The notes beneath the pieces are model-generated. The model saw only the letters and a program-made list of their open reading frames with translations. It searched no databases and was not told the origin of the DNA. From Gammaproteobacteria bacterium (GTDB taxonomy: Bacteria > Pseudomonadota > Gammaproteobacteria > Pseudomonadales > Azotimanducaceae): a DNA stretch of 64,000 nt. Both the position numbers and the translations under genes were made by a program. The DNA lies in the NCBI GenBank assembly GCA_012960535.1, contig DUBB01000050.1, positions 1 to 64,000 of the forward strand. Reading direction: 5' to 3'. Positions 1-64,000 of this stretch are shown here, piece by piece (within the stretch, counting starts at the first letter, position 1; every line of letters begins with the position of its first letter).

Positions 1-2
1 TT

Positions 3-347
3 TCGTTTCTCGATGAAGTCAGGCCGAGAAGCGGTGGTACCTTGGTGGTAAGCGGTTCGCATCGGTTATTAAGTGAGTTCCGCCACCTGTCCGGCAAGCA
101 ACTCAAGAGAAAACTCAGATTAAAGCCGTTTTTCTCGGATCTAATGAATCGCCACTATTTGCTGCGCGAGCAGTTAATGCATGAAGCCGCTGAGGTTGAT
201 GGTGTCCTGGTGAAGGTGCATGAACTCACGGGTAAGCCAGGCGAGGTGTTCGCTGCTGATATGAGGTTATTTCATTCACTGGGGGATAACTGCTCAGAAC
301 ATCCCCGATTAATGGTGAGTCAGCGTTTCTCGGTTGATAACAGCTGA
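3..347 (+). CDS. Phytanoyl-CoA dioxygenase-like protein, C-terminal part (5' end outside window)
   Basis: This is the last 114 codons of a gene whose start lies before the window; the frame is open from base 3. The visible part has the C-terminal layout of Fe(II)/2-oxoglutarate oxygenases of the PhyH family: a GGTLVVSGSH strand-turn motif near the left edge, then GEVFAADMRLFHSLGDN, in which the His would be the distal iron ligand, then an Arg (HPRLMVSQRF) in the place where the family binds 2-oxoglutarate. The substrate cannot be guessed. The proximal HxD iron ligands would lie upstream and are not visible, so activity cannot be judged. No neighbour clarifies its role. Confidence 0.6.
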   Translation, partial: SFLDEVRPRSGGTLVVSGSHRLLSEFRHLSGKQLKRKLRLKPFFSDLMNRHYLLREQLMHEAAEVDGVLVKVHELTGKPGEVFAADMRLFHSLGDNCSEHPRLMVSQRFSVDNS

Positions 348-539
348 AGTAAAGAATTTCAGTAGTAGAAACAGTTGAAATAATGCTACCGGTACAGAAA
401 ACTGGTACTGACTCATTTGAGGCAGTGGCCGGACACCCTTTATGCTTGAATCTTTACCCGAGTCATCCAGTCTATTATTGGCGGGCTTTGTAGCGCTAGC
501 CAATATTACGGCCTGTTGCCTTTTGAGGGAGAATAGTGA

Positions 540-1268
540 GTGATTTCAAGATGGTTGGTTCTCATATTGGCCTGTGCATTTGTTAACCACACAATGCCTG
601 CCGATCGATTTATCGATGGTACCATCGATTGCGTTATTCTGCTGCATGGCCTGACAAGAACCAGTCGTTCGATGCGGCAGATTGAGCAGGCCTTGGCAAC
701 TCAGGGGTTTCATGTGGTTAATGTGGATTATCCTTCACGGAAATACACGGTCGAAACATTGGCTTCTCTGGCCATCGAAGAGGGTATCAATAAGTGTCCC
801 AGTGACAGCAAAATTAACTTTGTTACGCATTCACTGGGGGGAATACTGGTTCGCTACTATTTTGCTGTAAATACTAACGCTAGGTTGGGCCGGGTTGTTA
901 TGTTAGCGCCGCCGAACCAGGGCAGTGAAGTGGTGGACAGGCTGAAGGATTTTCCCGGATTTGATTTGCTCAATGGTCCAGCCGGTTCCCAGTTGGGTAC
1001 CGGAGTAGGCAGCGTGCCAATGAACCTGGGCGCCGTTGACTTCGAACTCGGTGTGATTGCGGGAACGGCAACCATTAATCCTATATTGTCCCAGTTTCTT
1101 CCTAATCCCGATGATGGCAAAGTGTCAGTAGCACGCACAAAAGTCGCCGGAATGAAGGACTTTGTTACGGTTACCCATGCACATCCATTTCTGATGGATG
1201 CGCCGGAGGTTATAGAGCTGGTAATTGGTTTTATAAAGCGAGGCAGCTTTGCATCTCGCAGTGACTAG
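540..1268 (+). CDS. Lipase-like alpha/beta hydrolase with N-terminal signal sequence
   Basis: A 242-residue alpha/beta hydrolase. Residues 1-20 form a hydrophobic signal peptide ending near MPA-D, so export to the periplasm or outside is likely. VILLHGLTR (about 32-40) is the oxyanion-loop region. The nucleophile elbow is THSLGG with Ser98. An Asp near 191 (NPDDG) and a His near 212-214 (THAHPF) could complete the triad. The pattern resembles triacylglycerol lipases and the PGAP1/lipase-like group; the substrate is unknown. It starts at GTG, with a purine-rich AGGGAGA stretch a little far upstream. It appears monocistronic, with about 200 bases on each side. Confidence 0.72.
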   Translation: MISRWLVLILACAFVNHTMPADRFIDGTIDCVILLHGLTRTSRSMRQIEQALATQGFHVVNVDYPSRKYTVETLASLAIEEGINKCPSDSKINFVTHSLGGILVRYYFAVNTNARLGRVVMLAPPNQGSEVVDRLKDFPGFDLLNGPAGSQLGTGVGSVPMNLGAVDFELGVIAGTATINPILSQFLPNPDDGKVSVARTKVAGMKDFVTVTHAHPFLMDAPEVIELVIGFIKRGSFASRSD

Positions 1269-1386
1269 CTTCATCAGTCCGAGACTATTGCCACGGTTTT
1301 CTCCTGTCCCGTATCGGCTTTGCCAGGTTAGTGTCGTGCCTATTGGACCGGCAAGCTATGAGGAGAAAAATAGGTGGGTTTTGTGA

Positions 1387-1417
1387 ATTCCAGTCCCAGC
1401 GCTGCTCTGACTGGAAT
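1387..1417. repeat. Perfect 9-bp inverted repeat upstream of the MBL-fold gene
   Basis: ATTCCAGTC at 1387-1395 and its exact reverse complement GACTGGAAT at 1409-1417, separated by 13 bases. There is no T-run on either side, so it is not a standard terminator. It lies 56 bases before the start of the downstream gene and could be an operator or an mRNA hairpin. No protein can be assigned to it. Confidence 0.45.
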
Positions 1418-1473
1418 ACAAATATCAGGGTTATGGGGTTGTTTAATGTGGCCAGTCTCAGGAGGGGTGAGCT

Positions 1474-2448
1474 ATGCTTAACTTTAAATTCAGTATGCTG
1501 ATACTGTTATGCGTTCTGGTTATTACAGGGGCTATTGTCACAGGTCGGCACCGTCTTTTGGTTTATGTCATGGCCCTGGAGGGACCGCCGGAATTGCTTG
1601 AAGTCAAAATTGAAGGAAATGATATTCGTTGGTTTGACGACTATTTTACCGTTCAGGCCATTGATAAAAAGACATTTGCCATTGGTGAACCCCGCTATTA
1701 CCAGCAAAATTATAATTATCTTCTGCTCGGCGAGACCAAGGCAATCGTATTTGATGCCGGTACCGGACAGCGGGACATTCGCCGGGTTGTTGAATCGATA
1801 ACGCAACTGCCAGTGACTTTCATTCCATCGCATCTGCATTATGACCATATAGGTAATGACATTGTCTTTCCGAGGACAGCACTGATCGACCTGCCTCATC
1901 TCAGGAAACGCTCAATAAAAGGGACTTTGCAGGTAGCCTGGTATGAACATCTGGGAGAAGCTGAAGGCTATGCTGCGCCTGCTCTGAGTGTTACTCAGTG
2001 GCTGGCACCGGGTAGCACGATTGATCTGGGTAACAGGCAATTAAAGGTGTTATATACCCCAGGGCATACCGATGATTCGATTTCGCTGCTCGATTCCGCT
2101 TCGGGTTATTTGTTTTCAGGCGACTTTATCTACCCAGGACCGCTTTATGGCTTTCTGCCAAATAGTAATATGGGTGATTATTTGCAGGGTGCGGCGACTC
2201 TCCAGGCCATAGATGATCGCGCTCTGCGGATTTTCGGGGCGCATGGTGCAGGGCCGCCTGGTGTGCCGGAATTGGCAGCAGGTGATGTGTCCAGTTTACA
2301 GGCTGCCCTGAAGGCAGTTCAGGCAGGTCGCGTTTCCAGTTCAGGGTTTTATCCGGTTAGCTATCCGGTGAATGATGAGATTATGCTGCTGACAGAACCC
2401 GCTTTTCTTCAGAACTGGCAGGCGAGGTATCCCGAATTCGGTCATTAA
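1474..2448 (+). CDS. Membrane-anchored metallo-beta-lactamase-fold hydrolase
   Basis: A 324-residue MBL-fold protein with one N-terminal hydrophobic segment (about 7-24) that anchors it or directs its export. The fold signature is complete: HLHYDH (His120, His122, Asp124, His125), His198 in TPGHTDDS, Asp217 in FSGDF and His257 in FGAHG, which together would bind two metals, usually zinc. Large subfamilies of this fold are glyoxalase II-like thioesterases, lactonases and beta-lactamases, and the sequence does not decide between them. The start is secure: a strong Shine-Dalgarno AGGAGGGG lies 6 bases before ATG. An inverted repeat lies just upstream. Confidence 0.8.
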   Translation: MLNFKFSMLILLCVLVITGAIVTGRHRLLVYVMALEGPPELLEVKIEGNDIRWFDDYFTVQAIDKKTFAIGEPRYYQQNYNYLLLGETKAIVFDAGTGQRDIRRVVESITQLPVTFIPSHLHYDHIGNDIVFPRTALIDLPHLRKRSIKGTLQVAWYEHLGEAEGYAAPALSVTQWLAPGSTIDLGNRQLKVLYTPGHTDDSISLLDSASGYLFSGDFIYPGPLYGFLPNSNMGDYLQGAATLQAIDDRALRIFGAHGAGPPGVPELAAGDVSSLQAALKAVQAGRVSSSGFYPVSYPVNDEIMLLTEPAFLQNWQARYPEFGH

Positions 2449-2574
2449 TTCGCTTATTAGTGAACCCTCGTTTCCTCGGAACTCTGCGCCATCAGGATCA
2501 ATCTGTGATGACAATTGCTGTCATCGGCTTGTGCATTGGTTTTTATCCAGTCATCAATGCTCAAGAATCAAAAC

Positions 2575-3417
2575 TCAGTAATCAAAAAAGCCCTTGCCGG
2601 TTTTACGACCTAACCAGCCAGCCCGCACGTATTTTCGCAGTAAGGGATGTGTGCGGTACTTAGGGTCGCTGAATTCTTCGTACAATACGTCCATCACCGC
2701 CAAGCAGACATCCAGGCCGATCATATCTGCCAGGGTGAGCGGGCCCATAGGATGATTAGCGCCCAGTTTCATGGCGGCATCTATATCCTGGGCACTGGCA
2801 ACACCATCGGCCAGAATACCAACGGCTTCGTTAATCATGGGGACCAGGATTCGGTTAACAACAAAACCCGGTGCCTCGGCCACTTCCACTGGCTGTTTGC
2901 CAACTTGTTTTGCTATTTCCACAACAGCATCCGCAGTCTGCTGAGAAGTGGCAATGCCGCGAATGATTTCAACTAATTTCATGATCGGCGCCGGATTGAA
3001 AAAATGCATGCCAATGACTTTGTCCGGTCGAAGCGTGGCACTGGCGATTTCGGTTATCGACAGTGATGACGTATTTGATGCCAGTATTGTTTCGGGGTGG
3101 CAGATGTTATCCATTTCAGAAAATATGGTTTTCTTTACTTCCATGTTTTCCACTATTGCCTCGACAATAAGATTGCAACCTGAGAAACGGTTGAGATCTG
3201 TGGTGCCTTCTATTCGAGCTGTAATGGCGTCTTTTTCAGTTGCTTGCAGTTGGCCTCGGGCAACCAGCCTGCCCAGACTGCCTTCGATGCTGGCCAGGCC
3301 TTTTTCTACGAAGGAATGGTCAATATCGCGTAGGACTACGTCAAGGCCTGAACTGGCGAATAATTGAGCAATACCTGCTCCCATTGTGCCAGCGCCTAAT
3401 ACTCCAATTTTATTCAT
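2575..3417 (-). CDS. 3-hydroxybutyryl-CoA dehydrogenase
   Basis: 280 residues, the usual length for the stand-alone, non-fused enzyme (paaH/hbd/mmgB type). It oxidises 3-hydroxyacyl-CoA, typically 3-hydroxybutyryl-CoA, with NAD(P)+ in fatty acid, butanoate or aromatic degradation. The Rossmann motif GAGTMG is at residues 8-13 and the acidic residue DID follows the second strand (31-33). SNTSS (114-118) and the catalytic His138 in GMHFFNPAP with Glu150 match the family. The C-terminal helical domain is complete and ends at GKGFFDY. The gene stands alone, with no thiolase or hydratase next to it, so the pathway cannot be assigned from context. An unrelated open frame at 2460-2663 overlaps its tail and was rejected. 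Confidence 0.9.
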
Positions 3418-3793
3418 TGTTATTACCTTATACTGATGAGCGGGGCGAGATTAACAAGGTTAGTTTTTAAGCGCAAATCTATCCGGTCGGGTAAACACAA
3501 TTGTGCTTTGTCCAATAGGCCGTGTACGTTATTGATACAGGTGCTGATTTTATTATTCAAATTTGTTGTCCTTGATTTATAGCGGGTGTTGTCTGCTAGG
3601 ATGGATCAGTAGTTGATGCGCCCTGAGGACGCAATGTTTGGGTAAGCGCTCCCGGCCGATTAATATACTACGAATTAGCGGTTTAGTATTCGCGGTAATA
3701 CTGAATTTTAAAATCGGATAGAGATAATACTGAATTTGTAAACTGATGAGGAGAAGGCAAGTGCAAGTCATCAGGTCAGGGAGTTGCAGTAAA
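3418..3793. other. 376-base intergenic gap with spaced direct repeats
   Basis: No convincing gene. The gap lies between the divergently oriented 3-hydroxybutyryl-CoA dehydrogenase and the small lipoprotein gene, so promoters for both are expected here. Its distinctive content is an exact 13-base direct repeat (listed separately) and an AT-rich stretch from about 3660 to 3740. A possible, weak promoter is TTGTCC near 3567 with TGCTAG about 20 bases on. A minus-strand open frame at 3577-3918 overlaps the lipoprotein gene and lacks coding character. Confidence 0.5.
3696..3737. repeat. Exact 13-base direct repeat, copies 29 bases apart
   Basis: TAATACTGAATTT occurs at 3696-3708 and again at 3725-3737. 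The first copy also forms an inverted repeat with AGTATT just before it (AGTATT, 6 bases, AATACT). The pair lies 57-98 bases upstream of the lipoprotein start. The spacing of nearly three helical turns would suit cooperative binding of a regulator, but this is inference only. Confidence 0.45.
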
Positions 3794-4036
3794 ATGATTT
3801 CAAAAGTGCTGGTTTTTGTTTTGTCTGGGCTGTCATTGGGTAGTCTGAGTAGTTGTACAGCTATCGCAGTAACCAGCGCTGTGGCTACGGCCGCCAAAGC
3901 TGTGGTCACTGTAGTCAAGCTTCCCGTTAAAGCGGCTATCAGCCTGGCATCGAGTGATGATGAGAAAGACCAAGACGGGGCAGTAGAGGCAGTAGAAGAC
4001 GAGGGCCAAGACGAGGTAGCAGAAGGCAGTAAATGA
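3794..4036 (+). CDS. Small putative lipoprotein
   Basis: 80 residues if started at the inner ATG (MISKVLVF), which has GGGAG about 10 bases upstream; the open frame also allows a start 16 codons earlier. Residues 1-20 are a signal peptide ending in the lipobox LSSC with the acylated Cys21. After it comes a short Ala/Val-rich segment (TAIAVTSAVATAAKAVV), a KLPVKAAISLA stretch, then a very acidic tail rich in Asp, Glu and Gln. It resembles the small NF038104-type lipoproteins of gammaproteobacteria in layout. Function is unknown. The acidic tail is encoded by short imperfect repeats around GCAGTAGA, so its length may vary between strains. Confidence 0.6.
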   Translation: MISKVLVFVLSGLSLGSLSSCTAIAVTSAVATAAKAVVTVVKLPVKAAISLASSDDEKDQDGAVEAVEDEGQDEVAEGSK

Positions 4037-4262
4037 AGAACAGTTTGATGGTGAGCTTTTTGCCAAGTGACCCAGTCAGCTAGCCCGGTTCAACCAGTTA
4101 TTGTCCAGCGATAAGAAAGCTGTTGTTCAAGGCCCGTTTATTAAAGAAGCATGTTCCTGAATCTTAATTTTCGGGCTGGTTCCAGACTACAAGCTATCCC
4201 GGTAAGTGATAATAAGAACGGACAGATTAACCTTTTCAGATCATCAAGGCTGGAGCCTGGCC

Positions 4263-5201
4263 ATGAATTTAGACGACCTGCTTGAAGAGGGTATTTTCTT
4301 TGATCCCCACTATCTGCCTTCCATGAATAGTGATCACTTGCCAATGACCCTGTGTGCGATGAAAGGATTGGGTGCAAATGATGTTCAACTGCAAGACTTT
4401 CAAGGACAGTACCGGCAGCGTTTGAGGCCCGTTTCATCGAATCCTCTCAGTGGTGATTGGCGCGGTGCCGTGGGAAATCCGGATGCTTATTTTGGCATGA
4501 TGCTGTATTTGCGTTCCGAAATAGATCAAAGAGGAATAGCTGAAGTAGTTGCAGAATTTTTGCCCGAATTTGTACCCGGGATAGCCTTACAGGCTTTTCA
4601 TCCCATCATTCGACTCGGTTATGCTATCGATTTTCAGTCTGCTGCAGAAACTTCAGCTGGCTTGGCTTATCTGATTACCAGCTATCGAGAGGTTCCTTTT
4701 GACCCACAGGAAATCATTGATTTAGAGTCGATGCTTGAACATCAGGCTGGGAATGGACCGCAGCAATTCAGACATGAGAGGTTCAGCCAGCGAATTATCG
4801 AGCTTGTTTCGAAAGATGAATTCCCTACGGGTACAGCCCCATTTGCTGCGTGCGCGAAATCAGCGCTGGATATTTATCGGAGTACGCGGGATTTCTTTGC
4901 CCTGCATATGGTAACAGCGACCCAGGCGGCTAGAATTTGCGCTCAGCTGGTCGATCCCCAGCAGGTAAGGAGTTGTCTGACGGGTGCTATCCTTGCTGCG
5001 CATAAGGCGGTCGGAAGTCCGTCAAAGGGAGTATTCCAGCCCTTGAGTCATTCCCTTGAACCGGAACATAGTCTGAAATATGCCTGGGCCTGCTTGTCAG
5101 AGTTTGAAGCTTATGGAGATCCAAGATACTTAGAAGAGGTGAAGGCTTTGCAAGAAAACGATCTGATCCCGCCATGGTGTGCGCAGGCTTATACTCTTTA
5201 A
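4263..5201 (+). CDS. Questin oxidase-like family protein
   Basis: 312 residues from the ATG at 4263 (GGAG about 8 bases upstream); a GTG at 4206 would add 19 residues that do not look conserved. The sequence fits the questin oxidase-like family (Pfam Questin_oxidase): an NSDHLPMTLCAMKGLGA segment near the N-terminus, a W/Y-rich stretch (GDWRGAVGNPDAYFG), and FHPIIRLGYAIDF followed by a helix-rich middle with LAYLITSY. In fungi, questin oxidase opens an anthraquinone ring to give desmethylsulochrin; bacterial members are uncharacterised. No other polyketide or aromatic gene is nearby, so the role is open. Confidence 0.6.
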   Translation: MNLDDLLEEGIFFDPHYLPSMNSDHLPMTLCAMKGLGANDVQLQDFQGQYRQRLRPVSSNPLSGDWRGAVGNPDAYFGMMLYLRSEIDQRGIAEVVAEFLPEFVPGIALQAFHPIIRLGYAIDFQSAAETSAGLAYLITSYREVPFDPQEIIDLESMLEHQAGNGPQQFRHERFSQRIIELVSKDEFPTGTAPFAACAKSALDIYRSTRDFFALHMVTATQAARICAQLVDPQQVRSCLTGAILAAHKAVGSPSKGVFQPLSHSLEPEHSLKYAWACLSEFEAYGDPRYLEEVKALQENDLIPPWCAQAYTL

Positions 5202-5212
5202 AGCCAGCGCAG

Positions 5213-5280
5213 GTAAAACCAGCGCAGATAGGTTAGCCGAGTAGAAGCTAAGCATTGAAGCAAGACGCGGCTGGTTTTTC
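5213..5280. terminator. Possible bidirectional terminator between convergent genes (weak)
   Basis: Between two convergent genes, GTAAAACCAGC at 5213-5223 can pair imperfectly with GCTGGTTTTTC at 5270-5280, enclosing an inner hairpin GGTTAGC (5231-5237) / GCTAA (5247-5251). The right arm is T-rich, as expected of a rho-independent terminator. The loop between outer arms is long, so this is a weak call. Confidence 0.3.
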
Positions 5281-5304
5281 CCTCCTCGACAAAGTGCACA
5301 GGGT

Positions 5305-5706
5305 CTAGCCTTCAATATGGAAAAGTTTATTGTAAATAACCCAGCGGTCATCTATTTTCAGGAACGATAGGGTGTCCAGGAAAATCAAACCCAGGTAGCC
5401 GTCTCGGACCCGGGCCACGGCTGTTTTCCCGGCTACTTCAATGGATTCAATCTCCAGTAATTTTGGTTCCTTTTTCTCGGCGGCAGAAGGCAATTGGCTG
5501 GCAACAGAATCTGCGAAATCTGATACGCTCAGCTCAACAAGGTGGCCTTGCATGTAACCTGTGATTTTTGCGTTCTCGTGAAATACCTGTCGTACTTTGT
5601 CTGCACTGGATTCGTACATACTTGCAAAATAGATTTCGATAGCATCAGAGATGCTGCTGTTATCTGCTTGGGACACGCTTGCCTCCTGCGATGGTGGGGT
5701 TGGCAT
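5305..5706 (-). CDS. NTF2-like / putative lumazine-binding family protein
   Basis: 133 residues from the ATG at 5706; a TTG one codon earlier is also possible. The order of helices and strands and the ending GYLGLIFLDTLSFLKIDDRWVIYNKLFH match the NTF2-like fold, in particular the family annotated as putative lumazine-binding (PF12893). The first 15 residues are polar and look disordered. No catalytic residue can be named. Many such proteins are small-molecule binding or enzymatic, but no substrate is inferred here. It faces the questin oxidase-like gene tail to tail. Confidence 0.65.
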   Translation of the reverse strand: MPTPPSQEASVSQADNSSISDAIEIYFASMYESSADKVRQVFHENAKITGYMQGHLVELSVSDFADSVASQLPSAAEKKEPKLLEIESIEVAGKTAVARVRDGYLGLIFLDTLSFLKIDDRWVIYNKLFHIEG

Positions 5707-6228
5707 CAATCTACTGTTTGATTAATAATTGTGCCGAGCCTACTGGACTCTGTATTGATTTTGCAAGATCTTTGCGAATTGAAAGAAGGTAAAAGGTTAA
5801 CCAACGGGAAGGCGGTTACCGATAACCTGCGGCTGTGGCTGCTGCAGAGAAGTCACCAATAACATAAACAGGCCGGCCCTCGTCAGAGCGAGTATTCAAA
5901 GCGCTAGAAAAACCCTTTCGGCTGAATTTATGGGTTGTAGTCTTTTCGATATGGCGAATTGCGGACCTATGCGCGCCCAGGGAAGCTATTTCAGATCACT
6001 ATTGTTGTCGGTTCGGTCACCACTGAGGGGATTTGTTATACCAGTGTTGACCCCGGTGAATTTTCTAATCATTATCGGGTTGAAATTGACTGGAATGTAA
6101 CTTTGTCAGAAGGAATGAACCAGGTTGGTATACTTTGAGCTTACTCTACTCAAGTTCAGAAGCGTTTATGAACCGGGGTAATTCTTTTTGATGATCTTTT
6201 AGCTTTAATTATTAAGGGAGAAGCAGGC
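5707..6228. other. 522-base gap without a convincing gene; possible gene remnant
   Basis: No gene with a usable start is seen. On the plus strand the frame 5941-6138 (66 codons including the stop) is open and reads as plausible protein (GKLFQITIVVGSVTTEG, later HYRVEIDWNVTLSEG), but has only a TTG as start and no ribosome site. On the minus strand 5816-5995 is also open for 60 codons without any ATG. Either could be the eroded end of a lost gene; both are short enough to be chance. The last 30 bases carry AAGGGAGAAG, the ribosome site of the next gene. Confidence 0.35.
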
Positions 6229-6786
6229 ATGGTTTTTTTCTTGGGCATCGCGCTCTTTTTCGGGGTACACGGGCTGGGTTTGTTGCCTCGCTTGAGGAAT
6301 CAGTTAGTTGACAGAGTCGGGCAGTCTGCCTACATGGGATTGTATTCCTTATTCAGTATTGCGGGCCTTGCTTGCCTGGTGGTCGGATTTGATAGTGTCC
6401 ATACCCTGGAACTTTCAATACCGATAGGCAGTGCCGTCTACTCATTCAGCAGTTACTGGATGTTCCTGTCATTCTGGCTGTTAATCAGTGCGAACTTGTC
6501 CACTTACGTGAAACTCTGGACTCAGCATCCCATGACCTGGGGTATTGTGATTTGGGGACTGGGGCACATGCTTGTCAATCCAGACTTGCATTCATGGGTT
6601 CTTTTTGGTGCTTTTGTGACGTTTGTACTGATTTCAGCAATGACTTCCTTAAAGCGAAATAAGCAGGTGGGTGTCAGCGAGCCGAAAGCGGTTCTTGATC
6701 TGATCTCATTGAGTCTGGCATTGGCGATGACGTATCTGCTGCAGCACTTTCATGAAAGTTTCACCGGGGTCGCTCTGTCGCTATAA
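6229..6786 (+). CDS. NnrU family integral membrane protein
   Basis: 185 residues and about five or six membrane segments (roughly 1-15, 35-52, 72-92, 103-115, 120-137, 163-178). Features of the NnrU family (PF07298) are visible: an R-x-GQSAYMGLYSLFSIAGL stretch after the first helix and WTQHPMTWGIVIWGLGHMLVNPD in the centre, with conserved His residues. NnrU was named for its position in denitrification loci of some bacteria, and other members relate to isomerases such as Z-ISO; no denitrification gene is near here. The start is supported by GGGAGAAG before ATG. It is followed after 39 bases by tadA. Confidence 0.75.
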   Translation: MVFFLGIALFFGVHGLGLLPRLRNQLVDRVGQSAYMGLYSLFSIAGLACLVVGFDSVHTLELSIPIGSAVYSFSSYWMFLSFWLLISANLSTYVKLWTQHPMTWGIVIWGLGHMLVNPDLHSWVLFGAFVTFVLISAMTSLKRNKQVGVSEPKAVLDLISLSLALAMTYLLQHFHESFTGVALSL

Positions 6787-6825
6787 GATGTGGATAAGGA
6801 CGATTGTTAATGGCTGCTGGTGTAG

Positions 6826-7305
6826 ATGACGGATATAGATTTCATGGGCGAGGCCCTATTGCAGGCGCATCAGGCCTCTAGTCAGGGAGAGGTTCCTGTG
6901 GGTGCGGTAGTGGTGCTTGATGGGGTCATCGTTGGTCATGGATTTAATTCCATGATAACGGGTCATGATCCATCGGCTCATGCAGAAATTCAGGCCATAA
7001 GACAGGCGGCAGCATCTGTTGGTAATTACCGCCTTAACGGCGCAGAAGTTTTTGTCACTCTGGAACCCTGCAGTATGTGCGCAGGTGCTATGGTGCACGC
7101 GCGTATAGCCAGACTGGTGTTTGGTGCCAGAGAACCCAAAGCAGGCGTTGTGGTTTCCAATGCCAGGTTCTTTGAGCAACTATTTTTGAATCATCGGGTT
7201 GAGGTGAGTGAAGGAATCCAGGAACAGGCTTGTAGCGACTTATTGACGGCATTTTTTTCCACCAGGCGAAAGTCTGGCAGAAATAAGAAATCGAATTTAC
7301 TGTGA
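6826..7305 (+). CDS. tadA: tRNA(Arg) adenosine(34) deaminase TadA
   Basis: 159 residues. Converts A34 to inosine in the tRNA-Arg(ACG) anticodon, an essential step for decoding CGN codons. The cytidine/deoxycytidylate deaminase zinc signature is complete: HAE (His52, proton-shuttle Glu54) and PCSMC (Cys82, Cys85). GNYRLNGAEVFVTLEPCSMCAGAMVHARI reads as typical TadA. In E. coli tadA is followed by mltF and purL; here purL follows directly after about 200 bases and mltF is absent. The ribosome site before ATG is weak (GGTG). Confidence 0.95.
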   Translation: MTDIDFMGEALLQAHQASSQGEVPVGAVVVLDGVIVGHGFNSMITGHDPSAHAEIQAIRQAAASVGNYRLNGAEVFVTLEPCSMCAGAMVHARIARLVFGAREPKAGVVVSNARFFEQLFLNHRVEVSEGIQEQACSDLLTAFFSTRRKSGRNKKSNLL

Positions 7306-7475
7306 AACAATTAGCTGGTTGCAGTATGGCCGTTACAGATCACTGAGTCAGGAATGGCTGTTATGGATAGGTGAGCCAGCGACTGCTGCTGTTGATGCGC
7401 GGTAAGGTAATGACTTAAATCTAGAATAATGACAGGTTCATCTCAATATCAGGGTGAAGTCCCGTTCAGCAGCGT

Positions 7476-7481
7476 TATAAT
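7476..7481 (+). promoter_or_regulatory. Likely -10 box of the purL promoter
   Basis: A perfect TATAAT lies 26 bases before the purL start, followed by a run of T. A -35 element is poor (GTGAAG at 7454-7459, 16 bases upstream). Its position in the only gap upstream of purL supports it. No PurR-type palindrome was recognised. Confidence 0.4.
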
Positions 7482-7507
7482 ACTTTTTTTTTAGACGTAT
7501 CCTGAAT

Positions 7508-10500
7508 ATGTTGCAAATCAATGGTGGACCCGCATTCTCTGCTTTTCGAACCAGGAAGCTTCAATATTCCATCGATGCTGCGGATATTCCTGCTGTACTG
7601 ATTGCAACCAGATTCGAGCATCTGGTTGATCTTATCGAGCCTCTGGAAAATGCCGAGGTCAGCAAGCTAGAGCGTCTTTTAACATACGGCGCAAAGCCGG
7701 ATGATCCTTTGAATGCAGATGAAATCGATCCGCTTTTTAATCTGGAATTGCTGGTTATTCCAAGAATTGGAACGATTTCCCCGTGGAGCTCAAAGGCAAC
7801 GGATATTGCGCAGATCTGTGGCCTCAGCAGGGTGAGGAGAATAGAACGCGGTGTTTCTTATGCTTTTGGGCTTGAGGCAGCCTTGACTGCTACCCAGCAG
7901 TCACAATTAGCAGAGTTGATTCATGACCGCATGATCGAAGAGGTTTTGGATAATGCAGCGTCAGCTGATGCGATCTTTGAGTCAGGCAGTCCTCAGCCGT
8001 TAGCCAGAGTGCCTTTATTGGTTGATGGCCAGCAGGCACTGGTTTTAGCTAATCAGACGCTTGGTCTAGCATTGGCAGAGGACGAAATTGTCTATCTCAG
8101 TCAGGCCTTTAACGAGATGGGCAGGGATCCAACCGATGTTGAACTGATGATGTTTGCCCAGGCCAATTCTGAGCATTGCCGACATAAGACTTTCAGGGCG
8201 ACCTGGACGGTTGATGGCCACGCTCAAGAACATAGCCTGATGGATATGATTCAGAACACTTATCAAGCCTCCCAGGGAGCCGGTGTGTTAAGCGCCTACG
8301 AAGATAATGCCTCGGTGATTGCAGGTTTTCAGTCGGCCAGATTTTTCCCGAATCCACAAAACCAATCCTACGAGTTCGTTCATGAGCAGGTACCCATACT
8401 CATGAAAGTCGAAACGCACAATCATCCGACTGCAATAGCCCCTTTCCCGGGCGCTGCAACCGGTTCCGGTGGAGAGATCAGGGATGAAGGCGCAGTTGGC
8501 CGGGGATCAAGGCCGAAAGCCGGATTGACCGGGTTTTCAGTTTCCAATTTAGAGTTACCTGATTTGCCTGAACCCTGGGAAACTAAATACGGCAAGCCTG
8601 ACCGAATTGTATCCGCTTTAGATATTATGATCGATGGCCCGCTAGGTGGGGCTGCCTTTAATAATGAGTTTGGGCGACCTAACCTTTGCGGTTACTTCAG
8701 AACTTTTGAACAGACCTTTGCAGGAGAACGGCGAGGCTATCATAAGCCAATTATGATAGCTGGAGGATTGGGCAATGTTCGGCAACAACATGTCGAGAAA
8801 GGACCGGTGAATGTAGGGTCGGCCTTAGTAGTACTGGGCGGACCAGCAATGTTGATTGGTCTGGGTGGCGGGGCAGCTTCCTCCATGGCCACAGGAACAG
8901 CTCACGCTGATCTGGATTTTGCCAGTGTACAACGAGGTAATGCGGAGATGGAACATCGTTGTCAGGAAGTCATCGACCGTTGCTGGCAGTTGGGTGAAGC
9001 TAATCCTATCCAGTTTATCCATGATGTTGGTGCCGGTGGTTTGTCTAATGCCTTACCCGAACTGGTTAAAGACGGCGGGCGTGGCGGCTTGTTTGAATTG
9101 CGTGATATCCCGAATGCGGAATTAGGTATGACGCCATTGGAAATCTGGTGCAACGAAGCCCAGGAACGCTATGTAATGGCAGTAAATGAACAGGATCTTG
9201 CCCAGTTTAAAGAGATTTGTCTGCGAGAACGTTGTCCTGTTGCCGTGGTAGGCACAGCCATTGACCAACTTCATCTCGAAGTAAGTGATCGATTGCTGCA
9301 GGAGAAACCCGTGGACCTACCCATGGATGTCTTGTTTGGCAAGCCGCCGCGGATGCATAAAGAGGTAAGGCGGCCACTTCAGGGGGGGAAAGACCCTGAG
9401 TTAACGATTGATCTGGTTGAGGCAACTCATCGAGTTCTAGGCCATCCCGCTGTGGCCAGTAAATCGTTCTTAATAACCATCGGTGATCGCAGTGTCGGAG
9501 GCCTGGTTGCGCGAGATCAATTTATCGGACCCTGGCAGGTTCCGGTTGCAGATGTGGCTGTGACGGCGACGACCTTTGAAGGGATCACAGGTGAGGCGAT
9601 GTCCATGGGTGAGCGTAGCCCTGTTGCTCTGCTGGATAGTCCGAGCTCCGGGCGATTGGCCGTGGCAGAGGCTATCACCAATATAGCTGCTGCAAAGATT
9701 AAAGATTTGCGGGACGTTAAGTTGTCAGCGAACTGGATGGCTGCAAGTGGTCATCCAGGTGAGGACGCTAACCTGTTTGACACAGTTTATGCCCTTGGTA
9801 TGGAACTTTGCCCAGGATTAGGGATTTGTATCCCTGTTGGCAAGGACTCCATGTCTATGAAGACCCGCTGGCAGGCAAATGATGAAGCCAGGGAGGTAAC
9901 CTCCCCGCTGTCGGTTGTTATATCGGCCTTTGCGCCTGTGACAGATATTGAAGATACCCTGACAGCGCAATTGCTGTCTCAGCCGAGTCAATTGATTCTG
10001 ATCGATCTGTCTGCGGGTAAGCAGCGGCTGGGAGGCTCTATTTTACTTGAGTGCTGCTCTCAGATGGGTCGACAGGTTCCCGATCTGGACCAGCCGGAGG
10101 TGCTACGGGCATTTTTCCAGCTTGTCCAGGATGATGGCTTTCGTCAGCATATCCTGGCTTATCACGATCGTTCCGATGGTGGGTTAATGGCAACGCTATC
10201 GGAAATGAGTTTTGCAGGTCATTGTGGTCTGGATATTATTGTAGATCGACAAAGTGAACCGCTGGCTTTTTTGTTTAACGAAGAGTTGGGAGCAGTTCTG
10301 CAAGTTGCCGAAGATCAAGTAAACACCGTTTTAGCCGGGATAAAGAACTGCGGATTAGAGGCAAGCTCAGTCGCTAGGATTAGGCATGATCAAAATATAA
10401 GGGTCGTCCAGGAAGACAGGGAAATCGCCCGATTCAGCCGCACTGTGCTTCAGCAGCGCTGGTCCCAGGTGAGCTACCAGATTCAGAGGCTGCGGGATAA

Positions 10501-11398
10501 CCCGGACTGTGCCGATGAGGCGTTTGCCGGCCTGGCTGCGGCCAATGACCCTGGCTTGTCAGTGGGCTTGACCTACGCCTGGGACCAGTCGTCGCAGTTG
10601 GCCACTATTAATATTAATAAAGGGGTCCGTCCTCGTGTCGCCATATTGAGAGAACAGGGTGTCAATAGCCAGGTTGAGATGGCAGCTGCATTCGTGCAGG
10701 CCGGATTTGATGCAGTTGATGTTCATATGAGCGATTTGTTATCTGGCTCGATTGATCTTAATGGTTTCAAGGGCATGGTCGCCTGTGGTGGGTTTTCCTA
10801 TGGCGATGTGCTGGGTGCGGGTGAAGGCTGGGCAAAATCGATCCTATTTAACGGGCGAGTACGAAATTCATTCCAGGCTTTTTTTGAGCGAACGGATACT
10901 TTTACCTTAGGAGTCTGCAACGGTTGCCAGATGCTGTCAGCTGTCAAGGCGTTGATTCCGGGGGCGGCGCTTTGGCCTAGATTTGTCGGAAATCGCTCCG
11001 AACAGTTTGAAGCCCGATTTTCACTGGTGCAGATTCAGGAAAGTCCATCGATTTTACTGCGTGGAATGGCCGGTTCACATATGCCAGTTGTGGTTTCTCA
11101 TGGCGAAGGCAGGGCTGAATTTCCTCTGGGTGGATATGATCAACTCAACCAGGCTGGGTTAGCAGCGATGCACTTTGTGGATCATGAGTTGCAAACAGCA
11201 ACCCGATACCCTGAGAATCCGAATGGTTCAGTTCATGGATTAACGGCGATTAGCTCGCTGGATGGCCGGGTGACCGCTATGATGCCTCATCCAGAGCGTG
11301 TCTACAGGACCAGTCAATGGTCATGGAGCCCTGTATCCTATGGAGAATTTAGCCCCTGGATGAAACTGTTTTGTAACGGTCGGGCTTGGCTCGATTAA
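7508..11398 (+). CDS. purL: Phosphoribosylformylglycinamidine synthase PurL (large, single-chain form)
   Basis: 1296 residues, the usual length of the single-chain proteobacterial enzyme. It makes FGAM from FGAR, glutamine and ATP in the fourth step of purine synthesis. The N-terminal domain and linker lead to the first AIRS-type synthetase domain ([15 protein letters not shown], then [28 protein letters not shown]). The second synthetase half includes [16 protein letters not shown] and [15 protein letters not shown]. The C-terminal class I glutamine amidotransferase has the nucleophile in GVCNGCQML and the HPE of MMPHPERV. No frameshift or gap was seen. It converges with the Nudix gene downstream. 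Confidence 0.97.
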
Positions 11399-11426
11399 TT
11401 TATTTCTGGTGCAACTGCTCGTATAT

Positions 11427-11445
11427 AGGCCAATATTTTTGGTCT
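11427..11445. terminator. Possible hairpin between convergent genes (weak)
   Basis: AGGCCAA (11427-11433) and TTGGTCT (11439-11445) form a 7-bp stem with one G-U pair and a 5-base loop. It lies in the 79-base gap between convergent purL and the Nudix gene. No clear T-run follows on either strand. Confidence 0.25.
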
Positions 11446-11477
11446 AATGCAATGCTGTCTATGAAGTAGAGGCTATA

Positions 11478-12020
11478 TTATTTTTTGTCTGGAACGATAA
11501 TATTCTGCTCATGAAACCGAAAGCTGTCGTTGCGACGATCGTCAAAGAAGTGTTTTAGTGTTTCGCTCACTGACGGGAAGGAAATCTCGTCCCAGGGGAT
11601 ATCTTCTTCGGTAAACAGTTCTGTTTGGGTGGTTTCTATGCCCGGATAAAACGATAAATCCAATAATTGGGCGCGGTAAAAGATATAGACTTGTGAGATA
11701 TGGGGGACACTGAATAGCGTATAGAGTTCGATGATTCTGATTTTTGCATTGGCTTCTTCGGTTGTCTCCCTGATTGCGCCCTCTTCAACGGTCTCACCAT
11801 ATTCAAGAAAGCCAGCAGGCAGCGTCCATTTACCTAGTCTGGGTTGTATAGCACGCTTGCACAGCAGTACTTTTTCTTCATAGATGGGTAGACAGCCCGC
11901 AATGATTCTTGGGTTTTGGTAGTGTATGGTGTGACAGGCGCTACAGACATAGCGCAGGCGATTGTCGCCGCCTGGAATATTTTGGAGCAAGCTTGCGCCG
12001 CATTGACCGCAGAATTTCAT
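11478..12020 (-). CDS. Nudix hydrolase with N-terminal zinc ribbon
   Basis: 180 residues. A zinc ribbon (Cys4, Cys7, Cys26, Cys29) precedes a Nudix domain whose box runs from Gly70 (GFLEYGETVEEGAIRETTEE). The Arg-Glu and Glu-Glu residues that bind metal are present, but the usual Gly near the end of the box is Asn. The layout resembles the NADH pyrophosphatase NudC core, without its full N-terminal domain, and matches many proteins annotated as ADP-ribose or dinucleotide pyrophosphatases. The exact substrate is not predictable. It is divergent from the second Nudix gene, sharing a 42-base gap. Confidence 0.82.
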   Translation of the reverse strand: MKFCGQCGASLLQNIPGGDNRLRYVCSACHTIHYQNPRIIAGCLPIYEEKVLLCKRAIQPRLGKWTLPAGFLEYGETVEEGAIRETTEEANAKIRIIELYTLFSVPHISQVYIFYRAQLLDLSFYPGIETTQTELFTEEDIPWDEISFPSVSETLKHFFDDRRNDSFRFHEQNIIVPDKK

Positions 12021-12062
12021 GGACGCAGTATATACGCCTTAAGGTTCTCCACTCAATGAGAG

Positions 12063-12638
12063 TTGCTTTTGATTGAAGAAATAACATTGCGATTGGCCGC
12101 CTACCACCCTGCCGAGCGTCCTGCCGAGCACCAGCATAGAGATGTTGCTGCTGTTCTAGTGCCGCTTCGGTCAGGTCCGAAACCGTCTGTGGTATTAACG
12201 CAGAGATCTTCCGGATTGAGTAGCCATGCTGGCGAAGTTGCCTGGCCTGGAGGCAAGGCCGACCCTGACGATGCCTCTCTGGTTGACACCGTTTTAAGAG
12301 AAACGCAGGAAGAAATTGGTCTGCAGGCCCAGGATATAGAACTGGTAGGCAGACTGGCTTCCTTTGTTTCCAAGTATGGCTTGTGGGTTACACCGTTTGT
12401 GGGCCTGGTCCACCCGGAAACCGCTCTGCAGGCGAATCCCGATGAAATTGAAAATATATTTGAGGTCCCGCTGCAATATTTGCTAAACGACCCAAGAGTG
12501 GCCACCGAGCAGCTTGATCGACATAACGAGGTACAGTTTGCGCCAGTTTATGAATACCAAAATTTCAGAATTTGGGGATTAACTGCCTTGATTCTGGAAG
12601 ATTTTATGAAATTTGGTATGGGCATTGGGGTCAGATGA
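12063..12638 (+). CDS. CoA pyrophosphatase-type Nudix hydrolase (NudL-like)
   Basis: 191 residues. The motif that defines the CoA pyrophosphatase group is present before the Nudix box: VVLTQRSSGLSSHAGEVAWPGG (about 43-64), followed by the box with RETQEEIGL (79-87). Such enzymes cleave CoA to 4'-phosphopantetheine and 3',5'-ADP. No in-frame ATG lies near the N-terminus. The frame opens at TTG 12063, and a second TTG at 12069 sits at a better distance from GAGAG, so the true start may be two codons later. The product ends with a segment shared by the family, FRIWGLTALIL. Confidence 0.85.
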   Translation: MLLIEEITLRLAAYHPAERPAEHQHRDVAAVLVPLRSGPKPSVVLTQRSSGLSSHAGEVAWPGGKADPDDASLVDTVLRETQEEIGLQAQDIELVGRLASFVSKYGLWVTPFVGLVHPETALQANPDEIENIFEVPLQYLLNDPRVATEQLDRHNEVQFAPVYEYQNFRIWGLTALILEDFMKFGMGIGVR

Positions 12639-12680
12639 TTATGTTAGTATTTGTTAAATCATTTGGCTTACGGGGAATTC

Positions 12681-13202
12681 ATGATTTATCAGTTGGATGA
12701 AAGAGTACCGGAATTAGCAGAGGGATACTGGATAGCAGAAGGTGCCATTGTTATCGGATCGGTTAGATTGCTAGCTAATTCGAGTGTCTGGTTTAACGCC
12801 GTCATCAGGGGTGATAATGATATTATTACCGTAGGAGAAAATTCGAATATTCAGGATTGTGCTGTTCTGCATACCGATGGTGGTTACCCTTTAACCATTG
12901 GCAGGAATGTCACCGTGGGTCATCAGGTAATGCTGCATGGTTGCTCAGTGGGTAATAACTCCCTGATTGGTATTAATTCGGTGGTGTTGAATGGCGCTCG
13001 AATTGGTAACAATTGCCTGATAGGCGCAAATGCCTTGATTCCTGAGGGTAAGGAAATTCCTGATGGGTCGCTGGTGATGGGCTCGCCTGGCAAGGTCATC
13101 AGGCAGTTGTCAAGCGAGCAGATTAAAGCGGTGGAGATGAGTGCGCTGTATTACGTGGACAACGCACGGCGCTACAGATCAGGGCTAAGCCGGATGACCT
13201 GA
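12681..13202 (+). CDS. Gamma-class carbonic anhydrase-like protein (left-handed beta-helix)
   Basis: 173 residues from the ATG at 12681, which has CGGGGAA upstream; the open frame starts earlier at a TTG without support. Hexapeptide repeats run through most of the chain. The three His ligands of the gamma carbonic anhydrase family are present: His64 (VLHTD), His81 and His86 (VGHQVMLHG). It is of the YrdA/PaaY/CaiE-like type, a trimer; some members have carbonic anhydrase activity and others act as thioesterases or have no known activity. It is immediately downstream of the CoA pyrophosphatase gene (42 bases), so the two may be co-transcribed. Confidence 0.88.
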
Positions 13203-13251
13203 CCCTGGCAGGCGCTAATATCAGCAGTATATTTTCGCCGCCATTGTGGTT

Positions 13252-13257
13252 TATAAT
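13252..13257 (+). promoter_or_regulatory. Possible -10 box of the leuA leader promoter
   Basis: A perfect TATAAT lies 6 bases before the ATG of the putative leader peptide. If used, transcription would start at about 13264, making the leader mRNA nearly leaderless. No good -35 was seen at 16-18 bases upstream (the region reads ATATTT), so the call is tentative. Confidence 0.35.
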
Positions 13258-13263
13258 TTAACG

Positions 13264-13362
13264 ATGATGAACTTTGATTCCTCAACTTTGTCCCCTTTGG
13301 CTTGCTGCATTAGCAGGTCAGCACTGATCTGTGCGCGTCTACTGCTACCACTGCCGTTGTAG
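13264..13362 (+). CDS. Putative leuA leader peptide (Leu-rich, attenuation type)
   Basis: A 32-codon ORF just upstream of leuA. It starts ATG-ATG and ends CGT CTA CTG CTA CCA CTG CCG TTG TAG, so five of the last seven codons are Leu (peptide end RLLLPLPL), two of them the often rare CTA. Ribosome stalling at Leu codons in a leader peptide is the known control of leuABCD in enterobacteria. The stop lies 62 bases before the leuA ATG. Sequences around the Leu codons and stop can fold (GCCG 13353-13356 with CGGC 13364-13367; TAGG 13360-13363 with CCTA 13367-13370). No ribosome site is evident, and no classic T-run terminator follows, so control might act on leuA translation. Inference from composition and position. 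Confidence 0.5.
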   Translation: MMNFDSSTLSPLACCISRSALICARLLLPLPL

Positions 13363-13397
13363 GCGGCCTATACAAACTCCTGCATTGTCTTTTGAAA

Positions 13398-13411
13398 CTC
13401 GTTTCGACGAG
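13398..13411 (+). promoter_or_regulatory. Stem-loop between leader peptide and leuA
   Basis: CTCGT (13398-13402) and ACGAG (13407-13411) pair perfectly around a TTCG tetraloop, a very stable loop type. It lies 13 bases before the leuA ATG at 13425. It is followed by AAAACTTCA, not by a T-run, so it is not a canonical terminator. It could affect leuA translation initiation or be part of an attenuator. The role is inferred. Confidence 0.4.
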
Positions 13412-13424
13412 AAAACTTCAATGA

Positions 13425-15152
13425 ATGAGAATAAGTAATATGAACAGTAATACCAGAGTAAAAGCACCGGAGCAGGCCGTTGATAAAACGATGCCTTTTC
13501 ATAAATACAAGCCGTTTGAGCCTATCGCGTTGAAGGATAGAACCTGGCCCGATCAGGTTATCAGCCAGGCACCACGCTGGTGCAGTGTGGACCTGAGGGA
13601 TGGCAATCAGGCGCTGATAGAACCCATGTCTCCTGCACAAAAACAGCAAATGTATGATCTTCTTGTGGCGCTGGGTTTCAAGGAAATTGAAGTCGGTTTT
13701 CCGGCAGCATCGCAAGCAGATTTTGATTTTGTGCGCAATATTATTGAAGGTGGTTTAATCCCCGTGGGTGTGACTATTCAGGTATTGTGCCAGGCTAGGA
13801 AAGAGCTTATCACCAGAACTTGTGAGGCCGTTCAGGGTGCCCGCGATGTTGTATTCCATTTATATAATTCGACGTCTACTTTGCAGCGTAAAGTTGTTTT
13901 TGGTATGTCCCGCGAGGAAATTATTAAGCTTGCGACCGATGCGACCGCGCTGGTCAAAGAGTACACCCAGCCCTTGGTGGATGCGGGTACCAATGTCATT
14001 CTCGAGTATTCACCGGAGAGCTACACGGCTACAGAAATGGATTTTGCGGTTGAAATCTGCGCCGCCGTGATGGAAGTCTGGCAGCCGACAGCGGAAAACA
14101 AAATCATATTGAATCTGCCATCTACTGTGGAGATGGCTACGCCCAACGTCTATGCAGACCAGATAGAATATTTTATTCGTCAATTACCCGAGCGGCATAC
14201 GGCTGTGATTAGTCTGCACACGCACAATGATCGAGGCACAGGAGTCGCAGCTTCAGAACTGGGTTTGATGGCTGGTGCAGAACGTATTGAGGGTACCTTG
14301 TTTGGTAATGGCGAGCGAACGGGTAATTGCGATCTCATTACAATGGCCATGAATTTGTTTTCTCAGGGCATCGATCCGGAACTTTATCTTTCGGATATGC
14401 CGGGCATTGTGGCGGTTTCTGAAAGTTGTACCAAGATACCCATTCATGTGAGGCAGCCGTATGCGGGCGAATTAGTGTTCACTGCGTTTTCGGGGTCTCA
14501 CCAGGATGCCATTCGTAAAGGCATGTCACATGTGGAATCTGGCTCAGATGGGGCTTGGGAGGTACCTTACCTGCCTATTGATCCGGCTGATGTTGGTGGT
14601 TCTTATCGAGAAACGGTAAGGGTAAACAGTCAATCCGGCAAGGGCGGAGTTGCCTTCATTCTTGAGCATTACTTTGGCGTGCAGTTACCCAGAGAAATCC
14701 TGTTGGAATTGAGTCCGATCATACAGGCCGTATCTGAAGTCGATGGCGGTGAATTAAAACCCGAAACCATTTGGAATACTTTTGTAAACGAATTTGTCGA
14801 AGTCAAAGGTCCCTATCAGTTGTTGGACTATCAAATTCATACCATTGATATGGAGAGCGAAAAGTGTACAGCGCGTCTGGCTGTTTCGGAAAGTGAGGTT
14901 GATATCTCAGGTGAAGGGTCTGGTCCCATTGACGCCTTTGTAGCGGCACTTATTGAAACGCTCAATGAACCCTTGAATGTGGTGGATTATCAGGAATATG
15001 CATTAAATGAGGGCAGCGAGGCTCAAGCGATTAGTATTCTATCGATTTCCGATGATCTGCAACGTAAGTATTATGGTGTAGGTATCAGTAAGAACACCAC
15101 CACGGCGGCATTCAAATCGATTATTTCGGCGATTAACCGCAAATGGCGCTGA
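13425..15152 (+). CDS. leuA: 2-isopropylmalate synthase LeuA, long type
   Basis: 575 residues. First committed step of leucine synthesis: condenses 2-oxoisovalerate with acetyl-CoA. The N-terminal TIM-barrel has the DRE-TIM motif WCSVDLRDGNQAL with the catalytic Arg and the metal Asp, later SLHTHNDRGTG with the two metal His residues and FGNGERTGNCD. The C-terminal part has the regulatory (LeuA dimer) domain that binds leucine, so feedback inhibition is expected. The length and details match the longer type found in Actinobacteria, fungi and some proteobacteria, not the roughly 520-residue E. coli enzyme. ATG at 13440 is an equally good start. leuB, leuC and leuD are not adjacent. Confidence 0.95.
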   Translation: MRISNMNSNTRVKAPEQAVDKTMPFHKYKPFEPIALKDRTWPDQVISQAPRWCSVDLRDGNQALIEPMSPAQKQQMYDLLVALGFKEIEVGFPAASQADFDFVRNIIEGGLIPVGVTIQVLCQARKELITRTCEAVQGARDVVFHLYNSTSTLQRKVVFGMSREEIIKLATDATALVKEYTQPLVDAGTNVILEYSPESYTATEMDFAVEICAAVMEVWQPTAENKIILNLPSTVEMATPNVYADQIEYFIRQLPERHTAVISLHTHNDRGTGVAASELGLMAGAERIEGTLFGNGERTGNCDLITMAMNLFSQGIDPELYLSDMPGIVAVSESCTKIPIHVRQPYAGELVFTAFSGSHQDAIRKGMSHVESGSDGAWEVPYLPIDPADVGGSYRETVRVNSQSGKGGVAFILEHYFGVQLPREILLELSPIIQAVSEVDGGELKPETIWNTFVNEFVEVKGPYQLLDYQIHTIDMESEKCTARLAVSESEVDISGEGSGPIDAFVAALIETLNEPLNVVDYQEYALNEGSEAQAISILSISDDLQRKYYGVGISKNTTTAAFKSIISAINRKWR

Positions 15153-15257
15153 CGCTATGCTTGTTCGATTACTTCGGTTTTGCTTGAGACCAGAAGAATT
15201 TATTTGAGCTGATTGATGAATGCTTAAGGGCTAAAAGTAACTGGCAAGGAAGTGCAA

Positions 15258-16518
15258 TTGTCGGTTGAATTGGGAACTGACGGCATCATTCTGGTAGGCC
15301 GGTTGCTGGCTTTAGCAGTGGCTTTAAGCAGCGCTCTCTTATTTCGAGAGAGACAGCGAAGAGTGCTTGCAGATCGTAAATTTTTGAATTTTTTCATGGA
15401 GCGACTACCGCCATGACTTTACGGGGCGGGGCCGATGGCACAACGGTATTAATAATCAATGTAGTCTGTGAAAGCATGTAGCAGCTGACTGGCGGCCAAT
15501 TGGTCGGCAAGCGCTACAGTAAAATAATTCATTCTCGTAACGATGCGCTTCCTATCCCTGAATTGAATTTCTTACTTCCCAATACTGTCGCCCTGCGGAC
15601 TGTCTCTTCGACAGAAGCACCGCTGATCTTTGCTGGGAAGATATGTAAAACTGTGTTTCTCCACGATGTCACTGACAGGAAAACGCTGGAAGTGGACTTG
15701 CTTGAATCCCGGAATTCCCGGGAAAACCAGATTAAAGATCGAACGCTTTCGCTGGAGGAAAGCAGAAGTCGACTCACCATGGTAGTTGAACATTTTTTAG
15801 AAGGCTATGCATTGTTCGGTACTGATCACAGAATGATACTGGCTAATCGCAGGTTTCGCTCTCTTCTGCCGGAGATAACCCATCTGATTAAAGATGATAT
15901 CGCTGTTATGGAGATTTGGTCAGTGCATTAGCTAAGGGAGCCATTTTATCATTATCTGAAAATGCTGAGGATTTGCTTGAATGGTTTGAATCAAGTACTG
16001 ACAAGAGTATATCAACCATCGAGCTGTCCCTGAGCCATGATCGCTGGGAACATTGTACAATCAAGAATCTGCCAACTGGTTTTCAGATAATCACCCTGAC
16101 TGAGGTTACTGAATTGAGACTGGCGGTTGAAGCAGCAGAGCAAGCAACGGAACAGGTAAGTTAACAGAGTAACGAAAGCGTGCCAGACCGGGTCCTGGAT
16201 ACTTCTTCTCTCAGCGCTATTTTTGGCGACGATGAGCAGACCATTAAAGAACTTATAGAGGAGTTTATAGTATCTTCTGAGAAAACCATGACTGACCTGA
16301 GCGCGGCTGTTGATCAGGAATCTGCAGCCCAGGTTAAATCCTTGGCGCATAAATTAAAGTCATCCGCACGAACGGTGGGTGCTCATGTTCTTGCGGATCT
16401 GTGCGAGGCGCTTGAGGCAGCTGGTAAGGAAAAGAATTGGATAAAAATAAACGAAGCTGGACCCGCCGCTCTCATCGCTTTTAGTCATATTAGGGATAGA
16501 ATTCAAACAGGCCAGTGA
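15258..16518 (+). pseudogene. Decayed hybrid histidine kinase: membrane helix, PAS domains and HPt remain, kinase core missing
   Basis: Four pieces in two frames read as one former sensor protein. 15258-15416 encodes a TTG-started membrane helix (GRLLALAVALSSALLF) and stops. From 15413 the +2 frame begins a PAS domain (VLIINVVCESM), is cut by TAG at 15479 and continues in frame with QLTGGQLVGKRYSKIIH, then HDVTDRKTLE and a second PAS (VVEHFLEGYALFGTDHRMILANR). It ends at 15931. Near 15912-15925 the frame shifts: LVSALAKGAILSLSENAEDLL up to a TAA at 16162. After this, the same frame encodes an HPt domain (16180-16518) with HKLKSSARTVGA. The HisKA, ATPase and receiver domains expected between AEQATEQ and the HPt are absent. 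A solitary HPt protein could still be made from GTG 16180. Confidence 0.75.
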
Positions 16519-16530
16519 GATTGAACGGCA

Positions 16531-17799
16531 TCACAATTTACTAGCCCCCGGAGGGTATACGATCTTGGCTGTTCTGATCATGTTATCCTGTAATTGAATT
16601 ATCTCTATTCTATAGCCTTCCAGGGTCAGGCAGACTGGTGTTTCGGGTATGGTTTCCAGATATTCAGTGATCAGGCCGTTGAGTGTTTTAGGGCCATCCT
16701 GAGGCAAGTTCCAGCCAAGTGCTCGATTGATGCTTCTCACCGTAGCACCGCCATCGACGAGATACTCACCGTTCGGCTGGGGGTGGATATCACTGCTGGC
16801 TGAGGCCAGGTCGGTGGTAAACTCGCCCACAATTTCTTCTAGGATGTCTTCCAGCGTAACAATGCCCTGGATGTCGCCATATTCATCAACGACGAGGCCG
16901 ATACGTTCTTTTCTTTTTTGGAAATGGCGCAGTTGCGTCTGCAGAGGTGTACTCTCAGGTACGAAATAAGGCTCATCAACTTCCTGTAGTATAGCCGCTT
17001 TGTTGTATCCTTCTTCGGCTACAAAACGAATGGCATTACGGAGATGAAGGATGCCGATGATTTTATCAATGTCCTCTTTATAAACGGGCAGTCGGGTGTG
17101 TTGAGAGGCGCGCAGCAGGGCAGTAATCTCCTCTATGTCATCGTCAAGGTCAATACCGATAATTTCATTTCTCGGCACCATGATGTCATCGACAGTCACT
17201 TTGTCCAGATCCAGTACACCGAGCATCATATGCTGTGACTGAGACGGAATTTTTGAGCCTTCGAATACGACCGTTCTTAACTCATCCCGACTGAGATGAT
17301 CCTCCTCTGCTTCGCTCTGTTGCAGGCCGAAGATACTCAACAGACCATTGGCCAGACCGTTTACCATCCAGACCAGCGGATAAAATATCCAGAGTAGTGC
17401 TTGTAAAATGTAAGAAGACGGCAGTGCGACTTTTTCAGGGTACGCGGCGGCGATCGTTTTAGGTGCGACTTCAGCGAAAATTAGGAACACAACGGTGCAG
17501 ATAATCGGTGCCCAGACCACGCCATTTTCACCGAGTATCTCGATAGCGAGAACCGTCGCCAGAGAAGCGGCTGAGAAATTCACAAAATTATTGCCGATCA
17601 GAATGACGCCCAGGAGACGATCAGGGCGTTTGAGCAGTTTAGAAACGCGTTTAGCTCCACCGTTCCCCTGTTTCATCAGATGCCTCAACCGGTAACGATT
17701 GAGTGCCATCATGGCCGTTTCAGACGCAGAGAAGTAGGCGGATAAGATAATCAGGCTAATAATGGCTGAAAATAAGGTGCCAAGGGACGGGTCGTCCAA
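16531..17799 (-). CDS. corB: CNNM/CorB-type transporter (HlyC/CorC family)
   Basis: 422 residues: an N-terminal DUF21 (CNNM) membrane domain with about four hydrophobic segments (about 8-28, 62-85, 98-112, 128-152), then a CBS pair (MVPRNEIIGIDLDDD to GIVTLEDILEEIVGE) and a C-terminal CorC_HlyC domain (GEYLVDGGATVRSINRALGWNLP). The family includes magnesium transporters and regulators such as CorB and YfjD; transport in this protein is inferred. No ATG is available in frame, and the TTG at 17799 has GAGAG 8 bases upstream. It forms a leftward pair with ypjD, opposite ffh, an arrangement usual in gammaproteobacteria. Confidence 0.9.
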   Translation of the reverse strand: MDDPSLGTLFSAIISLIILSAYFSASETAMMALNRYRLRHLMKQGNGGAKRVSKLLKRPDRLLGVILIGNNFVNFSAASLATVLAIEILGENGVVWAPIICTVVFLIFAEVAPKTIAAAYPEKVALPSSYILQALLWIFYPLVWMVNGLANGLLSIFGLQQSEAEEDHLSRDELRTVVFEGSKIPSQSQHMMLGVLDLDKVTVDDIMVPRNEIIGIDLDDDIEEITALLRASQHTRLPVYKEDIDKIIGILHLRNAIRFVAEEGYNKAAILQEVDEPYFVPESTPLQTQLRHFQKRKERIGLVVDEYGDIQGIVTLEDILEEIVGEFTTDLASASSDIHPQPNGEYLVDGGATVRSINRALGWNLPQDGPKTLNGLITEYLETIPETPVCLTLEGYRIEIIQLQDNMIRTAKIVYPPGASKL

Positions 17800-17866
17800 A
17801 GAGATGTACTCTCGGTTTGTCTGTTTTACGGGTTTTATAGGATTACTGGGGTAGGTGTCAAGCTAA

Positions 17867-18664
17867 CTAGATGCGATGTAGAATCAATTCGATTACAAAT
17901 TTGCTGCCAAAGTAGCCTAGTACCAGCAGGATAAACCCCGCCAATGTCCACCGTGATGCCAGGGCGCCTCGCCAGCCGAGATAGTAACGACCCCACAGCA
18001 GGATCACAAAGATAACCCAGGCTGCTGCTGTGATGACTGTATGATGAACTAGTCCGGGGATGTCGGCGTTTTCCAGAAACAGAAAACCTGAGGCGATTGA
18101 TAAAGTCAAAAGAGACAGGCCGGCCCAGATGGATCGGAATAACATTGTATCCAGGGTTTGAACAGGCGGGAGTAATTTTGCTATTGCTGATTGCCTTTGT
18201 CTTAAATAGTAATCACCAAGGGAAAGTGCAATAGCCTGTAATGCTGCTATCGAAAGGAAACTATAGGCAACAACTGAAAGGATAATGTGTAGTATCAGAC
18301 CATTGGATAATTGCCTAGGAATAGCGGCAGTGTCTGGAAACAGCAACAGCATGATGAGGCTCACAGCCGAAAGGGGGAAAACAATGATGGCCAGATCGGT
18401 CAAGGGTTTACGTAAGCTGCTCACTGTGACTAAACAGGATATGACCAGTGCCATCAGGCAGAGCATGGGAAGTAATCCAAGATTTACGCCGGCTTTGTCA
18501 CTCAAAACCAGCCAGATAACGCCAGCGTGACTGACACAGGCTATCAGTGAACATATCTTTATCAGCCGGTCAGAACCGGAATAGGCGTGTGATCCATGCC
18601 ACAGCAGACGCACACTTATCAGGTAGGTGGCGATGGCGATCAGACCTGGGACTGTTATTTGCAT
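17867..18664 (-). CDS. ypjD: Cytochrome c assembly-like inner membrane protein YpjD (CcsA/HemX type)
   Basis: 265 residues from the ATG at 18664 (the frame also opens at a TTG nine codons earlier). It has about eight membrane segments. The motif region of CcsA/HemX proteins is seen as LILHIILSVVAYSFLSIAALQAI, with a conserved His in the helix, and HHTVITAAAWVIFVILLWGRYYLGWRG with the His pair and WGRYYLGWRG loop. Heme handling by the CcsA group is known; the function of YpjD in gammaproteobacteria is unclear. It is divergent from ffh, as in E. coli and Pseudomonas. Confidence 0.85.
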   Translation of the reverse strand: MQITVPGLIAIATYLISVRLLWHGSHAYSGSDRLIKICSLIACVSHAGVIWLVLSDKAGVNLGLLPMLCLMALVISCLVTVSSLRKPLTDLAIIVFPLSAVSLIMLLLFPDTAAIPRQLSNGLILHIILSVVAYSFLSIAALQAIALSLGDYYLRQRQSAIAKLLPPVQTLDTMLFRSIWAGLSLLTLSIASGFLFLENADIPGLVHHTVITAAAWVIFVILLWGRYYLGWRGALASRWTLAGFILLVLGYFGSKFVIELILHRI

Positions 18665-18726
18665 ATTGCCATTCCATGTCAGCCTGGGCAAAGCTCAAAA
18701 ATAAAATAATCAGCTTTGCAATGTAA

Positions 18727-18732
18727 TATAAT
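18727..18732 (+). promoter_or_regulatory. Possible -10 box for ffh
   Basis: TATAAT, 55 bases before the ffh start, in the divergent gap with ypjD. The -35 region is AT-rich and unconvincing. Confidence 0.3.
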
Positions 18733-18787
18733 AACAGCATCTGGCACCTCGCTCATTAAAAATTAACCTATCTGAATTAGACTTATT

Positions 18788-20152
18788 ATGTTTGAAACAT
18801 TATCTGAAAGGCTGTCAACAACCCTCAATGCTCTGACTGGCAAAGGTGTGCTGACGGATGAGAATATTACCTCCAGCCTACGTGAAGTGAGATTGGCTCT
18901 TTTAGAGGCTGATGTTGCTTTACCCGTGGTTAAGCGTTTTATTGAGCAGGTAAAAACAAACGCTGTTGGGATGCAGGTGACTAAAAGCCTGTCTCCAGGG
19001 CAGGTATTCCTTAAGATAGTAAACGAAGAATTAGTTACCATAATGGGTTCGGCATCATCAGGGCTGGACATGCAGGTTCAACCACCTGCAGTGATTCTTA
19101 TGGCGGGTCTGCAAGGCGTTGGAAAAACCACGAGTGTAGCCAAACTGGCCAGATGGCTGAAGCACCATGAAAAGAAAACGGTCATGGTTGCCAGTACTGA
19201 TGTGTATCGCCCAGCGGCAATAGATCAACTGCAAACGCTGGCGCAGACAGCTGACCTGCTCTTCCATGCCAGTGATACTTCCCAGAAACCGGCCGCCATA
19301 GCCAGGGCGGCTCTGGCAGCAGCAAAGAAACAGTTTGCCGATGTGCTGATCATCGATACTGCCGGTCGTCTTCATGTGGATGGTGAGATGATGCAGGAGA
19401 TAAGTTCTCTGCATGAAATTCTGGCACCTGCCGAAACATTATTTGTTGTGGACGCAATGACTGGACAGGATGCGGCCAATACAGCAAAAGCATTCAGTGA
19501 TGAGTTACCGCTTACAGGGGTGATTCTGACTAAAACGGACGGAGATGCCAGGGGTGGGGCTGCATTGTCCGTACGATATATCACTGAAAAGCCAATCAAG
19601 TTCATATCTTCCGGGGAAGGGCTGGAAACTTTTGATGTTTTCCATCCTGAGCGAATAGCATCAAGAATTTTAGGCATGGGTGATGTTCTGTCTCTTATCG
19701 AAGAGGCTGAACAGAAAATTGACAAGAAGAAGGCTGAAAAATTAGCCAAGAAGATTAAAAAGGGTAGGAATTTTGATCTGGATGATTTCAGGGATCAGAT
19801 ACAACAGATGAATAATATGGGTGGCCTTGCTGGGATGCTCGATAAATTACCCGGAACCGGGCAAATGGGGCAAGCAGCCAAGGACAGGGTCAGTCAGCAG
19901 AATTTTGTTCAGCAGGAAGCCATCATCTGTTCTATGACGGCCAGGGAGAGGCGATTTCCTGATGTGATAGCGGGCTCTCGAAAGAAAAGGATAGCCAGAG
20001 GCTCGGGTACCCAGATCCAGGACGTGAACCGGCTATTGAAGCAGCACAAACAGATGCAGAAAATGATGAAAAAACTGGGCCGCAAAGGTGGCATGTCGAA
20101 TATGATGCGTGGGATGCAGGGAATGATGCAGCAGGGAGGCCCCCGAGTGTAG
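18788..20152 (+). CDS. ffh: Signal recognition particle GTPase Ffh
   Basis: 454 residues. Binds signal peptides of nascent membrane proteins together with 4.5S RNA and docks with FtsY. The N domain is followed by the G domain with GLQGVGKT (107-114), the DTAGR motif, TKTDGDARGG and the GEGLETFDVF closing loop. The methionine-rich M domain includes the RNA-binding SGSRKKRIARGSGTQ-like stretch and ends in a run of Met-rich helices (MRGMQGMMQQGG). It lies upstream of the rpsP operon on the same strand. No 4.5S RNA gene was recognised in the window. Confidence 0.97.
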   Translation: MFETLSERLSTTLNALTGKGVLTDENITSSLREVRLALLEADVALPVVKRFIEQVKTNAVGMQVTKSLSPGQVFLKIVNEELVTIMGSASSGLDMQVQPPAVILMAGLQGVGKTTSVAKLARWLKHHEKKTVMVASTDVYRPAAIDQLQTLAQTADLLFHASDTSQKPAAIARAALAAAKKQFADVLIIDTAGRLHVDGEMMQEISSLHEILAPAETLFVVDAMTGQDAANTAKAFSDELPLTGVILTKTDGDARGGAALSVRYITEKPIKFISSGEGLETFDVFHPERIASRILGMGDVLSLIEEAEQKIDKKKAEKLAKKIKKGRNFDLDDFRDQIQQMNNMGGLAGMLDKLPGTGQMGQAAKDRVSQQNFVQQEAIICSMTARERRFPDVIAGSRKKRIARGSGTQIQDVNRLLKQHKQMQKMMKKLGRKGGMSNMMRGMQGMMQQGGPRV

Positions 20153-20169
20153 TGAAATTGGCTAGGCGC

Positions 20170-20185
20170 AGCAGCGAGAGCTGCT
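20170..20185 (+). terminator. Hairpin after ffh (weak terminator)
   Basis: AGCAGC (20170-20175) and GCTGCT (20180-20185) pair perfectly around a GAGA tetraloop, 17 bases after the ffh stop. The tail reads ATTACCTTTTC, with only a short, displaced T-run, so read-through into rpsP is likely. Confidence 0.4.
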
Positions 20186-20241
20186 ATTACCTTTTCGCCA
20201 GGATCTCAAGGAAAAGAGTTTTATTCAGCGGTGTATTACCG

Positions 20242-20247
20242 TACAAT
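20242..20247 (+). promoter_or_regulatory. Possible -10 box for the rpsP operon
   Basis: TACAAT lies 70 bases before the rpsP start, with a weak TTTTAT 17 bases upstream. Its position in the gap before a ribosomal operon supports it; the match is modest. Confidence 0.28.
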
Positions 20248-20316
20248 TGGCGGCTTTTTACGAGGAAACGGTTTGTAGTTTCATCGTACAACCCGAAACT
20301 AGAGGATGGACTTTAA

Positions 20317-20601
20317 ATGGTGATGATTCGCCTGGCACGAGGAGGCAGCAAGAAGCGGCCCTTCTACTACATAACCATTGCTGATCGCAGAGAGAGCAGG
20401 AATGGTAAATTCATCGAGCGAATCGGCTTTTTCAACCCGCTCGCAAGAGGTGCCGAAGAAAGATTACGTCTGGACATGGATCGAGTCGAGTATTGGCTGA
20501 AGCAGGGCGCGCAAGCCTCAGCCAGAGTTAAGTCTCTGATTAAGGCTTACCGTAAAGGTGTTGATGCAGTCGATGCTGAAGCTGAAGAGGCTGTAGCTTA
20601 G
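20317..20601 (+). CDS. rpsP: 30S ribosomal protein S16
   Basis: 94 residues, slightly longer than the usual 82-85, the extra being an Ala/Glu/Asp-rich tail. The N-terminus [19 protein letters not shown] and the segment [14 protein letters not shown] are diagnostic of S16. AGAGGATGGA gives a good ribosome site. It begins the operon rpsP-rimM-trmD-rplS, the order known in E. coli and Pseudomonas. Confidence 0.97.
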
Positions 20602-20610
20602 ATTCCACCC

Positions 20611-21153
20611 ATGCCAGAGCCAGGTTCTTGCCAGGGAAGAGATGTTGTTCAGGTCGGCACAGTCACGGGTGTATTTGGTTTAAAGGGCTGGGTTAAAGTC
20701 TTTTCTTATACCGATCCAATAGAAAGCATTGTCGACTATCAGCCCTGGTTTATGAAGCGGGGTGAAAGCGAACAGTTGGTGGAAGTTGCCCAGGCCAGAT
20801 GTCAGAGCAAGAAAATACAGGTTAGGATGAGGGGTTACGATACCAGAGACCAGGCAGAGGCCTTGGTGGGAATGGAAATCTGGGTTGAGAGGCAGCTGTT
20901 CTCTGCATTGGATGAGGACGAGTATTACTGGTTTGAGTTAAAGGGCCTGGCGGTCGTTAATGAACTCAATGAAAGGTTAGGCACTATGGACTCGGTGCTG
21001 GAAACGGGGGCGAATGATGTCTTGGTGGTTGTGCCGGACCCTACCAGTATCGACCAGCAAGAAAGATTAATACCGTATGTTCAGAGCGAAGTGGTTAACA
21101 AAGTAGACCTTAAGTCAGGTTTGATTCGAGTGAACTGGCCAAGGGATTACTGA
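20611..21153 (+). CDS. rimM: 16S rRNA processing protein RimM
   Basis: 180 residues. Assists maturation of the 30S subunit 3' domain. The N-terminal barrel begins VQVGTVTGVFGLKGWVKVFSYTDP, typical of RimM, and the C-terminal PRC-barrel includes YYWFELKGLAVVNE and the ending RLIPYVQSEVVNKVDL. It follows rpsP by 9 bases and its TGA overlaps the trmD ATG by one base, which points to translational coupling. Confidence 0.96.
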   Translation: MPEPGSCQGRDVVQVGTVTGVFGLKGWVKVFSYTDPIESIVDYQPWFMKRGESEQLVEVAQARCQSKKIQVRMRGYDTRDQAEALVGMEIWVERQLFSALDEDEYYWFELKGLAVVNELNERLGTMDSVLETGANDVLVVVPDPTSIDQQERLIPYVQSEVVNKVDLKSGLIRVNWPRDY

Positions 21154-21896
21154 TGGAATTCGGGGTGGTTACCGTCTTACCGGAGATGTTTACCGCGTTA
21201 ACTGATTTTGGAATCACCGGGCGGGCGTTTAAAGCGGGTATAGCGACATTGAATCTTGTTAATCCGAGGGCGTTTTCTAAGGATCGACACGGCACGGTAG
21301 ATGATAAGCCCTATGGTGGCGGCCCGGGCATGCTGCTTAAGGTGGAGCCCGTGTTAGCAGCAGTCGAAGCGGCACGAAAACAGTGCAAGCACCCGGCCAA
21401 GGTGATTTATTTTTCACCGCAGGGGCGCAGGTTAGTTCAAGCGGATTTGAATGAGTTGGCCTGCCAACCAGCACTTATTTTTATAGCAGGGCGATATGAA
21501 GGACTGGACCAGCGTTTAATTGAACTGGTGGTAGATGAAGAATACTCCATCGGTGATTATGTTTTGAGCGGTGGTGAGATTCCGGCTATGGCAGCTATGG
21601 ATGCCATCATAAGACTGCTACCTGGAGCGCTAGGAGACATGGAATCGGCTGAGGAGGAATCATTTACGGATGGTTTGCTGGAATATCCTCAGTATACAAG
21701 GCCTGAGAGTGTATCGGGTAAGCATGTTCCTGAAGTATTGTTAAGTGGTGATCACGCCAAGATTAGAAACTGGCGACGACAGCAGTCCCTGGGGCGGACG
21801 TTTTTGAGACGACCTGAGCTGCTCGAAAAGAGAGGCCTGGACGCCGATGAAAAAAGGCTTTTGGATGAATTTTTACAGGATTTAGGTTTGGATTGA
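21153..21896 (+). CDS. trmD: tRNA (guanine(37)-N1)-methyltransferase TrmD
   Basis: 247 residues. SPOUT-class enzyme that methylates G37 next to the anticodon to prevent frameshifting. The knot region is clear: [27 protein letters not shown] and [11 protein letters not shown], where the trefoil knot binds [17 protein letters not shown] is the conserved N-terminal substrate loop. The catalytic Asp lies in [18 protein letters not shown]. It overlaps rimM by one base and lies 14 bases before rplS. Confidence 0.97.
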
Positions 21897-21910
21897 TTGA
21901 GGAATTCAAT

Positions 21911-22264
21911 ATGAGTAAGAATAAGATTATAGAACAGATTGAGCAGTCTCAGCTTAAAGATGAGGTTCCTGATTATGCGCCTGGGGACACGCTAGTAGTT
22001 CAGGTCAGAGTGCGTGAAGGCACCAGAGAGAGATTACAGGCCTTTGAAGGCATTGTTATCGGCAAAAAGAATCGGGGCTTAAATTCAGCATTTACGCTGA
22101 GGAAGGTATCACACGGTGTTGGTGTGGAACGAACTTTTCAATTGCATAGCCCGTTGATCGAGAGCATTGCTGTCAAGCGACGAGGTGACGTAAGACAGGC
22201 TAAGCTTTACTATCTCAGGGATCTCAGTGGTCGTAAGGCCCGTATTAAGGAAAAACTCAACTAG
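21911..22264 (+). CDS. rplS: 50S ribosomal protein L19
   Basis: 117 residues from the ATG at 21911, preceded by GAGGAATTC; an earlier in-frame codon at 21893 would overlap trmD and lacks support. It shows [42 protein letters not shown] and the basic ending [19 protein letters not shown] of L19. Last gene of the rpsP operon. About 180 bases without a recognised terminator follow. Confidence 0.97.
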
Positions 22265-22445
22265 GTTGACAGTCGGTTATCAGTTTACCCCTCATAACAA
22301 GTTAACTCTTTTAAGTATTCGCAGAGTACCATCTGGTGTTACAGTCATCAGACCATGGGTATTCGAAATCTAATAAGCAGCTAGCGCTACCCCAGAGCGG
22401 GCAGCGCGGTATTGCTACTTTGCGAAAGTACAAAAGAGCTTTTAC

Positions 22446-23741
22446 ATGGACAATGAGATTGAACCGACATCTGGTAGTTATGGGTTTTTGCTGCTTCTAA
22501 CCCTGTTAAATGTCATGAATTTTGTAGACAGACAGTTACTGGGAAGCTTCGCTAACTTTATCGTCCCCGATTTAGCGTTAACCAATACTGAATTTGGTCT
22601 GCTGACCGGCCTGGTCTTCCTGACCTTCTATTCTTTTGCAGGGTTATTTATGGGAACCCTTGCAGATCGACTTAATCGTACTAAATTCATATCTTTTGGA
22701 TTGGCACTGTGGAGCGTGCTGACAGCGGCATCAGGTGCCGCCAGGGGGTTCGCCAGTCTTGCCCTGCCAAGAATGTTTATTGGCGTTGGAGAATCAATAC
22801 TCACGCCTGCCTCCATGTCGCTACTGGCAGATCGCTTCCCCGCTCGACAGCTTGGCTTTGCTTCAGGGTTTTATTATATGGGAGTCCCAATTGGGGTGGG
22901 TGTCAGCTTGTTGATTGTCGGCTATCTGGGACCTCTGATTGGCTGGAGAAATTGTTTTTATACCCTCGGTGCTATTGGATTGTGTCTGGCTGGGATGCTG
23001 TTTTTTTTAGAAGAAACCCCCCGCCGCCATTTGCAGGAGGCAGGTGCCGGGTCATCTGATCGCCAGCAGAGCTTTATGGTAATGATTGCAGCACTTTTGC
23101 AGGCCCTGAAAGCCTCCCCTGCTTTAGTACTGACCCTTGCCGGCGGTGTTGCATTTCACTTTGTCCTCGGAGCCGCCACCTTTGACCAGCTTTGGTATGT
23201 TCAGGAGAGGGGGTTTGAACGAGCTGAGATCGCCCGGATTACAGGTTGGATAGGCATTACAGCGGGTATTGCCGGTAATTTGTTTGGCGGTATCGGGGGT
23301 GACTGGTTTCTGCGTAAAACAGGGTTCGGTAGACCTATGTTTTTGTTTATCATCATGTTGGTACTGGCGCCTGTCAATCTTGCTTATCGACTGGTGGATC
23401 CGAGCTCTTTTGTCTTCTGGGCAGGTGTGTTTACTGGTTTTTTTCAATTGGGGTGCTTTTACGGGCCCACTTTCGCGACCGTGCAGGAATTGGTCCCGTC
23501 GCAGATCAGGGCCACCGTTGTTGCTTTTTATCTATTGCTGCTGAATATGGTGGGTGTGGCTATTGGCGTCAGCCTGGCAGGTGTATACATTGATTATCTG
23601 CTGTCCATAGGGGCTGCTGAGCCCTATACCCAGGCTCTGCTGTGGTTTACCGTCATCTCATTTTCAGCGATCCCTTTATTTTTTCTAGCGGGGCGTCGAT
23701 ATGACAAGGACAAACAGCGTTTGATGGACTCCACAGGCTGA
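22446..23741 (+). CDS. Major facilitator superfamily transporter, spinster-like
   Basis: 431 residues with about twelve membrane segments. The N-terminus NVMNFVDRQLLGSFANFIVPDLALTNTEFGLL and the motif-A-like loop MGTLADRLNRTKFISFG are typical of the MFS group that includes spinster-like transporters. GVGESILTPASMSLLADRFPARQLG supports this. The substrate cannot be predicted. Its stop codon is immediately followed by the ATG of xerD with no gap, so co-translation is likely, although the genes have no evident functional link. Confidence 0.85.
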   Translation: MDNEIEPTSGSYGFLLLLTLLNVMNFVDRQLLGSFANFIVPDLALTNTEFGLLTGLVFLTFYSFAGLFMGTLADRLNRTKFISFGLALWSVLTAASGAARGFASLALPRMFIGVGESILTPASMSLLADRFPARQLGFASGFYYMGVPIGVGVSLLIVGYLGPLIGWRNCFYTLGAIGLCLAGMLFFLEETPRRHLQEAGAGSSDRQQSFMVMIAALLQALKASPALVLTLAGGVAFHFVLGAATFDQLWYVQERGFERAEIARITGWIGITAGIAGNLFGGIGGDWFLRKTGFGRPMFLFIIMLVLAPVNLAYRLVDPSSFVFWAGVFTGFFQLGCFYGPTFATVQELVPSQIRATVVAFYLLLLNMVGVAIGVSLAGVYIDYLLSIGAAEPYTQALLWFTVISFSAIPLFFLAGRRYDKDKQRLMDSTG

Positions 23742-24653
23742 ATGAAAGCGGAAATAGCCATAGAAAATCGAGTCCTTATTGATGAATATCTGGATAGTAT
23801 CTGGATCGAAAAGGGCCTGAGTCGAAATACTATAGAATCCTATGGCCGGGATCTGGAAGCTATCAGTCATTGGCTTGAGGCTCGTGGCCTGAAACTGCTG
23901 CGCGTACAAAGGTCTGATTTACTGGCCTATCTGGCCTTTCGAATGAAAGCGGGCCTAACTGCCAGGTCCACGGCTCGAAGTTTGTCTTCTGTTCGATCTT
24001 TTTACCGATATTTGTTAAGAGAAAACAAAGTCGTAATTGATCCAACCTTGCAGATTGATAATCCAAAAATGGGTAGAAAATTGCCAGATACACTCTCCGA
24101 GCAGGAAGTTGAGCTGTTGCTCGAGGCCCCGGATGTAGAAACGCCACTGGGATTGCGCGATCGAACCATGCTCGAGTTTCTCTACGCAGCAGGATTGAGA
24201 GTCTCTGAACTCGTTAATTTGAAGATAACGGAAATCAATTTGCGTCAGGGGGTGCTAAGAGTGACTGGCAAAGGCAGCAAGGAGAGGCTGGTGCCGATTG
24301 GAGAGGAGGCATTACGCTGGCTGGATGGTTTTGTGAAAGATTCACGACCGAGCCTTCTTAAGGGGGTAACGGCATCAGATGTGGTGTTTCCGAGTAATAG
24401 AGGTGGATGCATGACCCGCCAGGCTTTCTGGTACCGGATTAAGCTGCACGCGCAGACGGCGGGTATTCGGACTCATCTGTCTCCGCATACTCTCAGGCAC
24501 GCCTTTGCTACGCATTTATTGAATCACGGCGCGGATCTTCGAGTGGTACAGTTACTATTAGGTCATAGCGACCTGTCCACTACGCAGATCTATACCCATG
24601 TGGCTAAACATAGATTGAAATCACTGCATAAACAGCACCATCCGCGTGGCTAG
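23742..24653 (+). CDS. xerD: Site-specific tyrosine recombinase XerD
   Basis: 303 residues. Works with XerC at dif to resolve chromosome dimers, activated by FtsK. The SAM-like N-terminal domain (YLDSIWIEKGLSRNTIESY) is followed by the catalytic domain with Arg153 (AAGLRVSEL), Lys177 (GKGSKERLVP), His249 and Arg252 (SPHTLRHAFATHLL), His275 (LLGHSD) and nucleophile Tyr284 (IYTHV). Named xerD rather than xerC because dsbC follows, the arrangement known in gammaproteobacteria. It starts directly on the MFS gene stop codon. Confidence 0.93.
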   Translation: MKAEIAIENRVLIDEYLDSIWIEKGLSRNTIESYGRDLEAISHWLEARGLKLLRVQRSDLLAYLAFRMKAGLTARSTARSLSSVRSFYRYLLRENKVVIDPTLQIDNPKMGRKLPDTLSEQEVELLLEAPDVETPLGLRDRTMLEFLYAAGLRVSELVNLKITEINLRQGVLRVTGKGSKERLVPIGEEALRWLDGFVKDSRPSLLKGVTASDVVFPSNRGGCMTRQAFWYRIKLHAQTAGIRTHLSPHTLRHAFATHLLNHGADLRVVQLLLGHSDLSTTQIYTHVAKHRLKSLHKQHHPRG

Positions 24654-24717
24654 GTCTGCAATCTTTGGCAATATTGTCTAAACTGGCTAAACTGCTCCTA
24701 AAATTAAGGATTTATTC

Positions 24718-25452
24718 TTGAAAATACAAATGATGGTCTGGTTTTCGAGCGCCCTGCTATCGCTGACGGCTATGGCCGATTCCGATGCAGTTGACGCCGT
24801 GCGCTTCGCTTTGCAGGAGAATAGTAAACTACCTGTAGAGGAAGTGACCGTCAGTCAGATGCCGGGGCTCTATGAGGTGGTACTGTCAGATGGTACCGTT
24901 TTGTTTACCGATCAGAGCGGCACCTATTTTATCGTGGGCGACCTGTACCAGGCTACCGGCAGGAGTCTGGTTAATCTCAGCGACGCCCGGCGTAATGATC
25001 AGCGTAAAAAATTGATTGCGGCTATAGATGAATCAGAGATGGTGGTATTTTCCCCCGAGCCTGGAATGAAAAAAACTGCCATCACGGTGTTTACGGATAT
25101 TGATTGTGGTTATTGTCGAAAGTTGCACCAGGAGGTCCCTGAACTGAATCGATTGGGGATAGAAGTTCGTTATCTGGCGTACCCCAGGGCTGGGTTGGAA
25201 TCTGAAAGTTATGACAAGATTGTTTCAGCCTGGTGCGCTGATGATCAGCGATCGGCACTGACACGAGCCAAGACAGGTAAGAAAATTGAATCCCGGGACT
25301 GTAAGAATCCAGTTGCACAGCACTATGCTCTGGGTGGGGCGGTAGGTGTAACCGGGACACCTTCTATTATATTTGAAGATGGCCGTCTTTTACCTGGATA
25401 TTTGCCAGCTGAGAGGCTAGCACAACAGTTAGGCATTGCCTCTGGTAGCTGA
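24718..25452 (+). CDS. dsbC: Periplasmic disulfide isomerase DsbC
   Basis: 244 residues. Residues 1-20 form a signal peptide (ending TAMA-D). An N-terminal dimerisation domain (VDAVRFALQEN to GTYFIVGDLYQ) leads to a thioredoxin-like domain with the CGYC active site (Cys130, Cys133) and the cis-Pro loop GVTGTPSII. Two further cysteines (SAWCAD, SRDCKN) match the structural disulfide of DsbC. The protein rearranges wrong disulfides and is kept reduced by DsbD. Start is a TTG with AAGGA 9-10 bases upstream; ATG codons at 24730 and 24733 are alternatives. Confidence 0.93.
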   Translation: MKIQMMVWFSSALLSLTAMADSDAVDAVRFALQENSKLPVEEVTVSQMPGLYEVVLSDGTVLFTDQSGTYFIVGDLYQATGRSLVNLSDARRNDQRKKLIAAIDESEMVVFSPEPGMKKTAITVFTDIDCGYCRKLHQEVPELNRLGIEVRYLAYPRAGLESESYDKIVSAWCADDQRSALTRAKTGKKIESRDCKNPVAQHYALGGAVGVTGTPSIIFEDGRLLPGYLPAERLAQQLGIASGS

Positions 25453-25466
25453 TGTTCAGATGTTGG

Positions 25467-25491
25467 CGGCTAGTCCGAGGGTAGCCGTTTT
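25467..25491 (+). terminator. Rho-independent terminator after dsbC
   Basis: A perfect 6-bp stem CGGCTA (25467-25472) / TAGCCG (25482-25487), with a 9-base loop, is followed by TTTTC. It starts 15 bases after the dsbC stop and probably ends the xerD-dsbC transcript. Confidence 0.6.
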
Positions 25492-25580
25492 CTGAGCCTG
25501 AAAACTATTTAAAGAACATATCGTGACCATTGAAAGAGACTTGTTTAAACTGTCCTGCTTGATCAGCGGGTGGCAGGGTA

Positions 25581-26756
25581 ATGGAAGAGTTTCATCGGAT
25601 TCAAAGGCTTCCCCCTTATATATTCAGCATCACCGATGCCCTTAAGAAAGACGCTCGAGCCAGGGGGGAGGATATTGTTGACTTTGGCATGGGGAATCCT
25701 GATCAGGCCACGCCCAGCCACATCGTTGACAAGCTGACTGAAACAGTCCAGCGAGGCGATACTCACCGTTATTCGCAGTCGAAAGGTATTCCCAGACTCC
25801 GTCGCGCTATCTGTCGGTGGTATCAGCAGCGCTACAGCGTGCAACTAGATCCCGAAACAGAGGCTATCGTCACCCTGGGCTCGAAAGAGGGTATTGCTCA
25901 TCTTGCCATGGCTATACTGGGACCGGGTGACTCGGTGCTGGTTCCAAATCCATCGTATCCGGTCCATCCATACGGGTTCGTGATCGCCGGGGCGGATGTG
26001 CGCCATGTTCCTTTAACCCCGGAAACTGATTTTTTCTCTGAACTAGAGACCGCCATATTAAACACCTGGCCCAAGCCCAAGGTGCTGGTTCTTAATTTTC
26101 CCGCAAACCCCACTGCTCATTGCGTTGATCTGGCATTTTTTGAACGAGTGGTGGAAATTGCGCTGCGCTATAAAATATGGATTATCCAGGATTTAGCTTA
26201 TGCAGACCTTGTATACGATGGTTATACCGCGCCGTCTATTTTGCAGATAGATCGAGCGAAAGAGATTGCCGTTGAGTTTTTCACGCTGTCCAAGAGTTAT
26301 AATATGCCGGGTTGGCGGGTGGGTTTCTGTGTTGGCAATGAAGCATTGGTTGGCGCACTGGCGCGGATCAAATCCTATCTGGATTACGGTAACTTCACGC
26401 CTATTCAGGTTGCCGCTATAGCAGCCCTGGAAGGCAGTCAGGATTGTGTTGTAGAGATCAGGGAGACCTATCAGAAACGCCGGGATGTGCTGTGCGAAGG
26501 TCTGCAGGCGGCTGGTTGGCCGGTGGTTGTGCCAAGCGCAACTATGTTCGTGTGGGCAAAGATACCGGAAAAGTTCCGGCATTTGGGATCTCTGGAGTTT
26601 AGTAAGTTGTTAATCACTGAAGCCCGTGTGGCGGTTTCTCCGGGCGTTGGTTTTGGACAGTATGGTGATGATCACGTGCGATTTGCGCTTATCGAAAATG
26701 AGCATAGAATCAGGCAGGCTGTCCGAGGTATAAAGAAGTTATTGAATCGTACCTAA
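25581..26756 (+). CDS. alaC: Alanine transaminase AlaC-like PLP aminotransferase
   Basis: 391 residues, class I/II aminotransferase. The N-terminus [38 protein letters not shown] is typical of AlaC (YfdZ), which forms alanine from pyruvate and glutamate; related proteins act on aspartate or other amino acids, so the exact substrate stays open. PLP binding: NFPANPTAH with Asn176, Asp204 (IIQDLAYAD) and the Schiff-base Lys238 in [15 protein letters not shown]; a C-terminal Arg in [10 protein letters not shown]. It lies 25 bases upstream of hom on the same strand, an association known in Pseudomonas relatives, so both are probably in one operon. Confidence 0.85.
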
Positions 26757-26781
26757 AATAATAAGGTGTCGTGGATCAAGT

Positions 26782-28077
26782 ATGGATAAATCAGTTATGA
26801 ATATCGGGATATGTGGTGCAGGCACAGTGGCCGGTGGCCTGGTCGGTCTTTTGAAAAAGAACCAGCAGTTGATTGCAGCAAGAATAGGGCATCCAATTGA
26901 AATCGTACAGATCGGTTCAAGGAATGTGCCTAAACAGCCAGTGTTTGACGGGATAGCCTTTACTGACAATATATTTGAAGTAGCTGAGAATCCTAAGGTT
27001 GATGTTTTAGTCGAGCTGATTGGTGGAACCGATGATGCTCTAGCGCTGGTGGGTACTGCCCTGCGGGCAGGTAAATCGGTGGTGACTGCGAATAAGGCGT
27101 TGATTGCCGAGCATGGTCAGGAATTGTTTCAACTGAGCGATCAGGTGGGTCAGCAGCTTGCCTTTGAAGCTTCGGTTGCCGGTAGTATTCCGATAATTAA
27201 AGTATTGAGAGAGAGTCTGGCTGGCAACGAAATAGAGGCCGTGGTGGGTATTATAAATGGCACCACTAATTTTATTCTATCGCAGATGTCCAAGCCGGGT
27301 TCGAGTGTAAGTTTTGGGCAGGCGTTAGCAGAAGCACAACGGCTGGGTTATGCCGAGGCGGATCCAACCTTTGATGTGGAAGGTCTTGATGCAGCCCACA
27401 AACTCACCATTTTGAGCGCGATTGCTTTTGGTACTCGATTAAGGTTTGACGCCATCTATACCCAGGGCATTCAGGAAATTCAGTTAGAAGATATTCGTTT
27501 CGCGGCTGAGTTGGGTTATCGACTGCGGCACCTGGGGGTTACTCGAATCCAGGAAGCGGGCATAGAGTTAAGAGTTCATCCAACGCTTCTAGACGAGAAG
27601 GAGATGCTCGCTCAGGTAGATGATGTGATGAATGCGGTTATGGTAATGAGTGATGCTGCCAGTCAGACATTGTATTACGGACCTGGCGCCGGCGCTGGCC
27701 CTACGGCATCCTCAGTCCTGTCTGATCTGATAGACATTAGCCGGGGAGCAACAATGCCAGTCATGGGTTTCCTCCCTGGAGAGACTCGCGCTATACCGGC
27801 ACTGCCAATTGGGCAATGCCAGACGAGTTTTTATTTACGTCTGCGCGTCGCTGACCGACCTGGCGTGTTATCGCGAATAACGCGCATTCTAGGCGATTAT
27901 GAAATCAGTATTGAGGCCCTCCTGCAGAAAGACCCGGAACAGGGTATTGCAACCATTGTAATTACCACCGACACGGTGGTGGAAGAAAGAATGGATGCGA
28001 CCATTGACAAGTTAGAGTCCTCAACTGATGTATTGGAAGCAGTCATTAAGATTCGGATATTTAGTTTTGGTGGGTAA
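26782..28077 (+). CDS. hom: Homoserine dehydrogenase
   Basis: 431 residues, the monofunctional form with an ACT domain. It reduces aspartate semialdehyde to homoserine in the branch to threonine and methionine. Rossmann motif GICGAGTVAGG at the N-terminus; VVTANKALIAEHG with the substrate/cofactor Lys; EASVAGSIPIIKVLRESLAGN and GIINGTTNFILSQM in the catalytic core; GYAEADPTFDVEGLDAAHKL with the conserved acid residues. The ACT domain (about 355-430, LRVADRPGVLSRITRILGDYEISIEALLQKD) suggests threonine feedback. thrC, which usually follows hom in related genomes, is absent; the hom TAA is directly followed by the GTG of recJ. Confidence 0.96.
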   Translation: MDKSVMNIGICGAGTVAGGLVGLLKKNQQLIAARIGHPIEIVQIGSRNVPKQPVFDGIAFTDNIFEVAENPKVDVLVELIGGTDDALALVGTALRAGKSVVTANKALIAEHGQELFQLSDQVGQQLAFEASVAGSIPIIKVLRESLAGNEIEAVVGIINGTTNFILSQMSKPGSSVSFGQALAEAQRLGYAEADPTFDVEGLDAAHKLTILSAIAFGTRLRFDAIYTQGIQEIQLEDIRFAAELGYRLRHLGVTRIQEAGIELRVHPTLLDEKEMLAQVDDVMNAVMVMSDAASQTLYYGPGAGAGPTASSVLSDLIDISRGATMPVMGFLPGETRAIPALPIGQCQTSFYLRLRVADRPGVLSRITRILGDYEISIEALLQKDPEQGIATIVITTDTVVEERMDATIDKLESSTDVLEAVIKIRIFSFGG

Positions 28078-29757
28078 GTGGCTGTAAAGCTGCTGAGACG
28101 CACCAGCGTTGCGCCTGTGGATGGCCTCGACCCGCAGTTGTCAGAGCTGCTGAGCAACCGAGGCTTGAAAAATGCCGATGAGGCTGACTATGCCCTGACA
28201 GGACTCATTGCCCCTACCCGTTTGAAGGGTTTATCCAGTGCTGTTCGATTAATAGAAAATGCTATCTGCACGGGTCAGTCCATCCTCATCGTAGGAGACT
28301 ATGATACCGATGGCGCGACCAGTGTCACCTTGTTATTGTCGGGATTAAAAGCGCTTGGGGCGAGCCAGGTTTCTTATATGGTTCCAGACCGTTTCAGGCT
28401 GGGCTATGGCCTAAGCCCTGAGATAGTGGAGTTAGCCGCTGCTAACAAACCAGATTTACTGATTACAGTTGATAGCGGTATCTCAAGTGTTGAGGGGGTT
28501 AAGCGAGCTCAGTCGTTAGGTATCAAGGTAATTGTTACCGACCATCATTTGCCAGGCCCTGTGTTGCCAGCAGCCGACGCCATTGTTAATCCCAATCAGC
28601 CGCAGTGTGCTTTCCAGAGTAAGAACCTGGCGGGAGTTGGGGTCGCTTTCTATCTCCTGTCAGGTGTTCGAGCAGCCTTGCGCGAGCAAGGTGTTGAGCG
28701 TGCTCACAACCTCAATCTGGCTCAATTCCTGGATTTGGTCGCACTCGGCACCATAGCGGATCTGGTCCCCCTGGATAGAAATAATAGGATACTGGTGAGT
28801 CATGGCATTGGTCAGATTCGCGCCGGTCGTGGTAATCAGGGTATCAAGGCATTGCTGGCGATCGCAGGTGTAGATGAACAGGTTGTGACCACCAGGGACC
28901 TGGGCTTTGCTTTGGGACCCAGGCTCAATGCAGCCGGTCGAATTGAAAATATGTCCATCGGTATTGAATGTTTGCTGGCTTGCGATGATTCGGTCAATGA
29001 GTTTGCGCAACAACTTGATCGGTTGAATATAGAGCGCCGCAGCATCGAGTCGAATATGCGGCAGCAGGCGGATGAGCTACTCCGAGCAAGAGACCTTTCA
29101 AAAACAGAAAGTGTTGGCGTGTGTTTATTTGATGCCAGCTGGCATGAGGGCGTGGTGGGTATACTTGCTTCCAGAATCAAGGATCAATTAAACCGACCAG
29201 CCATTGTTTTTGCGCCTGCTCTGGATGGTACGCTAAAAGGCTCGGGAAGGTCTATCCAGGGTTTCCATTTAACCGATGCCCTGGCCATGGTTGCATCAAC
29301 AAAACCAGGACTCGTCAGTAAGTTCGGCGGTCATGCCATGGCGGCCGGACTTACTCTTGAAGCAGACCATCTAGATGAATTTTCAACCCGGTTCAACGAA
29401 GTCGTGAGCAGGCAGTTAGGTGAGCAGGCACTTGAAAAAATCTGCTACTCTGACGGGCCGGTTGAAGAGTTTGGATTGCCCGCAGTTAGCAAAATAGTTC
29501 GTGACCAGCCCTGGGGGCAGGGTTTCCCGGAACCCGTTTTTGATGACTTATTTGAAATTGTTTCGCAGCGTCTGTTATCGGGACAGCATTTGAAACTACA
29601 GCTGCGGGTGAAACAAGCGGCAAGGGTGCTCGACGCTATTTTTTTTAATCGCGATCAATTAATAGAAGCGCCTGAGGCTCACTTCGCTTACAAACTGGAT
29701 GTCAATCGATTTAGAGGTGTTGACCGGGTTCAATTGGTCATTCAGTACCAGTTTTAA
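28078..29757 (+). CDS. recJ: Single-stranded-DNA-specific exonuclease RecJ
   Basis: 559 residues. 5'-3' single-strand exonuclease of recombination and mismatch repair. DHH-family motifs are complete: VGDYDTDGATS (motif I), DSGIS (motif II), VTDHHLPG (motif III, DHH), LVALGTIADLVPL (motif IV), and the DHHA1 part with GSGRSIQGFHLTDAL and KFGGHAMAAGLTL. A C-terminal oligonucleotide-binding domain follows. The length is close to the E. coli protein (577). GTG start directly at the hom stop codon, implying coupled translation. Confidence 0.96.
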   Translation: MAVKLLRRTSVAPVDGLDPQLSELLSNRGLKNADEADYALTGLIAPTRLKGLSSAVRLIENAICTGQSILIVGDYDTDGATSVTLLLSGLKALGASQVSYMVPDRFRLGYGLSPEIVELAAANKPDLLITVDSGISSVEGVKRAQSLGIKVIVTDHHLPGPVLPAADAIVNPNQPQCAFQSKNLAGVGVAFYLLSGVRAALREQGVERAHNLNLAQFLDLVALGTIADLVPLDRNNRILVSHGIGQIRAGRGNQGIKALLAIAGVDEQVVTTRDLGFALGPRLNAAGRIENMSIGIECLLACDDSVNEFAQQLDRLNIERRSIESNMRQQADELLRARDLSKTESVGVCLFDASWHEGVVGILASRIKDQLNRPAIVFAPALDGTLKGSGRSIQGFHLTDALAMVASTKPGLVSKFGGHAMAAGLTLEADHLDEFSTRFNEVVSRQLGEQALEKICYSDGPVEEFGLPAVSKIVRDQPWGQGFPEPVFDDLFEIVSQRLLSGQHLKLQLRVKQAARVLDAIFFNRDQLIEAPEAHFAYKLDVNRFRGVDRVQLVIQYQF

Positions 29758-29845
29758 AGAATTCATCCGGGATAGCTTGTTAATCTCTATAGAAGGTGTT
29801 TAGACATTAGTTTACAATTCTGCGAACTTTAATTCCGCCGCGACC

Positions 29846-30944
29846 ATGATTGAAAGCAACGCCATACTGATAAAAATCAAAGACAGCCAGGCACGAACTG
29901 ATGTGCTGCGGGGGTATCTTTGACTATGAAAACAGGAAAGAGAGACTAACTGAGGTTGAATTAGAGCTGGCTGACCCCCTGGCCTGGGAGCAGCCGGAAA
30001 ACGCTCAGAAACTGGGTCAGGAAAGAGCTACTCTGTTAGGTGTGGTCGCGACCATTGACCGCCTCGATAGGGGCTTGTTGGAAGCGAAGGAAATTGTTGA
30101 CCTTGCCGTTGAGGAACAGGATCAGGCATTACTCGATGAAGCAGGTTCTGATGTGCAGAGACTGCTTGATGACCTGGCTGGTCTTGAATTTCAGAAGATG
30201 TTCTCAGGTCCGGTAGACAGCCATGATGCCTATCTTGATATTCAATCCGGTTCAGGTGGAACTGAAGCACAGGACTGGGCCAATATGCTGCTCAGGATGT
30301 ACCTGCGATGGGGTGAGGCAAAAGGATTCCAGGTTGAAATTATTGAATTATCTGATGGTGATGTTGCTGGCATTAAATGCGCGACCGTCAGGGTTTCAGG
30401 GTCCTATGCTTTTGGTTGGCTGAGAACTGAAACGGGCGTGCATCGATTAGTAAGAAAATCACCCTTTGATTCGGGCAACCGGCGCCATACATCTTTTGCT
30501 TCCGTTTTTGTTTCCCCTGAACTGGATGAGGATATTGATATTGATCTGAATATGTCAGACGTTCGGGTCGATACCTACCGGTCCAGTGGGGCGGGTGGGC
30601 AACATGTTAATAAGACTGACTCAGCCGTGCGCTTAACTCATCTCCCTTCAGGAACGGTGGTTCAGTGTCAAAATCAACGATCGCAGCACAAGAATCGGGA
30701 TCAGGCGGTAAAGCAGTTAAAAGCAAAGCTTTATGAAATTGAACAGCACAAACGTAAAGTTGAGATGCAACAGATAGAAGATGATAAATCCGATATCAGT
30801 TGGGGTAGTCAGATCAGGTCCTATGTGCTTGATGCATCCAGAATAAAGGATCTTCGAACCAATGTAGAAACTGCAAATACGCAGTCAGTTCTTGATGGCG
30901 AACTTGACCCATTCATCGAAGCCAGCTTGAAGCAGGGCCTATAG
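29846..30944 (+). CDS. prfB: Peptide chain release factor 2 (programmed +1 frameshift)
   Basis: Reads UAA and UGA stop codons. The product needs a +1 shift: ATG 29846 starts a 25-codon ORF that ends in CTT TGA at 29918-29923; reading resumes with GAC at 29922 and runs to 30944. The joined protein has 365 residues, exactly the E. coli length. Key motifs: SPF ([15 protein letters not shown]), which recognises the stop codon, and GGQ ([17 protein letters not shown]), which triggers hydrolysis and whose Gln is methylated by PrmC. lysS follows after 21 bases, as in E. coli and Pseudomonas. An ORF finder would miss the first 25 codons and start at a false upstream codon of the second frame. Confidence 0.96.
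29909..29924 (+). promoter_or_regulatory. RF2 programmed frameshift site
   Basis: The classical element is intact: an internal Shine-Dalgarno-like GGGGG (29910-29914), the slippery codon CTT (29918-29920), in-frame TGA (29921-29923) and the following C. When RF2 is scarce, slow termination at UGA lets the ribosome slip into the +1 frame and make more RF2, a known autoregulation. Confidence 0.95.
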
Positions 30945-30965
30945 GACAGCGTGGGATGAAAGCAC

Positions 30966-32465
30966 ATGAGTAAACAACCGAAAGACGAAGACGAGAATGG
31001 GATTATCGCCCTGCGTAAACAAAAGCTGCAGGTATTGCGCGATCAGGGTAATGCGTTTACCAATGACTTCAGGCGTAGCCATCTGGCGTCAGAACTGCAC
31101 AAGCAGTGCGGTGATATGAGCAAAGAAGTGCTTGCGGATAGCCAGCTGGCAACACGGGCTGCGGGAAGAATTTTATTGAAGCGGGTCATGGGTAAGGCCA
31201 GTTTCCTTACGATTCAGGATGTATCCGGTCGAATTCAAGTTTATGTGAGCCAGGATAACCTGGGTGAAGACGCCTACGAGCAGTTTAAGAGTCTGGATCT
31301 TGGTGACATCATCGGCTGTGTCGGGGTCATGATGAAGACCATGAAAGGTGAGTTATCGGTCAAGGCTGCACAAGTCCGATTATTGACTAAATCGCTCCGG
31401 CCTTTACCTGAGAAATACAAGGGATTGACCGATACCGAAACCCGGTATCGTCAGCGTTACATCGATCTCATGGTGAATGAAGATAGTCGCGAAATTTTTG
31501 TCAGGCGCGCGCGCACGGTGGAATTCGTTCGACGTTATCTGACCGAACGATCTTTTATGGAAGTAGAAACGCCGATGATGCAGTCAACGCCAGGTGGCGC
31601 GACAGCGGCACCTTTTGTTACCCATTACAACGCGCTGGATATTGATATGTATCTTAGAGTAGCGCCTGAATTGAACCTCAAGCGCCTGGTAGTGGGTGGT
31701 TTTGAAAGAGTTTTTGAAATAAACAGAAATTTCAGAAATGAAGGTATGTCCACTAAACACAGCCCCGAATTCACCATGCTGGAATTTTATTGGGCTTATG
31801 CAGATTATAATGACCTCATGGATTTTACCGAAGACCTTTTCCGACAGCTGATGATAGAGGTCCTGGGTACTGCTGTATTTCAGTACCAGGGTGTTACTTT
31901 GGATTTTGGTGAGCCTTTTAAACGGATGACGATGAGTGAGGCCATTGCTTTTTATAATCCGGATTTAGATGCCGCCGCACTTCAAGACAGGGCGTACCTG
32001 CTGCGTCTGGCTGAGCGGGCAGGGGTTGAAGTTAACAGCCAATGGGGTATAGGAAAGTTGACTATGGAGCTTTTTGAGGCGCTGGTTGAAGATAAGATTC
32101 AGCAACCTGTTTTTATAACACAGCATCCAATTGAGGTTTCCCCCCTGGCCCGGCGTAATGATGAGAATCCCGAATTAACCGACCGTTTTGAGTTGTTTAT
32201 TATGGGTAACGAGATCGCTAACGGTTTCTCGGAACTCAATGATGCTGAAGATCAGGCTGAGCGTTTTCGTAACCAGGTCAAGGCGAAGGAAGCGGGAGAT
32301 GATGAGGCAATGCATTATGATGAGGATTATGTTGTTGCCCTGGAATATGGATTGCCGCCGACCGCTGGAGAAGGTATTGGCATAGACCGATTGGTCATGC
32401 TGGTTACTGATGCAGCCTCTATCAGGGACGTTGTGCTGTTTCCGCATATGCGACCCAGGTCCTGA
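30966..32465 (+). CDS. lysS: Lysyl-tRNA synthetase, class II
   Basis: 499 residues, close to the usual 505. An N-terminal OB-fold anticodon-binding domain ([19 protein letters not shown]) precedes the class II catalytic core with motif 1 ([21 protein letters not shown]), motif 2 ([33 protein letters not shown]) and motif 3 ([30 protein letters not shown]). The usual prfB-lysS pairing is kept. The next gene, ung, follows closely. Confidence 0.97.
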
Positions 32466-32518
32466 AGACTTTCCAGAGAGCGTGGTTTGATCCGCTGCCG
32501 CCATGCTGGCAAGGTCAT

Positions 32519-33166
32519 TTGCGAGAAGAGTTTGAACGACCTTACATGGAATCCTTAGGCACCTTTCTGGAAACAGAACGAGGTCGAGGGAAAACAGTCT
32601 TGCCTGCCCCTGACCAATATTTTGCTGCACTTAAAGCGACGCCGTTTGAGCGTGTCAAAGTGGTTATTTTAGGCCAGGATCCTTATCACGGTTACGGTCA
32701 GGCCAATGGCTTGAGCTTTTCAGTACGTAAACAGATCGCGTTGCCTCCTTCCCTTAGAAATATTTTTAAAGAAATGGCGGTTGACCTGGGTCAGCCTGAT
32801 TTCCAGTTTGTAGACGGTGATCTAAGTGGTTTAGCCAAGCAGGGCGTCCTTCTCCTCAATACGGTACTCAGTGTCGAGGAAAATAAACCAGGTTCTCACC
32901 AAGATCGCGGCTGGGAAAAGCTGACGGATCGAATTATTATGCTGCTGGATGAGCACAGGGCTGGACTGGTCTTCATCCTTTGGGGTAATCAAGCCAGAAA
33001 GAAGGCCAAGGCCATTGATGATCATAAACACCGGATTATCACCTCTGCGCACCCATCGCCCCTGTCAGCATATCGGGGGTTTTTTGGTTCCCGGCCGTTC
33101 TCCCAGTGCAATCAATATCTACTATCCCGCGGTGTGGAGCCAGTTCCATGGCTTGATGGGTTTTAG
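32519..33166 (+). CDS. ung: Uracil-DNA glycosylase (family 1)
   Basis: 215 residues as drawn; E. coli Ung has 229. Removes uracil from DNA as the first step of base excision repair. Motif GQDPYHG with the catalytic Asp is at about residues 58-64, followed by QANGLSFSV and PPSLRNIFKEM. HPSPLSAYRGFFGSRPFSQCN carries the second active-site motif with His. The TTG start has AAGG 4 bases upstream. The frame is open further upstream (it would read a W-F-D-P-like stretch typical of the family's N-terminus) but has no ATG or GTG, so a few residues may be missing. Confidence 0.93.
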   Translation: MREEFERPYMESLGTFLETERGRGKTVLPAPDQYFAALKATPFERVKVVILGQDPYHGYGQANGLSFSVRKQIALPPSLRNIFKEMAVDLGQPDFQFVDGDLSGLAKQGVLLLNTVLSVEENKPGSHQDRGWEKLTDRIIMLLDEHRAGLVFILWGNQARKKAKAIDDHKHRIITSAHPSPLSAYRGFFGSRPFSQCNQYLLSRGVEPVPWLDGF

Positions 33167-33184
33167 TATGGCCGTTCTGATCAA

Positions 33185-34147
33185 GTGAAGATATTACCCG
33201 AATCAGTTTTGTTGGAACTTGACCCAGCGAAGCAGCGCTTCATTAACAAAAGGTTTGGCAGTTTTGGAATTGCCTGGATTCGAGACTTCCCTGAACTGAT
33301 TCACGCCTGTCTGGTGCAATGGGGGCTTATCTTGATCGGTCGGGCGGAAGCTGGGCTCGCCGTCAATACCGTTTTTTTTGTGCAGCGAGGAGAGCAGGCG
33401 TGCGTCCTCAAAGTTGGCCTGCCACAGCCGGAACAACTCACCGAAATAGAAGCGCTGGGTTTGTTTTCAAGTGATCAGGTGGTCAATGTCCTGGCCTGGG
33501 ATGAACCAAAGCGGGCCTTGTTGATGGAGCGGATTCACCCTGGCTTGACCTTACGGAGCCTGCTTGATAACCCGGACTTGGACACTGATTTGGTCAGCTA
33601 TGCAGCTCCGCTATTGGTGTCTCTGCAGGTACCTGCGGAGGAAACCTGCCAGTTACCGACTTACCAGAACTGGCTCAAAGACGGTTTTTCGCCGGAGCTA
33701 CTTGAGCAGGCACCGAAGCTGGCGCAATATGTTGACCTCGCACTTAGACTCAACCGTGGATTAACCGACAGATGGAACGACGTGTTTGTTCTGCATGGCG
33801 ATCTGCATCATGACAATATTCTGAAAGATAGTCACCTGGGCTGGGTTGCTATTGATCCGAAAGGCGTGATTGGCCCACGTATCTATGATTGCGGAAGGTT
33901 TATTCATAATTTTATTCCGTTCGCTGCTGATCGCGGTTGTACCTCTGAGGCCGTTGCATTGGCAGCAGGGCTGATACTAAGGCGCTGCCAGACCTTGTCT
34001 GAACTGAGTCCTTATCCGACAGCGGATTTGATTGCGGTAGGCTTTATTGATCTCACTCTGGCTAGCAGCTGGTCTGCGGCGGATGGAGAGACCGTAAATT
34101 ACAGTTTACTGGAGGCCTTTTCTTATTTATTGCAAGAGGTGATCTAA
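33185..34147 (+). CDS. APH(6)/hydroxyurea-kinase-type phosphotransferase
   Basis: 320 residues with the aminoglycoside phosphotransferase fold. It carries the Brenner motif LHGDLHHDNIL (His204, Asp206, Asn211) and the metal-binding Asp224 in AIDPKGVIGPRIYD, a pattern of the family that includes streptomycin 6-phosphotransferase and hydroxyurea kinase (PF04655). Chromosomal members in environmental bacteria are often of unknown substrate, so resistance must not be assumed. GTG start, 18 bases after ung; the two could be transcribed together. No mobile element or cassette sequence was seen around it. Confidence 0.75.
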   Translation: MKILPESVLLELDPAKQRFINKRFGSFGIAWIRDFPELIHACLVQWGLILIGRAEAGLAVNTVFFVQRGEQACVLKVGLPQPEQLTEIEALGLFSSDQVVNVLAWDEPKRALLMERIHPGLTLRSLLDNPDLDTDLVSYAAPLLVSLQVPAEETCQLPTYQNWLKDGFSPELLEQAPKLAQYVDLALRLNRGLTDRWNDVFVLHGDLHHDNILKDSHLGWVAIDPKGVIGPRIYDCGRFIHNFIPFAADRGCTSEAVALAAGLILRRCQTLSELSPYPTADLIAVGFIDLTLASSWSAADGETVNYSLLEAFSYLLQEVI

Positions 34148-34177
34148 TTGAGTTGATTGGCTCCAGCTCAACTCAAT
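34147..34177. terminator. Bidirectional terminator-like hairpin between convergent genes
   Basis: ATTGAGTTGA (34147-34156) and its exact reverse complement TCAACTCAAT (34168-34177) form a perfect 10-bp stem with an 11-base loop, lying between the convergent phosphotransferase gene and ygfZ. T-runs are short on both sides (TTTG after it on the plus strand), so it may be only partly efficient. Confidence 0.5.
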
Positions 34178-34195
34178 TTGCACTGCCTTCGATAG

Positions 34196-35050
34196 CTAGC
34201 TGATACGGGAAAAATTCAGGAGGGTGTTGCTAGCTGAAACTTCAATGTGTTCTGCAGCGCTGTTGAGTATCGCCAGAAAGAAGTGCTCTTTTCTGGACTG
34301 GGCAGTGGCTATGATTGAGCCGATCGCCTTGTTTTGCAGAGTTAGATCTGTATGTAGTTGCTGGGGTTGACCCGAGACTCCCGCAAATAGGTTTTTTTTG
34401 GTAGTGCCTAAATAGTGAACTCTGGCAATAATTTCCTGGCCAAGATAACAGCCCTTGTCGAAATCGATTCCCTGAAGGTTGTGCAGGTTCAGGGAGTGGG
34501 GCAAATACTGGTCGCTGGTTTCCGGGTTAATCCAGACGATGCCGGTTTTGATGTCTTCGGCTAGCCACCGGGCTACCGAACCTGTTGCAGAAAGTTTCTG
34601 AAGGCTCCAGATTTCCCGTCTGGGGCTCATTGCCGGAATGTCGATCTCGATAGTGTCAGTCATAACTGCCTGAGTGTAAGTGCCATAGCAGTACCATTTA
34701 TCAGAAAGATCGGTCATTTCCGCTTTAGAAAAAACGATATATTTTGAAAGAAATGATTGAACGGCTGTAACGGAATTACGCTCCATTCTTAAAAGCAAGG
34801 CTGTTTGGTCGGGTCTTGCTGGCGCGCTTTGGGCGGCAGGCTGGTTGTCTTTTGCATGCGCCTGCAATGGTATTCGAGCGACGATCAACGTGGTTAATAC
34901 TTTGCCCTGGATATTACAGATAGCGCCTAACAGAGCAGGCGTCCTGTCTAGCCGGGTTAGATCGCAGGTGGTATAGCCCTGGAGGAAGGCTTCTGCGTCT
35001 CGACCCTGGATCATCAGGAACCCGAAGTGTGAGAGATCGGTTAAGGGCAT
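34196..35050 (-). CDS. ygfZ: Folate-dependent Fe-S cluster maintenance protein YgfZ
   Basis: 284 residues. YgfZ is a GcvT-like tetrahydrofolate-binding protein that helps to maintain some Fe-S enzymes. The family hallmark KGCYLGQEIIARVHYLG, with the conserved Cys, is present, and the N-terminal GcvT-fold strand (GFLMIQGRDAEAFLQGYTTCDL) with NIQGKVL follows the family. The middle contains a polar insertion (HAKDNQPAAQSAPARPDQ) that is unlike E. coli. It is divergent from sdhE, with a repeat-rich gap between them; this neighbourhood is known from Pseudomonas and enterobacteria. Confidence 0.9.
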   Translation of the reverse strand: MPLTDLSHFGFLMIQGRDAEAFLQGYTTCDLTRLDRTPALLGAICNIQGKVLTTLIVARIPLQAHAKDNQPAAQSAPARPDQTALLLRMERNSVTAVQSFLSKYIVFSKAEMTDLSDKWYCYGTYTQAVMTDTIEIDIPAMSPRREIWSLQKLSATGSVARWLAEDIKTGIVWINPETSDQYLPHSLNLHNLQGIDFDKGCYLGQEIIARVHYLGTTKKNLFAGVSGQPQQLHTDLTLQNKAIGSIIATAQSRKEHFFLAILNSAAEHIEVSASNTLLNFSRIS

Positions 35051-35154
35051 AATGGTTCACTTAGTTTAAAGTGACTAGTTTACTGCTTTCTATCGTGTTT
35101 GGTTAAGCTCATTGCTGATAAAATTTTTTGCAGCGAACCTGCATGTGAGTGCAA

Positions 35155-35220
35155 CAGGTCAAGCGCAGCAGGTTAAGTAAAGCAGGTCAAGCAAAGCTAA
35201 ATAAAGCTAAATAAAGCAAA
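35155..35220. repeat. Short tandem repeats upstream of sdhE
   Basis: Three 14-base units begin at 35155, 35169 and 35183, each starting CAGGTCAAGC or CAGGTTAAGT and ending in CAG or AAG. They pass into two exact tandem 10-mers (AAAGCTAAAT at 35193-35202 and 35203-35212) and a partial third. The tract ends at the sdhE ribosome site AAAGGAG. Confidence 0.7.
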
Positions 35221-35231
35221 GGAGTTCAATA

Positions 35232-35489
35232 ATGTCTCGATTTTCTCTGCAGGAACTGAACCGGTTTCGTTGGCGCTGCCGTCGGGGCATGGCGGAATTG
35301 GATATACTGCTGGTTCCCTTCTTTGAGGATGCTTTTGAGGCGCTGGAAGCAGGCCAGCAGACGACGTTTATTGGGCTGTTAGAGGAGGAAGACCCGGTAT
35401 TGTGGGAGTGGTTTAGTGAGAGAAGCCAGCCACCTGGGTCCGAAATGCTGGCTTTGGTGCAGCTCATTCTTAAAAGAGTCCGGCCTTAA
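35232..35489 (+). CDS. sdhE: Succinate dehydrogenase flavinylation factor SdhE
   Basis: 85 residues. Promotes covalent FAD attachment to SdhA and FrdA. The family signature RxxCRRGMAELD is visible with the RGM motif at residues 18-20, and the chain is a small five-helix protein of expected size. AAAGGAG stands 7 bases before ATG. ygfX follows after 8 bases, giving the known sdhE-ygfX (ygfYX) operon. Confidence 0.93.
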   Translation: MSRFSLQELNRFRWRCRRGMAELDILLVPFFEDAFEALEAGQQTTFIGLLEEEDPVLWEWFSERSQPPGSEMLALVQLILKRVRP

Positions 35490-35497
35490 CCGGTATT

Positions 35498-35926
35498 ATG
35501 GCTGATTCAGTGTTTTCGGTGGCACTAAAGCCCAGGGTTTCAAATCTAAAGTTAGCCAGCCTGTTGTTGTCTCATGCACTGGCTGGAATAGGTTGTTTCT
35601 ATAGTGGTCTTTCAAGCTATCTGGTGCTGGCGTTGGGTTATGCTGTGCTGGTCAACCTCTGTTCGGCCTGTGGCGATGAGGTTCGCCTAAATTCTCCCAG
35701 AAGAGTGATCAGTCTGAGAGGCGATGGCCAGGCCTTTGAACTGGTTCTGGGAGATGGTTTGCAACATTATGCCTGTCGTCAGGGGCGTTGCTGCGTGACC
35801 ACATGGTTGCTTGTTTTTAGCGTGCGAAGTCGAACCGGTGAAATCTTTCATATCTCAATTTTTAAAGATAGTGTATCCGCGCAAGCTTTCCGTCGAGCTG
35901 CCGTAGCGCTGCGCTTCGGTGGATGA
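35498..35926 (+). CDS. ygfX: YgfX-like membrane protein
   Basis: 142 residues: a short N-terminal region beginning with basic residues, two hydrophobic segments (about 20-34 and 38-52) forming a membrane hairpin, then a soluble C-terminal beta-rich part. Position right after sdhE and the layout match YgfX (CptA, PF07254). In E. coli CptA was reported as the toxin of a type IV toxin-antitoxin pair acting on MreB and FtsZ, an assignment later questioned because SdhE is a flavinylation factor. No toxin role is asserted here. Confidence 0.75.
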   Translation: MADSVFSVALKPRVSNLKLASLLLSHALAGIGCFYSGLSSYLVLALGYAVLVNLCSACGDEVRLNSPRRVISLRGDGQAFELVLGDGLQHYACRQGRCCVTTWLLVFSVRSRTGEIFHISIFKDSVSAQAFRRAAVALRFGG

Positions 35927-35948
35927 ACTTTGTTGCTTTTGGCTTCGC

Positions 35949-37568
35949 CTAGCGGTAGTTGAGGGGTTCAAGGATAGTGTCATGAATATCTGGGGCCAAT
36001 TCCGGGTAGTCCTGATTGAAATGAAGCCCTCGGCTTTCCTGTCGTTTAAGTGCACTGTGAACGATAAGCTCGGCCACCTGGGTAAGGTTTCGCAGTTCAA
36101 TCAAATCACTGTTAACGCGGAAATAGCGGTAATAGTCCGATATTTCCTGTTGTAGCAGATGTATTCTCCTTCTGGCTCTTTGCAGTCTGCGGTTGGACCT
36201 GACAATGCCCACGTAATCCCACATAAGGCGACGTAATTCCTCCCAGTTATGGGACAGGATGACATCTTCCTGGGATGCTGTGACCTGACTTTCGTCCCAG
36301 GACGGTAACGATTTCATGTTGACCACCGGCGCAGTTTGAGTCGCAATGTCAGCTGCGGCGGAACGGGCGAACACCATACATTCAAGCAGTGAGTTGCTGG
36401 CCATTCGGTTAGCACCGTGTAACCCCGTAAAGCTGGTTTCGCCGATGGCATAAAGGCCTTTTATGTCGGTCCGGCCATTGAGATCAGTCATGACCCCGCC
36501 GCAGGTGTAGTGAGCTGCTGGCACTATCGGTATAGGCTCTTGGGTAATATCCAGGTCGAATTCGAGACATTTACTATAGATGTTGGGAAAGTGTTTCTTT
36601 GTGAAAGCTGCGGGTTTATGGCTAATGTCGAGCAATACAAAATCGCAGCCCACTCTTTTCATTTCATGGTCGATCGCTCTGGCTACAATATCTCGCGGTG
36701 CCAGTTCTGCTTCGTCATGGAAGTTATGCATAAAGGGTGTCCCGTCGGGCAGGCAGAGCCTGGCGCCTTCGCCGCGTAGCGCTTCACTAATGAGAAAAGA
36801 ACGCGCTGTCGGATGAAAGAGACAGGTTGGGTGGAATTGATTGAATTCCAGATTGGCTACTCTGCAACCGGCTCGCCAGGCCATGGCAATGCCATCTCCG
36901 GAAGCTGTATCAGGGTTACTGGTATATAGATAAACCTTGCTTGCTCCGCCCGTCGCCAGGACAACATAATCAGCCTGAAAAAGGTCTACCTTCCTGGTCT
37001 CCATATTGAGCGCATAGGCGCCAATACAGTGTTTAGGTGAACCTCCAAGGGTATCGCTGGTTATAACGTCAATGGCAATATGGTTGGTGTAGATCGTGCA
37101 ATTTGAACGCTTGGACAGGGCCGAGCCTAGTCGATTGGATATCTCGCGACCAGTTGCATCTGCAGCATGAATGACTCTTCTGTGACTGTGACCGCCTTCC
37201 TGAGTAAGGTGAAATTCGGATTTCCCGCTGCTGCTGACCCTTCTGTCAAAATTGGTGCCCATCGTTATCAGCCAGTCGATAAGGTTAGGGCTTTGTTCCA
37301 CAACAAATTGAACGACGTCCCGATGGCATAGACCCGCGCCGGCAATCAGCGTGTCTTCAATATGCGATTCCATTGAGTCGTATTCGTCCAGGACTGCAGC
37401 CATGCCGCCCTGGGCGTAGTAAGTAGAACCGTCGTTGGAGTTCTCTTTACACAGCATGGCTATATTGCTTATACCTGGTAAATTCAGTGCCAGGGTCATG
37501 CCGGCTGCGCCGCTGCCAATGATGAGCACGTCCACTTTGTGGCGGGTACCAGAGATTTTTGCGGGCAT
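35949..37568 (-). CDS. nadB: L-aspartate oxidase NadB
   Basis: 539 residues, the family length. FAD enzyme that oxidises aspartate to iminoaspartate, the first step of NAD synthesis with NadA. The N-terminal FAD motif is [15 protein letters not shown]; further family motifs are [57 protein letters not shown] and [37 protein letters not shown] is the conserved Thr-Cys-Gly-Gly segment. A C-terminal helical domain closes the protein. It is divergent from rpoE, exactly as in Pseudomonas, and converges with ygfX. Confidence 0.96.
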
Positions 37569-37673
37569 GGTGATCCTTGTAAAAAATTAATGATAAACCG
37601 GGTTATGGATTCCTCATAGTCTAATTCTGATATGATTTAGGTGTTGATCAGGATCGGTCAGCAAAGAGGCCCT

Positions 37674-37700
37674 GAACTTTCCGGGAGATGGGGTGTCAGA
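37674..37700 (+). promoter_or_regulatory. Sigma-E-type promoter of rpoE (autoregulation)
   Basis: GAACTT at 37674-37679 and TCAGA at 37696-37700 are separated by 16 bases, which fits the sigma-E consensus (GGAACTT / TCTGA or TCAAA, about 16 bases). Transcription would start around 37706, leaving a leader of about 30 bases before the rpoE start. Autoregulation of rpoE by sigma-E is known in E. coli and Pseudomonas. Confidence 0.65.
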
Positions 37701-37708
37701 CTGACACC
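37692..37708. promoter_or_regulatory. Palindrome overlapping the rpoE -10 region
   Basis: GGTGTCA and TGACACC are exact inverted repeats, 7 bases each, with a 3-base spacer GAC, spanning the -10 box and start site of the sigma-E promoter. It could be a protein-binding operator or an early mRNA hairpin. No binding protein is recognised. Confidence 0.5.
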
Positions 37709-37737
37709 TGATGGCAATTGATATTGATTGGTAGAGC

Positions 37738-38319
37738 TTGAATTCTGAAATAGACTCAGACAAGAGACTGGTAGAGCGTGTAAAACGAGGCGATAAGCGG
37801 GCATTTGACGTGCTTGTATTGAAGTACCAGCATAGAATAGCAAATCTGATTGGGCGATACGTTCGTGATCAGGATGAAGTGCTGGATGTTACCCAGGAAG
37901 TTTTTGTAAAGGCCTACCGGGCAATGGCCAATTTCCGGGGTGATGCACAATTTTATACTTGGCTGTATCGGATCGCGATCAATACGGCCAAGAATTTCCT
38001 GGTTGCCAAGTCTAGAAGACCACCGGATACTGATATTGATATAGACGACGGGGAATTTTCTGATCATCCTGTTGTCATAAGCGATGAGGGTAATCCCGAG
38101 GACCTGTTGTCCGGGGAGGACTTAAAGGAAGTTCTGCAGAAAGCGCTGGAAGATTTACCGGAGGAGCTGCGTACTGCGTTAATGTTGCGAGAGTTTGATG
38201 GATTGAGTTATGGAGAGATAGCGCAAGTGATGGAATGTCCGGTTGGTACGGTAAGATCAAGAATATTCAGAGGTCGAGAATCGATTGAGAAGCGTATCGA
38301 AGAGATGAATCAGGAATAG
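37738..38319 (+). CDS. rpoE: ECF sigma factor RpoE (AlgU type)
   Basis: 193 residues. Directs transcription of envelope stress genes. Region 2 reads KLYQHR-like (VLKYQHRIANLIGRYVRDQDEVLDVTQEVFVKAYRAMANFRGDAQFYTWLYRIAINTAKNF), and region 4 is LPEELRTALMLREFDGLSYGEIAQVMECPVGTVRSRIFRGRE, both very close to E. coli RpoE and P. aeruginosa AlgU. Starts at TTG with a weak ribosome site (GGTAGAG). It heads the cluster rpoE-rseA-rseB-rseC-mucD. The stop is followed by a repeat tract before rseA. Confidence 0.96.
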   Translation: MNSEIDSDKRLVERVKRGDKRAFDVLVLKYQHRIANLIGRYVRDQDEVLDVTQEVFVKAYRAMANFRGDAQFYTWLYRIAINTAKNFLVAKSRRPPDTDIDIDDGEFSDHPVVISDEGNPEDLLSGEDLKEVLQKALEDLPEELRTALMLREFDGLSYGEIAQVMECPVGTVRSRIFRGRESIEKRIEEMNQE

Positions 38320-38330
38320 CGTAGTGCCAC

Positions 38331-38454
38331 AGTTTTTAGTAAGTTTTAATAAGTTTTTAATAAGTTTTTAAAAATGTTTAGTAAGTTTTTAGTAAGTTTT
38401 TTGGTAGTTTTAGTGGGTTTAGTAGGCTTAGTAGATTTTACAGGTTTAGTAGGT
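38331..38454. repeat. Degenerate T-rich tandem repeat between rpoE and rseA
   Basis: About twelve imperfect units of 8-15 bases built on AGTAAGTTTTT (or AATAAGTTTTT, AGTAGGTTT) fill nearly the whole 146-base gap. The first half is close to perfect, for example AATAAGTTTTT twice in tandem, and the second half drifts toward AGTGGGTTT. It contains many T-runs but no hairpin. No gene lies in it. Confidence 0.75.
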
Positions 38455-38465
38455 GATTAAATTTA

Positions 38466-39128
38466 ATGGATAACAAGAAATTACTATCAGCACTGTATGA
38501 CGGTGAACTCACAGAAATTGAGGAACATCAATTGCTGAGACAGGCAGGTGTGGATTCCTCTAGGAAAAACTGGATGTTCTGGCAGGAGATAAGACTGGCG
38601 GGTAAGGCGATTGAAACTGAGCGCCGATTATCACCAGGACAACATCAATTGCTGTATCAGCGAGTTCAGCAGGCTATTGAAGCAGAGGCGGATTTAGACG
38701 CTCAGGGGGTTCATGATTATCGGCACAGCCTGCGACACAACGTGCTTGAATTGAGGCGCAAAGTAGTCAACCATATAGTGCCTCTGGGTGCTATGGCAGC
38801 CATGTTAGCCTTGGCTGTATCGTTGGTTAACTTAACGGTTATGAACAATAGCGAGCAGCCGCAGCCTGTTGTTCAAAATGATGCCGTCATGGAATTTAAC
38901 CGATCGACTGCAGCAGCAGAAAAACTAACGCCCGCCGGCAGTTCGCCCTCGCAAGGGATACCTTCACAGCTAGTGACCGAAGATGTGATGGTCGCTGATG
39001 CTGAGCTTAAAGCGCTTGATGAAGAAGGAATGCAGCGGTTACGTGCTTATCTGAGTCAACATGATCAAATGACTCAATTACCGAGGAAAAGTCGTTTTGC
39101 GAAATATCCAGGACCCATTGAGAAATAG
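38466..39128 (+). CDS. rseA: Anti-sigma-E factor RseA (MucA-like)
   Basis: 220 residues. Inner membrane anti-sigma factor that holds RpoE until cleaved by DegS and RseP. The N-terminal domain opens KKLLSALYDGEL, as in RseA/MucA, and binds sigma-E. One membrane segment lies at about 102-122 (VPLGAMAAMLALAVSLVNLTV) and a periplasmic domain follows, which ends in a patch rich in basic and aromatic residues. The position between rpoE and rseB confirms the call. It is separated from rpoE by the tandem repeat tract, unlike the tight spacing in most relatives. Confidence 0.88.
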   Translation: MDNKKLLSALYDGELTEIEEHQLLRQAGVDSSRKNWMFWQEIRLAGKAIETERRLSPGQHQLLYQRVQQAIEAEADLDAQGVHDYRHSLRHNVLELRRKVVNHIVPLGAMAAMLALAVSLVNLTVMNNSEQPQPVVQNDAVMEFNRSTAAAEKLTPAGSSPSQGIPSQLVTEDVMVADAELKALDEEGMQRLRAYLSQHDQMTQLPRKSRFAKYPGPIEK

Positions 39129-39137
39129 GTCTATGCC

Positions 39138-40085
39138 ATGAGAAAGCCCGAATTGTTAACAAGGTTAGCGCTGATCCCCTGTATTCTCAGTGGTCTTCTG
39201 CTGTCAATATCGAGTTATGCCCAGCAGCAGGGCTCGGCTCAGGATTGGCTCGAGAAAATGATCAGTGCGAAACAACATGAATCCTATTCTGGTGTATTTA
39301 CTTTTATCCGAGGCAAAGATTTCAACACCATGCGCATTTCTCATGAAAACCGCGATGGTTTGGTGCGTGAAAATATTTACCAGTTAAACGGGGTGACCCG
39401 AAACCTGCTCAGAAAGGGAGATGAAATTGTTTGTTATCACGATGCCACTGATCCAGGAGAGTTAGAACATGATTTACCTCTGGGGCCGTTCAGCCAATCG
39501 TTTTCTGAACTGCTGACCAGCTTTCCGGACGGCTATCGACTGGCGCTGCGTGGCAGGGGTAGAGTCGCTGACCGGTCTGCAGTCCAATTGTCGGTCCAAC
39601 CCCGGGATAATGATCGTTATGGCTATAGGCTCTGGATAGATGAAGCCTCTGGTTTACTGCTGCAGTCACATTTAATTGGAAGTGGTCGGATAAGGGAAAT
39701 TTTTCAGTTTTCCCAGGTGTCAATTGGTGAGCCGATCTCTGATGACGTCTTCAGTGATGTTCCTGTGAATGCGGTGTCACATCATATGAGTGTTAATTTG
39801 AAAGAATCTGACTCGGCGCCTTCGTTTAAGGTCAAGTGGCTCCCCAATGGCTTTAAAACAGTACGAACATCAGGCAACCGGCTTCATTTCAGTGATGGTA
39901 TCGCAACGTTTTCCATTTTTATTGCCAAAGCTAAGCGCCTTCCCGAAATGGCCACGGAGGTTAACGGCAAGGCCGTAGTGACCAGGCTGTTGAGGGGCAA
40001 TAATGGCCAGATTACTATTGTTGGAAACGTCCCGATTCAAATGGCCAAGAAGGTCGCAGAATCAGTAGAGCCAGTTATATACTAG
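39138..40085 (+). CDS. rseB: Sigma-E regulatory protein RseB (MucB)
   Basis: 315 residues. Periplasmic protein with a signal peptide (about 1-28, ending SSYA) that binds RseA and shields it from DegS. The MucB/RseB N-terminal domain is visible: WLEKMISAKQHESYSGVFTFIRGKDFNTMRISHENRDGLVRENIYQLNG, then LRGRGRVADRSAVQLSVQPRDNDRYGYRLWID. The C-terminal domain contains the PSFKVKWLPNGFKTVRTSGNR stretch. It lies 9 bases after rseA, so translation is likely coupled. Confidence 0.92.
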   Translation: MRKPELLTRLALIPCILSGLLLSISSYAQQQGSAQDWLEKMISAKQHESYSGVFTFIRGKDFNTMRISHENRDGLVRENIYQLNGVTRNLLRKGDEIVCYHDATDPGELEHDLPLGPFSQSFSELLTSFPDGYRLALRGRGRVADRSAVQLSVQPRDNDRYGYRLWIDEASGLLLQSHLIGSGRIREIFQFSQVSIGEPISDDVFSDVPVNAVSHHMSVNLKESDSAPSFKVKWLPNGFKTVRTSGNRLHFSDGIATFSIFIAKAKRLPEMATEVNGKAVVTRLLRGNNGQITIVGNVPIQMAKKVAESVEPVIY

Positions 40086-40115
40086 TTCCCAAGAGTAGAC
40101 CCTCGGCTATATAAT

Positions 40116-40472
40116 ATGATAACCATTCGCCTGGATGCTCAGGTTAGAGAGCATACCTCGTCCAGTGTTGAAGCTCGTTTCCAAGATGATGGTTGCGGCG
40201 GCTGTGGCAAGGCTTGTGCAAGCAGTCGGACGCTGACATTACCAGGACAGTTTCGGCAAGACCACGTTCGAATCAGTATGTCGGGTATGATCCTTGGGAA
40301 ATTGCTCGTCAATAGCCTTTACCTACCGCTGGCTATGTTTGTTATATTGCCCTTGGTCGTCAGTTGCGTTAATTCATCAGAAATCGTGCAGGGATTAGCG
40401 GCTGTTGCAGGTCTGGTATTGGGCATGATTGGATGTCGACCGATGACTTTTGATGATATAAGAATTGAATAG
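40116..40472 (+). CDS. rseC: RseC/MucC-like membrane protein
   Basis: 118 residues, shorter than the roughly 155 residues of E. coli RseC. A Cys cluster near the N-terminus (CGGCGKAC, about 27-34) is followed by a short beta region and two membrane segments (about 68-84 and 91-106). This matches the RseC_MucC family, whose role is positive modulation of sigma-E and, in E. coli, reduction of SoxR. Position in the cluster supports it. The C-terminal tail is very short. mucD follows 7 bases after its stop. Confidence 0.85.
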   Translation: MITIRLDAQVREHTSSSVEARFQDDGCGGCGKACASSRTLTLPGQFRQDHVRISMSGMILGKLLVNSLYLPLAMFVILPLVVSCVNSSEIVQGLAAVAGLVLGMIGCRPMTFDDIRIE

Positions 40473-40479
40473 AGGGACT

Positions 40480-41862
40480 ATGAGAATTTCATTAAGAATA
40501 CCGTTGCTAGGTTTTATTGCCTTTGCTCTGCTGAGTTCAGTTGTGGTACGTGCGGGATTGCCGGATTTTACCAGTCTGGTGGCTGAATCCTCACCCGCGG
40601 TAGTCAATATTACCGCGACTCGGGAGGCTAAGGTGCCGGCCAATCAGCTCGATCAGGAAAAAGTCCCGGAGATATTTAAGCGGTTTTTCAGGGATTACCA
40701 GGGCAAGCCCGCACCAAGGCCAGCAACAGGATCGGGCTTTATACTCTCCAAAGACGGTTTCCTGCTAACTAACTATCATGTTGTCCAGGATGCGTCTGAG
40801 ATTGTGGTAGCTTTAAGCGATAGGCGTGAGCGGGTAGCTGTTTTAGTCGGCGCTGACCCAGTTTCAGATCTGGCACTGTTGAAAATTGATGCTGAAAATC
40901 TTCCGGTCGTTGAAATAGGTAATTCTAAAAAGTTGCAGGTAGGAGAATGGGTAGTTGCAATCGGCTCACCTTTTGGTTTTGAGCTGTCCGTTACTGCCGG
41001 CATAGTCAGTGCCAAGGGTAGAAGTCTCCCGGATGAGCGAGGTAATTACGTGCCTTTTATTCAAACTGATGTGGCGATCAATCCTGGCAATTCTGGTGGT
41101 CCATTGTTTAATCTGGAAGGGCAGGTCGTTGGCATTAATTCTCAGATTTTCACCCGATCGGGTGGTTTCATGGGTTTATCTTTTGCTATACCTATCGATG
41201 TCGCTATGGAAGTTGTTCAGCAATTGAAGGATAAAGGCGTGGTTTCCAGAGGGTGGTTGGGCGTTCAGATTCAGAAAGTAGACCGAGACCTGGCAGAATC
41301 CTTTGGTCTAGATAGAGCAGCAGGGGCTTTGGTTACTCAGGTCTTTGCTGATAGTCCAGCTGAAAGGGCGGGCCTTAAAGAAGGTGATATTATTGTTGAA
41401 TTCGCGAGTGAACCAATTGACCTGTCCTCTGATTTACCGCATATCGTGGGTCGAACAAAAGCCGAAACACAGGCGAATGTTGTTGTCGTGAGAGCAGGTG
41501 AAAAGAAAACCCTATCGGTTATCGTGGGTAAGCTGGATACAGAAGGTCAGAATGTGCCTTCAAATTCAGCTCGATATAATGGCATGAACCGTCTAGGGAT
41601 CCGGGTCAGAGAACTTACTCCCGATGACGCAACTCGCTTCGGAGCGGATCGGGGTGTTGTAATTGAAGAAGTTGCTGACGGTGCGGGTCGAAATGCAGAT
41701 TTGCAGCAGGGTGATGTCATCACTACGGTAAATAGTCGATGGGTGGATTCAGGGGGCGAATTGGATGAGATCCTTGAAGGATTACCGGCCGACGTGGCCA
41801 TACCTGTACGCATCGTAAGGAACAGGCAGGCTCAGTTTATTGTGATAAAAATAGATCAGTAA
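40480..41862 (+). CDS. mucD: Do-like periplasmic serine protease MucD (DegP/DegQ family)
   Basis: 460 residues from the ATG at 40480, which has AGAGGGA upstream; a TTG 5 codons earlier is less likely. A signal peptide covers about 1-25. The chymotrypsin-like domain has the triad His100 (LTNYHVV), Asp130 (DLALLK) and Ser205 (NPGNSGGPLF), followed by two PDZ domains (GWLGVQIQKVD onwards and NRLGIRVRELTPDDATRFG). It degrades misfolded envelope proteins. The order rpoE-rseA-rseB-rseC-mucD is that of the Pseudomonas algU-muc cluster. Confidence 0.95.
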   Translation: MRISLRIPLLGFIAFALLSSVVVRAGLPDFTSLVAESSPAVVNITATREAKVPANQLDQEKVPEIFKRFFRDYQGKPAPRPATGSGFILSKDGFLLTNYHVVQDASEIVVALSDRRERVAVLVGADPVSDLALLKIDAENLPVVEIGNSKKLQVGEWVVAIGSPFGFELSVTAGIVSAKGRSLPDERGNYVPFIQTDVAINPGNSGGPLFNLEGQVVGINSQIFTRSGGFMGLSFAIPIDVAMEVVQQLKDKGVVSRGWLGVQIQKVDRDLAESFGLDRAAGALVTQVFADSPAERAGLKEGDIIVEFASEPIDLSSDLPHIVGRTKAETQANVVVVRAGEKKTLSVIVGKLDTEGQNVPSNSARYNGMNRLGIRVRELTPDDATRFGADRGVVIEEVADGAGRNADLQQGDVITTVNSRWVDSGGELDEILEGLPADVAIPVRIVRNRQAQFIVIKIDQ

Positions 41863-41986
41863 ATTCTTTGTGGCCTGGTTAGACTTTGGCAATCAGCGCC
41901 ATGCCATGCCCTAGATAGGCGTTTGGATAGCTAATATTTTCATAATCAATTAGACTGGCGCGCTGTTCCGTTCGCTGGAAAATACC

Positions 41987-43783
41987 TTGGTTCAGCCAGA
42001 ATTCATTCGAAATTTTTCCATTATCGCCCATATTGATCATGGTAAGTCGACGCTGGCTGATCGGTTTATACAGATGTGTGGTGGACTGAGCGAACGTGAA
42101 ATGGCAGACCAGGTCCTTGACTCGATGGATATTGAGCGAGAAAGAGGGATCACCATCAAGGCCCAGAGTGTCACCCTGAAGTATCTGGCAGATGATGGCA
42201 ATACTTATCAGTTCAATATTATCGATACGCCAGGTCATGTCGATTTTTCCTACGAGGTGTCTCGTTCAATGGCTGCCTGTGAAGGTGCGCTGCTGGTTGT
42301 TGACGCCGCCCAGGGAGTTGAAGCTCAGTCAGTTGCAAATTGCTACACTGCGGTCGAGCAAGGCCTGGAAGTGCTTCCGGTTCTTAATAAAATTGATCTT
42401 CCACAAGCCGATCCTGATCGAGTCTGCCAGGAGATCGAAGAAATCATTGGCTTGGATGCGACTGATGCTATGCAGGTCAGTGCCAAGAGTGGTCAGGGCG
42501 TTCGAGAATTGCTGGAAAAATTGATTGATGTCATTCCACCGCCATTGAATTATCGCGACGAACCGCTGCAAGCCTTGATTATTGATTCATGGTTCGATAA
42601 TTATCTTGGCGTCGTTTCACTGGTGAAAGTGGTCAAGGGAAAGATCAGTTCCAAAGATAAGTTCATGACCCGGACTATAGGGAAAATCCACCAAGTTGAT
42701 TCTATCGGCAACTTTACCCCGAGAAGAGAGGTAACAGGCGTGCTTCGTTCAGGTGAGGTGGGATTTGTGGTTGCCGGAATCAAAGATGTTAAGGGTGCCC
42801 CGGTTGGCGATACTATTGTTGCCGCAGGAAGCGATATTGAGGCCTTACCTGGCTTTGAAAAGGTGAAGCCGCAGGTATTTGCAGGTATGTTCACTGTCAA
42901 TGCTGATGATTTTGATAATTTTCGAGACGCGTTGGAAAAATTGACCCTCAATGATGCTTCTCTCATGTACGAGCCAGAGAGTTCCGATGCCTTAGGCAGT
43001 GGCTTTCGCTGTGGATTTTTGGGCATGTTGCACATGGAAATTGTCCAGGAACGTCTTGAGCGTGAATATAATCTGGACCTGATTACTTCTCCCCCCACTG
43101 TCGTATACGAGATATTGAGTAAGGCCGGTGATGTCGTGCAAGTCGATAATCCTTCGCAATTACCGGATGCTGGCAGCATACAGGAAATGCGAGAGCCCAT
43201 TGCCCAGGCAAATATCCTGGTACCCTCGGAGCATCTTGGTAGCGTAATTGTTCTCTGCGAACAAAGAAGGGGTGTGCAGAAAGATATGCAGTTCGTTGGT
43301 AAACAGGTGTCGCTCACTTATGAGATTCCCATGAATGAGGTAGTATTGGATTTTTTTGATCGTTTGAAGTCCGTATCACGGGGTTACGCCTCGCTTGACT
43401 ATACTTTTTTGCGCTTTCAGGCCTCTCGTTTGGTTCGTTTAGATATGCTTATCAACGGAGATCGGGTAGATGCCCTGGCTTTAATTGTCCATGCTGATGA
43501 TGCGCGAAGTAAAGGTTTTGCTCTCACCTCCAAGATGAAGGAACTGATTCCCAGACAAATGTTTGACGTGGCTATCCAGGCGGCTATTGGCGGTCAGATA
43601 ATCGCTCGACAGACAGTGAAAGCGCTGCGAAAGAATGTAACCGCTAAATGTTATGGTGGAGACATCACCCGCAAGAAGAAATTGCTGGAAAAACAAAAAG
43701 CAGGAAAGAAGAGAATGAAACAGGTAGGTAGTGTTGAAATTCCTCAGGAAGCTTTTCTGGCCGTGTTGAAGGTGGAGCGATGA
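41987..43783 (+). CDS. lepA: Elongation factor 4 (LepA)
   Basis: 598 residues, the E. coli length being 599. Ribosome-dependent GTPase involved in back-translocation and 30S assembly. G motifs: AHIDHGKST (G1), RGITIKAQ (G2), DTPGHVDF (G3), NKIDLP (G4). The EF-G-like domains III and V and the LepA-specific C-terminal domain with [41 protein letters not shown] follow. Start is TTG with a weak ribosome site. It lies in the order mucD-lepA-lepB-DUF4845-rnc-era-recO, known from Pseudomonas. Confidence 0.96.
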
Positions 43784-43850
43784 ATCCTGCGTTTGTACAC
43801 AATTGGCTGTGGCGGCGATATGATTCGTTGGCAGAAAGGAAGCAATTAAT

Positions 43851-44627
43851 ATGAGTGTAAATTTCCCCTTGTTTCTGGTTCTGGCAACGGCTTTAACGGG
43901 CCTGATCTGGTTGCTTGAAGCAGTATGGCTGGCCGGGCGACGGCAGGTCGAAAAATCAGCCAAGATGGCTGTGGCATCAACCGATCAACCGTTGATTGTT
44001 GAATATGCGATTTCTTTTTTCCCAGTTTTGTTATTTGTTTTAGTTTTGCGGTCCTTTCTGTTTGAGCCATTTCAGATCCCCACTGGGTCTATGATACCTA
44101 CTTTGAATATTGGTGATTTCATCCTGGTGAATAAGTACGCCTATGGTATTAGGCTACCTGTGGTGGGCACCAAGGTTCTGGATATCGATGATCCTAAGCG
44201 AGGTGAAGTAATGGTATTTATCCCACCCCACAAGGATGAATATTTTATTAAGCGAGTGGTGGGATTACCCGGTGACAGGGTACGCTATCAGAACAAGAAG
44301 TTGTTTATTAATGATGTATTGCAGGAGCAGGTCTTTTTAGAACAGCTTACCGGCGAAAATGGCCAGGAAGTGCGTTTTCAAGAAACCCTTGGCGAAGTTG
44401 ATCATTTTATTTATCGTAATCGCTATAAGGACCCTCGATCTCAAGAGTGGTTAGTCCCTGATGGTTATTACTTTATGATGGGAGATAATCGGGACCGCAG
44501 TAGTGACAGCAGATACTGGGGATTCGTAACAGAAAAACAGATAGTGGGTAAGGCGATTGCTGTTTGGTTGCACAAGGAACCGGGCCTGGAATTCCCGGAA
44601 TTTTCTCATAATAGATGGATTCAGTAA
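43851..44627 (+). CDS. lepB: Signal peptidase I (leader peptidase) LepB
   Basis: 258 residues, shorter than E. coli LepB (324) but like Pseudomonas forms. Cleaves signal peptides at the outer face of the inner membrane. Two N-terminal membrane segments (about 5-25 and 52-68) are followed by the catalytic domain with Ser80 (PTGSMIPT) and general-base Lys134 (YFIKRVVGLPGD), and the family box GDNRDRSSDSRYWG. AAAGGA is about 9 bases before ATG. Confidence 0.95.
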   Translation: MSVNFPLFLVLATALTGLIWLLEAVWLAGRRQVEKSAKMAVASTDQPLIVEYAISFFPVLLFVLVLRSFLFEPFQIPTGSMIPTLNIGDFILVNKYAYGIRLPVVGTKVLDIDDPKRGEVMVFIPPHKDEYFIKRVVGLPGDRVRYQNKKLFINDVLQEQVFLEQLTGENGQEVRFQETLGEVDHFIYRNRYKDPRSQEWLVPDGYYFMMGDNRDRSSDSRYWGFVTEKQIVGKAIAVWLHKEPGLEFPEFSHNRWIQ

Positions 44628-44637
44628 CGAGGTTGCA

Positions 44638-45042
44638 ATGAAGTTATTTGTCAGGAAATCAAAAAATTCAGCAATGAAACCGGGTCAGGCTGGCGTTGGT
44701 CTCATGGACGTCATCATGATCATTATCATCGTCTCGATGCTGACTTCCATAGCATTAAAAGTGATACCGCCTTATCTTGAACATAGAACCATGGATAAGA
44801 TTCTGTCTGCGTTTACTGAAGACCCATCCGCTGTAGCGTATAGCAAACATGAGCTGCGTGAGCTGATTGCTCGAAGATTTGACCTGAATCAGCTGGACGC
44901 CTTCGATATTGAAAATAACATCGAGGTGAAATCTTCTTCTTCCGGTACAAGCATTGCGCTGAGCTATGAAGTCAGGGAAAACCTTGCCGCCAATATTGAT
45001 ATTGTCATGACCTTTGGTGATGATTATTTCATTTCCAACTAG
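44638..45042 (+). CDS. DUF4845 family membrane protein
   Basis: 134 residues from the ATG at 44638, with ACGAGG upstream; the frame opens earlier but would run into lepB. A basic N-terminal stretch with PGQAGVGLMDVIM and one membrane segment (about 24-42) look like a prepilin-type N-terminus but without the usual Gly-Phe-Thr-Leu-x-Glu. This small protein sits between lepB and rnc in many gammaproteobacteria, as in Pseudomonas, and has no known function. Confidence 0.85.
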   Translation: MKLFVRKSKNSAMKPGQAGVGLMDVIMIIIIVSMLTSIALKVIPPYLEHRTMDKILSAFTEDPSAVAYSKHELRELIARRFDLNQLDAFDIENNIEVKSSSSGTSIALSYEVRENLAANIDIVMTFGDDYFISN

Positions 45043-45055
45043 TCATCATTGATTA

Positions 45056-45739
45056 ATGGCAGATTTGATTAACAAGCTGCAGACTAAATTAGGTTACTTC
45101 TTCTCGAACCCAGCACTTTTAGAACAGGCATTAACGCATCGAAGTTTCGCCCCAGCCAATAACGAAAGGCTGGAGTTCTTAGGTGATGCGGTCCTGGAAT
45201 TAATTGTATCACAGGCTTTATTTTTGAAATTCCCGTCCGCAGAAGAAGGTCAGTTAACTCGCTTACGAGCGGCCCTGGTCCGAAAGGAGGCATTGGCGGC
45301 GAGAGCGCGGGAATTGGGTCTGGGAACTTTCCTGGTGATGGGGCAAGGAGAGAATAACAGTGGAGGACGACATCGGGACTCTATCCTGGCTGATACTTTT
45401 GAAGCGATAACAGGCGCTATTTATCTTGATGCTGGGTTTGATACGGTCTCGTTGAGAGTAGGTGCATGGTTACAAGGACCTGTTGATGCATTATCGTTAG
45501 AGGCAACCGAGAAAGATGCTAAGACTCAATTGCAGGAGTATCTTCAGGCGCAGTCATTAGCCTTACCTGTCTACCAGGTACAAAGTATTGAAGGCGCATC
45601 GCATAGTCAGAGTTTTACGGTTAACTGTAATTGCACTTTGCTGGATAAACCTGAAACAGCTCAGGGTACGTCCAGGAGAATGGCTGAACAGCGAGCTGCT
45701 CAGCAAGTACTTTTGATTTTATTGAATAAAACGGCCTAA
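45056..45739 (+). CDS. rnc: Ribonuclease III
   Basis: 227 residues. Cleaves double-stranded RNA in rRNA and mRNA processing. The RNase III signature NERLEFLGDAVLELIVSQAL holds the catalytic Glu and Asp residues, and DSILADTFEAITGAIYLDAGFD the second acidic patch. A C-terminal double-stranded-RNA-binding domain (DAKTQLQEYLQAQSLALPVYQV to AEQRAAQQVLLILL) follows. era starts 2 bases after its stop, as in the well-known rnc-era-recO operon. Confidence 0.97.
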   Translation: MADLINKLQTKLGYFFSNPALLEQALTHRSFAPANNERLEFLGDAVLELIVSQALFLKFPSAEEGQLTRLRAALVRKEALAARARELGLGTFLVMGQGENNSGGRHRDSILADTFEAITGAIYLDAGFDTVSLRVGAWLQGPVDALSLEATEKDAKTQLQEYLQAQSLALPVYQVQSIEGASHSQSFTVNCNCTLLDKPETAQGTSRRMAEQRAAQQVLLILLNKTA

Positions 45740-45741
45740 CC

Positions 45742-46635
45742 ATGAATAACACACGGTGTGGATATATCGCGATCGTAGGTCGACCTAACGTAGGTAAGTC
45801 GACATTATTGAATTCCATAATGGATCAGAAGATCAGCATAACATCGAAAAAACCGCAGACTACGCGTCATCAGTTACTGGGAATCAAAACCCGTGACCAG
45901 GTGCAGTTTCTGTATGTTGATACACCCGGCATTCACGCTAATGAAAAGAAGGCGATTAATCGTTATATGAACCGTAACGCCCGCAGCGTTATTCGAGATG
46001 TGGACGCGGTCATATTTGTGGTCGATCGAGGTTCCTGGAATAAGGAAGATGAATTAGTGGCGGAGGCACTGCAGGGTCACTCGGGGCAGTTGATCATTGC
46101 CGTTAACAAATTTGATCTACTGGAATCAAAAAACAAGTTACTACCGGTGCTAGAAATCTTACAGAAGCGGTTTCCTGAAGCCGAAATCGTACCCGTTTCT
46201 GCCTTGACGGCAGAGAACATCGAACTTCTGGAAAACCTGATTGCAGAACGGATCCCGTATAGTGAGTTTTATTTCCCTGATGATCAGATTACTGATCGTT
46301 CCGAAAGATTTATGGTGGCAGAAATTATCAGAGAAAAACTCATGCGTCAGTTAGGCGATGAGGTACCCTATTCAGCCAGTATTCAAATTGATCGATTTGA
46401 GAGAACCAGTAAGATAGTCCATATCGACGCCACTATTTTCGTTGAGAGAGAGGGACAGAAATCGATCCTGATCGGTTCCGGGGGTAGTAAACTGAAAAGA
46501 ATTGGTTCAGATGCTCGTATCGATATCGAGCGGTTGTTGGATCGTAAAATCATGTTGACTAACTGGGTTAAGGTCAAGTCGGGTTGGTCTGATAGTGAGC
46601 GTGCATTAAAAAGCCTTGGTTATGATCCGGTCTGA
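45742..46635 (+). CDS. era: GTPase Era
   Basis: 297 residues. Binds the 3' end of 16S rRNA and links 30S assembly to growth. G1 GRPNVGKST, G2 ITSKKPQTTRHQ, G3 DTPGIH and G4 NKFDL are intact. The C-terminal KH domain includes RFMVAEIIREKLMRQLGDEVPYS and GQKSILIGSGGSKLKRIGSDAR. The end of era overlaps the recO start by 14 bases (or 20 if recO uses TTG). Confidence 0.97.
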   Translation: MNNTRCGYIAIVGRPNVGKSTLLNSIMDQKISITSKKPQTTRHQLLGIKTRDQVQFLYVDTPGIHANEKKAINRYMNRNARSVIRDVDAVIFVVDRGSWNKEDELVAEALQGHSGQLIIAVNKFDLLESKNKLLPVLEILQKRFPEAEIVPVSALTAENIELLENLIAERIPYSEFYFPDDQITDRSERFMVAEIIREKLMRQLGDEVPYSASIQIDRFERTSKIVHIDATIFVEREGQKSILIGSGGSKLKRIGSDARIDIERLLDRKIMLTNWVKVKSGWSDSERALKSLGYDPV

Positions 46636-47338
46636 TACAAAAGATGTGGTGATATATATTCTCCACACCCGAAAATACCGAGATACCAGCCTGTTAGCTG
46701 AAGTATTCTCCAGGGAAGAAGGTCGGTTCAGTTTATTGTTCAAGGGGATTCGACGCGAAACAAAGAAGTCTTCGCGCAGTGCAGGTCAGATTCAACCATT
46801 CGTGCCTATTATTGCGTCTTTTTACGGTCGCGGCGATTTGAGAACGGCGGTCTACCAGGAAACAGCGCCATTCAGTTACCATTTGTCTGGTAGGGAGTCC
46901 TTTATCGGTCTATATATTAACGAGTTGATGTACCGGCTTATTGGAAAATATGAACCTTTACCGGCGCTTTTTGATGGTTATAAAAAGGTGTTGATGGAAC
47001 TGGGCAGCCCCGAATTTGAGCTGGGCATGTTGCGTCGTTTTGAATTCACCCTGTTGATGGAGTTAGGTTTTGGCGTTGACTTTGCTTTTGATGCCAAGAC
47101 CGGTTTGCCGATCGATAATGCAGGTCATTATCGATTTGTGCCGCAGAGTGGATTTGAATCGGTGTATGCGACTGATCAAGGGGCCTGCAGTGGTGGCACG
47201 ATTAACAGGATGGCCCGGGGTGATTTTTCCGGAGCAGGGGCGGGGCTGGCAAAGAGGATGATCAGTGAATCGCTGCGACCTCTCCTGGGTGGCAGGCCTT
47301 TAAAATCCCGCGAGTTGTTTACCGCGAGCTTTGAATGA
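46622..47338 (+). CDS. recO: DNA repair protein RecO
   Basis: 238 residues from the ATG at 46622; a TTG two codons earlier also fits. Helps RecR to load RecA on SSB-coated DNA. The N-terminal OB-fold begins VVIYILHTRKYRDTSLLAEVFSREEGRFSLLFKGIRRE; the helical domain has the ESFIGLYINELMYRLIGKYEP stretch typical of RecO. Its TGA overlaps the acpS ATG by 3 bases (ATGA). pdxJ, which follows recO in E. coli and Pseudomonas, is missing here. Confidence 0.94.
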   Translation: MIRSDTKDVVIYILHTRKYRDTSLLAEVFSREEGRFSLLFKGIRRETKKSSRSAGQIQPFVPIIASFYGRGDLRTAVYQETAPFSYHLSGRESFIGLYINELMYRLIGKYEPLPALFDGYKKVLMELGSPEFELGMLRRFEFTLLMELGFGVDFAFDAKTGLPIDNAGHYRFVPQSGFESVYATDQGACSGGTINRMARGDFSGAGAGLAKRMISESLRPLLGGRPLKSRELFTASFE

Positions 47339-47724
47339 TTGTTTCGGTGGGGACCGACCTGGTGAAAATAGCAAGAATCGAGCAAGCGTTAAACCGCTGG
47401 GGCCAGGGTTTTGCTGAAAAAATATTGACCTCTGCAGAAAAGTTACTGTCGGAACAAAGGCCCGCCAATAGGGCTGCTTTTCTGGCAAAGCAATTCGCTG
47501 CAAAGGAAGCCATCTGTAAAGCGCTTGGTACAGGTATGAGACGGGGTGTCAGCTTCCGAGCCATAGAAATCCTGAGGAATGAATTGGGTGCACCAAAGGT
47601 CCAACTGCATGGCCAGGCACTCGAAAGGCAACATCGCTTGAATATCTCACATTTTCATGTGTCTATTTCAGATGAATCAGGTTTTGCCCTGGCTTTTGTT
47701 ATAGCTGAAGGAAGGCGGGGATGA
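47335..47724 (+). CDS. acpS: Holo-[acyl-carrier-protein] synthase AcpS
   Basis: 129 residues. Transfers 4'-phosphopantetheine from CoA to ACP. The family motif GTDLVKIARIEQAL with the metal-binding Asp and FLAKQFAAKEAICKALGTG with Glu and Lys are present, and the C-terminal HFHVSISDESGFALAFVI strand is complete. Start codon overlaps the recO stop. Its last 48 bases overlap, tail to tail, the end of the gene on the other strand. Confidence 0.95.
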   Translation: MIVSVGTDLVKIARIEQALNRWGQGFAEKILTSAEKLLSEQRPANRAAFLAKQFAAKEAICKALGTGMRRGVSFRAIEILRNELGAPKVQLHGQALERQHRLNISHFHVSISDESGFALAFVIAEGRRG

Positions 47725-49830
47725 TCCTTTAAACGGCTCTGGTGTTATTTGCAGCCAGGTCAGTAAGTTCTGAGTCTCAGAGATTACCAGTTTGGTTGCC
47801 TGCATAATATTCCCCTGGGATCTGTTGTTGGCAATTTGATCGGCCTGCCTGATGAACTGCTGCAACCTCGGAGCGGCGGTGAATTCAAGAGCCCCTTTGA
47901 GCTTGTGAAGAATTTGCCGAATGTCGGACTGATCCATTCGATCCCAGGCTGATTTTAATCGGTTCAGATCTCCAGGTAATGTTGAGACCAGAATGGCTAG
48001 CATCTCGATAGCCAGTTCAGCACGTCCGTTTACTGCTTTAATGGCGGCTATGGTGTCAAATACCTGCAGGTGTTCGGCGTTTTTCAGTTGCTCATTAGAT
48101 TGCTTAGCGGCTGAGTGAACTAGGCGGGTCGATGTATCATCCAAGAGTCTCAGCAAGCTAATCAAGTCGATGGGCTTGAACAGTAATTCAGTAAAAATCG
48201 GGTCGTGGAGATTGCTGGCGTCCTTTTCCAGCGCTGCTGTCATGCCAATAATTTTCAGTTCTGGCTGCTGTGACTTGACTTTCCTGGCGATGCTGGCACC
48301 GTCCTCATCGGGCAGGTGCAGATCGATCAGAGCCAGTGAAAAGGGTATCTTTTCAACCAGCGCTATCGCTTCCTTGCCGGTTGAAGCGGTGAATACCGAT
48401 TGCTCACGATCCTCGAAACAGGTTTTCAGATAAGCCAGACTGGCTGGTTCATCGTCAATTAACAGGATACATAAGGATTTGTGGTCCCTGGTTGACCATT
48501 GCTGAAATTTGTCTGAAATGGCCTTTTGCAGATTTACAACGAGAGGTGGGTTATCTGCCACGGGGTGGGTTTGGCCGAGCATCCAGACCTGTGCTGGTTC
48601 TTTAATGTAGGATTTAAAGCGCCTGTAAAAGGCTTCAGTGGACGAGTTAATTAACAACAGGTCGATATTTTCAGACGTGAAATCCTGGCTGATTGAGCAG
48701 CCGAAGTATTGGATTCGTTGTTTTAGAATCAGCCTTTGCAAGGGGTCTGCAGCAAGCACCATCGCTGTTCTGCCTTTACCAGGAAGCACTTTATTTTCGC
48801 TGAAACTCGTCAAGGGCAACTGTAGTACCCAGTCGGCAGGCCCATCCAGGGGTGTATGGGCGAAGTCTTCCGCTTTTGATATGGTTCGCAGCCTACACAC
48901 CCCGGCTGCGGCAGAGAAGTTGATGATGAGTCCTAATGCAGTTGACTCCCGTTGACTCTGCAGCGCTACGTCTACCAGGAAAGAAAGCAATCGCACCAGG
49001 TCAGTTCGGTTTACCTCAATACGGCCGGGAGTGGACTGGTCTGTAATGATACTCAGGCATCCTTCATGTGTAGGTTCCAGTATCTCAAGCCAGTAATCCA
49101 GCGTTTCAATTAAATGAATTGACAGGACCACCGGATCGGAGCGGCCCGGTAAAATAGCGTCAGACAGTAATTGAATTTGTTCGCGAAATTCGAAGTGTGA
49201 ATGTTGTCCTCGGGAATCAATTGTTGGTGCTGGATGCATTTCAACCTGCCTGATGATAATTTGCAGGATGGCAGCAGTTTTTTGATGCAACAGGTTTAAT
49301 TCGGCTGATAGCTGATTGTTTCGCCGGGTCAAACTATGGGTCAATGCATCGGAACTGTGCTTGTGCTTCTGGCTGTCGTTCTGTGCAGTTTCCAAATTTT
49401 GTTGCATTTCTGAAAAGGCGGATTGTATCTGGGTAACAAGCTGCGCCGGCTGGATTTCCGACATTGCCACTGTGACAGGGGATAAGGATCCAGTTTTATT
49501 TTCTGTCGATACTGATGCGTGGAATTTCACTAGCTTTGACAGGGGAACCAGGTAGGTTTTATAGACCATGTGAAATAAGGCAAAACATAGCAGGCATTGA
49601 ATAACAAGGCTCGCTATGATGAACCAAGCAGGCGCAATCTGCAGCCAGCTAAGCTGGCCAATAGACAGGATAAAAATTAAACAGATGATAATGGCAAAAT
49701 GCCGAGTTAATCTATTCATCCACAGTTCCGGGGTTGGCCCGTTATATTCGATCTGTCGTTTTAGCCCTTTTAGCGGCCCCTGGGCATGTTGGCCTGAGAG
49801 TCTCAATGAATCAGGCGATTTGCCAGTCAC
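47677..49830 (-). CDS. GacS/BarA-like protein with receiver and HPt but no recognisable kinase core
   Basis: 717 residues. Two membrane segments (about 43-62 and 65-88), a long middle region, a receiver domain (LLIDDEPASLAYLK at about 457-469, phosphoacceptor Asp503 in LIDLHLPDEDG, Lys552 in LFKP) and an HPt domain with His642 (LHKLKGALEFTAAPRL). The place of gacS in the Pseudomonas order, divergent from cysM-rlmD-relA, suggests a derived GacS/BarA. The H-box (SHEIRTP type) is absent; around 176-200 only a helical stretch is seen. The ATPase part (270-345) keeps the RLLSFLVDVAL helix with the N-box Asn replaced, and no G-box glycines. It may act as a phosphorelay acceptor. Start is a GTG; Met38 is an alternative. 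Confidence 0.75.
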   Translation of the reverse strand: MTGKSPDSLRLSGQHAQGPLKGLKRQIEYNGPTPELWMNRLTRHFAIIICLIFILSIGQLSWLQIAPAWFIIASLVIQCLLCFALFHMVYKTYLVPLSKLVKFHASVSTENKTGSLSPVTVAMSEIQPAQLVTQIQSAFSEMQQNLETAQNDSQKHKHSSDALTHSLTRRNNQLSAELNLLHQKTAAILQIIIRQVEMHPAPTIDSRGQHSHFEFREQIQLLSDAILPGRSDPVVLSIHLIETLDYWLEILEPTHEGCLSIITDQSTPGRIEVNRTDLVRLLSFLVDVALQSQRESTALGLIINFSAAAGVCRLRTISKAEDFAHTPLDGPADWVLQLPLTSFSENKVLPGKGRTAMVLAADPLQRLILKQRIQYFGCSISQDFTSENIDLLLINSSTEAFYRRFKSYIKEPAQVWMLGQTHPVADNPPLVVNLQKAISDKFQQWSTRDHKSLCILLIDDEPASLAYLKTCFEDREQSVFTASTGKEAIALVEKIPFSLALIDLHLPDEDGASIARKVKSQQPELKIIGMTAALEKDASNLHDPIFTELLFKPIDLISLLRLLDDTSTRLVHSAAKQSNEQLKNAEHLQVFDTIAAIKAVNGRAELAIEMLAILVSTLPGDLNRLKSAWDRMDQSDIRQILHKLKGALEFTAAPRLQQFIRQADQIANNRSQGNIMQATKLVISETQNLLTWLQITPEPFKGSSPPSFSYNKSQGKT

Positions 49831-50006
49831 CTATGTCTATTTGATGTTAACAAAGTATTTAGCTGGGCTGTTTGGTCTGCCCGGTACTGGCAGTAATGAA
49901 CTACGACCCTGACTTAGACTAGAGAGGAATTAGAATAGACCCAGTTGATACTATAAGTACAGGTATTGTTAGCCTATCATTAGAAAAATCAAGCTAGTCA
50001 TGAACG

Positions 50007-50909
50007 ATGATAAAATATCCTACGATAGAAAATTGTGTTGGGGAAACGCCGTTAGTGAGACTGCAACGGCTACCCGATGCCTCGACTAATACTGTATTGG
50101 CAAAATTAGAAGGTAATAATCCGGCCGGTTCAGTCAAGGATCGACCAGCGCTGAGTATGATCGGTGGTGCCGAATCAGCCGGGAGGATATCCCCGGGTGA
50201 TACGCTTATCGAAGCTACCAGTGGTAATACTGGCATTGCCCTGGCTATGGCAGCTGCAATAAAAGGCTATCCAATAAAGCTGATTATGCCCGCGCATATG
50301 AGTGAAGAAAGGAAAGCTGCGATGCGTGCCTATGGTGCGGAATTGATACTGGTATCGCAACAGGATGGCATGGAAGGTGCTCGAGATCTGGCTTTATTAA
50401 TGGAAGAGAGAGGCCAGGGCATTGTTCTTGATCAGTTTTCAAATACGGATAATCCGCTGGCACACTACCAGGGTACCGGGCCAGAAATATTCAGGCAGAC
50501 GCAGGGGGAGATCTCTCATTTTATCAGTTCCATGGGCACCACCGGCACGATAATGGGAGTTTCACAGTTCTTTAGTGAGGTAAAGTCGGATGTTGAAATC
50601 ATAGGATTGCAACCCATGGAAGGCCAGGCCATTCCAGGAATCCGGCGTTGGCCTGAAGCCTACTTACCCAGCATTTTTGATAGCGAGGCGGTGGATCGAG
50701 TCATCGATATAAATCAAAGTGAGGCGGAAGATACCATGCGCCGACTGGCTCGTGAGGAAGGTATCTTTGCTGGCGTGTCATCAGGTGGCGCAATTGCTGC
50801 CGCATTGCAGGTAAATAGAGAGGTTGAAAATGCCACTATTGTCGCGATTGTTTGCGACAGGGGTGATCGTTATCTGTCGACAGGTGTATATGAGGACCCA
50901 GTAGTTTAG
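50007..50909 (+). CDS. cysM: Cysteine synthase B (O-acetylserine sulfhydrylase B) CysM
   Basis: 300 residues, close to the E. coli length (303). PLP enzyme that makes cysteine from O-acetylserine and sulfide or thiosulfate. PLP Lys44 is in NNPAGSVKDRPA, and the Asn loop EATSGNTGIALA is the substrate-binding site. SSMGTTGTIMGVS is the phosphate-binding Gly/Thr/Ser loop. The C-terminal Ser in GVSSGGAIAAAL matches the PLP pyridine-N contact. Short length and PAGSVKDR indicate CysM rather than CysK. It heads a cysM-rlmD-relA run. Confidence 0.93.
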   Translation: MIKYPTIENCVGETPLVRLQRLPDASTNTVLAKLEGNNPAGSVKDRPALSMIGGAESAGRISPGDTLIEATSGNTGIALAMAAAIKGYPIKLIMPAHMSEERKAAMRAYGAELILVSQQDGMEGARDLALLMEERGQGIVLDQFSNTDNPLAHYQGTGPEIFRQTQGEISHFISSMGTTGTIMGVSQFFSEVKSDVEIIGLQPMEGQAIPGIRRWPEAYLPSIFDSEAVDRVIDINQSEAEDTMRRLAREEGIFAGVSSGGAIAAALQVNREVENATIVAIVCDRGDRYLSTGVYEDPVV

Positions 50910-50978
50910 AATCTCGTCTCCAAGATGATCGACAGGTACACGCCTGATTTTGAGATCATTAAGCCCTGGAGGGATCTC

Positions 50979-52271
50979 GTGCCGCGTAAGAAATTGCCTT
51001 TTCATACCAGATTAGAATCCCTGAGTATGCAGGGGTACGCCCTGGACGATCAAAAGAAATGTGGGGTCTACGGCGCTTTGCAGGGTGAACAGGTTCTGGC
51101 GGTGCCCCTGCGAAAGAAAAAGAAAATCTGGCTGTGTCGGGCTGAACAGATACAGTCGCCGAGTCCTGACCGGGTTGAACCTGGCTGCCAATATGCAAAT
51201 ATCTGCGGCGGGTGTTCCTGGCAGCATCTAAGCAGGCACGGACAACTGAATTTGAAAGAGGCCTGGCTGAGAGAACTATTTGCCGATATAACACCCAGGC
51301 AATGGCTGAAACCGCTTAGTGGAGAAGGCGCTGGCTATCGTAGTAAAGCAAGGCTGGGCGTCAGGTTTGTAGCGAAAAAAGAGAAAACACTGGTGGGATT
51401 CAGAGAAAAAGCCAACTCCTTTATAGCCGATGTATCCAGGTGCGATATCCTTGCGCCGCCGTTGGACAATTTACTCGAGCCATTGTCCGAATTAATCGAT
51501 CTTTTCGCTGAACCTGCATTGATTCCACAGATAGAGGTGGCTGCTGGAGACGAGGGTGCTGCACTGGTCGTCAGACATTTGGCGAAGCTATCCGAAAAGG
51601 ATCTCCTTGCCCTGGCTGAATTTGCCGACAGGCATCAGGTGCTCATTTTTCTTCAGCCGGGCGGGAGTGACTCGGTTGCCCTGTTTGCGCCTCAGGGCGC
51701 GGTGGCCCTGCTCAGTTATTCCTTGAAAGACCAGCATCTGAAATTTCTTTTTCACCCCCTGGATTTTACCCAGGTCAATCAGTCCATCAATCAACTCATG
51801 GTCAATCAGGCGCTTGATCTACTCGATCTTCATGGCAGGGACAGGGTATTAGATGGTTTTTGTGGGATAGGTAATTTCAGCTTACCTATCGCCCAGCAGG
51901 TTGCTTTTGTAACCGGTCTGGAAGGGTCCGAATCTGCTGTGAGTAGAGCTAAAAACAATGCCAGCTTGAATGATGTGAATAACATTGAATTCAAATATTG
52001 TGATTTATATGGCACACAGCTGCCACAGATAGGAGATGGCAGCTATAATAAAGCGCTTATGGATCCGCCAAGATCAGGGGCTGAAGGTTTTTGTAAAGTA
52101 CTTGCGGCGAGCGAGGTAGAAAGAGTAGTGTACGTGTCCTGCAATCCTAAAACACTTGTTCGGGACGCTGAGATTCTCATCTCCGGCGGATTTGATTTTA
52201 GCAGCATGGGAATGATTGATATGTTTCCGCACACAACACATCTTGAAACCATCACATTGTTTACTAGGTAG
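50979..52271 (+). CDS. rlmD: 23S rRNA (uracil(1939)-C5)-methyltransferase RlmD
   Basis: 430 residues from the GTG at 50979, chosen because GGAGGGA lies 4 bases before it and the length then fits E. coli RlmD (433); an ATG at 50925 would add 18 residues. A TRAM domain is followed by the [4Fe-4S] cysteines in CQYANICGGCSWQH. The Rossmann fold motif is VLDGFCGIGNFSLP, and the catalytic segment DPPRSGAEG and VYVSCNPKTLVRD carries the nucleophilic Cys. It lies between cysM and relA, as in Pseudomonas. Confidence 0.94.
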   Translation: MPRKKLPFHTRLESLSMQGYALDDQKKCGVYGALQGEQVLAVPLRKKKKIWLCRAEQIQSPSPDRVEPGCQYANICGGCSWQHLSRHGQLNLKEAWLRELFADITPRQWLKPLSGEGAGYRSKARLGVRFVAKKEKTLVGFREKANSFIADVSRCDILAPPLDNLLEPLSELIDLFAEPALIPQIEVAAGDEGAALVVRHLAKLSEKDLLALAEFADRHQVLIFLQPGGSDSVALFAPQGAVALLSYSLKDQHLKFLFHPLDFTQVNQSINQLMVNQALDLLDLHGRDRVLDGFCGIGNFSLPIAQQVAFVTGLEGSESAVSRAKNNASLNDVNNIEFKYCDLYGTQLPQIGDGSYNKALMDPPRSGAEGFCKVLAASEVERVVYVSCNPKTLVRDAEILISGGFDFSSMGMIDMFPHTTHLETITLFTR

Positions 52272-52279
52272 AAGGTAGC

Positions 52280-54502
52280 GTGGTAAGAGTCAAAGCACAT
52301 CAATCTGTATTTTCTGAAGCGGGTGTCGACCTGGAACAGTGGTTAGCGCTACTGGCACAGCGATGTCCACGGATTACGCTGGTCAGGCTGAAGGAAGCAT
52401 GTGAATTATCGGAGCAGGCAGAAAAAAAGGCATTGCAGACGACCGGTGCCTGGGCACCGGGCAGAAGCAGCTATTTAACCGGTCTTGAAATGGCGGATAT
52501 CCTGTCTGAGCTACAGGTAGATGAAGACGGTTTGATAGCGGCTGTTATCTATCGCGCGGTGCGTGAGAACCAGATTACAGCCAAGCATGTTCGTAATCAG
52601 TTTGGAGATGCGGTAGCTGATCTGGTCGAGGGTGTGCTGAAGATGGTGGCTATCAGCAATATTCGAATAGGTAAAGCTGAAGTAGTCCTGGGCAAAAATA
52701 CTGACCAGATCGACCAGGCCAAGCGCATGCTGGTGTCTCTGGTTGATGACATTCGTGTTGCTCTTATCAAGCTGGCGGAGCGTACCTGTGCAATACGCCA
52801 GGCAAGCAAGAGTGAGCGTGAAAAACAGATAAAGCTAGCCAAGGAAATAAGTGAAATCTATGCACCTCTGGCTCACAGGCTGGGTATTGGTCATCTGAAG
52901 TGGGAGTTGGAGGATCTTTCGTTTCGCTATCTGGAACCCGTTCAGTATAAGCGAATTGCGGGCTTGTTAGATGAGAAACGGGTGTTCAGAGATCAATATA
53001 TCGATGCGGTAATCGTCGAGCTTGATGACAAACTACAAAAGGTGGGTATCGCCGCTGAGCTGGAGGGCAGGGCCAAACATATCTGCAGTATCTGGCGGAA
53101 AATGAGTAGGAAAGGGATCAATTTTTCTGAAGTTTATGATGTCCGGGCTATCCGCGTGTTGGTTAAAAATAGTGATGAGTGCTACCGGGCGCTCGGCGTT
53201 GTTCACAACCTGTGGAGAAATATACCCAATGAATTTGATGATTATGTGGCAAACCCAAAGGAAAACGGCTATCAGTCGCTGCATACGGCGCTGATTGGTC
53301 CTGAAGGCAAGGTATTGGAAGTCCAGATCAGGACGGAAGAGATGCACCATGAAGCAGAGTATGGCGTCTGCGCACACTGGCAGTACAAGAGCTTGGTTGC
53401 CAAGGATCGCACCGCCAAGTATGAAAGGAGGGTGGAGTGGCTTAGGCAAATCCTAGAGTGGCAGGATGAAGTACGGGGTTTACCGGGAACGGCGAAGGAA
53501 ATTTTGGCGAACGTCAGTCTTGATAGGATCTATATTTTCACCCCGGATGGGCATGTGGTCGATATGCCCCCTAATGCAACAGCGGTGGATTTTGCCTATC
53601 GAGTCCATACAGAAATTGGCCATAAATGCCGTGGCGTAAAAATTAACGGAAAGATGGCCAATCTGGATCATAAGTTGAAGTCAGGCGATCAGGTACAGAT
53701 TATTACCGGCGATGAAGTGGCGCCTAGAAGGGAGTGGTTACATACCCATTTAGGATATGTGAATACATCCAGAGCAAAAGCTAAAATTCAGTCCTGGTTT
53801 AGTCATCGAGAAAAAATACGTAATCTGGAAGATGGCCGAAAGATTCTTATGGCTGAATTGCAACAACTGGGTATAGAGCATTTTGATTATGCTTACCTAC
53901 TGAGCGAATTTGGCCATGAACACAAAGATGAGTTCTTCTATGCTCTGGCTGTGGGAGAAATACAACTGGCTGACGTTGTTGAATTGATAGCATCTGAATC
54001 CGAAATAGCCTTGTCATCATCACAGGCTTCTGTGGAGTTGCAGGGACAGGAACAAAAAGCAGCACTGGTCGCAGGCATGGGAGACCGGGATTACCTCATG
54101 GCAAAATGCTGTAACCCCGTGCTGGGAGATCCAATAGCAGGGATTATTGATGATCAGGACATTGTTAATGTGCATCTGCACGATTGTATTCAGGTGCTCA
54201 ATGCAGATGTTTATGGGCGTCTGATGAGATTGAACTGGCGTGAGGATGTGCAGGCATCTTTCCCGGTCACCGTCGATGTAGAAGCGTACGACAGATCCGG
54301 GCTGCTTTTTGATATTACCAGTATATTTTTGGATGAATTGATTAACATCATCGTGATGAACTCGGTAACCGATAAAGCAAGCCATACAGTCATAATTAAG
54401 ATGACGATTGAGGTGGCATCGTTGAAGCGACTGATAAGGGCTCTGGAACTCATGCAGCAGTTACCCAATGTGGTGTCAGCCAGGCGATCGATTCAGTCTT
54501 AA
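52280..54502 (+). CDS. relA: (p)ppGpp synthetase RelA
   Basis: 740 residues, the E. coli RelA length being 744. Ribosome-bound stringent response enzyme. The N-terminal HD region is degenerate (IYRAVREN where SpoT has the HD motif), as in gammaproteobacterial RelA, which lacks hydrolase activity. The synthetase domain contains YDVRAIRVLV, FDDYVANPKENGYQSLHTAL and the LEVQIRTEEMHHEAEYGVCAHWQYK stretch. The TGS domain (YIFTPDGHVVDMPPNATAVDFAY), a Cys-containing zinc-finger-like region (CCNPVLGDPI) and a C-terminal ACT domain (DRSGLLFDITSIF) follow. GTG start, 8 bases after rlmD. mazG is not next to it. Confidence 0.96.
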   Translation: MVRVKAHQSVFSEAGVDLEQWLALLAQRCPRITLVRLKEACELSEQAEKKALQTTGAWAPGRSSYLTGLEMADILSELQVDEDGLIAAVIYRAVRENQITAKHVRNQFGDAVADLVEGVLKMVAISNIRIGKAEVVLGKNTDQIDQAKRMLVSLVDDIRVALIKLAERTCAIRQASKSEREKQIKLAKEISEIYAPLAHRLGIGHLKWELEDLSFRYLEPVQYKRIAGLLDEKRVFRDQYIDAVIVELDDKLQKVGIAAELEGRAKHICSIWRKMSRKGINFSEVYDVRAIRVLVKNSDECYRALGVVHNLWRNIPNEFDDYVANPKENGYQSLHTALIGPEGKVLEVQIRTEEMHHEAEYGVCAHWQYKSLVAKDRTAKYERRVEWLRQILEWQDEVRGLPGTAKEILANVSLDRIYIFTPDGHVVDMPPNATAVDFAYRVHTEIGHKCRGVKINGKMANLDHKLKSGDQVQIITGDEVAPRREWLHTHLGYVNTSRAKAKIQSWFSHREKIRNLEDGRKILMAELQQLGIEHFDYAYLLSEFGHEHKDEFFYALAVGEIQLADVVELIASESEIALSSSQASVELQGQEQKAALVAGMGDRDYLMAKCCNPVLGDPIAGIIDDQDIVNVHLHDCIQVLNADVYGRLMRLNWREDVQASFPVTVDVEAYDRSGLLFDITSIFLDELINIIVMNSVTDKASHTVIIKMTIEVASLKRLIRALELMQQLPNVVSARRSIQS

Positions 54503-54549
54503 CGCATTCAGACGTGGCTGGAAACTTAGACTGAGAATAAGGGAAGTGT

Positions 54550-55203
54550 ATGAAGATGATTCTTTTGGGAGCGCCCGGTGTCGGCAAGGGCACTCAGGCG
54601 CAGTTTATCACTGAAAAGTATGGGCTACCCCAGATATCAACTGGCGATATGCTCCGTGAAGCAATAAAGGCTGAAAGCCCACTGGGCCAGAAGGTAAAGG
54701 CTGTTATGGATAATGGCGAACTAGTCACCGATGAAATCATCATAGATCTGGTAAAAGACCGGATTCAGGCTCCTGATTGCCAGCAAGGATTCCTGTTCGA
54801 TGGCTTTCCTAGAACCATCCCTCAGGCGAAGGCGTTGCTACAGGAGGATATTCACATAGATTGTATTGTTGAAATACGGGTTGGCAGCAAAGAAATAATT
54901 GAAAGACTGGGCGGGCGTCGAGTTCATGCTGGCTCTGGCCGTGTTTACCACGTTAGATTTAATCCTCCACAAGTCGAAGGCCTGGATGACCAGACGGGTG
55001 AGCCTTTATTACTGCGTGACGATGACAAAGAAGAGACAGTTCGAGAACGGCTGCGCGTCTACAGTGACCAGACAGCACCACTGGTGGATTTCTACAATCA
55101 GCTGGCAAATGAGAATAGCGATACACGCTATGCCGTGGTTGCCGGTACCGGTCCAACGGAGGAAATCAGAGATAGAATTTTTGCTGTGATTGATGCGATT
55201 TAA
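54550..55203 (+). CDS. adk: Adenylate kinase
   Basis: 217 residues, the long type with a lid domain. Converts AMP and ATP to two ADP. P-loop [10 protein letters not shown] at about 8-17, AMP site [27 protein letters not shown], and the lid [26 protein letters not shown]. The zinc Cys residues of some Gram-positive lids are absent, as in E. coli. It lies 47 bases after relA on the same strand and convergent with mobA. Confidence 0.97.
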
Positions 55204-55356
55204 CGTGGCTCAACTGTTACTGTGCTGCTGGAAAAATAAGCTGGCTTGAGGCAGCGAAAACTGTGCAGGTGGGTTTTTCTATACTGGATCTGCGCTGCAA
55301 CAACCAGGCTCGGGCAAGAGTGACCACCGGTAAGGGTTTCTGTTGTGAGGGCGTAC

Positions 55357-55929
55357 TTAAAGATCAGAATATCGATTGATATTTTTGAACACTGAACGCT
55401 CGCCTGACCAGAAAATCTCATTCAGGTTGAGTGTTTTGAGCCACAGATGTACTGCCCTTTGATTGTTTTCAAGGAATGCGGATATAGAATTCAGGACTGC
55501 GCTTTCGCAAACGAAAAGGCCACATTGGGTGGCCTGATCATCGCGAAATACCGCTGCGCTATATTTTCCGGCATCGCAGTGTAATTGTTCTTTCAACTGC
55601 TCTATTATTTTTGCAGAGATATTTGGCATATCGCAGGACAGGACAATTGTATAAGGTGTTTTAATGTGCGGTGCGCAGGAAATGAGGCCAGCCAGGGGGC
55701 CAGGGAAGTCAGTAAGTTTGTCTGAGTATACTGTCAGGCCCAGGGCTCTGTATGCCTGCAGGTTTCGGTTGGCACTCACTAGAATCTGTTCGCATTGAGT
55801 CGCCGCCACGGACAGGGCATAGCGGATAAGAGGCTGCCCTTGGTATATGACAAGGCCTTTGTCTGTACCGCTCATTCTAGAGGCCTTACCGCCGGCGAGA
55901 ATGACGGTGGTGTATAAATTCGCATCCAT
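55357..55929 (-). CDS. mobA: Molybdenum cofactor guanylyltransferase MobA
   Basis: 190 residues. Attaches GMP to molybdopterin to form the MGD cofactor of bacterial molybdoenzymes. The nucleotidyltransferase motif LAGGKASRMSGTDKGL is at 12-27, and FPGPLAGLISCAPH and VLSCDMPNISAKIIEQL follow the family. Family members mostly have LAGGxSxRMGG, so this is a normal variant. Other moa or mob genes are absent from the window. It converges with adk and is divergent from yoaA. Confidence 0.9.
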   Translation of the reverse strand: MDANLYTTVILAGGKASRMSGTDKGLVIYQGQPLIRYALSVAATQCEQILVSANRNLQAYRALGLTVYSDKLTDFPGPLAGLISCAPHIKTPYTIVLSCDMPNISAKIIEQLKEQLHCDAGKYSAAVFRDDQATQCGLFVCESAVLNSISAFLENNQRAVHLWLKTLNLNEIFWSGERSVFKNINRYSDL

Positions 55930-55989
55930 TACAAAGTTGTAGGCTATGAGTTAACCCAGTAAGGATAGAGACCTGAGTACAGAAGTAAA

Positions 55990-57912
55990 GTGGTTCAAAT
56001 AATGCCGGATCTTGCCGATAAATATTTTTCAGTCTCTGGATATCTTTGCAGTGAACTGAATACTTTTTCGTATCGACCTTGTCAGTTGGAGTTAGCGCGG
56101 GTTATTGACGGCTTACTTGACAGTCACGAGAATGCGCTCCTGGAAGCAGGAACAGGTACGGGAAAGACACTTGCTTATCTGATTCCAATTCTGGAGAACG
56201 GTGGACGAACCATTATTTCTACCGGTACGCGGGCGCTACAGGATCAGCTTTATGAGAAGGATCTACCGCTAGCCATTAGCCTCACCGGAATCAGTAAGCG
56301 AGTGGCTGTCCTCAAAGGCAGGTCGAATTACCTTTGTCCCTACCGGCTTAACAGAAATATAATAGAAGAAAATAACCTTAACAATATTAACCTTATGGCT
56401 GAACTCAAACAGGTTCAATTATGGTCGCTACGAACTAAAAGCGGAGACCTGAACGAGTTGTCTGATTTTTCTGAGAAGGCCCCGCTTTTGTCTTTGATAA
56501 CCAGCACCAGGGCAAGTTGCCTGGTCCAGAACTGCCCCTCGTTTAACAGCTGTCCGGTATACCGGTCACGAGAAAAGGCTATGGAAGCCGACATCGTTGT
56601 GGTTAATCACCATATACTATGGGCGGATCTTGCCCTGAAGGACGACCAACTGGGCCAACTGCTACCCCTGGCCAGTCATATCATCGTTGACGAAGCTCAC
56701 CAGGTGCCCGATGTTGCGCGATTTTTCTTCGGGAATCGTCTGAGCAGCGCGCAGTTAACTGATCTGGGCAGAGATTTGGAGCGTGAACTGGATCGTCTTG
56801 GTGGAGATGATCCCGAATTGCAATCTGCTGTACAACTGATGCTGCGAGCCACTCGTTTGTTAAGAGATGAATTTCATGTCATGGCAACGCAATTGAAACC
56901 TCTGGAGTGGATAAACGGTCCCGGCAGTGAGGTGATGGATGAATTGGAGGCGGCGCTCACTCGATGTTTGAACGTATTGGCCCTGAGGCTGGATAGAAGC
57001 GAGGTATTCCGGCTTTGCTATACCCGGGCCAGCGATATTTCAGATCATCTTATGATCATTTCAACAAACAGATCTTTGCGGGGAGATGCAGCGCAATGGC
57101 TGGAGTTTGATGAAAACGGCTTTCAGTTCAACAGTATGCCCAGTAATCTCGGTGATGTTCTGAAAGCCTGTTTCGAGAATTCGGCCGCACAGTGGCTTTT
57201 CATTTCTGCAACGCTTTCGGTTGATGGTTCATTTGAATTTATCAAAGACACGCTAGGTCTCGAACAGATCATGGAATACCAGTTCGAGAGTCCGTTTGAT
57301 TTTCAGAGCCAGGTTATCAGCTTCATTCCAACTGATTTACCCGCCGTGAATTCGCCACAACATTGCACGGCGCTGATGCAGCAGGTCACGCCTTTGTTGA
57401 CCAGGAAAGCGTTACTTTTATTCACTTCCTTTCGTGCTTTAGCAGAGGCAAAGGAGTATCTCGAAGCATTGCACTTACCGCTTTTACTGGTTCAGGGGGA
57501 TCGAGCCAAGAGTAGTTTGATAGATCAATTCATGCAGGCTGAACAAGCTGTGCTGGTCGCGACCCAAAGTTTTTGGGAGGGTGTTGATTTTGCTGGTGCA
57601 AACCTTTGTTGCCTGCTGATTGATAAACTTCCTTTTGCCAGCCCTGCAGATCCGATGGTGGAAGCGCTGGCAACCACCTACTCAGATCGAGGGAAAAACC
57701 CCTTTATGGACCTTCATCTGCCAAAATGTGCTGTAAGCTTACGGCAGGGATTTGGCCGGCTGATTCGACAGGAAACTGATAAAGGCTTGTTTATCCTGGG
57801 TGATAACCGAATATTTGAAAAGCCCTATGGACAGGCGCTGATCAACAGTCTACCGAAGATGGAATGGACCCAGAACAGGGAAAGTGCGCTAAGATTTTAT
57901 GAGGAAATATGA
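55990..57912 (+). CDS. yoaA: DinG-family ATP-dependent DNA helicase YoaA
   Basis: 640 residues. XPD-like superfamily 2 helicase with an Fe-S cluster. Walker A EAGTGTGKT (52-60), the cluster cysteines at 116, 177, 182 and 188 (YLCPYRL; SCLVQNCPSFNSCP), and DEAH at 234-237. The C-terminal motor domain includes SATLSVDGSFEF, FTSFRALAEAKEYL, VATQSFWEGVDFAG and the closing RQGFGRLIRQ. Length and lack of an N-terminal exonuclease fit YoaA rather than longer DinG forms. In E. coli YoaA works with the holC product. Start is GTG 55990 or ATG 56002. Its stop overlaps the tsaB start by 4 bases. Confidence 0.92.
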   Translation: MVQIMPDLADKYFSVSGYLCSELNTFSYRPCQLELARVIDGLLDSHENALLEAGTGTGKTLAYLIPILENGGRTIISTGTRALQDQLYEKDLPLAISLTGISKRVAVLKGRSNYLCPYRLNRNIIEENNLNNINLMAELKQVQLWSLRTKSGDLNELSDFSEKAPLLSLITSTRASCLVQNCPSFNSCPVYRSREKAMEADIVVVNHHILWADLALKDDQLGQLLPLASHIIVDEAHQVPDVARFFFGNRLSSAQLTDLGRDLERELDRLGGDDPELQSAVQLMLRATRLLRDEFHVMATQLKPLEWINGPGSEVMDELEAALTRCLNVLALRLDRSEVFRLCYTRASDISDHLMIISTNRSLRGDAAQWLEFDENGFQFNSMPSNLGDVLKACFENSAAQWLFISATLSVDGSFEFIKDTLGLEQIMEYQFESPFDFQSQVISFIPTDLPAVNSPQHCTALMQQVTPLLTRKALLLFTSFRALAEAKEYLEALHLPLLLVQGDRAKSSLIDQFMQAEQAVLVATQSFWEGVDFAGANLCCLLIDKLPFASPADPMVEALATTYSDRGKNPFMDLHLPKCAVSLRQGFGRLIRQETDKGLFILGDNRIFEKPYGQALINSLPKMEWTQNRESALRFYEEI

Positions 57913-58589
57913 ATATACTCGCCATTGATACTTCCGCTTCGAGTATGACGCTGGCTGTCCGTACAGCGACTGATGATGTCTATAGAGAAATTGCCTCTGG
58001 GCGCAAGCATTCCAGGGATATTCTGCCAAATATCCTATCGCTTCTGGCGGAATCAGGGGTTGGGCTTCAGCAGCTGGATGCCCTGGCATTTGCCAAGGGC
58101 CCAGGATCATTCACTGGCCTGAGAATAGCCGTGGGCGTGGTTCAAGGCTTAGCTTATGGGTTATCAATTCCTGTCGTGCCTGTGTCTAACCTGGCAGCAA
58201 TCGCCAGGAAACGGGGCAGGGAGGAGGGTTGTAGTAACGTATTGGTGGCATTGACGGCTCGTGGTCAGGAAGTTTTTATGGGTGCTTACGCTCAGTGCAC
58301 AGATGTTTGCCCGAAATTGATTGGCGAGGAGGTGGTGGCCGATTGTGATCATTTTCCTGATTTGCCGCCGGGTCGCTGGCATGGTGTAGGTAATAATGAA
58401 CAGTTTTTTGATGACCTGGTAAGATTGAATGGTCAGCACTTTGAAACACTGTCAAACGTGTCGCAAGCGAGTGCTCTGGATTTGTTAGATATGGCTGCCC
58501 AGCGAATGCAAGACTCAGATACTGTAGATGCTTTAACTGCGGAACCTGAGTATGTCAGGCATCAGGTGGCGAGCCCACCCAAGCAATGA
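57909..58589 (+). CDS. tsaB: tRNA threonylcarbamoyladenosine biosynthesis protein TsaB
   Basis: 226 residues. Partner of TsaD in the t6A37 modification of ANN-decoding tRNAs. The N-terminus NILAIDTSASSMTLAV and the segment AFAKGPGSFTGLRIAVGVVQGLAYG are typical of TsaB (YeaZ), a degraded ASKHA-fold homologue of TsaD. The ATG overlaps the yoaA stop (ATGA), and the TGA overlaps the rsmJ start the same way, so yoaA-tsaB-rsmJ is one coupled operon. Confidence 0.95.
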   Translation: MNILAIDTSASSMTLAVRTATDDVYREIASGRKHSRDILPNILSLLAESGVGLQQLDALAFAKGPGSFTGLRIAVGVVQGLAYGLSIPVVPVSNLAAIARKRGREEGCSNVLVALTARGQEVFMGAYAQCTDVCPKLIGEEVVADCDHFPDLPPGRWHGVGNNEQFFDDLVRLNGQHFETLSNVSQASALDLLDMAAQRMQDSDTVDALTAEPEYVRHQVASPPKQ

Positions 58590-59239
58590 GCCAATATCGT
58601 ATCGAGAAGATAGATGGTCGATTATCCCTGGTAGATTGCTGGGGTGATTTCTCGCCCCTGGCCGTTGATTTTGGATCAGCTGCCATGCGTTATCGCCTCG
58701 AGCACCTTTCAGTCAAGAATGAAATGCTGATTAAAGCTGCCGGTGCGACTCGATCGTTTACTGTTTTTGATATGACGGCAGGCCTGGGTAAAGATGCTTT
58801 TGTGCTGGCTGCTTTTGGCTGTGAGGTCTATCTTAAGGAGCGTTCCACAGTCTTGTTTCTTTTGATTAAGGATGGCCTTGACAGGGCCAGGCAGGATCCT
58901 GATTTGCAGTCTATTGCTGCTAGAATGCATCTTGTTCTGGGTGATTCGTGCCAGGGTTGTCAGGGCCTAAAGCCGTTTGACGTTGCCATGATTGACCCGA
59001 TGTTTCCGGCAAAGAAAAAATCGGCGCTAGCCAGTGGTGAGATGCAGATACTGCAGTCTTATATTGGCGAAAATCTTTCTCCGGAAATGCTGTTAGTAGC
59101 TGCTTTTGGTATGGGTATACCCAGGATTGCAGTGAAGCGTTCTTTGCGTGATACCAGCGCCTATTCAGAACACTCACCCGTTTACGCTCTAAAGGGTCGA
59201 AGTAGTCGATTCGATATTTTTGTGCAGCAGCGTGTTTAA
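58586..59239 (+). CDS. rsmJ: 16S rRNA (guanine(1516)-N2)-methyltransferase RsmJ
   Basis: 217 residues. Methylates G1516 in the 30S head. The SAM-binding motif is VFDMTAGLGKDAFVLA and the substrate-side motif is MIDPMFPAKKKSAL, which is specific for RsmJ (YhiQ). The segment SAAMRYRLEHLSVKNEMLIKAAG before them matches too. Last gene of the yoaA-tsaB-rsmJ run. Its final 51 bases overlap the end of plsB on the opposite strand. Confidence 0.92.
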   Translation: MSQYRIEKIDGRLSLVDCWGDFSPLAVDFGSAAMRYRLEHLSVKNEMLIKAAGATRSFTVFDMTAGLGKDAFVLAAFGCEVYLKERSTVLFLLIKDGLDRARQDPDLQSIAARMHLVLGDSCQGCQGLKPFDVAMIDPMFPAKKKSALASGEMQILQSYIGENLSPEMLLVAAFGMGIPRIAVKRSLRDTSAYSEHSPVYALKGRSSRFDIFVQQRV

Positions 59240-61633
59240 ACAACTCGTCACCGCGGTAATGATATCCGGTGACAGAAGGCCTGCCAGCGCCTGTTGCAGG
59301 GCAAGTGTATTCTGCCCTGGGAGGTGAGTTTCTGGGTCTACCCAGTCGCGATGTTTGAGTATTTTCAGAAATTGACTAAATGGTACGCTACTCGTTGTTT
59401 CAACAGGAACCCTATTCAGGGTCTCGAAAACTTTCTGGTATATGCTTAACGCTGCCTGTTCAATATCTATCATCTCAGGAAGGCTGGTGTCCAGTAAAAT
59501 GCAGACAATGTAATAGCGAATTAGAAAGGGTCGAATGGCCTCACCCAGGTCATATAATCCCAGGTATGCCTGGTCTGGTTTGGCTTGTAGGGTGAGCTGG
59601 CTGTCATCACACAAAAGCAATCCCTCGGCTTCTAAAATGGACAGGAACTGCTCGACGCTGGCATTAGTTAGTGCCTGGGTACTGCTAATCAGGAGTTCAT
59701 TGTGAACAAACGGCAGCACTAGGTTGACTGTCTCTAGCAGAGTACGTCTTTCGATGTCGTTGTGATGGCGCAGGGTGAGCGCGGTCAGGCTTGGGAGGCA
59801 AAACAAATGTATTACGTTGTTGTAATAATATTGCAGTGCAATCTGATTGGTGGGGTCCGTTTGAACTGTAGTCCCGGCGACTGAAACAGATTGGACTAAG
59901 CCGGTTATGCGAATCGCATTTTCGATGACATCTGCGGGCGACTGCGACAGTAAGGTTGTTTTTAATTGGCTGGTGCTGATGCGAAGCAGGAAAGCTATTT
60001 GTTTTTCGAGTCGGCCTATCTCGATGGCATTTTTCTGAGTGCAAAGTATGGCAAATGCCGTGATGTTGACCGTGTTAAGCACGGCTGCGTCATTGATTCT
60101 GTGGCTGAGTTCATTGGCTAAATTGATGCAGGCGTTCCTGTGTAAATCATAGGGTGGTGTTGAATGCCACAGGGGCAGGTTTTCATCGAGGTAGGAGCGC
60201 AGGTTCAAGGGTTCTCCAAAGCTGACTGCGACCCGGCCAAAATCCTTTTTTAGCAGTTTTAGTGTCGTCAGCAGGCCAAAAAGGGTTTCTTTGTTTTTTC
60301 CCCTACCAGCAAGCTCTCCCAGGTAACTGCTAATTTCCATGACTTTCTCATAACTGAAGTAGACCGGTAGAAAATTTAGTTCTTTACTGTTATCCCTGTA
60401 ATAACCATTGAGTGTCATGCTAATCATACCGGTTCTAGGATTGAGCATGCGTCCAGTTCTGCTCCGGCCACCTTCAATAAAGTACTCAATGGAATGACCT
60501 CTGCTGAGCATTAGGTGCAGATATTCATCGAAAACAGCTTTGTATAAAAGATTTCCCTTGAAACTGCGGCGCATAAAGAAAGCACCAGCTCTTCGCAATA
60601 ATGAACCCACCAGCGGCAGGTTTAGATTTACCCCAGCAGCTATGTGCGGCGGTGTGAGGCCGTTGCGATATAACACATAGGATAGCAATAGATAGTCGAT
60701 ATGGCTGCGGTGGCAAGGTACATATACGACCTCAGAGGTCAGCGCTGCAGTTTTGGCGCGATCAATATTGTATAGCTCGATACCTTCATAGATTTTGTGC
60801 CAGAGCCAGGATAGCAAAACTTCGAAAAAACGGATTACACGGTAGGACTGGTCCGAAGCTATTTCCTGGGCATATTGCTGGGCTTTTTTTTCGATCTTGG
60901 CAGGCGGCTCTTGGGTAACCCTGGTTTCACTGAGGACAGCATCCTTAACGTTGTCACTGTCCAGTATCTTTTTTAGCAGCGTCCTGCGATGAGATAGATC
61001 AGGACCCAGTATGGCCTGTCGCTGTCGGGTAAAGTGTGTCCTTAACTTGCGATGCAGGTGGCGTGCAGATAACGCTGGATTATCCAGTTCGCTGTTAATT
61101 GTAAGCAGATTAATGGGCTCTCCAAATTCCACTAGCAGATGTTTTGGTACTAGGAATAGCGCCAGGATTTTCCTGAGACGGGAAGTGGCTGACCAGTTAT
61201 CCGATAGCATCAGCTTCAGCAAGGACTTTTCTTTATCAGGCTGATGCCCCCAGAACAAGGATACCGGCACAACCTTTATCGCTGCGGTCTGCTGCCGTTG
61301 CCTGGATAATATACGGGTCAGTCTGGGGCTGAAGTTCTTTGCGCTTTTACGACCGGTTATGCCGGTTCTATGGCGCAAAAAGAAAAATGATCTTGTTTCC
61401 GACAAACCCTTCATGGCGCTTCTGGGCGAAGCCAGGTTACCCAGTTCACAGCCTATTTCAGTCACCATGAGGTCAGCTATGGACTGGTAATCCATGACGT
61501 AGCAAATAGCCTCATCTGGTTGGAGATCGAGCTGATTAGGCGAGTTGCGAATGAAAGTTGGCGATAACCAGAATTTTAAAAAGGATTTAGTAAAATTAAA
61601 CTGCGCTTCCCTTAAGCGATTATAGATTGCCAT
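59189..61633 (-). CDS. plsB: Glycerol-3-phosphate 1-O-acyltransferase PlsB
   Basis: 814 residues from the ATG at 61633, chosen because the acyltransferase motif HRSHID then falls at 308-313, as in E. coli PlsB (His306, Asp311; 807 residues). A TTG 17 codons upstream inside gspD is less likely. Inner membrane enzyme that makes 1-acyl-glycerol-3-phosphate, the first step of phospholipid synthesis. Further motifs: GAFFMRRSFKGN (block II), FIEGGRSRTGRM (block III) and LPVYFSYEK (block IV). The start overlaps the last 14 bases of gspD, so translation may be coupled. Its end overlaps rsmJ tail to tail. Confidence 0.95.
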   Translation of the reverse strand: MAIYNRLREAQFNFTKSFLKFWLSPTFIRNSPNQLDLQPDEAICYVMDYQSIADLMVTEIGCELGNLASPRSAMKGLSETRSFFFLRHRTGITGRKSAKNFSPRLTRILSRQRQQTAAIKVVPVSLFWGHQPDKEKSLLKLMLSDNWSATSRLRKILALFLVPKHLLVEFGEPINLLTINSELDNPALSARHLHRKLRTHFTRQRQAILGPDLSHRRTLLKKILDSDNVKDAVLSETRVTQEPPAKIEKKAQQYAQEIASDQSYRVIRFFEVLLSWLWHKIYEGIELYNIDRAKTAALTSEVVYVPCHRSHIDYLLLSYVLYRNGLTPPHIAAGVNLNLPLVGSLLRRAGAFFMRRSFKGNLLYKAVFDEYLHLMLSRGHSIEYFIEGGRSRTGRMLNPRTGMISMTLNGYYRDNSKELNFLPVYFSYEKVMEISSYLGELAGRGKNKETLFGLLTTLKLLKKDFGRVAVSFGEPLNLRSYLDENLPLWHSTPPYDLHRNACINLANELSHRINDAAVLNTVNITAFAILCTQKNAIEIGRLEKQIAFLLRISTSQLKTTLLSQSPADVIENAIRITGLVQSVSVAGTTVQTDPTNQIALQYYYNNVIHLFCLPSLTALTLRHHNDIERRTLLETVNLVLPFVHNELLISSTQALTNASVEQFLSILEAEGLLLCDDSQLTLQAKPDQAYLGLYDLGEAIRPFLIRYYIVCILLDTSLPEMIDIEQAALSIYQKVFETLNRVPVETTSSVPFSQFLKILKHRDWVDPETHLPGQNTLALQQALAGLLSPDIITAVTSCLNTLLHKNIESTTSTL

Positions 61634-63515
61634 CGAAGAGTTCTGATATTCTTTCAGGGACTGTACTCGTTCCTTCAATTTCAACTTGAAAGACCCGGTT
61701 GTATTTCCGTTCTGAGACTTTTGATATATCTGCTTTGGTTGTTAGTACAGTGGGTCTGAGGAAAACCAGCAGGTTCTGTTTCTCGGTGCTGTATGTCTTG
61801 CTCCGAAAAAGCATGCCTAACAAAGGAATACTGCCCAGGAATGGCACCTTGGAAATAGCGGTGGTCTCCTTGTCGCGGATAAGGCCGCCCAGAATAATCA
61901 CCTCACCATCATCAACCAGAATAGTTGTATCGATTGTCCTTTTATTGGTGATCAAGTCTGCCGCAGCCTCTGACCCTATTACAGATAAACTCGAAGCATC
62001 AACCTCTGATACCTCCTGATGGATGCTTAACCTGACCAGATTGTCATTGTTGATGTGCGGTGTAACTTCCAGTGTCAGGCCAACATCTTCTCTCTGTATG
62101 GTGGTAAAAGGATTGGTTGTTCCCTGACTTCCGGAGACAGTTGAACCGGTTCTGAACGGAACATTCTGGCCAACAACGATCTTTGCTTCTTCATTGTCCA
62201 TAGTCGTAATGCTCGGTGTGGACAGTAAATTGACATCGCTGTTGGATGCCAGCGCCTTGATGATGAAGGCGAAGCTTGGACCTGTCTGACTGAGCCGCCC
62301 CCCGGCAAGAAGCGGTGCCTCTCCCAGAGAAGTAGCCGTTGGGGTATTGGTTGCGAGACCTTGAAGGATCTGCGCCAGGGTACCACTGGGTGCAGTCAGG
62401 CCAATGGGGGTGTTGCCACTGGTTCTGTCGCCAACTGCTAGCTCGCTACCCAATTGACGACTGAAGTCGGTAGTGACCTCGACGATGGCGGCTTCTATGA
62501 GTACCTGCATGCGCCGGACATCAAGGCTGTCGACAATATCCATGATATCGATCATTGTCGCAGGGTCAGCTCTGATAACGAGAGCATTGATAGCTTCGTC
62601 TGCCTGGACGCTGACCTCAACCATGGCGGAGGATTCATTCTTGTTGGAATTACTGGCAATATTGGTGAGAATCTCAGCTAATTTTGTCGCATCTGAATGG
62701 GCCAGCCGAATAACCTTAATGGTGCCAGAGCGATTGGCGGGGACATCCAACTGACTTATCAGAGCCTTGACTTTTGCCAGCGTATATCGCTCCCCCTTTA
62801 GAACCAGGCTATTGGTTCTTTCGCTGGCTACAATGGTAACTCGGTTAGGCCCCTTTGCACTCTTGCCTATTTGTTCCGGTGCAAGTTGCTCAAGCAATGC
62901 GACGATGTCCTCTACCCAGGCTTCTTTCAGGTCGATAATGGAAACTTCCAGATTATCGGCTACGTCAACTCGATTGATGATTTCGACTAATCGATTGATA
63001 TTGGACGCATGGTCACTGATGATAAGTACGTTCGGATTGGCTAACCCGGCAATGTGCCCATACTGAGGAATTAACGGCCTGAGTACTTTGACCATCTCTT
63101 GAGAGGCAGTATTGCGTATGAGTATCACTCTGGTTATCAGTTCCTGCGAAAGCAGGTCATCGACAAAATCGTTGGGGTTGCCACTCTGTTTTGCCAGTAC
63201 CGTCTGCACAATTTTTATTACACCATTGGCATTGACAGCAGCAAATCCGTGAACCTGTAGCACACTCAGGAATAGCTCATAAACGGCATCTTTACCCATC
63301 GCGGTACTGGATACTACGGTCACGTTGCCTTTGACCCTGGGGTCAATAATGAAACTCTTTTCGGTAATGGCAGAAACCTGGGTGATAAATTCCCGGATGT
63401 CGGCATTCTTGAGATTGATCCGCCAACTGTCCTGGCCATAGACTGTAACTGTAGGAAAAGCGAACAGGATAAAAATCAATGTAAGAATTGGTCTCATGGT
63501 TTGCTTTTTCTGCAT
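61620..63515 (-). CDS. gspD: Type II secretion system outer membrane secretin GspD
   Basis: 631 residues. Forms the outer membrane channel of the type II secretion system. A signal peptide (about 7-27, ending VYG-Q) is followed by N0 (INLKNADIREFITQVSAITEKSFIIDPRVKG) and three N-domains, each with a NRLVEIINRVD-like strand-helix pattern. The secretin domain follows: QVLIEAAIVEVTTD, the VGQNVPF motif, EDVGLTLEVTPHIN and ILGGLIRDKE. It is slightly shorter than many GspD proteins and has no clear C-terminal S-domain, so a pilotin dependence cannot be seen. gspC lies upstream, plsB directly downstream. Confidence 0.95.
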   Translation of the reverse strand: MQKKQTMRPILTLIFILFAFPTVTVYGQDSWRINLKNADIREFITQVSAITEKSFIIDPRVKGNVTVVSSTAMGKDAVYELFLSVLQVHGFAAVNANGVIKIVQTVLAKQSGNPNDFVDDLLSQELITRVILIRNTASQEMVKVLRPLIPQYGHIAGLANPNVLIISDHASNINRLVEIINRVDVADNLEVSIIDLKEAWVEDIVALLEQLAPEQIGKSAKGPNRVTIVASERTNSLVLKGERYTLAKVKALISQLDVPANRSGTIKVIRLAHSDATKLAEILTNIASNSNKNESSAMVEVSVQADEAINALVIRADPATMIDIMDIVDSLDVRRMQVLIEAAIVEVTTDFSRQLGSELAVGDRTSGNTPIGLTAPSGTLAQILQGLATNTPTATSLGEAPLLAGGRLSQTGPSFAFIIKALASNSDVNLLSTPSITTMDNEEAKIVVGQNVPFRTGSTVSGSQGTTNPFTTIQREDVGLTLEVTPHINNDNLVRLSIHQEVSEVDASSLSVIGSEAAADLITNKRTIDTTILVDDGEVIILGGLIRDKETTAISKVPFLGSIPLLGMLFRSKTYSTEKQNLLVFLRPTVLTTKADISKVSERKYNRVFQVEIEGTSTVPERISELFDGNL

Positions 63516-63548
63516 TTTTCAGTTCAAAGTTTACTGGAATAGAGGGCG

Positions 63549-64000
63549 TTAGGGTATGGGAATCGTCAGAAAAAATCGTCTACCAGCGCGCTGGACCTCT
63601 ACCCGGACCCGGCCCGCAGCCATGGCTTGATCGACTAATCTAGAATCATTCATGGCGACGCCAACAGCGACGCCATTGACTGAGACCACAACATCGCCGG
63701 TCTGCAGACCGGCCTGAGTTAAAGCGGCGCCGGCACTGCTTGGGTCCACTTTGTATCCGTTCGCACTGTCATTGGATACCGGTGACATCCCTATCTCGCT
63801 GAGTAGCTCCGTGGGATTAGATTGCAGTCGCTTCTTATTCTGTTCCAGATAGGCTCTGAGCGAGTTATCTGCAGCCTCCAGGCTGGCTAGCGGTTGGTCT
63901 GAGGCGCTGGAAAGATTCTGGGTTGATCGTTTGTTCGAAATTTTTTGGTGGATCTCTGATAGCGCTGCAGTATTTCCTGACTCAAAGGTAACTTTGGCCA
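63549..64000 (-). CDS. gspC: Type II secretion protein GspC, C-terminal part (5' end outside window)
   Basis: The frame is open from base 64000 down to 63549, so the gene continues outside. The visible 150 residues show a linker rich in Ser, Asn and Gln, then SNPTELLSEIGMSPV and a PDZ-like domain (SSAGAALTQAGLQTGDVVVSVNGVAVG) ending RRFFLTIPIP. GspC links the inner membrane platform to GspD. It lies upstream of gspD, 33 bases away, in the usual gspC-gspD order. The ATG at 63788 lies inside the domain and is not a start. Confidence 0.88.
   Translation of the reverse strand, partial: AKVTFESGNTAALSEIHQKISNKRSTQNLSSASDQPLASLEAADNSLRAYLEQNKKRLQSNPTELLSEIGMSPVSNDSANGYKVDPSSAGAALTQAGLQTGDVVVSVNGVAVGVAMNDSRLVDQAMAAGRVRVEVQRAGRRFFLTIPIP

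Follow-up and report, generated by a model that had tools for sequence, protein, structure and literature searches.

The leuA locus and its leucine-rich leader

The question raised by this locus is whether a short leucine-rich open reading frame (ORF) lying directly before leuA serves as a leader for leucine-responsive control of the gene and, if so, by which route the signal would reach leuA. Attenuation of leuABCD is classical in enterobacteria, and the original prediction for this DNA had applied the same logic here. The window, i.e. the whole stretch of DNA analysed, consists of 64,000 nt from a Gammaproteobacteria bacterium of the Azotimanducaceae (GCA_012960535.1, contig DUBB01000050.1, positions 1-64,000, forward strand). 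The following features were assigned in and around the leader:

13205..13233, + strand: predicted promoter CTGGCA-17-TATATT (9 of 12 consensus matches; common to relatives)
13264..13362, + strand: leader peptide ORF, 32 codons, Leu-rich end LLLPLPL (ATG 13264, TAG 13360-13362)
13339..13353, + strand: candidate control codons CTA CTG CTA CCA CTG (from Leu enrichment in relatives)
13440..15152, + strand: leuA, 2-isopropylmalate synthase of the leuA_yeast type (TIGR00970; start by homology, in-frame ATG 13425 possible)

The leuA product scored 739.2 bits against TIGR00970 (cut-off 697.4). ATG 13440, which is preceded by GAG at 13427-13429, is more likely to be the start than ATG 13425, because it is homologous to the starts in relatives. 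The spacing of 62 bases given in the original prediction is true of the distance from the leader stop to ATG 13425, but becomes 77 nt when the favoured start is used. In the window, leuBCD do not directly follow leuA. On inspection by eye, two ORFs 3' of leuA, 15500-15931 and 16180-16518, resemble parts of a sensor kinase that has an Hpt-like end, and they are possibly one broken gene.

The leader ORF, from ATG 13264 to TAG 13360-13362, is MMNFDSSTLSPLACCISRSALICARLLLPLPL. Its final seven codons are CTA CTG CTA CCA CTG CCG TTG, and the 32-codon ORF and its five Leu codons in the last seven, two of them CTA, are all present in the sequence as originally described. On both strands of the 64-kb window, it is the sole ORF that has 20 or more codons and five or more Leu among the last seven, and an ORF of this kind arose in 2 of 2000 dinucleotide shuffles of 13203-13439.

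Conservation of the leader in related genomes

LeuA matches were obtained for 57 of 58 relatives (E <=0.001) and, in a sample of 293 genomes across the order, for 220 (E <=1e-100). In the family of the window, 41 leuA loci were examined, and 40 were readable, since L031 has no upstream sequence. A Leu-rich ORF precedes leuA at 39 of the 40 readable loci, as judged from ORF listings and by eye, and these ORFs end at or just past a small hairpin in front of leuA. The leader frame crosses the hairpin in L027, L034, L036, L112 and L113, with the stop codon beyond it, and at L115 no Leu leader was found before leuA. In the window's genus, 15 genomes were searched, and the leader is present in all 14 with LeuA. 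Comparing the upstream regions of relatives, as the original prediction had proposed, revealed Leu codons kept among otherwise variable residues, and the finding that was to speak against the idea, a Leu-rich ORF that is not conserved, was not encountered. One assembly contains two near-identical leuA copies, both preceded by the leader (G011:C125 and G011:C32; L003 and L032), perhaps because two strains were binned together.

Two types of leader are distinguished here, the near type in the window's clade and the far type in its sister clade. The 48 near leaders are distinct sequences but related, and counts of 48 are thus not 48 independent cases; far-type counts refer to 25 leaders, with the mis-centred L104 left out. 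In the near type, the share of Leu is 52% in codons -12 to -3 compared with 21% in codons -25 to -13 (48 leaders). The N-termini vary between relatives, and the Leu run is kept while its synonymous codons change. In L019, the N-terminal part, upstream of the core described below, contains AMYIR repeated several times, in keeping with little constraint on this end of the peptide.

Alternatively, a protein or small molecule could bind the region as a structured 5' UTR in which the ORF is incidental, and the core is indeed more conserved as RNA than the surrounding peptide. However, in 48/48 near leaders no stop interrupts the leader frame over at least the 27 codons ahead of the core, whereas the other two frames are open for 20 codons in 32/48 and 18/48; the corresponding figures for 20 codons in the far type are 24/25 for the leader frame and 19/25 and 11/25 for the others. 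Leu is kept via different codons, and the sister clade retains the Leu run with a core unlike that of the near type. In the closest group, substitutions also favour third codon positions, though mildly (9, against 5 and 4 at the others), with 5 synonymous and 8 changed codons. A purely structural role is considered highly improbable. The leader probably senses leucine.

The promoter was also compared between relatives. The perfect TATAAT (13252-13257) six bases 5' of the leader ATG is present as originally reported and is kept in L003, L032 and L004. The nearly leaderless mRNA deduced from it found no support, because the promoter common to relatives lies further upstream (13205-13233), and the start of transcription is likely about 13240. 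The pattern YTGNCD-17-TATWNT was found 147-189 nt before the core in 20/48 near leaders (shuffled mean 0.08) and 81-145 nt before it in 9/25 far leaders (shuffled mean 0.04). A leaderless transcript from TATAAT 13252 was set aside as the main model; it is possible for the window, L003, L032 and L004.

A conserved RNA core at the stop codon

Alignment of the near leaders defined further features, given here with their positions in the window:

13345..13351, + strand: element 1, CTACCAC (CTACGAC in most relatives), predicted from folding to be the partner of element 2
13352..13368, + strand: conserved core TGCCGTTGTAGGCGGCC, spanning the last codons, the stop codon and bases beyond (by conservation)
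13358..13363, + strand: element 2, UGUAGG, holding the stop codon UAG and complementary to element 3
13379..13384, + strand: element 3, CCUGCA (CCURC in relatives; CCTRC in 48/48 near leaders)
13398..13411, + strand: second hairpin CTCGT-TTCG-ACGAG (no T-run after it; sequence not conserved)

The near-type core over the last codons and the stop codon is UGCCGUUGUAGGCGGCC. Its exact 18-base form, CTGCCGTTGTAGGCGGCC, occurs once in the window's genome. With up to three mismatches, the core was found at 8 places in this genome, exact only at leuA, and the reversed pattern at 7. The next best match (G000:C42:128723-128740, L053) has two mismatches. In L009 (G004), of the window's genus, one base of the core is changed.

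An exact scan of genome contigs for CTRCNACTGCCGNNGTAGNCGGC returned 51 stretches. In 44 of these, leuA follows on the same strand after 52-275 nt, and in L079 the leader is present and the sequence ends before the expected leuA position; no leuA was found near the remaining six (L065, L073, L074, L082, L090 and L105). The 45 stretches with the leader are labelled as uncultured Pseudomonadales, Gammaproteobacteria or Proteobacteria, one of the 45 (L083) as K189A clade. Since this pattern catches only leaders that keep the core, the scan is no measure of how widespread such leaders are. The pattern ACTGCCRNNGTAGNYGGC matched exactly in 72/206 family genomes, part of which is due to chance, given that the reversed control matched in 23/206 (hand count), and the near-type core was counted by hand in 47 genomes. 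For the short loci L190 and L191, a local search returned no LeuA.

At the codon level, position -5 is Leu in 48/48 near leaders (CTA in 47), position -4 is Arg in 44/48, and positions -2 and -1 are CCG TTG in 48/48. This raises the alternative that the conserved end L-R-L-P-L/A halts the ribosome in response to leucine itself, for which TnaC is the model of nascent-peptide arrest. The Arg at -4 is encoded through two codon families (CGA 32, AGA 12), Pro at -2 is invariant, and an L-R-L run recurs in the leaders of L051, L119, L139 and L143 from other families of the order, all of which would suit a peptide signal. However, the third positions of codons -2 and -1 are also invariant, pointing to RNA; far leaders have Arg (14/25) or Leu (11/25) at codon -4 and Ala, Val or Gly at codon -1; and the window itself, untypical among near leaders, has CCA (Pro) at -4. 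Arrest by the peptide is thus regarded as improbable.

As RNA, the region of the core is predicted to have two alternative pairings. Element 2 could pair with element 1, with one mismatch in the window, where the CCA codon, like AGA at codon -4 in 12/48 near leaders, introduces it. Alternatively, GUAGG of the core at the stop codon is complementary to CCURC of element 3, the A or G of which both pair with U. CCTRC lies 8-11 nt past the core in 48/48 near leaders, compared with a mean of 1.9 and a maximum of 7 in shuffles of the 46 rows without N. As the core hardly varies, there is little covariation behind either the 1:2 or the 2:3 pairing.

Predicted effects of ribosome position

The near leaders were folded with a ribosome either stalled or at the stop codon; L158, L190 and L200 contain N bases, and 45 of the 48 leaders entered the stall-codon folds. 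A stall on codon -5 freed UGUAGG, which then paired downstream with a mean probability of 0.85 (32 near leaders) or 0.75 (45). Folding gave a drop of more than 0.2 from the stop-codon state to the stalled state in 34/45. The second hairpin hardly changed between the two states, with values of 0.42 and 0.45 (45 near leaders). In these folds it stays in place when 2:3 pairing forms, so there is no sign of a classical terminator/antiterminator switch, and the idea that 2:3 pairing removes a terminator formed by this hairpin found no support.

The original prediction drew attention to a TTCG-loop hairpin just before leuA. The hairpin is present in the window, but it does not qualify as the key conserved part, since its stem and loop are already different in L004 (CTCGTCTTAGCGAG), and the window's own second-hairpin stretch folds no better than shuffles (z +0.2). 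The UUCG hairpin was rejected as a conserved part on the grounds of these changes. Hairpins near this site are common in near leaders, where the stretch has a mean z of -0.98 (s.e. 0.16), with 24 values below -1, among the 46 near leaders without N. The window's leader region as a whole also folds no better than shuffles (z -0.76).

The lack of a canonical terminator, also pointed out originally, was upheld for most of the window's clade. Terminator-like sequences were found in 3/33 near leaders (shuffled mean 0.45), a clear exception being L111 (leader same as L081), which has a U-run after the second hairpin. Between the leader and leuA of the window, there is no intrinsic terminator with a U-run, and the lone predicted site, 13237-13250, is upstream of the leader.

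With no T-run terminator in the window, the original prediction had turned to control of leuA translation, in which the state of the leader opens or hides the leuA ribosome-binding site, the principle proposed for the LEU element of Actinobacteria. The missing U-run terminator in most of the clade and the distance of just 77 nt from leader stop to leuA start in the window would fit this explanation, and terminator-less Leu leaders are known in Actinobacteria (PMC1262725). However, the predicted access of the leuA start is the same in the stalled and stop-codon states, namely 0.51 and 0.51 in 32 near leaders and 0.41 and 0.42 in 26 far leaders (including the mis-centred L104), and the distance from the motif to leuA varies widely (52-275 nt). 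Hiding of the ribosome-binding site is thus unsupported, predicted access being equal in both ribosome states, and translational control is considered unlikely. The leucine leader peptide before leuA, on which the original prediction was built, is supported.

Since second hairpin and leuA start access hardly change, the switch seems instead to open or close the pyrimidine-rich stretch past the stop codon. In the near type, this stretch is not strongly C-rich: the base content is 29% C and 13% G at +17 to +45, and 21% C and 19% G at +60 to +100, figures that describe the near leaders by themselves.

In the window, folding depends on the stalled codon. A stall on codon -6 gives the expected 2:3 pairing of UGUAGG with CCUGCA, whereas with a stall on -5 UGUAGG pairs with the nearer CCUAUA, and with a stall on -7 another hairpin forms. 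The window is an untypical member, and its assignment as a putative attenuator leans on its relatives. A search with 4227 Rfam families returned no match at the gathering score in the window or nine related loci, and none up to E 10 at 13150-13500.

The far type in the sister clade

The 25 far leaders share a hairpin resembling GCCGGC-GUA-GCCGGC, and the stop codon falls within the loop or directly behind it. In L026, a G-C pair of this hairpin is replaced by a compensated A-U pair. The tract after this first hairpin is 47% U and 4% G, and 11/25 are terminator-like at the stop hairpin by a loose test (shuffled mean 0.85). A second hairpin, mostly GGGC-GCCC, was found by pattern in 23/25 (shuffled mean 1.1), and the stretch behind it (+45 to +75) is 40% C and 14% G, again for these leaders by themselves.

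Proposed mechanism

We propose that the leader is probably part of a leucine-responsive, ribosome-mediated attenuator of leuA. Transcription would begin past 13233, and the leader peptide would be translated, as its conservation suggests. When Leu-tRNA is ample, the ribosome would clear the Leu run and leave at UAG 13360; the RNA around the stop codon would then fold on itself, the pyrimidine-rich stretch downstream would be open, and leuA transcription would end before the gene or early within it. When Leu-tRNA is scarce, a ribosome halted on the last Leu codons would cover element 1 and free UGUAGG (13358-13363), and the predicted pairing of the latter with CCURC (13379-13384) would close the stretch and allow leuA to be expressed. 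The first Leu codons of the run are too far upstream for a ribosome stalled there to cover element 1. In the far type, a stalled ribosome would prevent formation of the GC hairpin around the stop codon, behind which the U-rich tract lies.

Termination of transcription as the output is given an even chance. Premature termination would most likely be Rho-dependent in the window's clade and either Rho- or weakly hairpin-dependent in the sister clade, Rho being the simplest agent where there is no U-run. A more specific version is put forward tentatively: a terminator-free leucine attenuator, in which a finished ribosome would leave the CCURC stretch open for Rho, and a stalled ribosome, via closure of that stretch by UGUAGG, would shield leuA from Rho, with the sister clade placing the stop codon in the loop of a regulatory hairpin and the family using RNA in place of an Lrp-like regulator.

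Comparison with known systems

Like the leu attenuator of Enterobacteria and Shewanella, which in Shewanella comprises a terminator, an antiterminator and an anti-antiterminator (PMC2659441), the system described here has a Leu-rich leader just before leuA and predicted alternative RNA structures, and ribosome stalling would be the sensor. It differs in that most of the window's clade has no U-run terminator, the putative switch strand includes the stop codon, and leuA belongs to the leuA_yeast type and, in the window, is not directly followed by leuBCD. Measured against the classical leu attenuator, the Leu-rich ORF is present and the U-run terminator is not; the 1:2 and 2:3 alternatives are predicted, with a second hairpin that is not displaced in folding.

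For the terminator-less leaders of Actinobacteria, pairing of the Leu run with the ribosome-binding site of leuA has been proposed, along with a pseudoknot (PMC1262725). The Leu leader before leuA and the lack of an obvious terminator are shared with this LEU element as outlined there, but access of the leuA ribosome-binding site is here predicted to be independent of ribosome state. The ilvB-OMG motif comprises ORFs upstream of ilvB rich in branched-chain residues and threonine (PMC10272879). The leader resembles these in its richness in branched-chain residues and its place upstream of a gene for their biosynthesis, and differs in that the gene is leuA rather than ilvB and in that Leu stands in place of threonine and several branched-chain residues. 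By eye, no clear branched-chain leader is seen within 500 nt upstream of ilvB in the window's genome.

Leader-peptide attenuators that depend on Rho are known, namely tnaC and mgtA/mgtCBR. As in these, the leader ORF would decide early termination without a U-run terminator; unlike the leuA leader, they do not serve biosynthetic leucine control, and Rho dependence here is hypothetical. Most members lack the usual terminator, which makes the family well suited to the question of whether leader peptides of biosynthetic genes can work via Rho. Surveys based on terminators miss Rho-dependent cases (PMC2965389).

In a truA mutant of Pseudomonas putida, LeuA is 4.2-fold up (PMC7822408, Table 1). The accessible part of that paper draws no link to a leader, and this tRNA-modification effect could hint at leader control of leuA in P. 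putida too. A literature search, with subscription papers mostly outside it, returned no title or abstract describing the present leuA leader. The principle is classical, but this RNA design without the usual terminator seems undescribed. The core, the missing terminator and the way in which control codons, stop codon and switch strand overlap make it a new version of a known control, which would extend amino-acid attenuation in a compact form to a family of uncultured Pseudomonadales.

Leader and Lrp-like gene as possible alternatives at leuA

Outside the family, leuA upstream regions were compared over up to 450 nt. A divergent stretch similar to an ORF at L049, which we take from its sequence to be Lrp/AsnC-like, was found in 31/49 leuA upstream regions from other families of the order; L049, L130 and L135 are examples with such a divergent gene beside leuA. 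At the 41 leuA loci of the window's family, one of which (L031) has no upstream sequence, no Lrp-like divergent neighbour was found.

Leu leaders occur sporadically in the order outside the family, in L051, L119, L139 and L143, with L122 doubtful, and none of them has an Lrp-like neighbour. The contrast in Lrp-like neighbours between the family and the rest of the order suggests a swap between control of leuA by a protein (Lrp-like) and by a leader. Within one order, leuA would be accompanied in some lineages by a divergent Lrp-like gene and in others by a leader peptide, and the swap could be tested on a tree. In L051, L119 and L139, from other families of the order, two Leu-rich leader ORFs lie in tandem before leuA.
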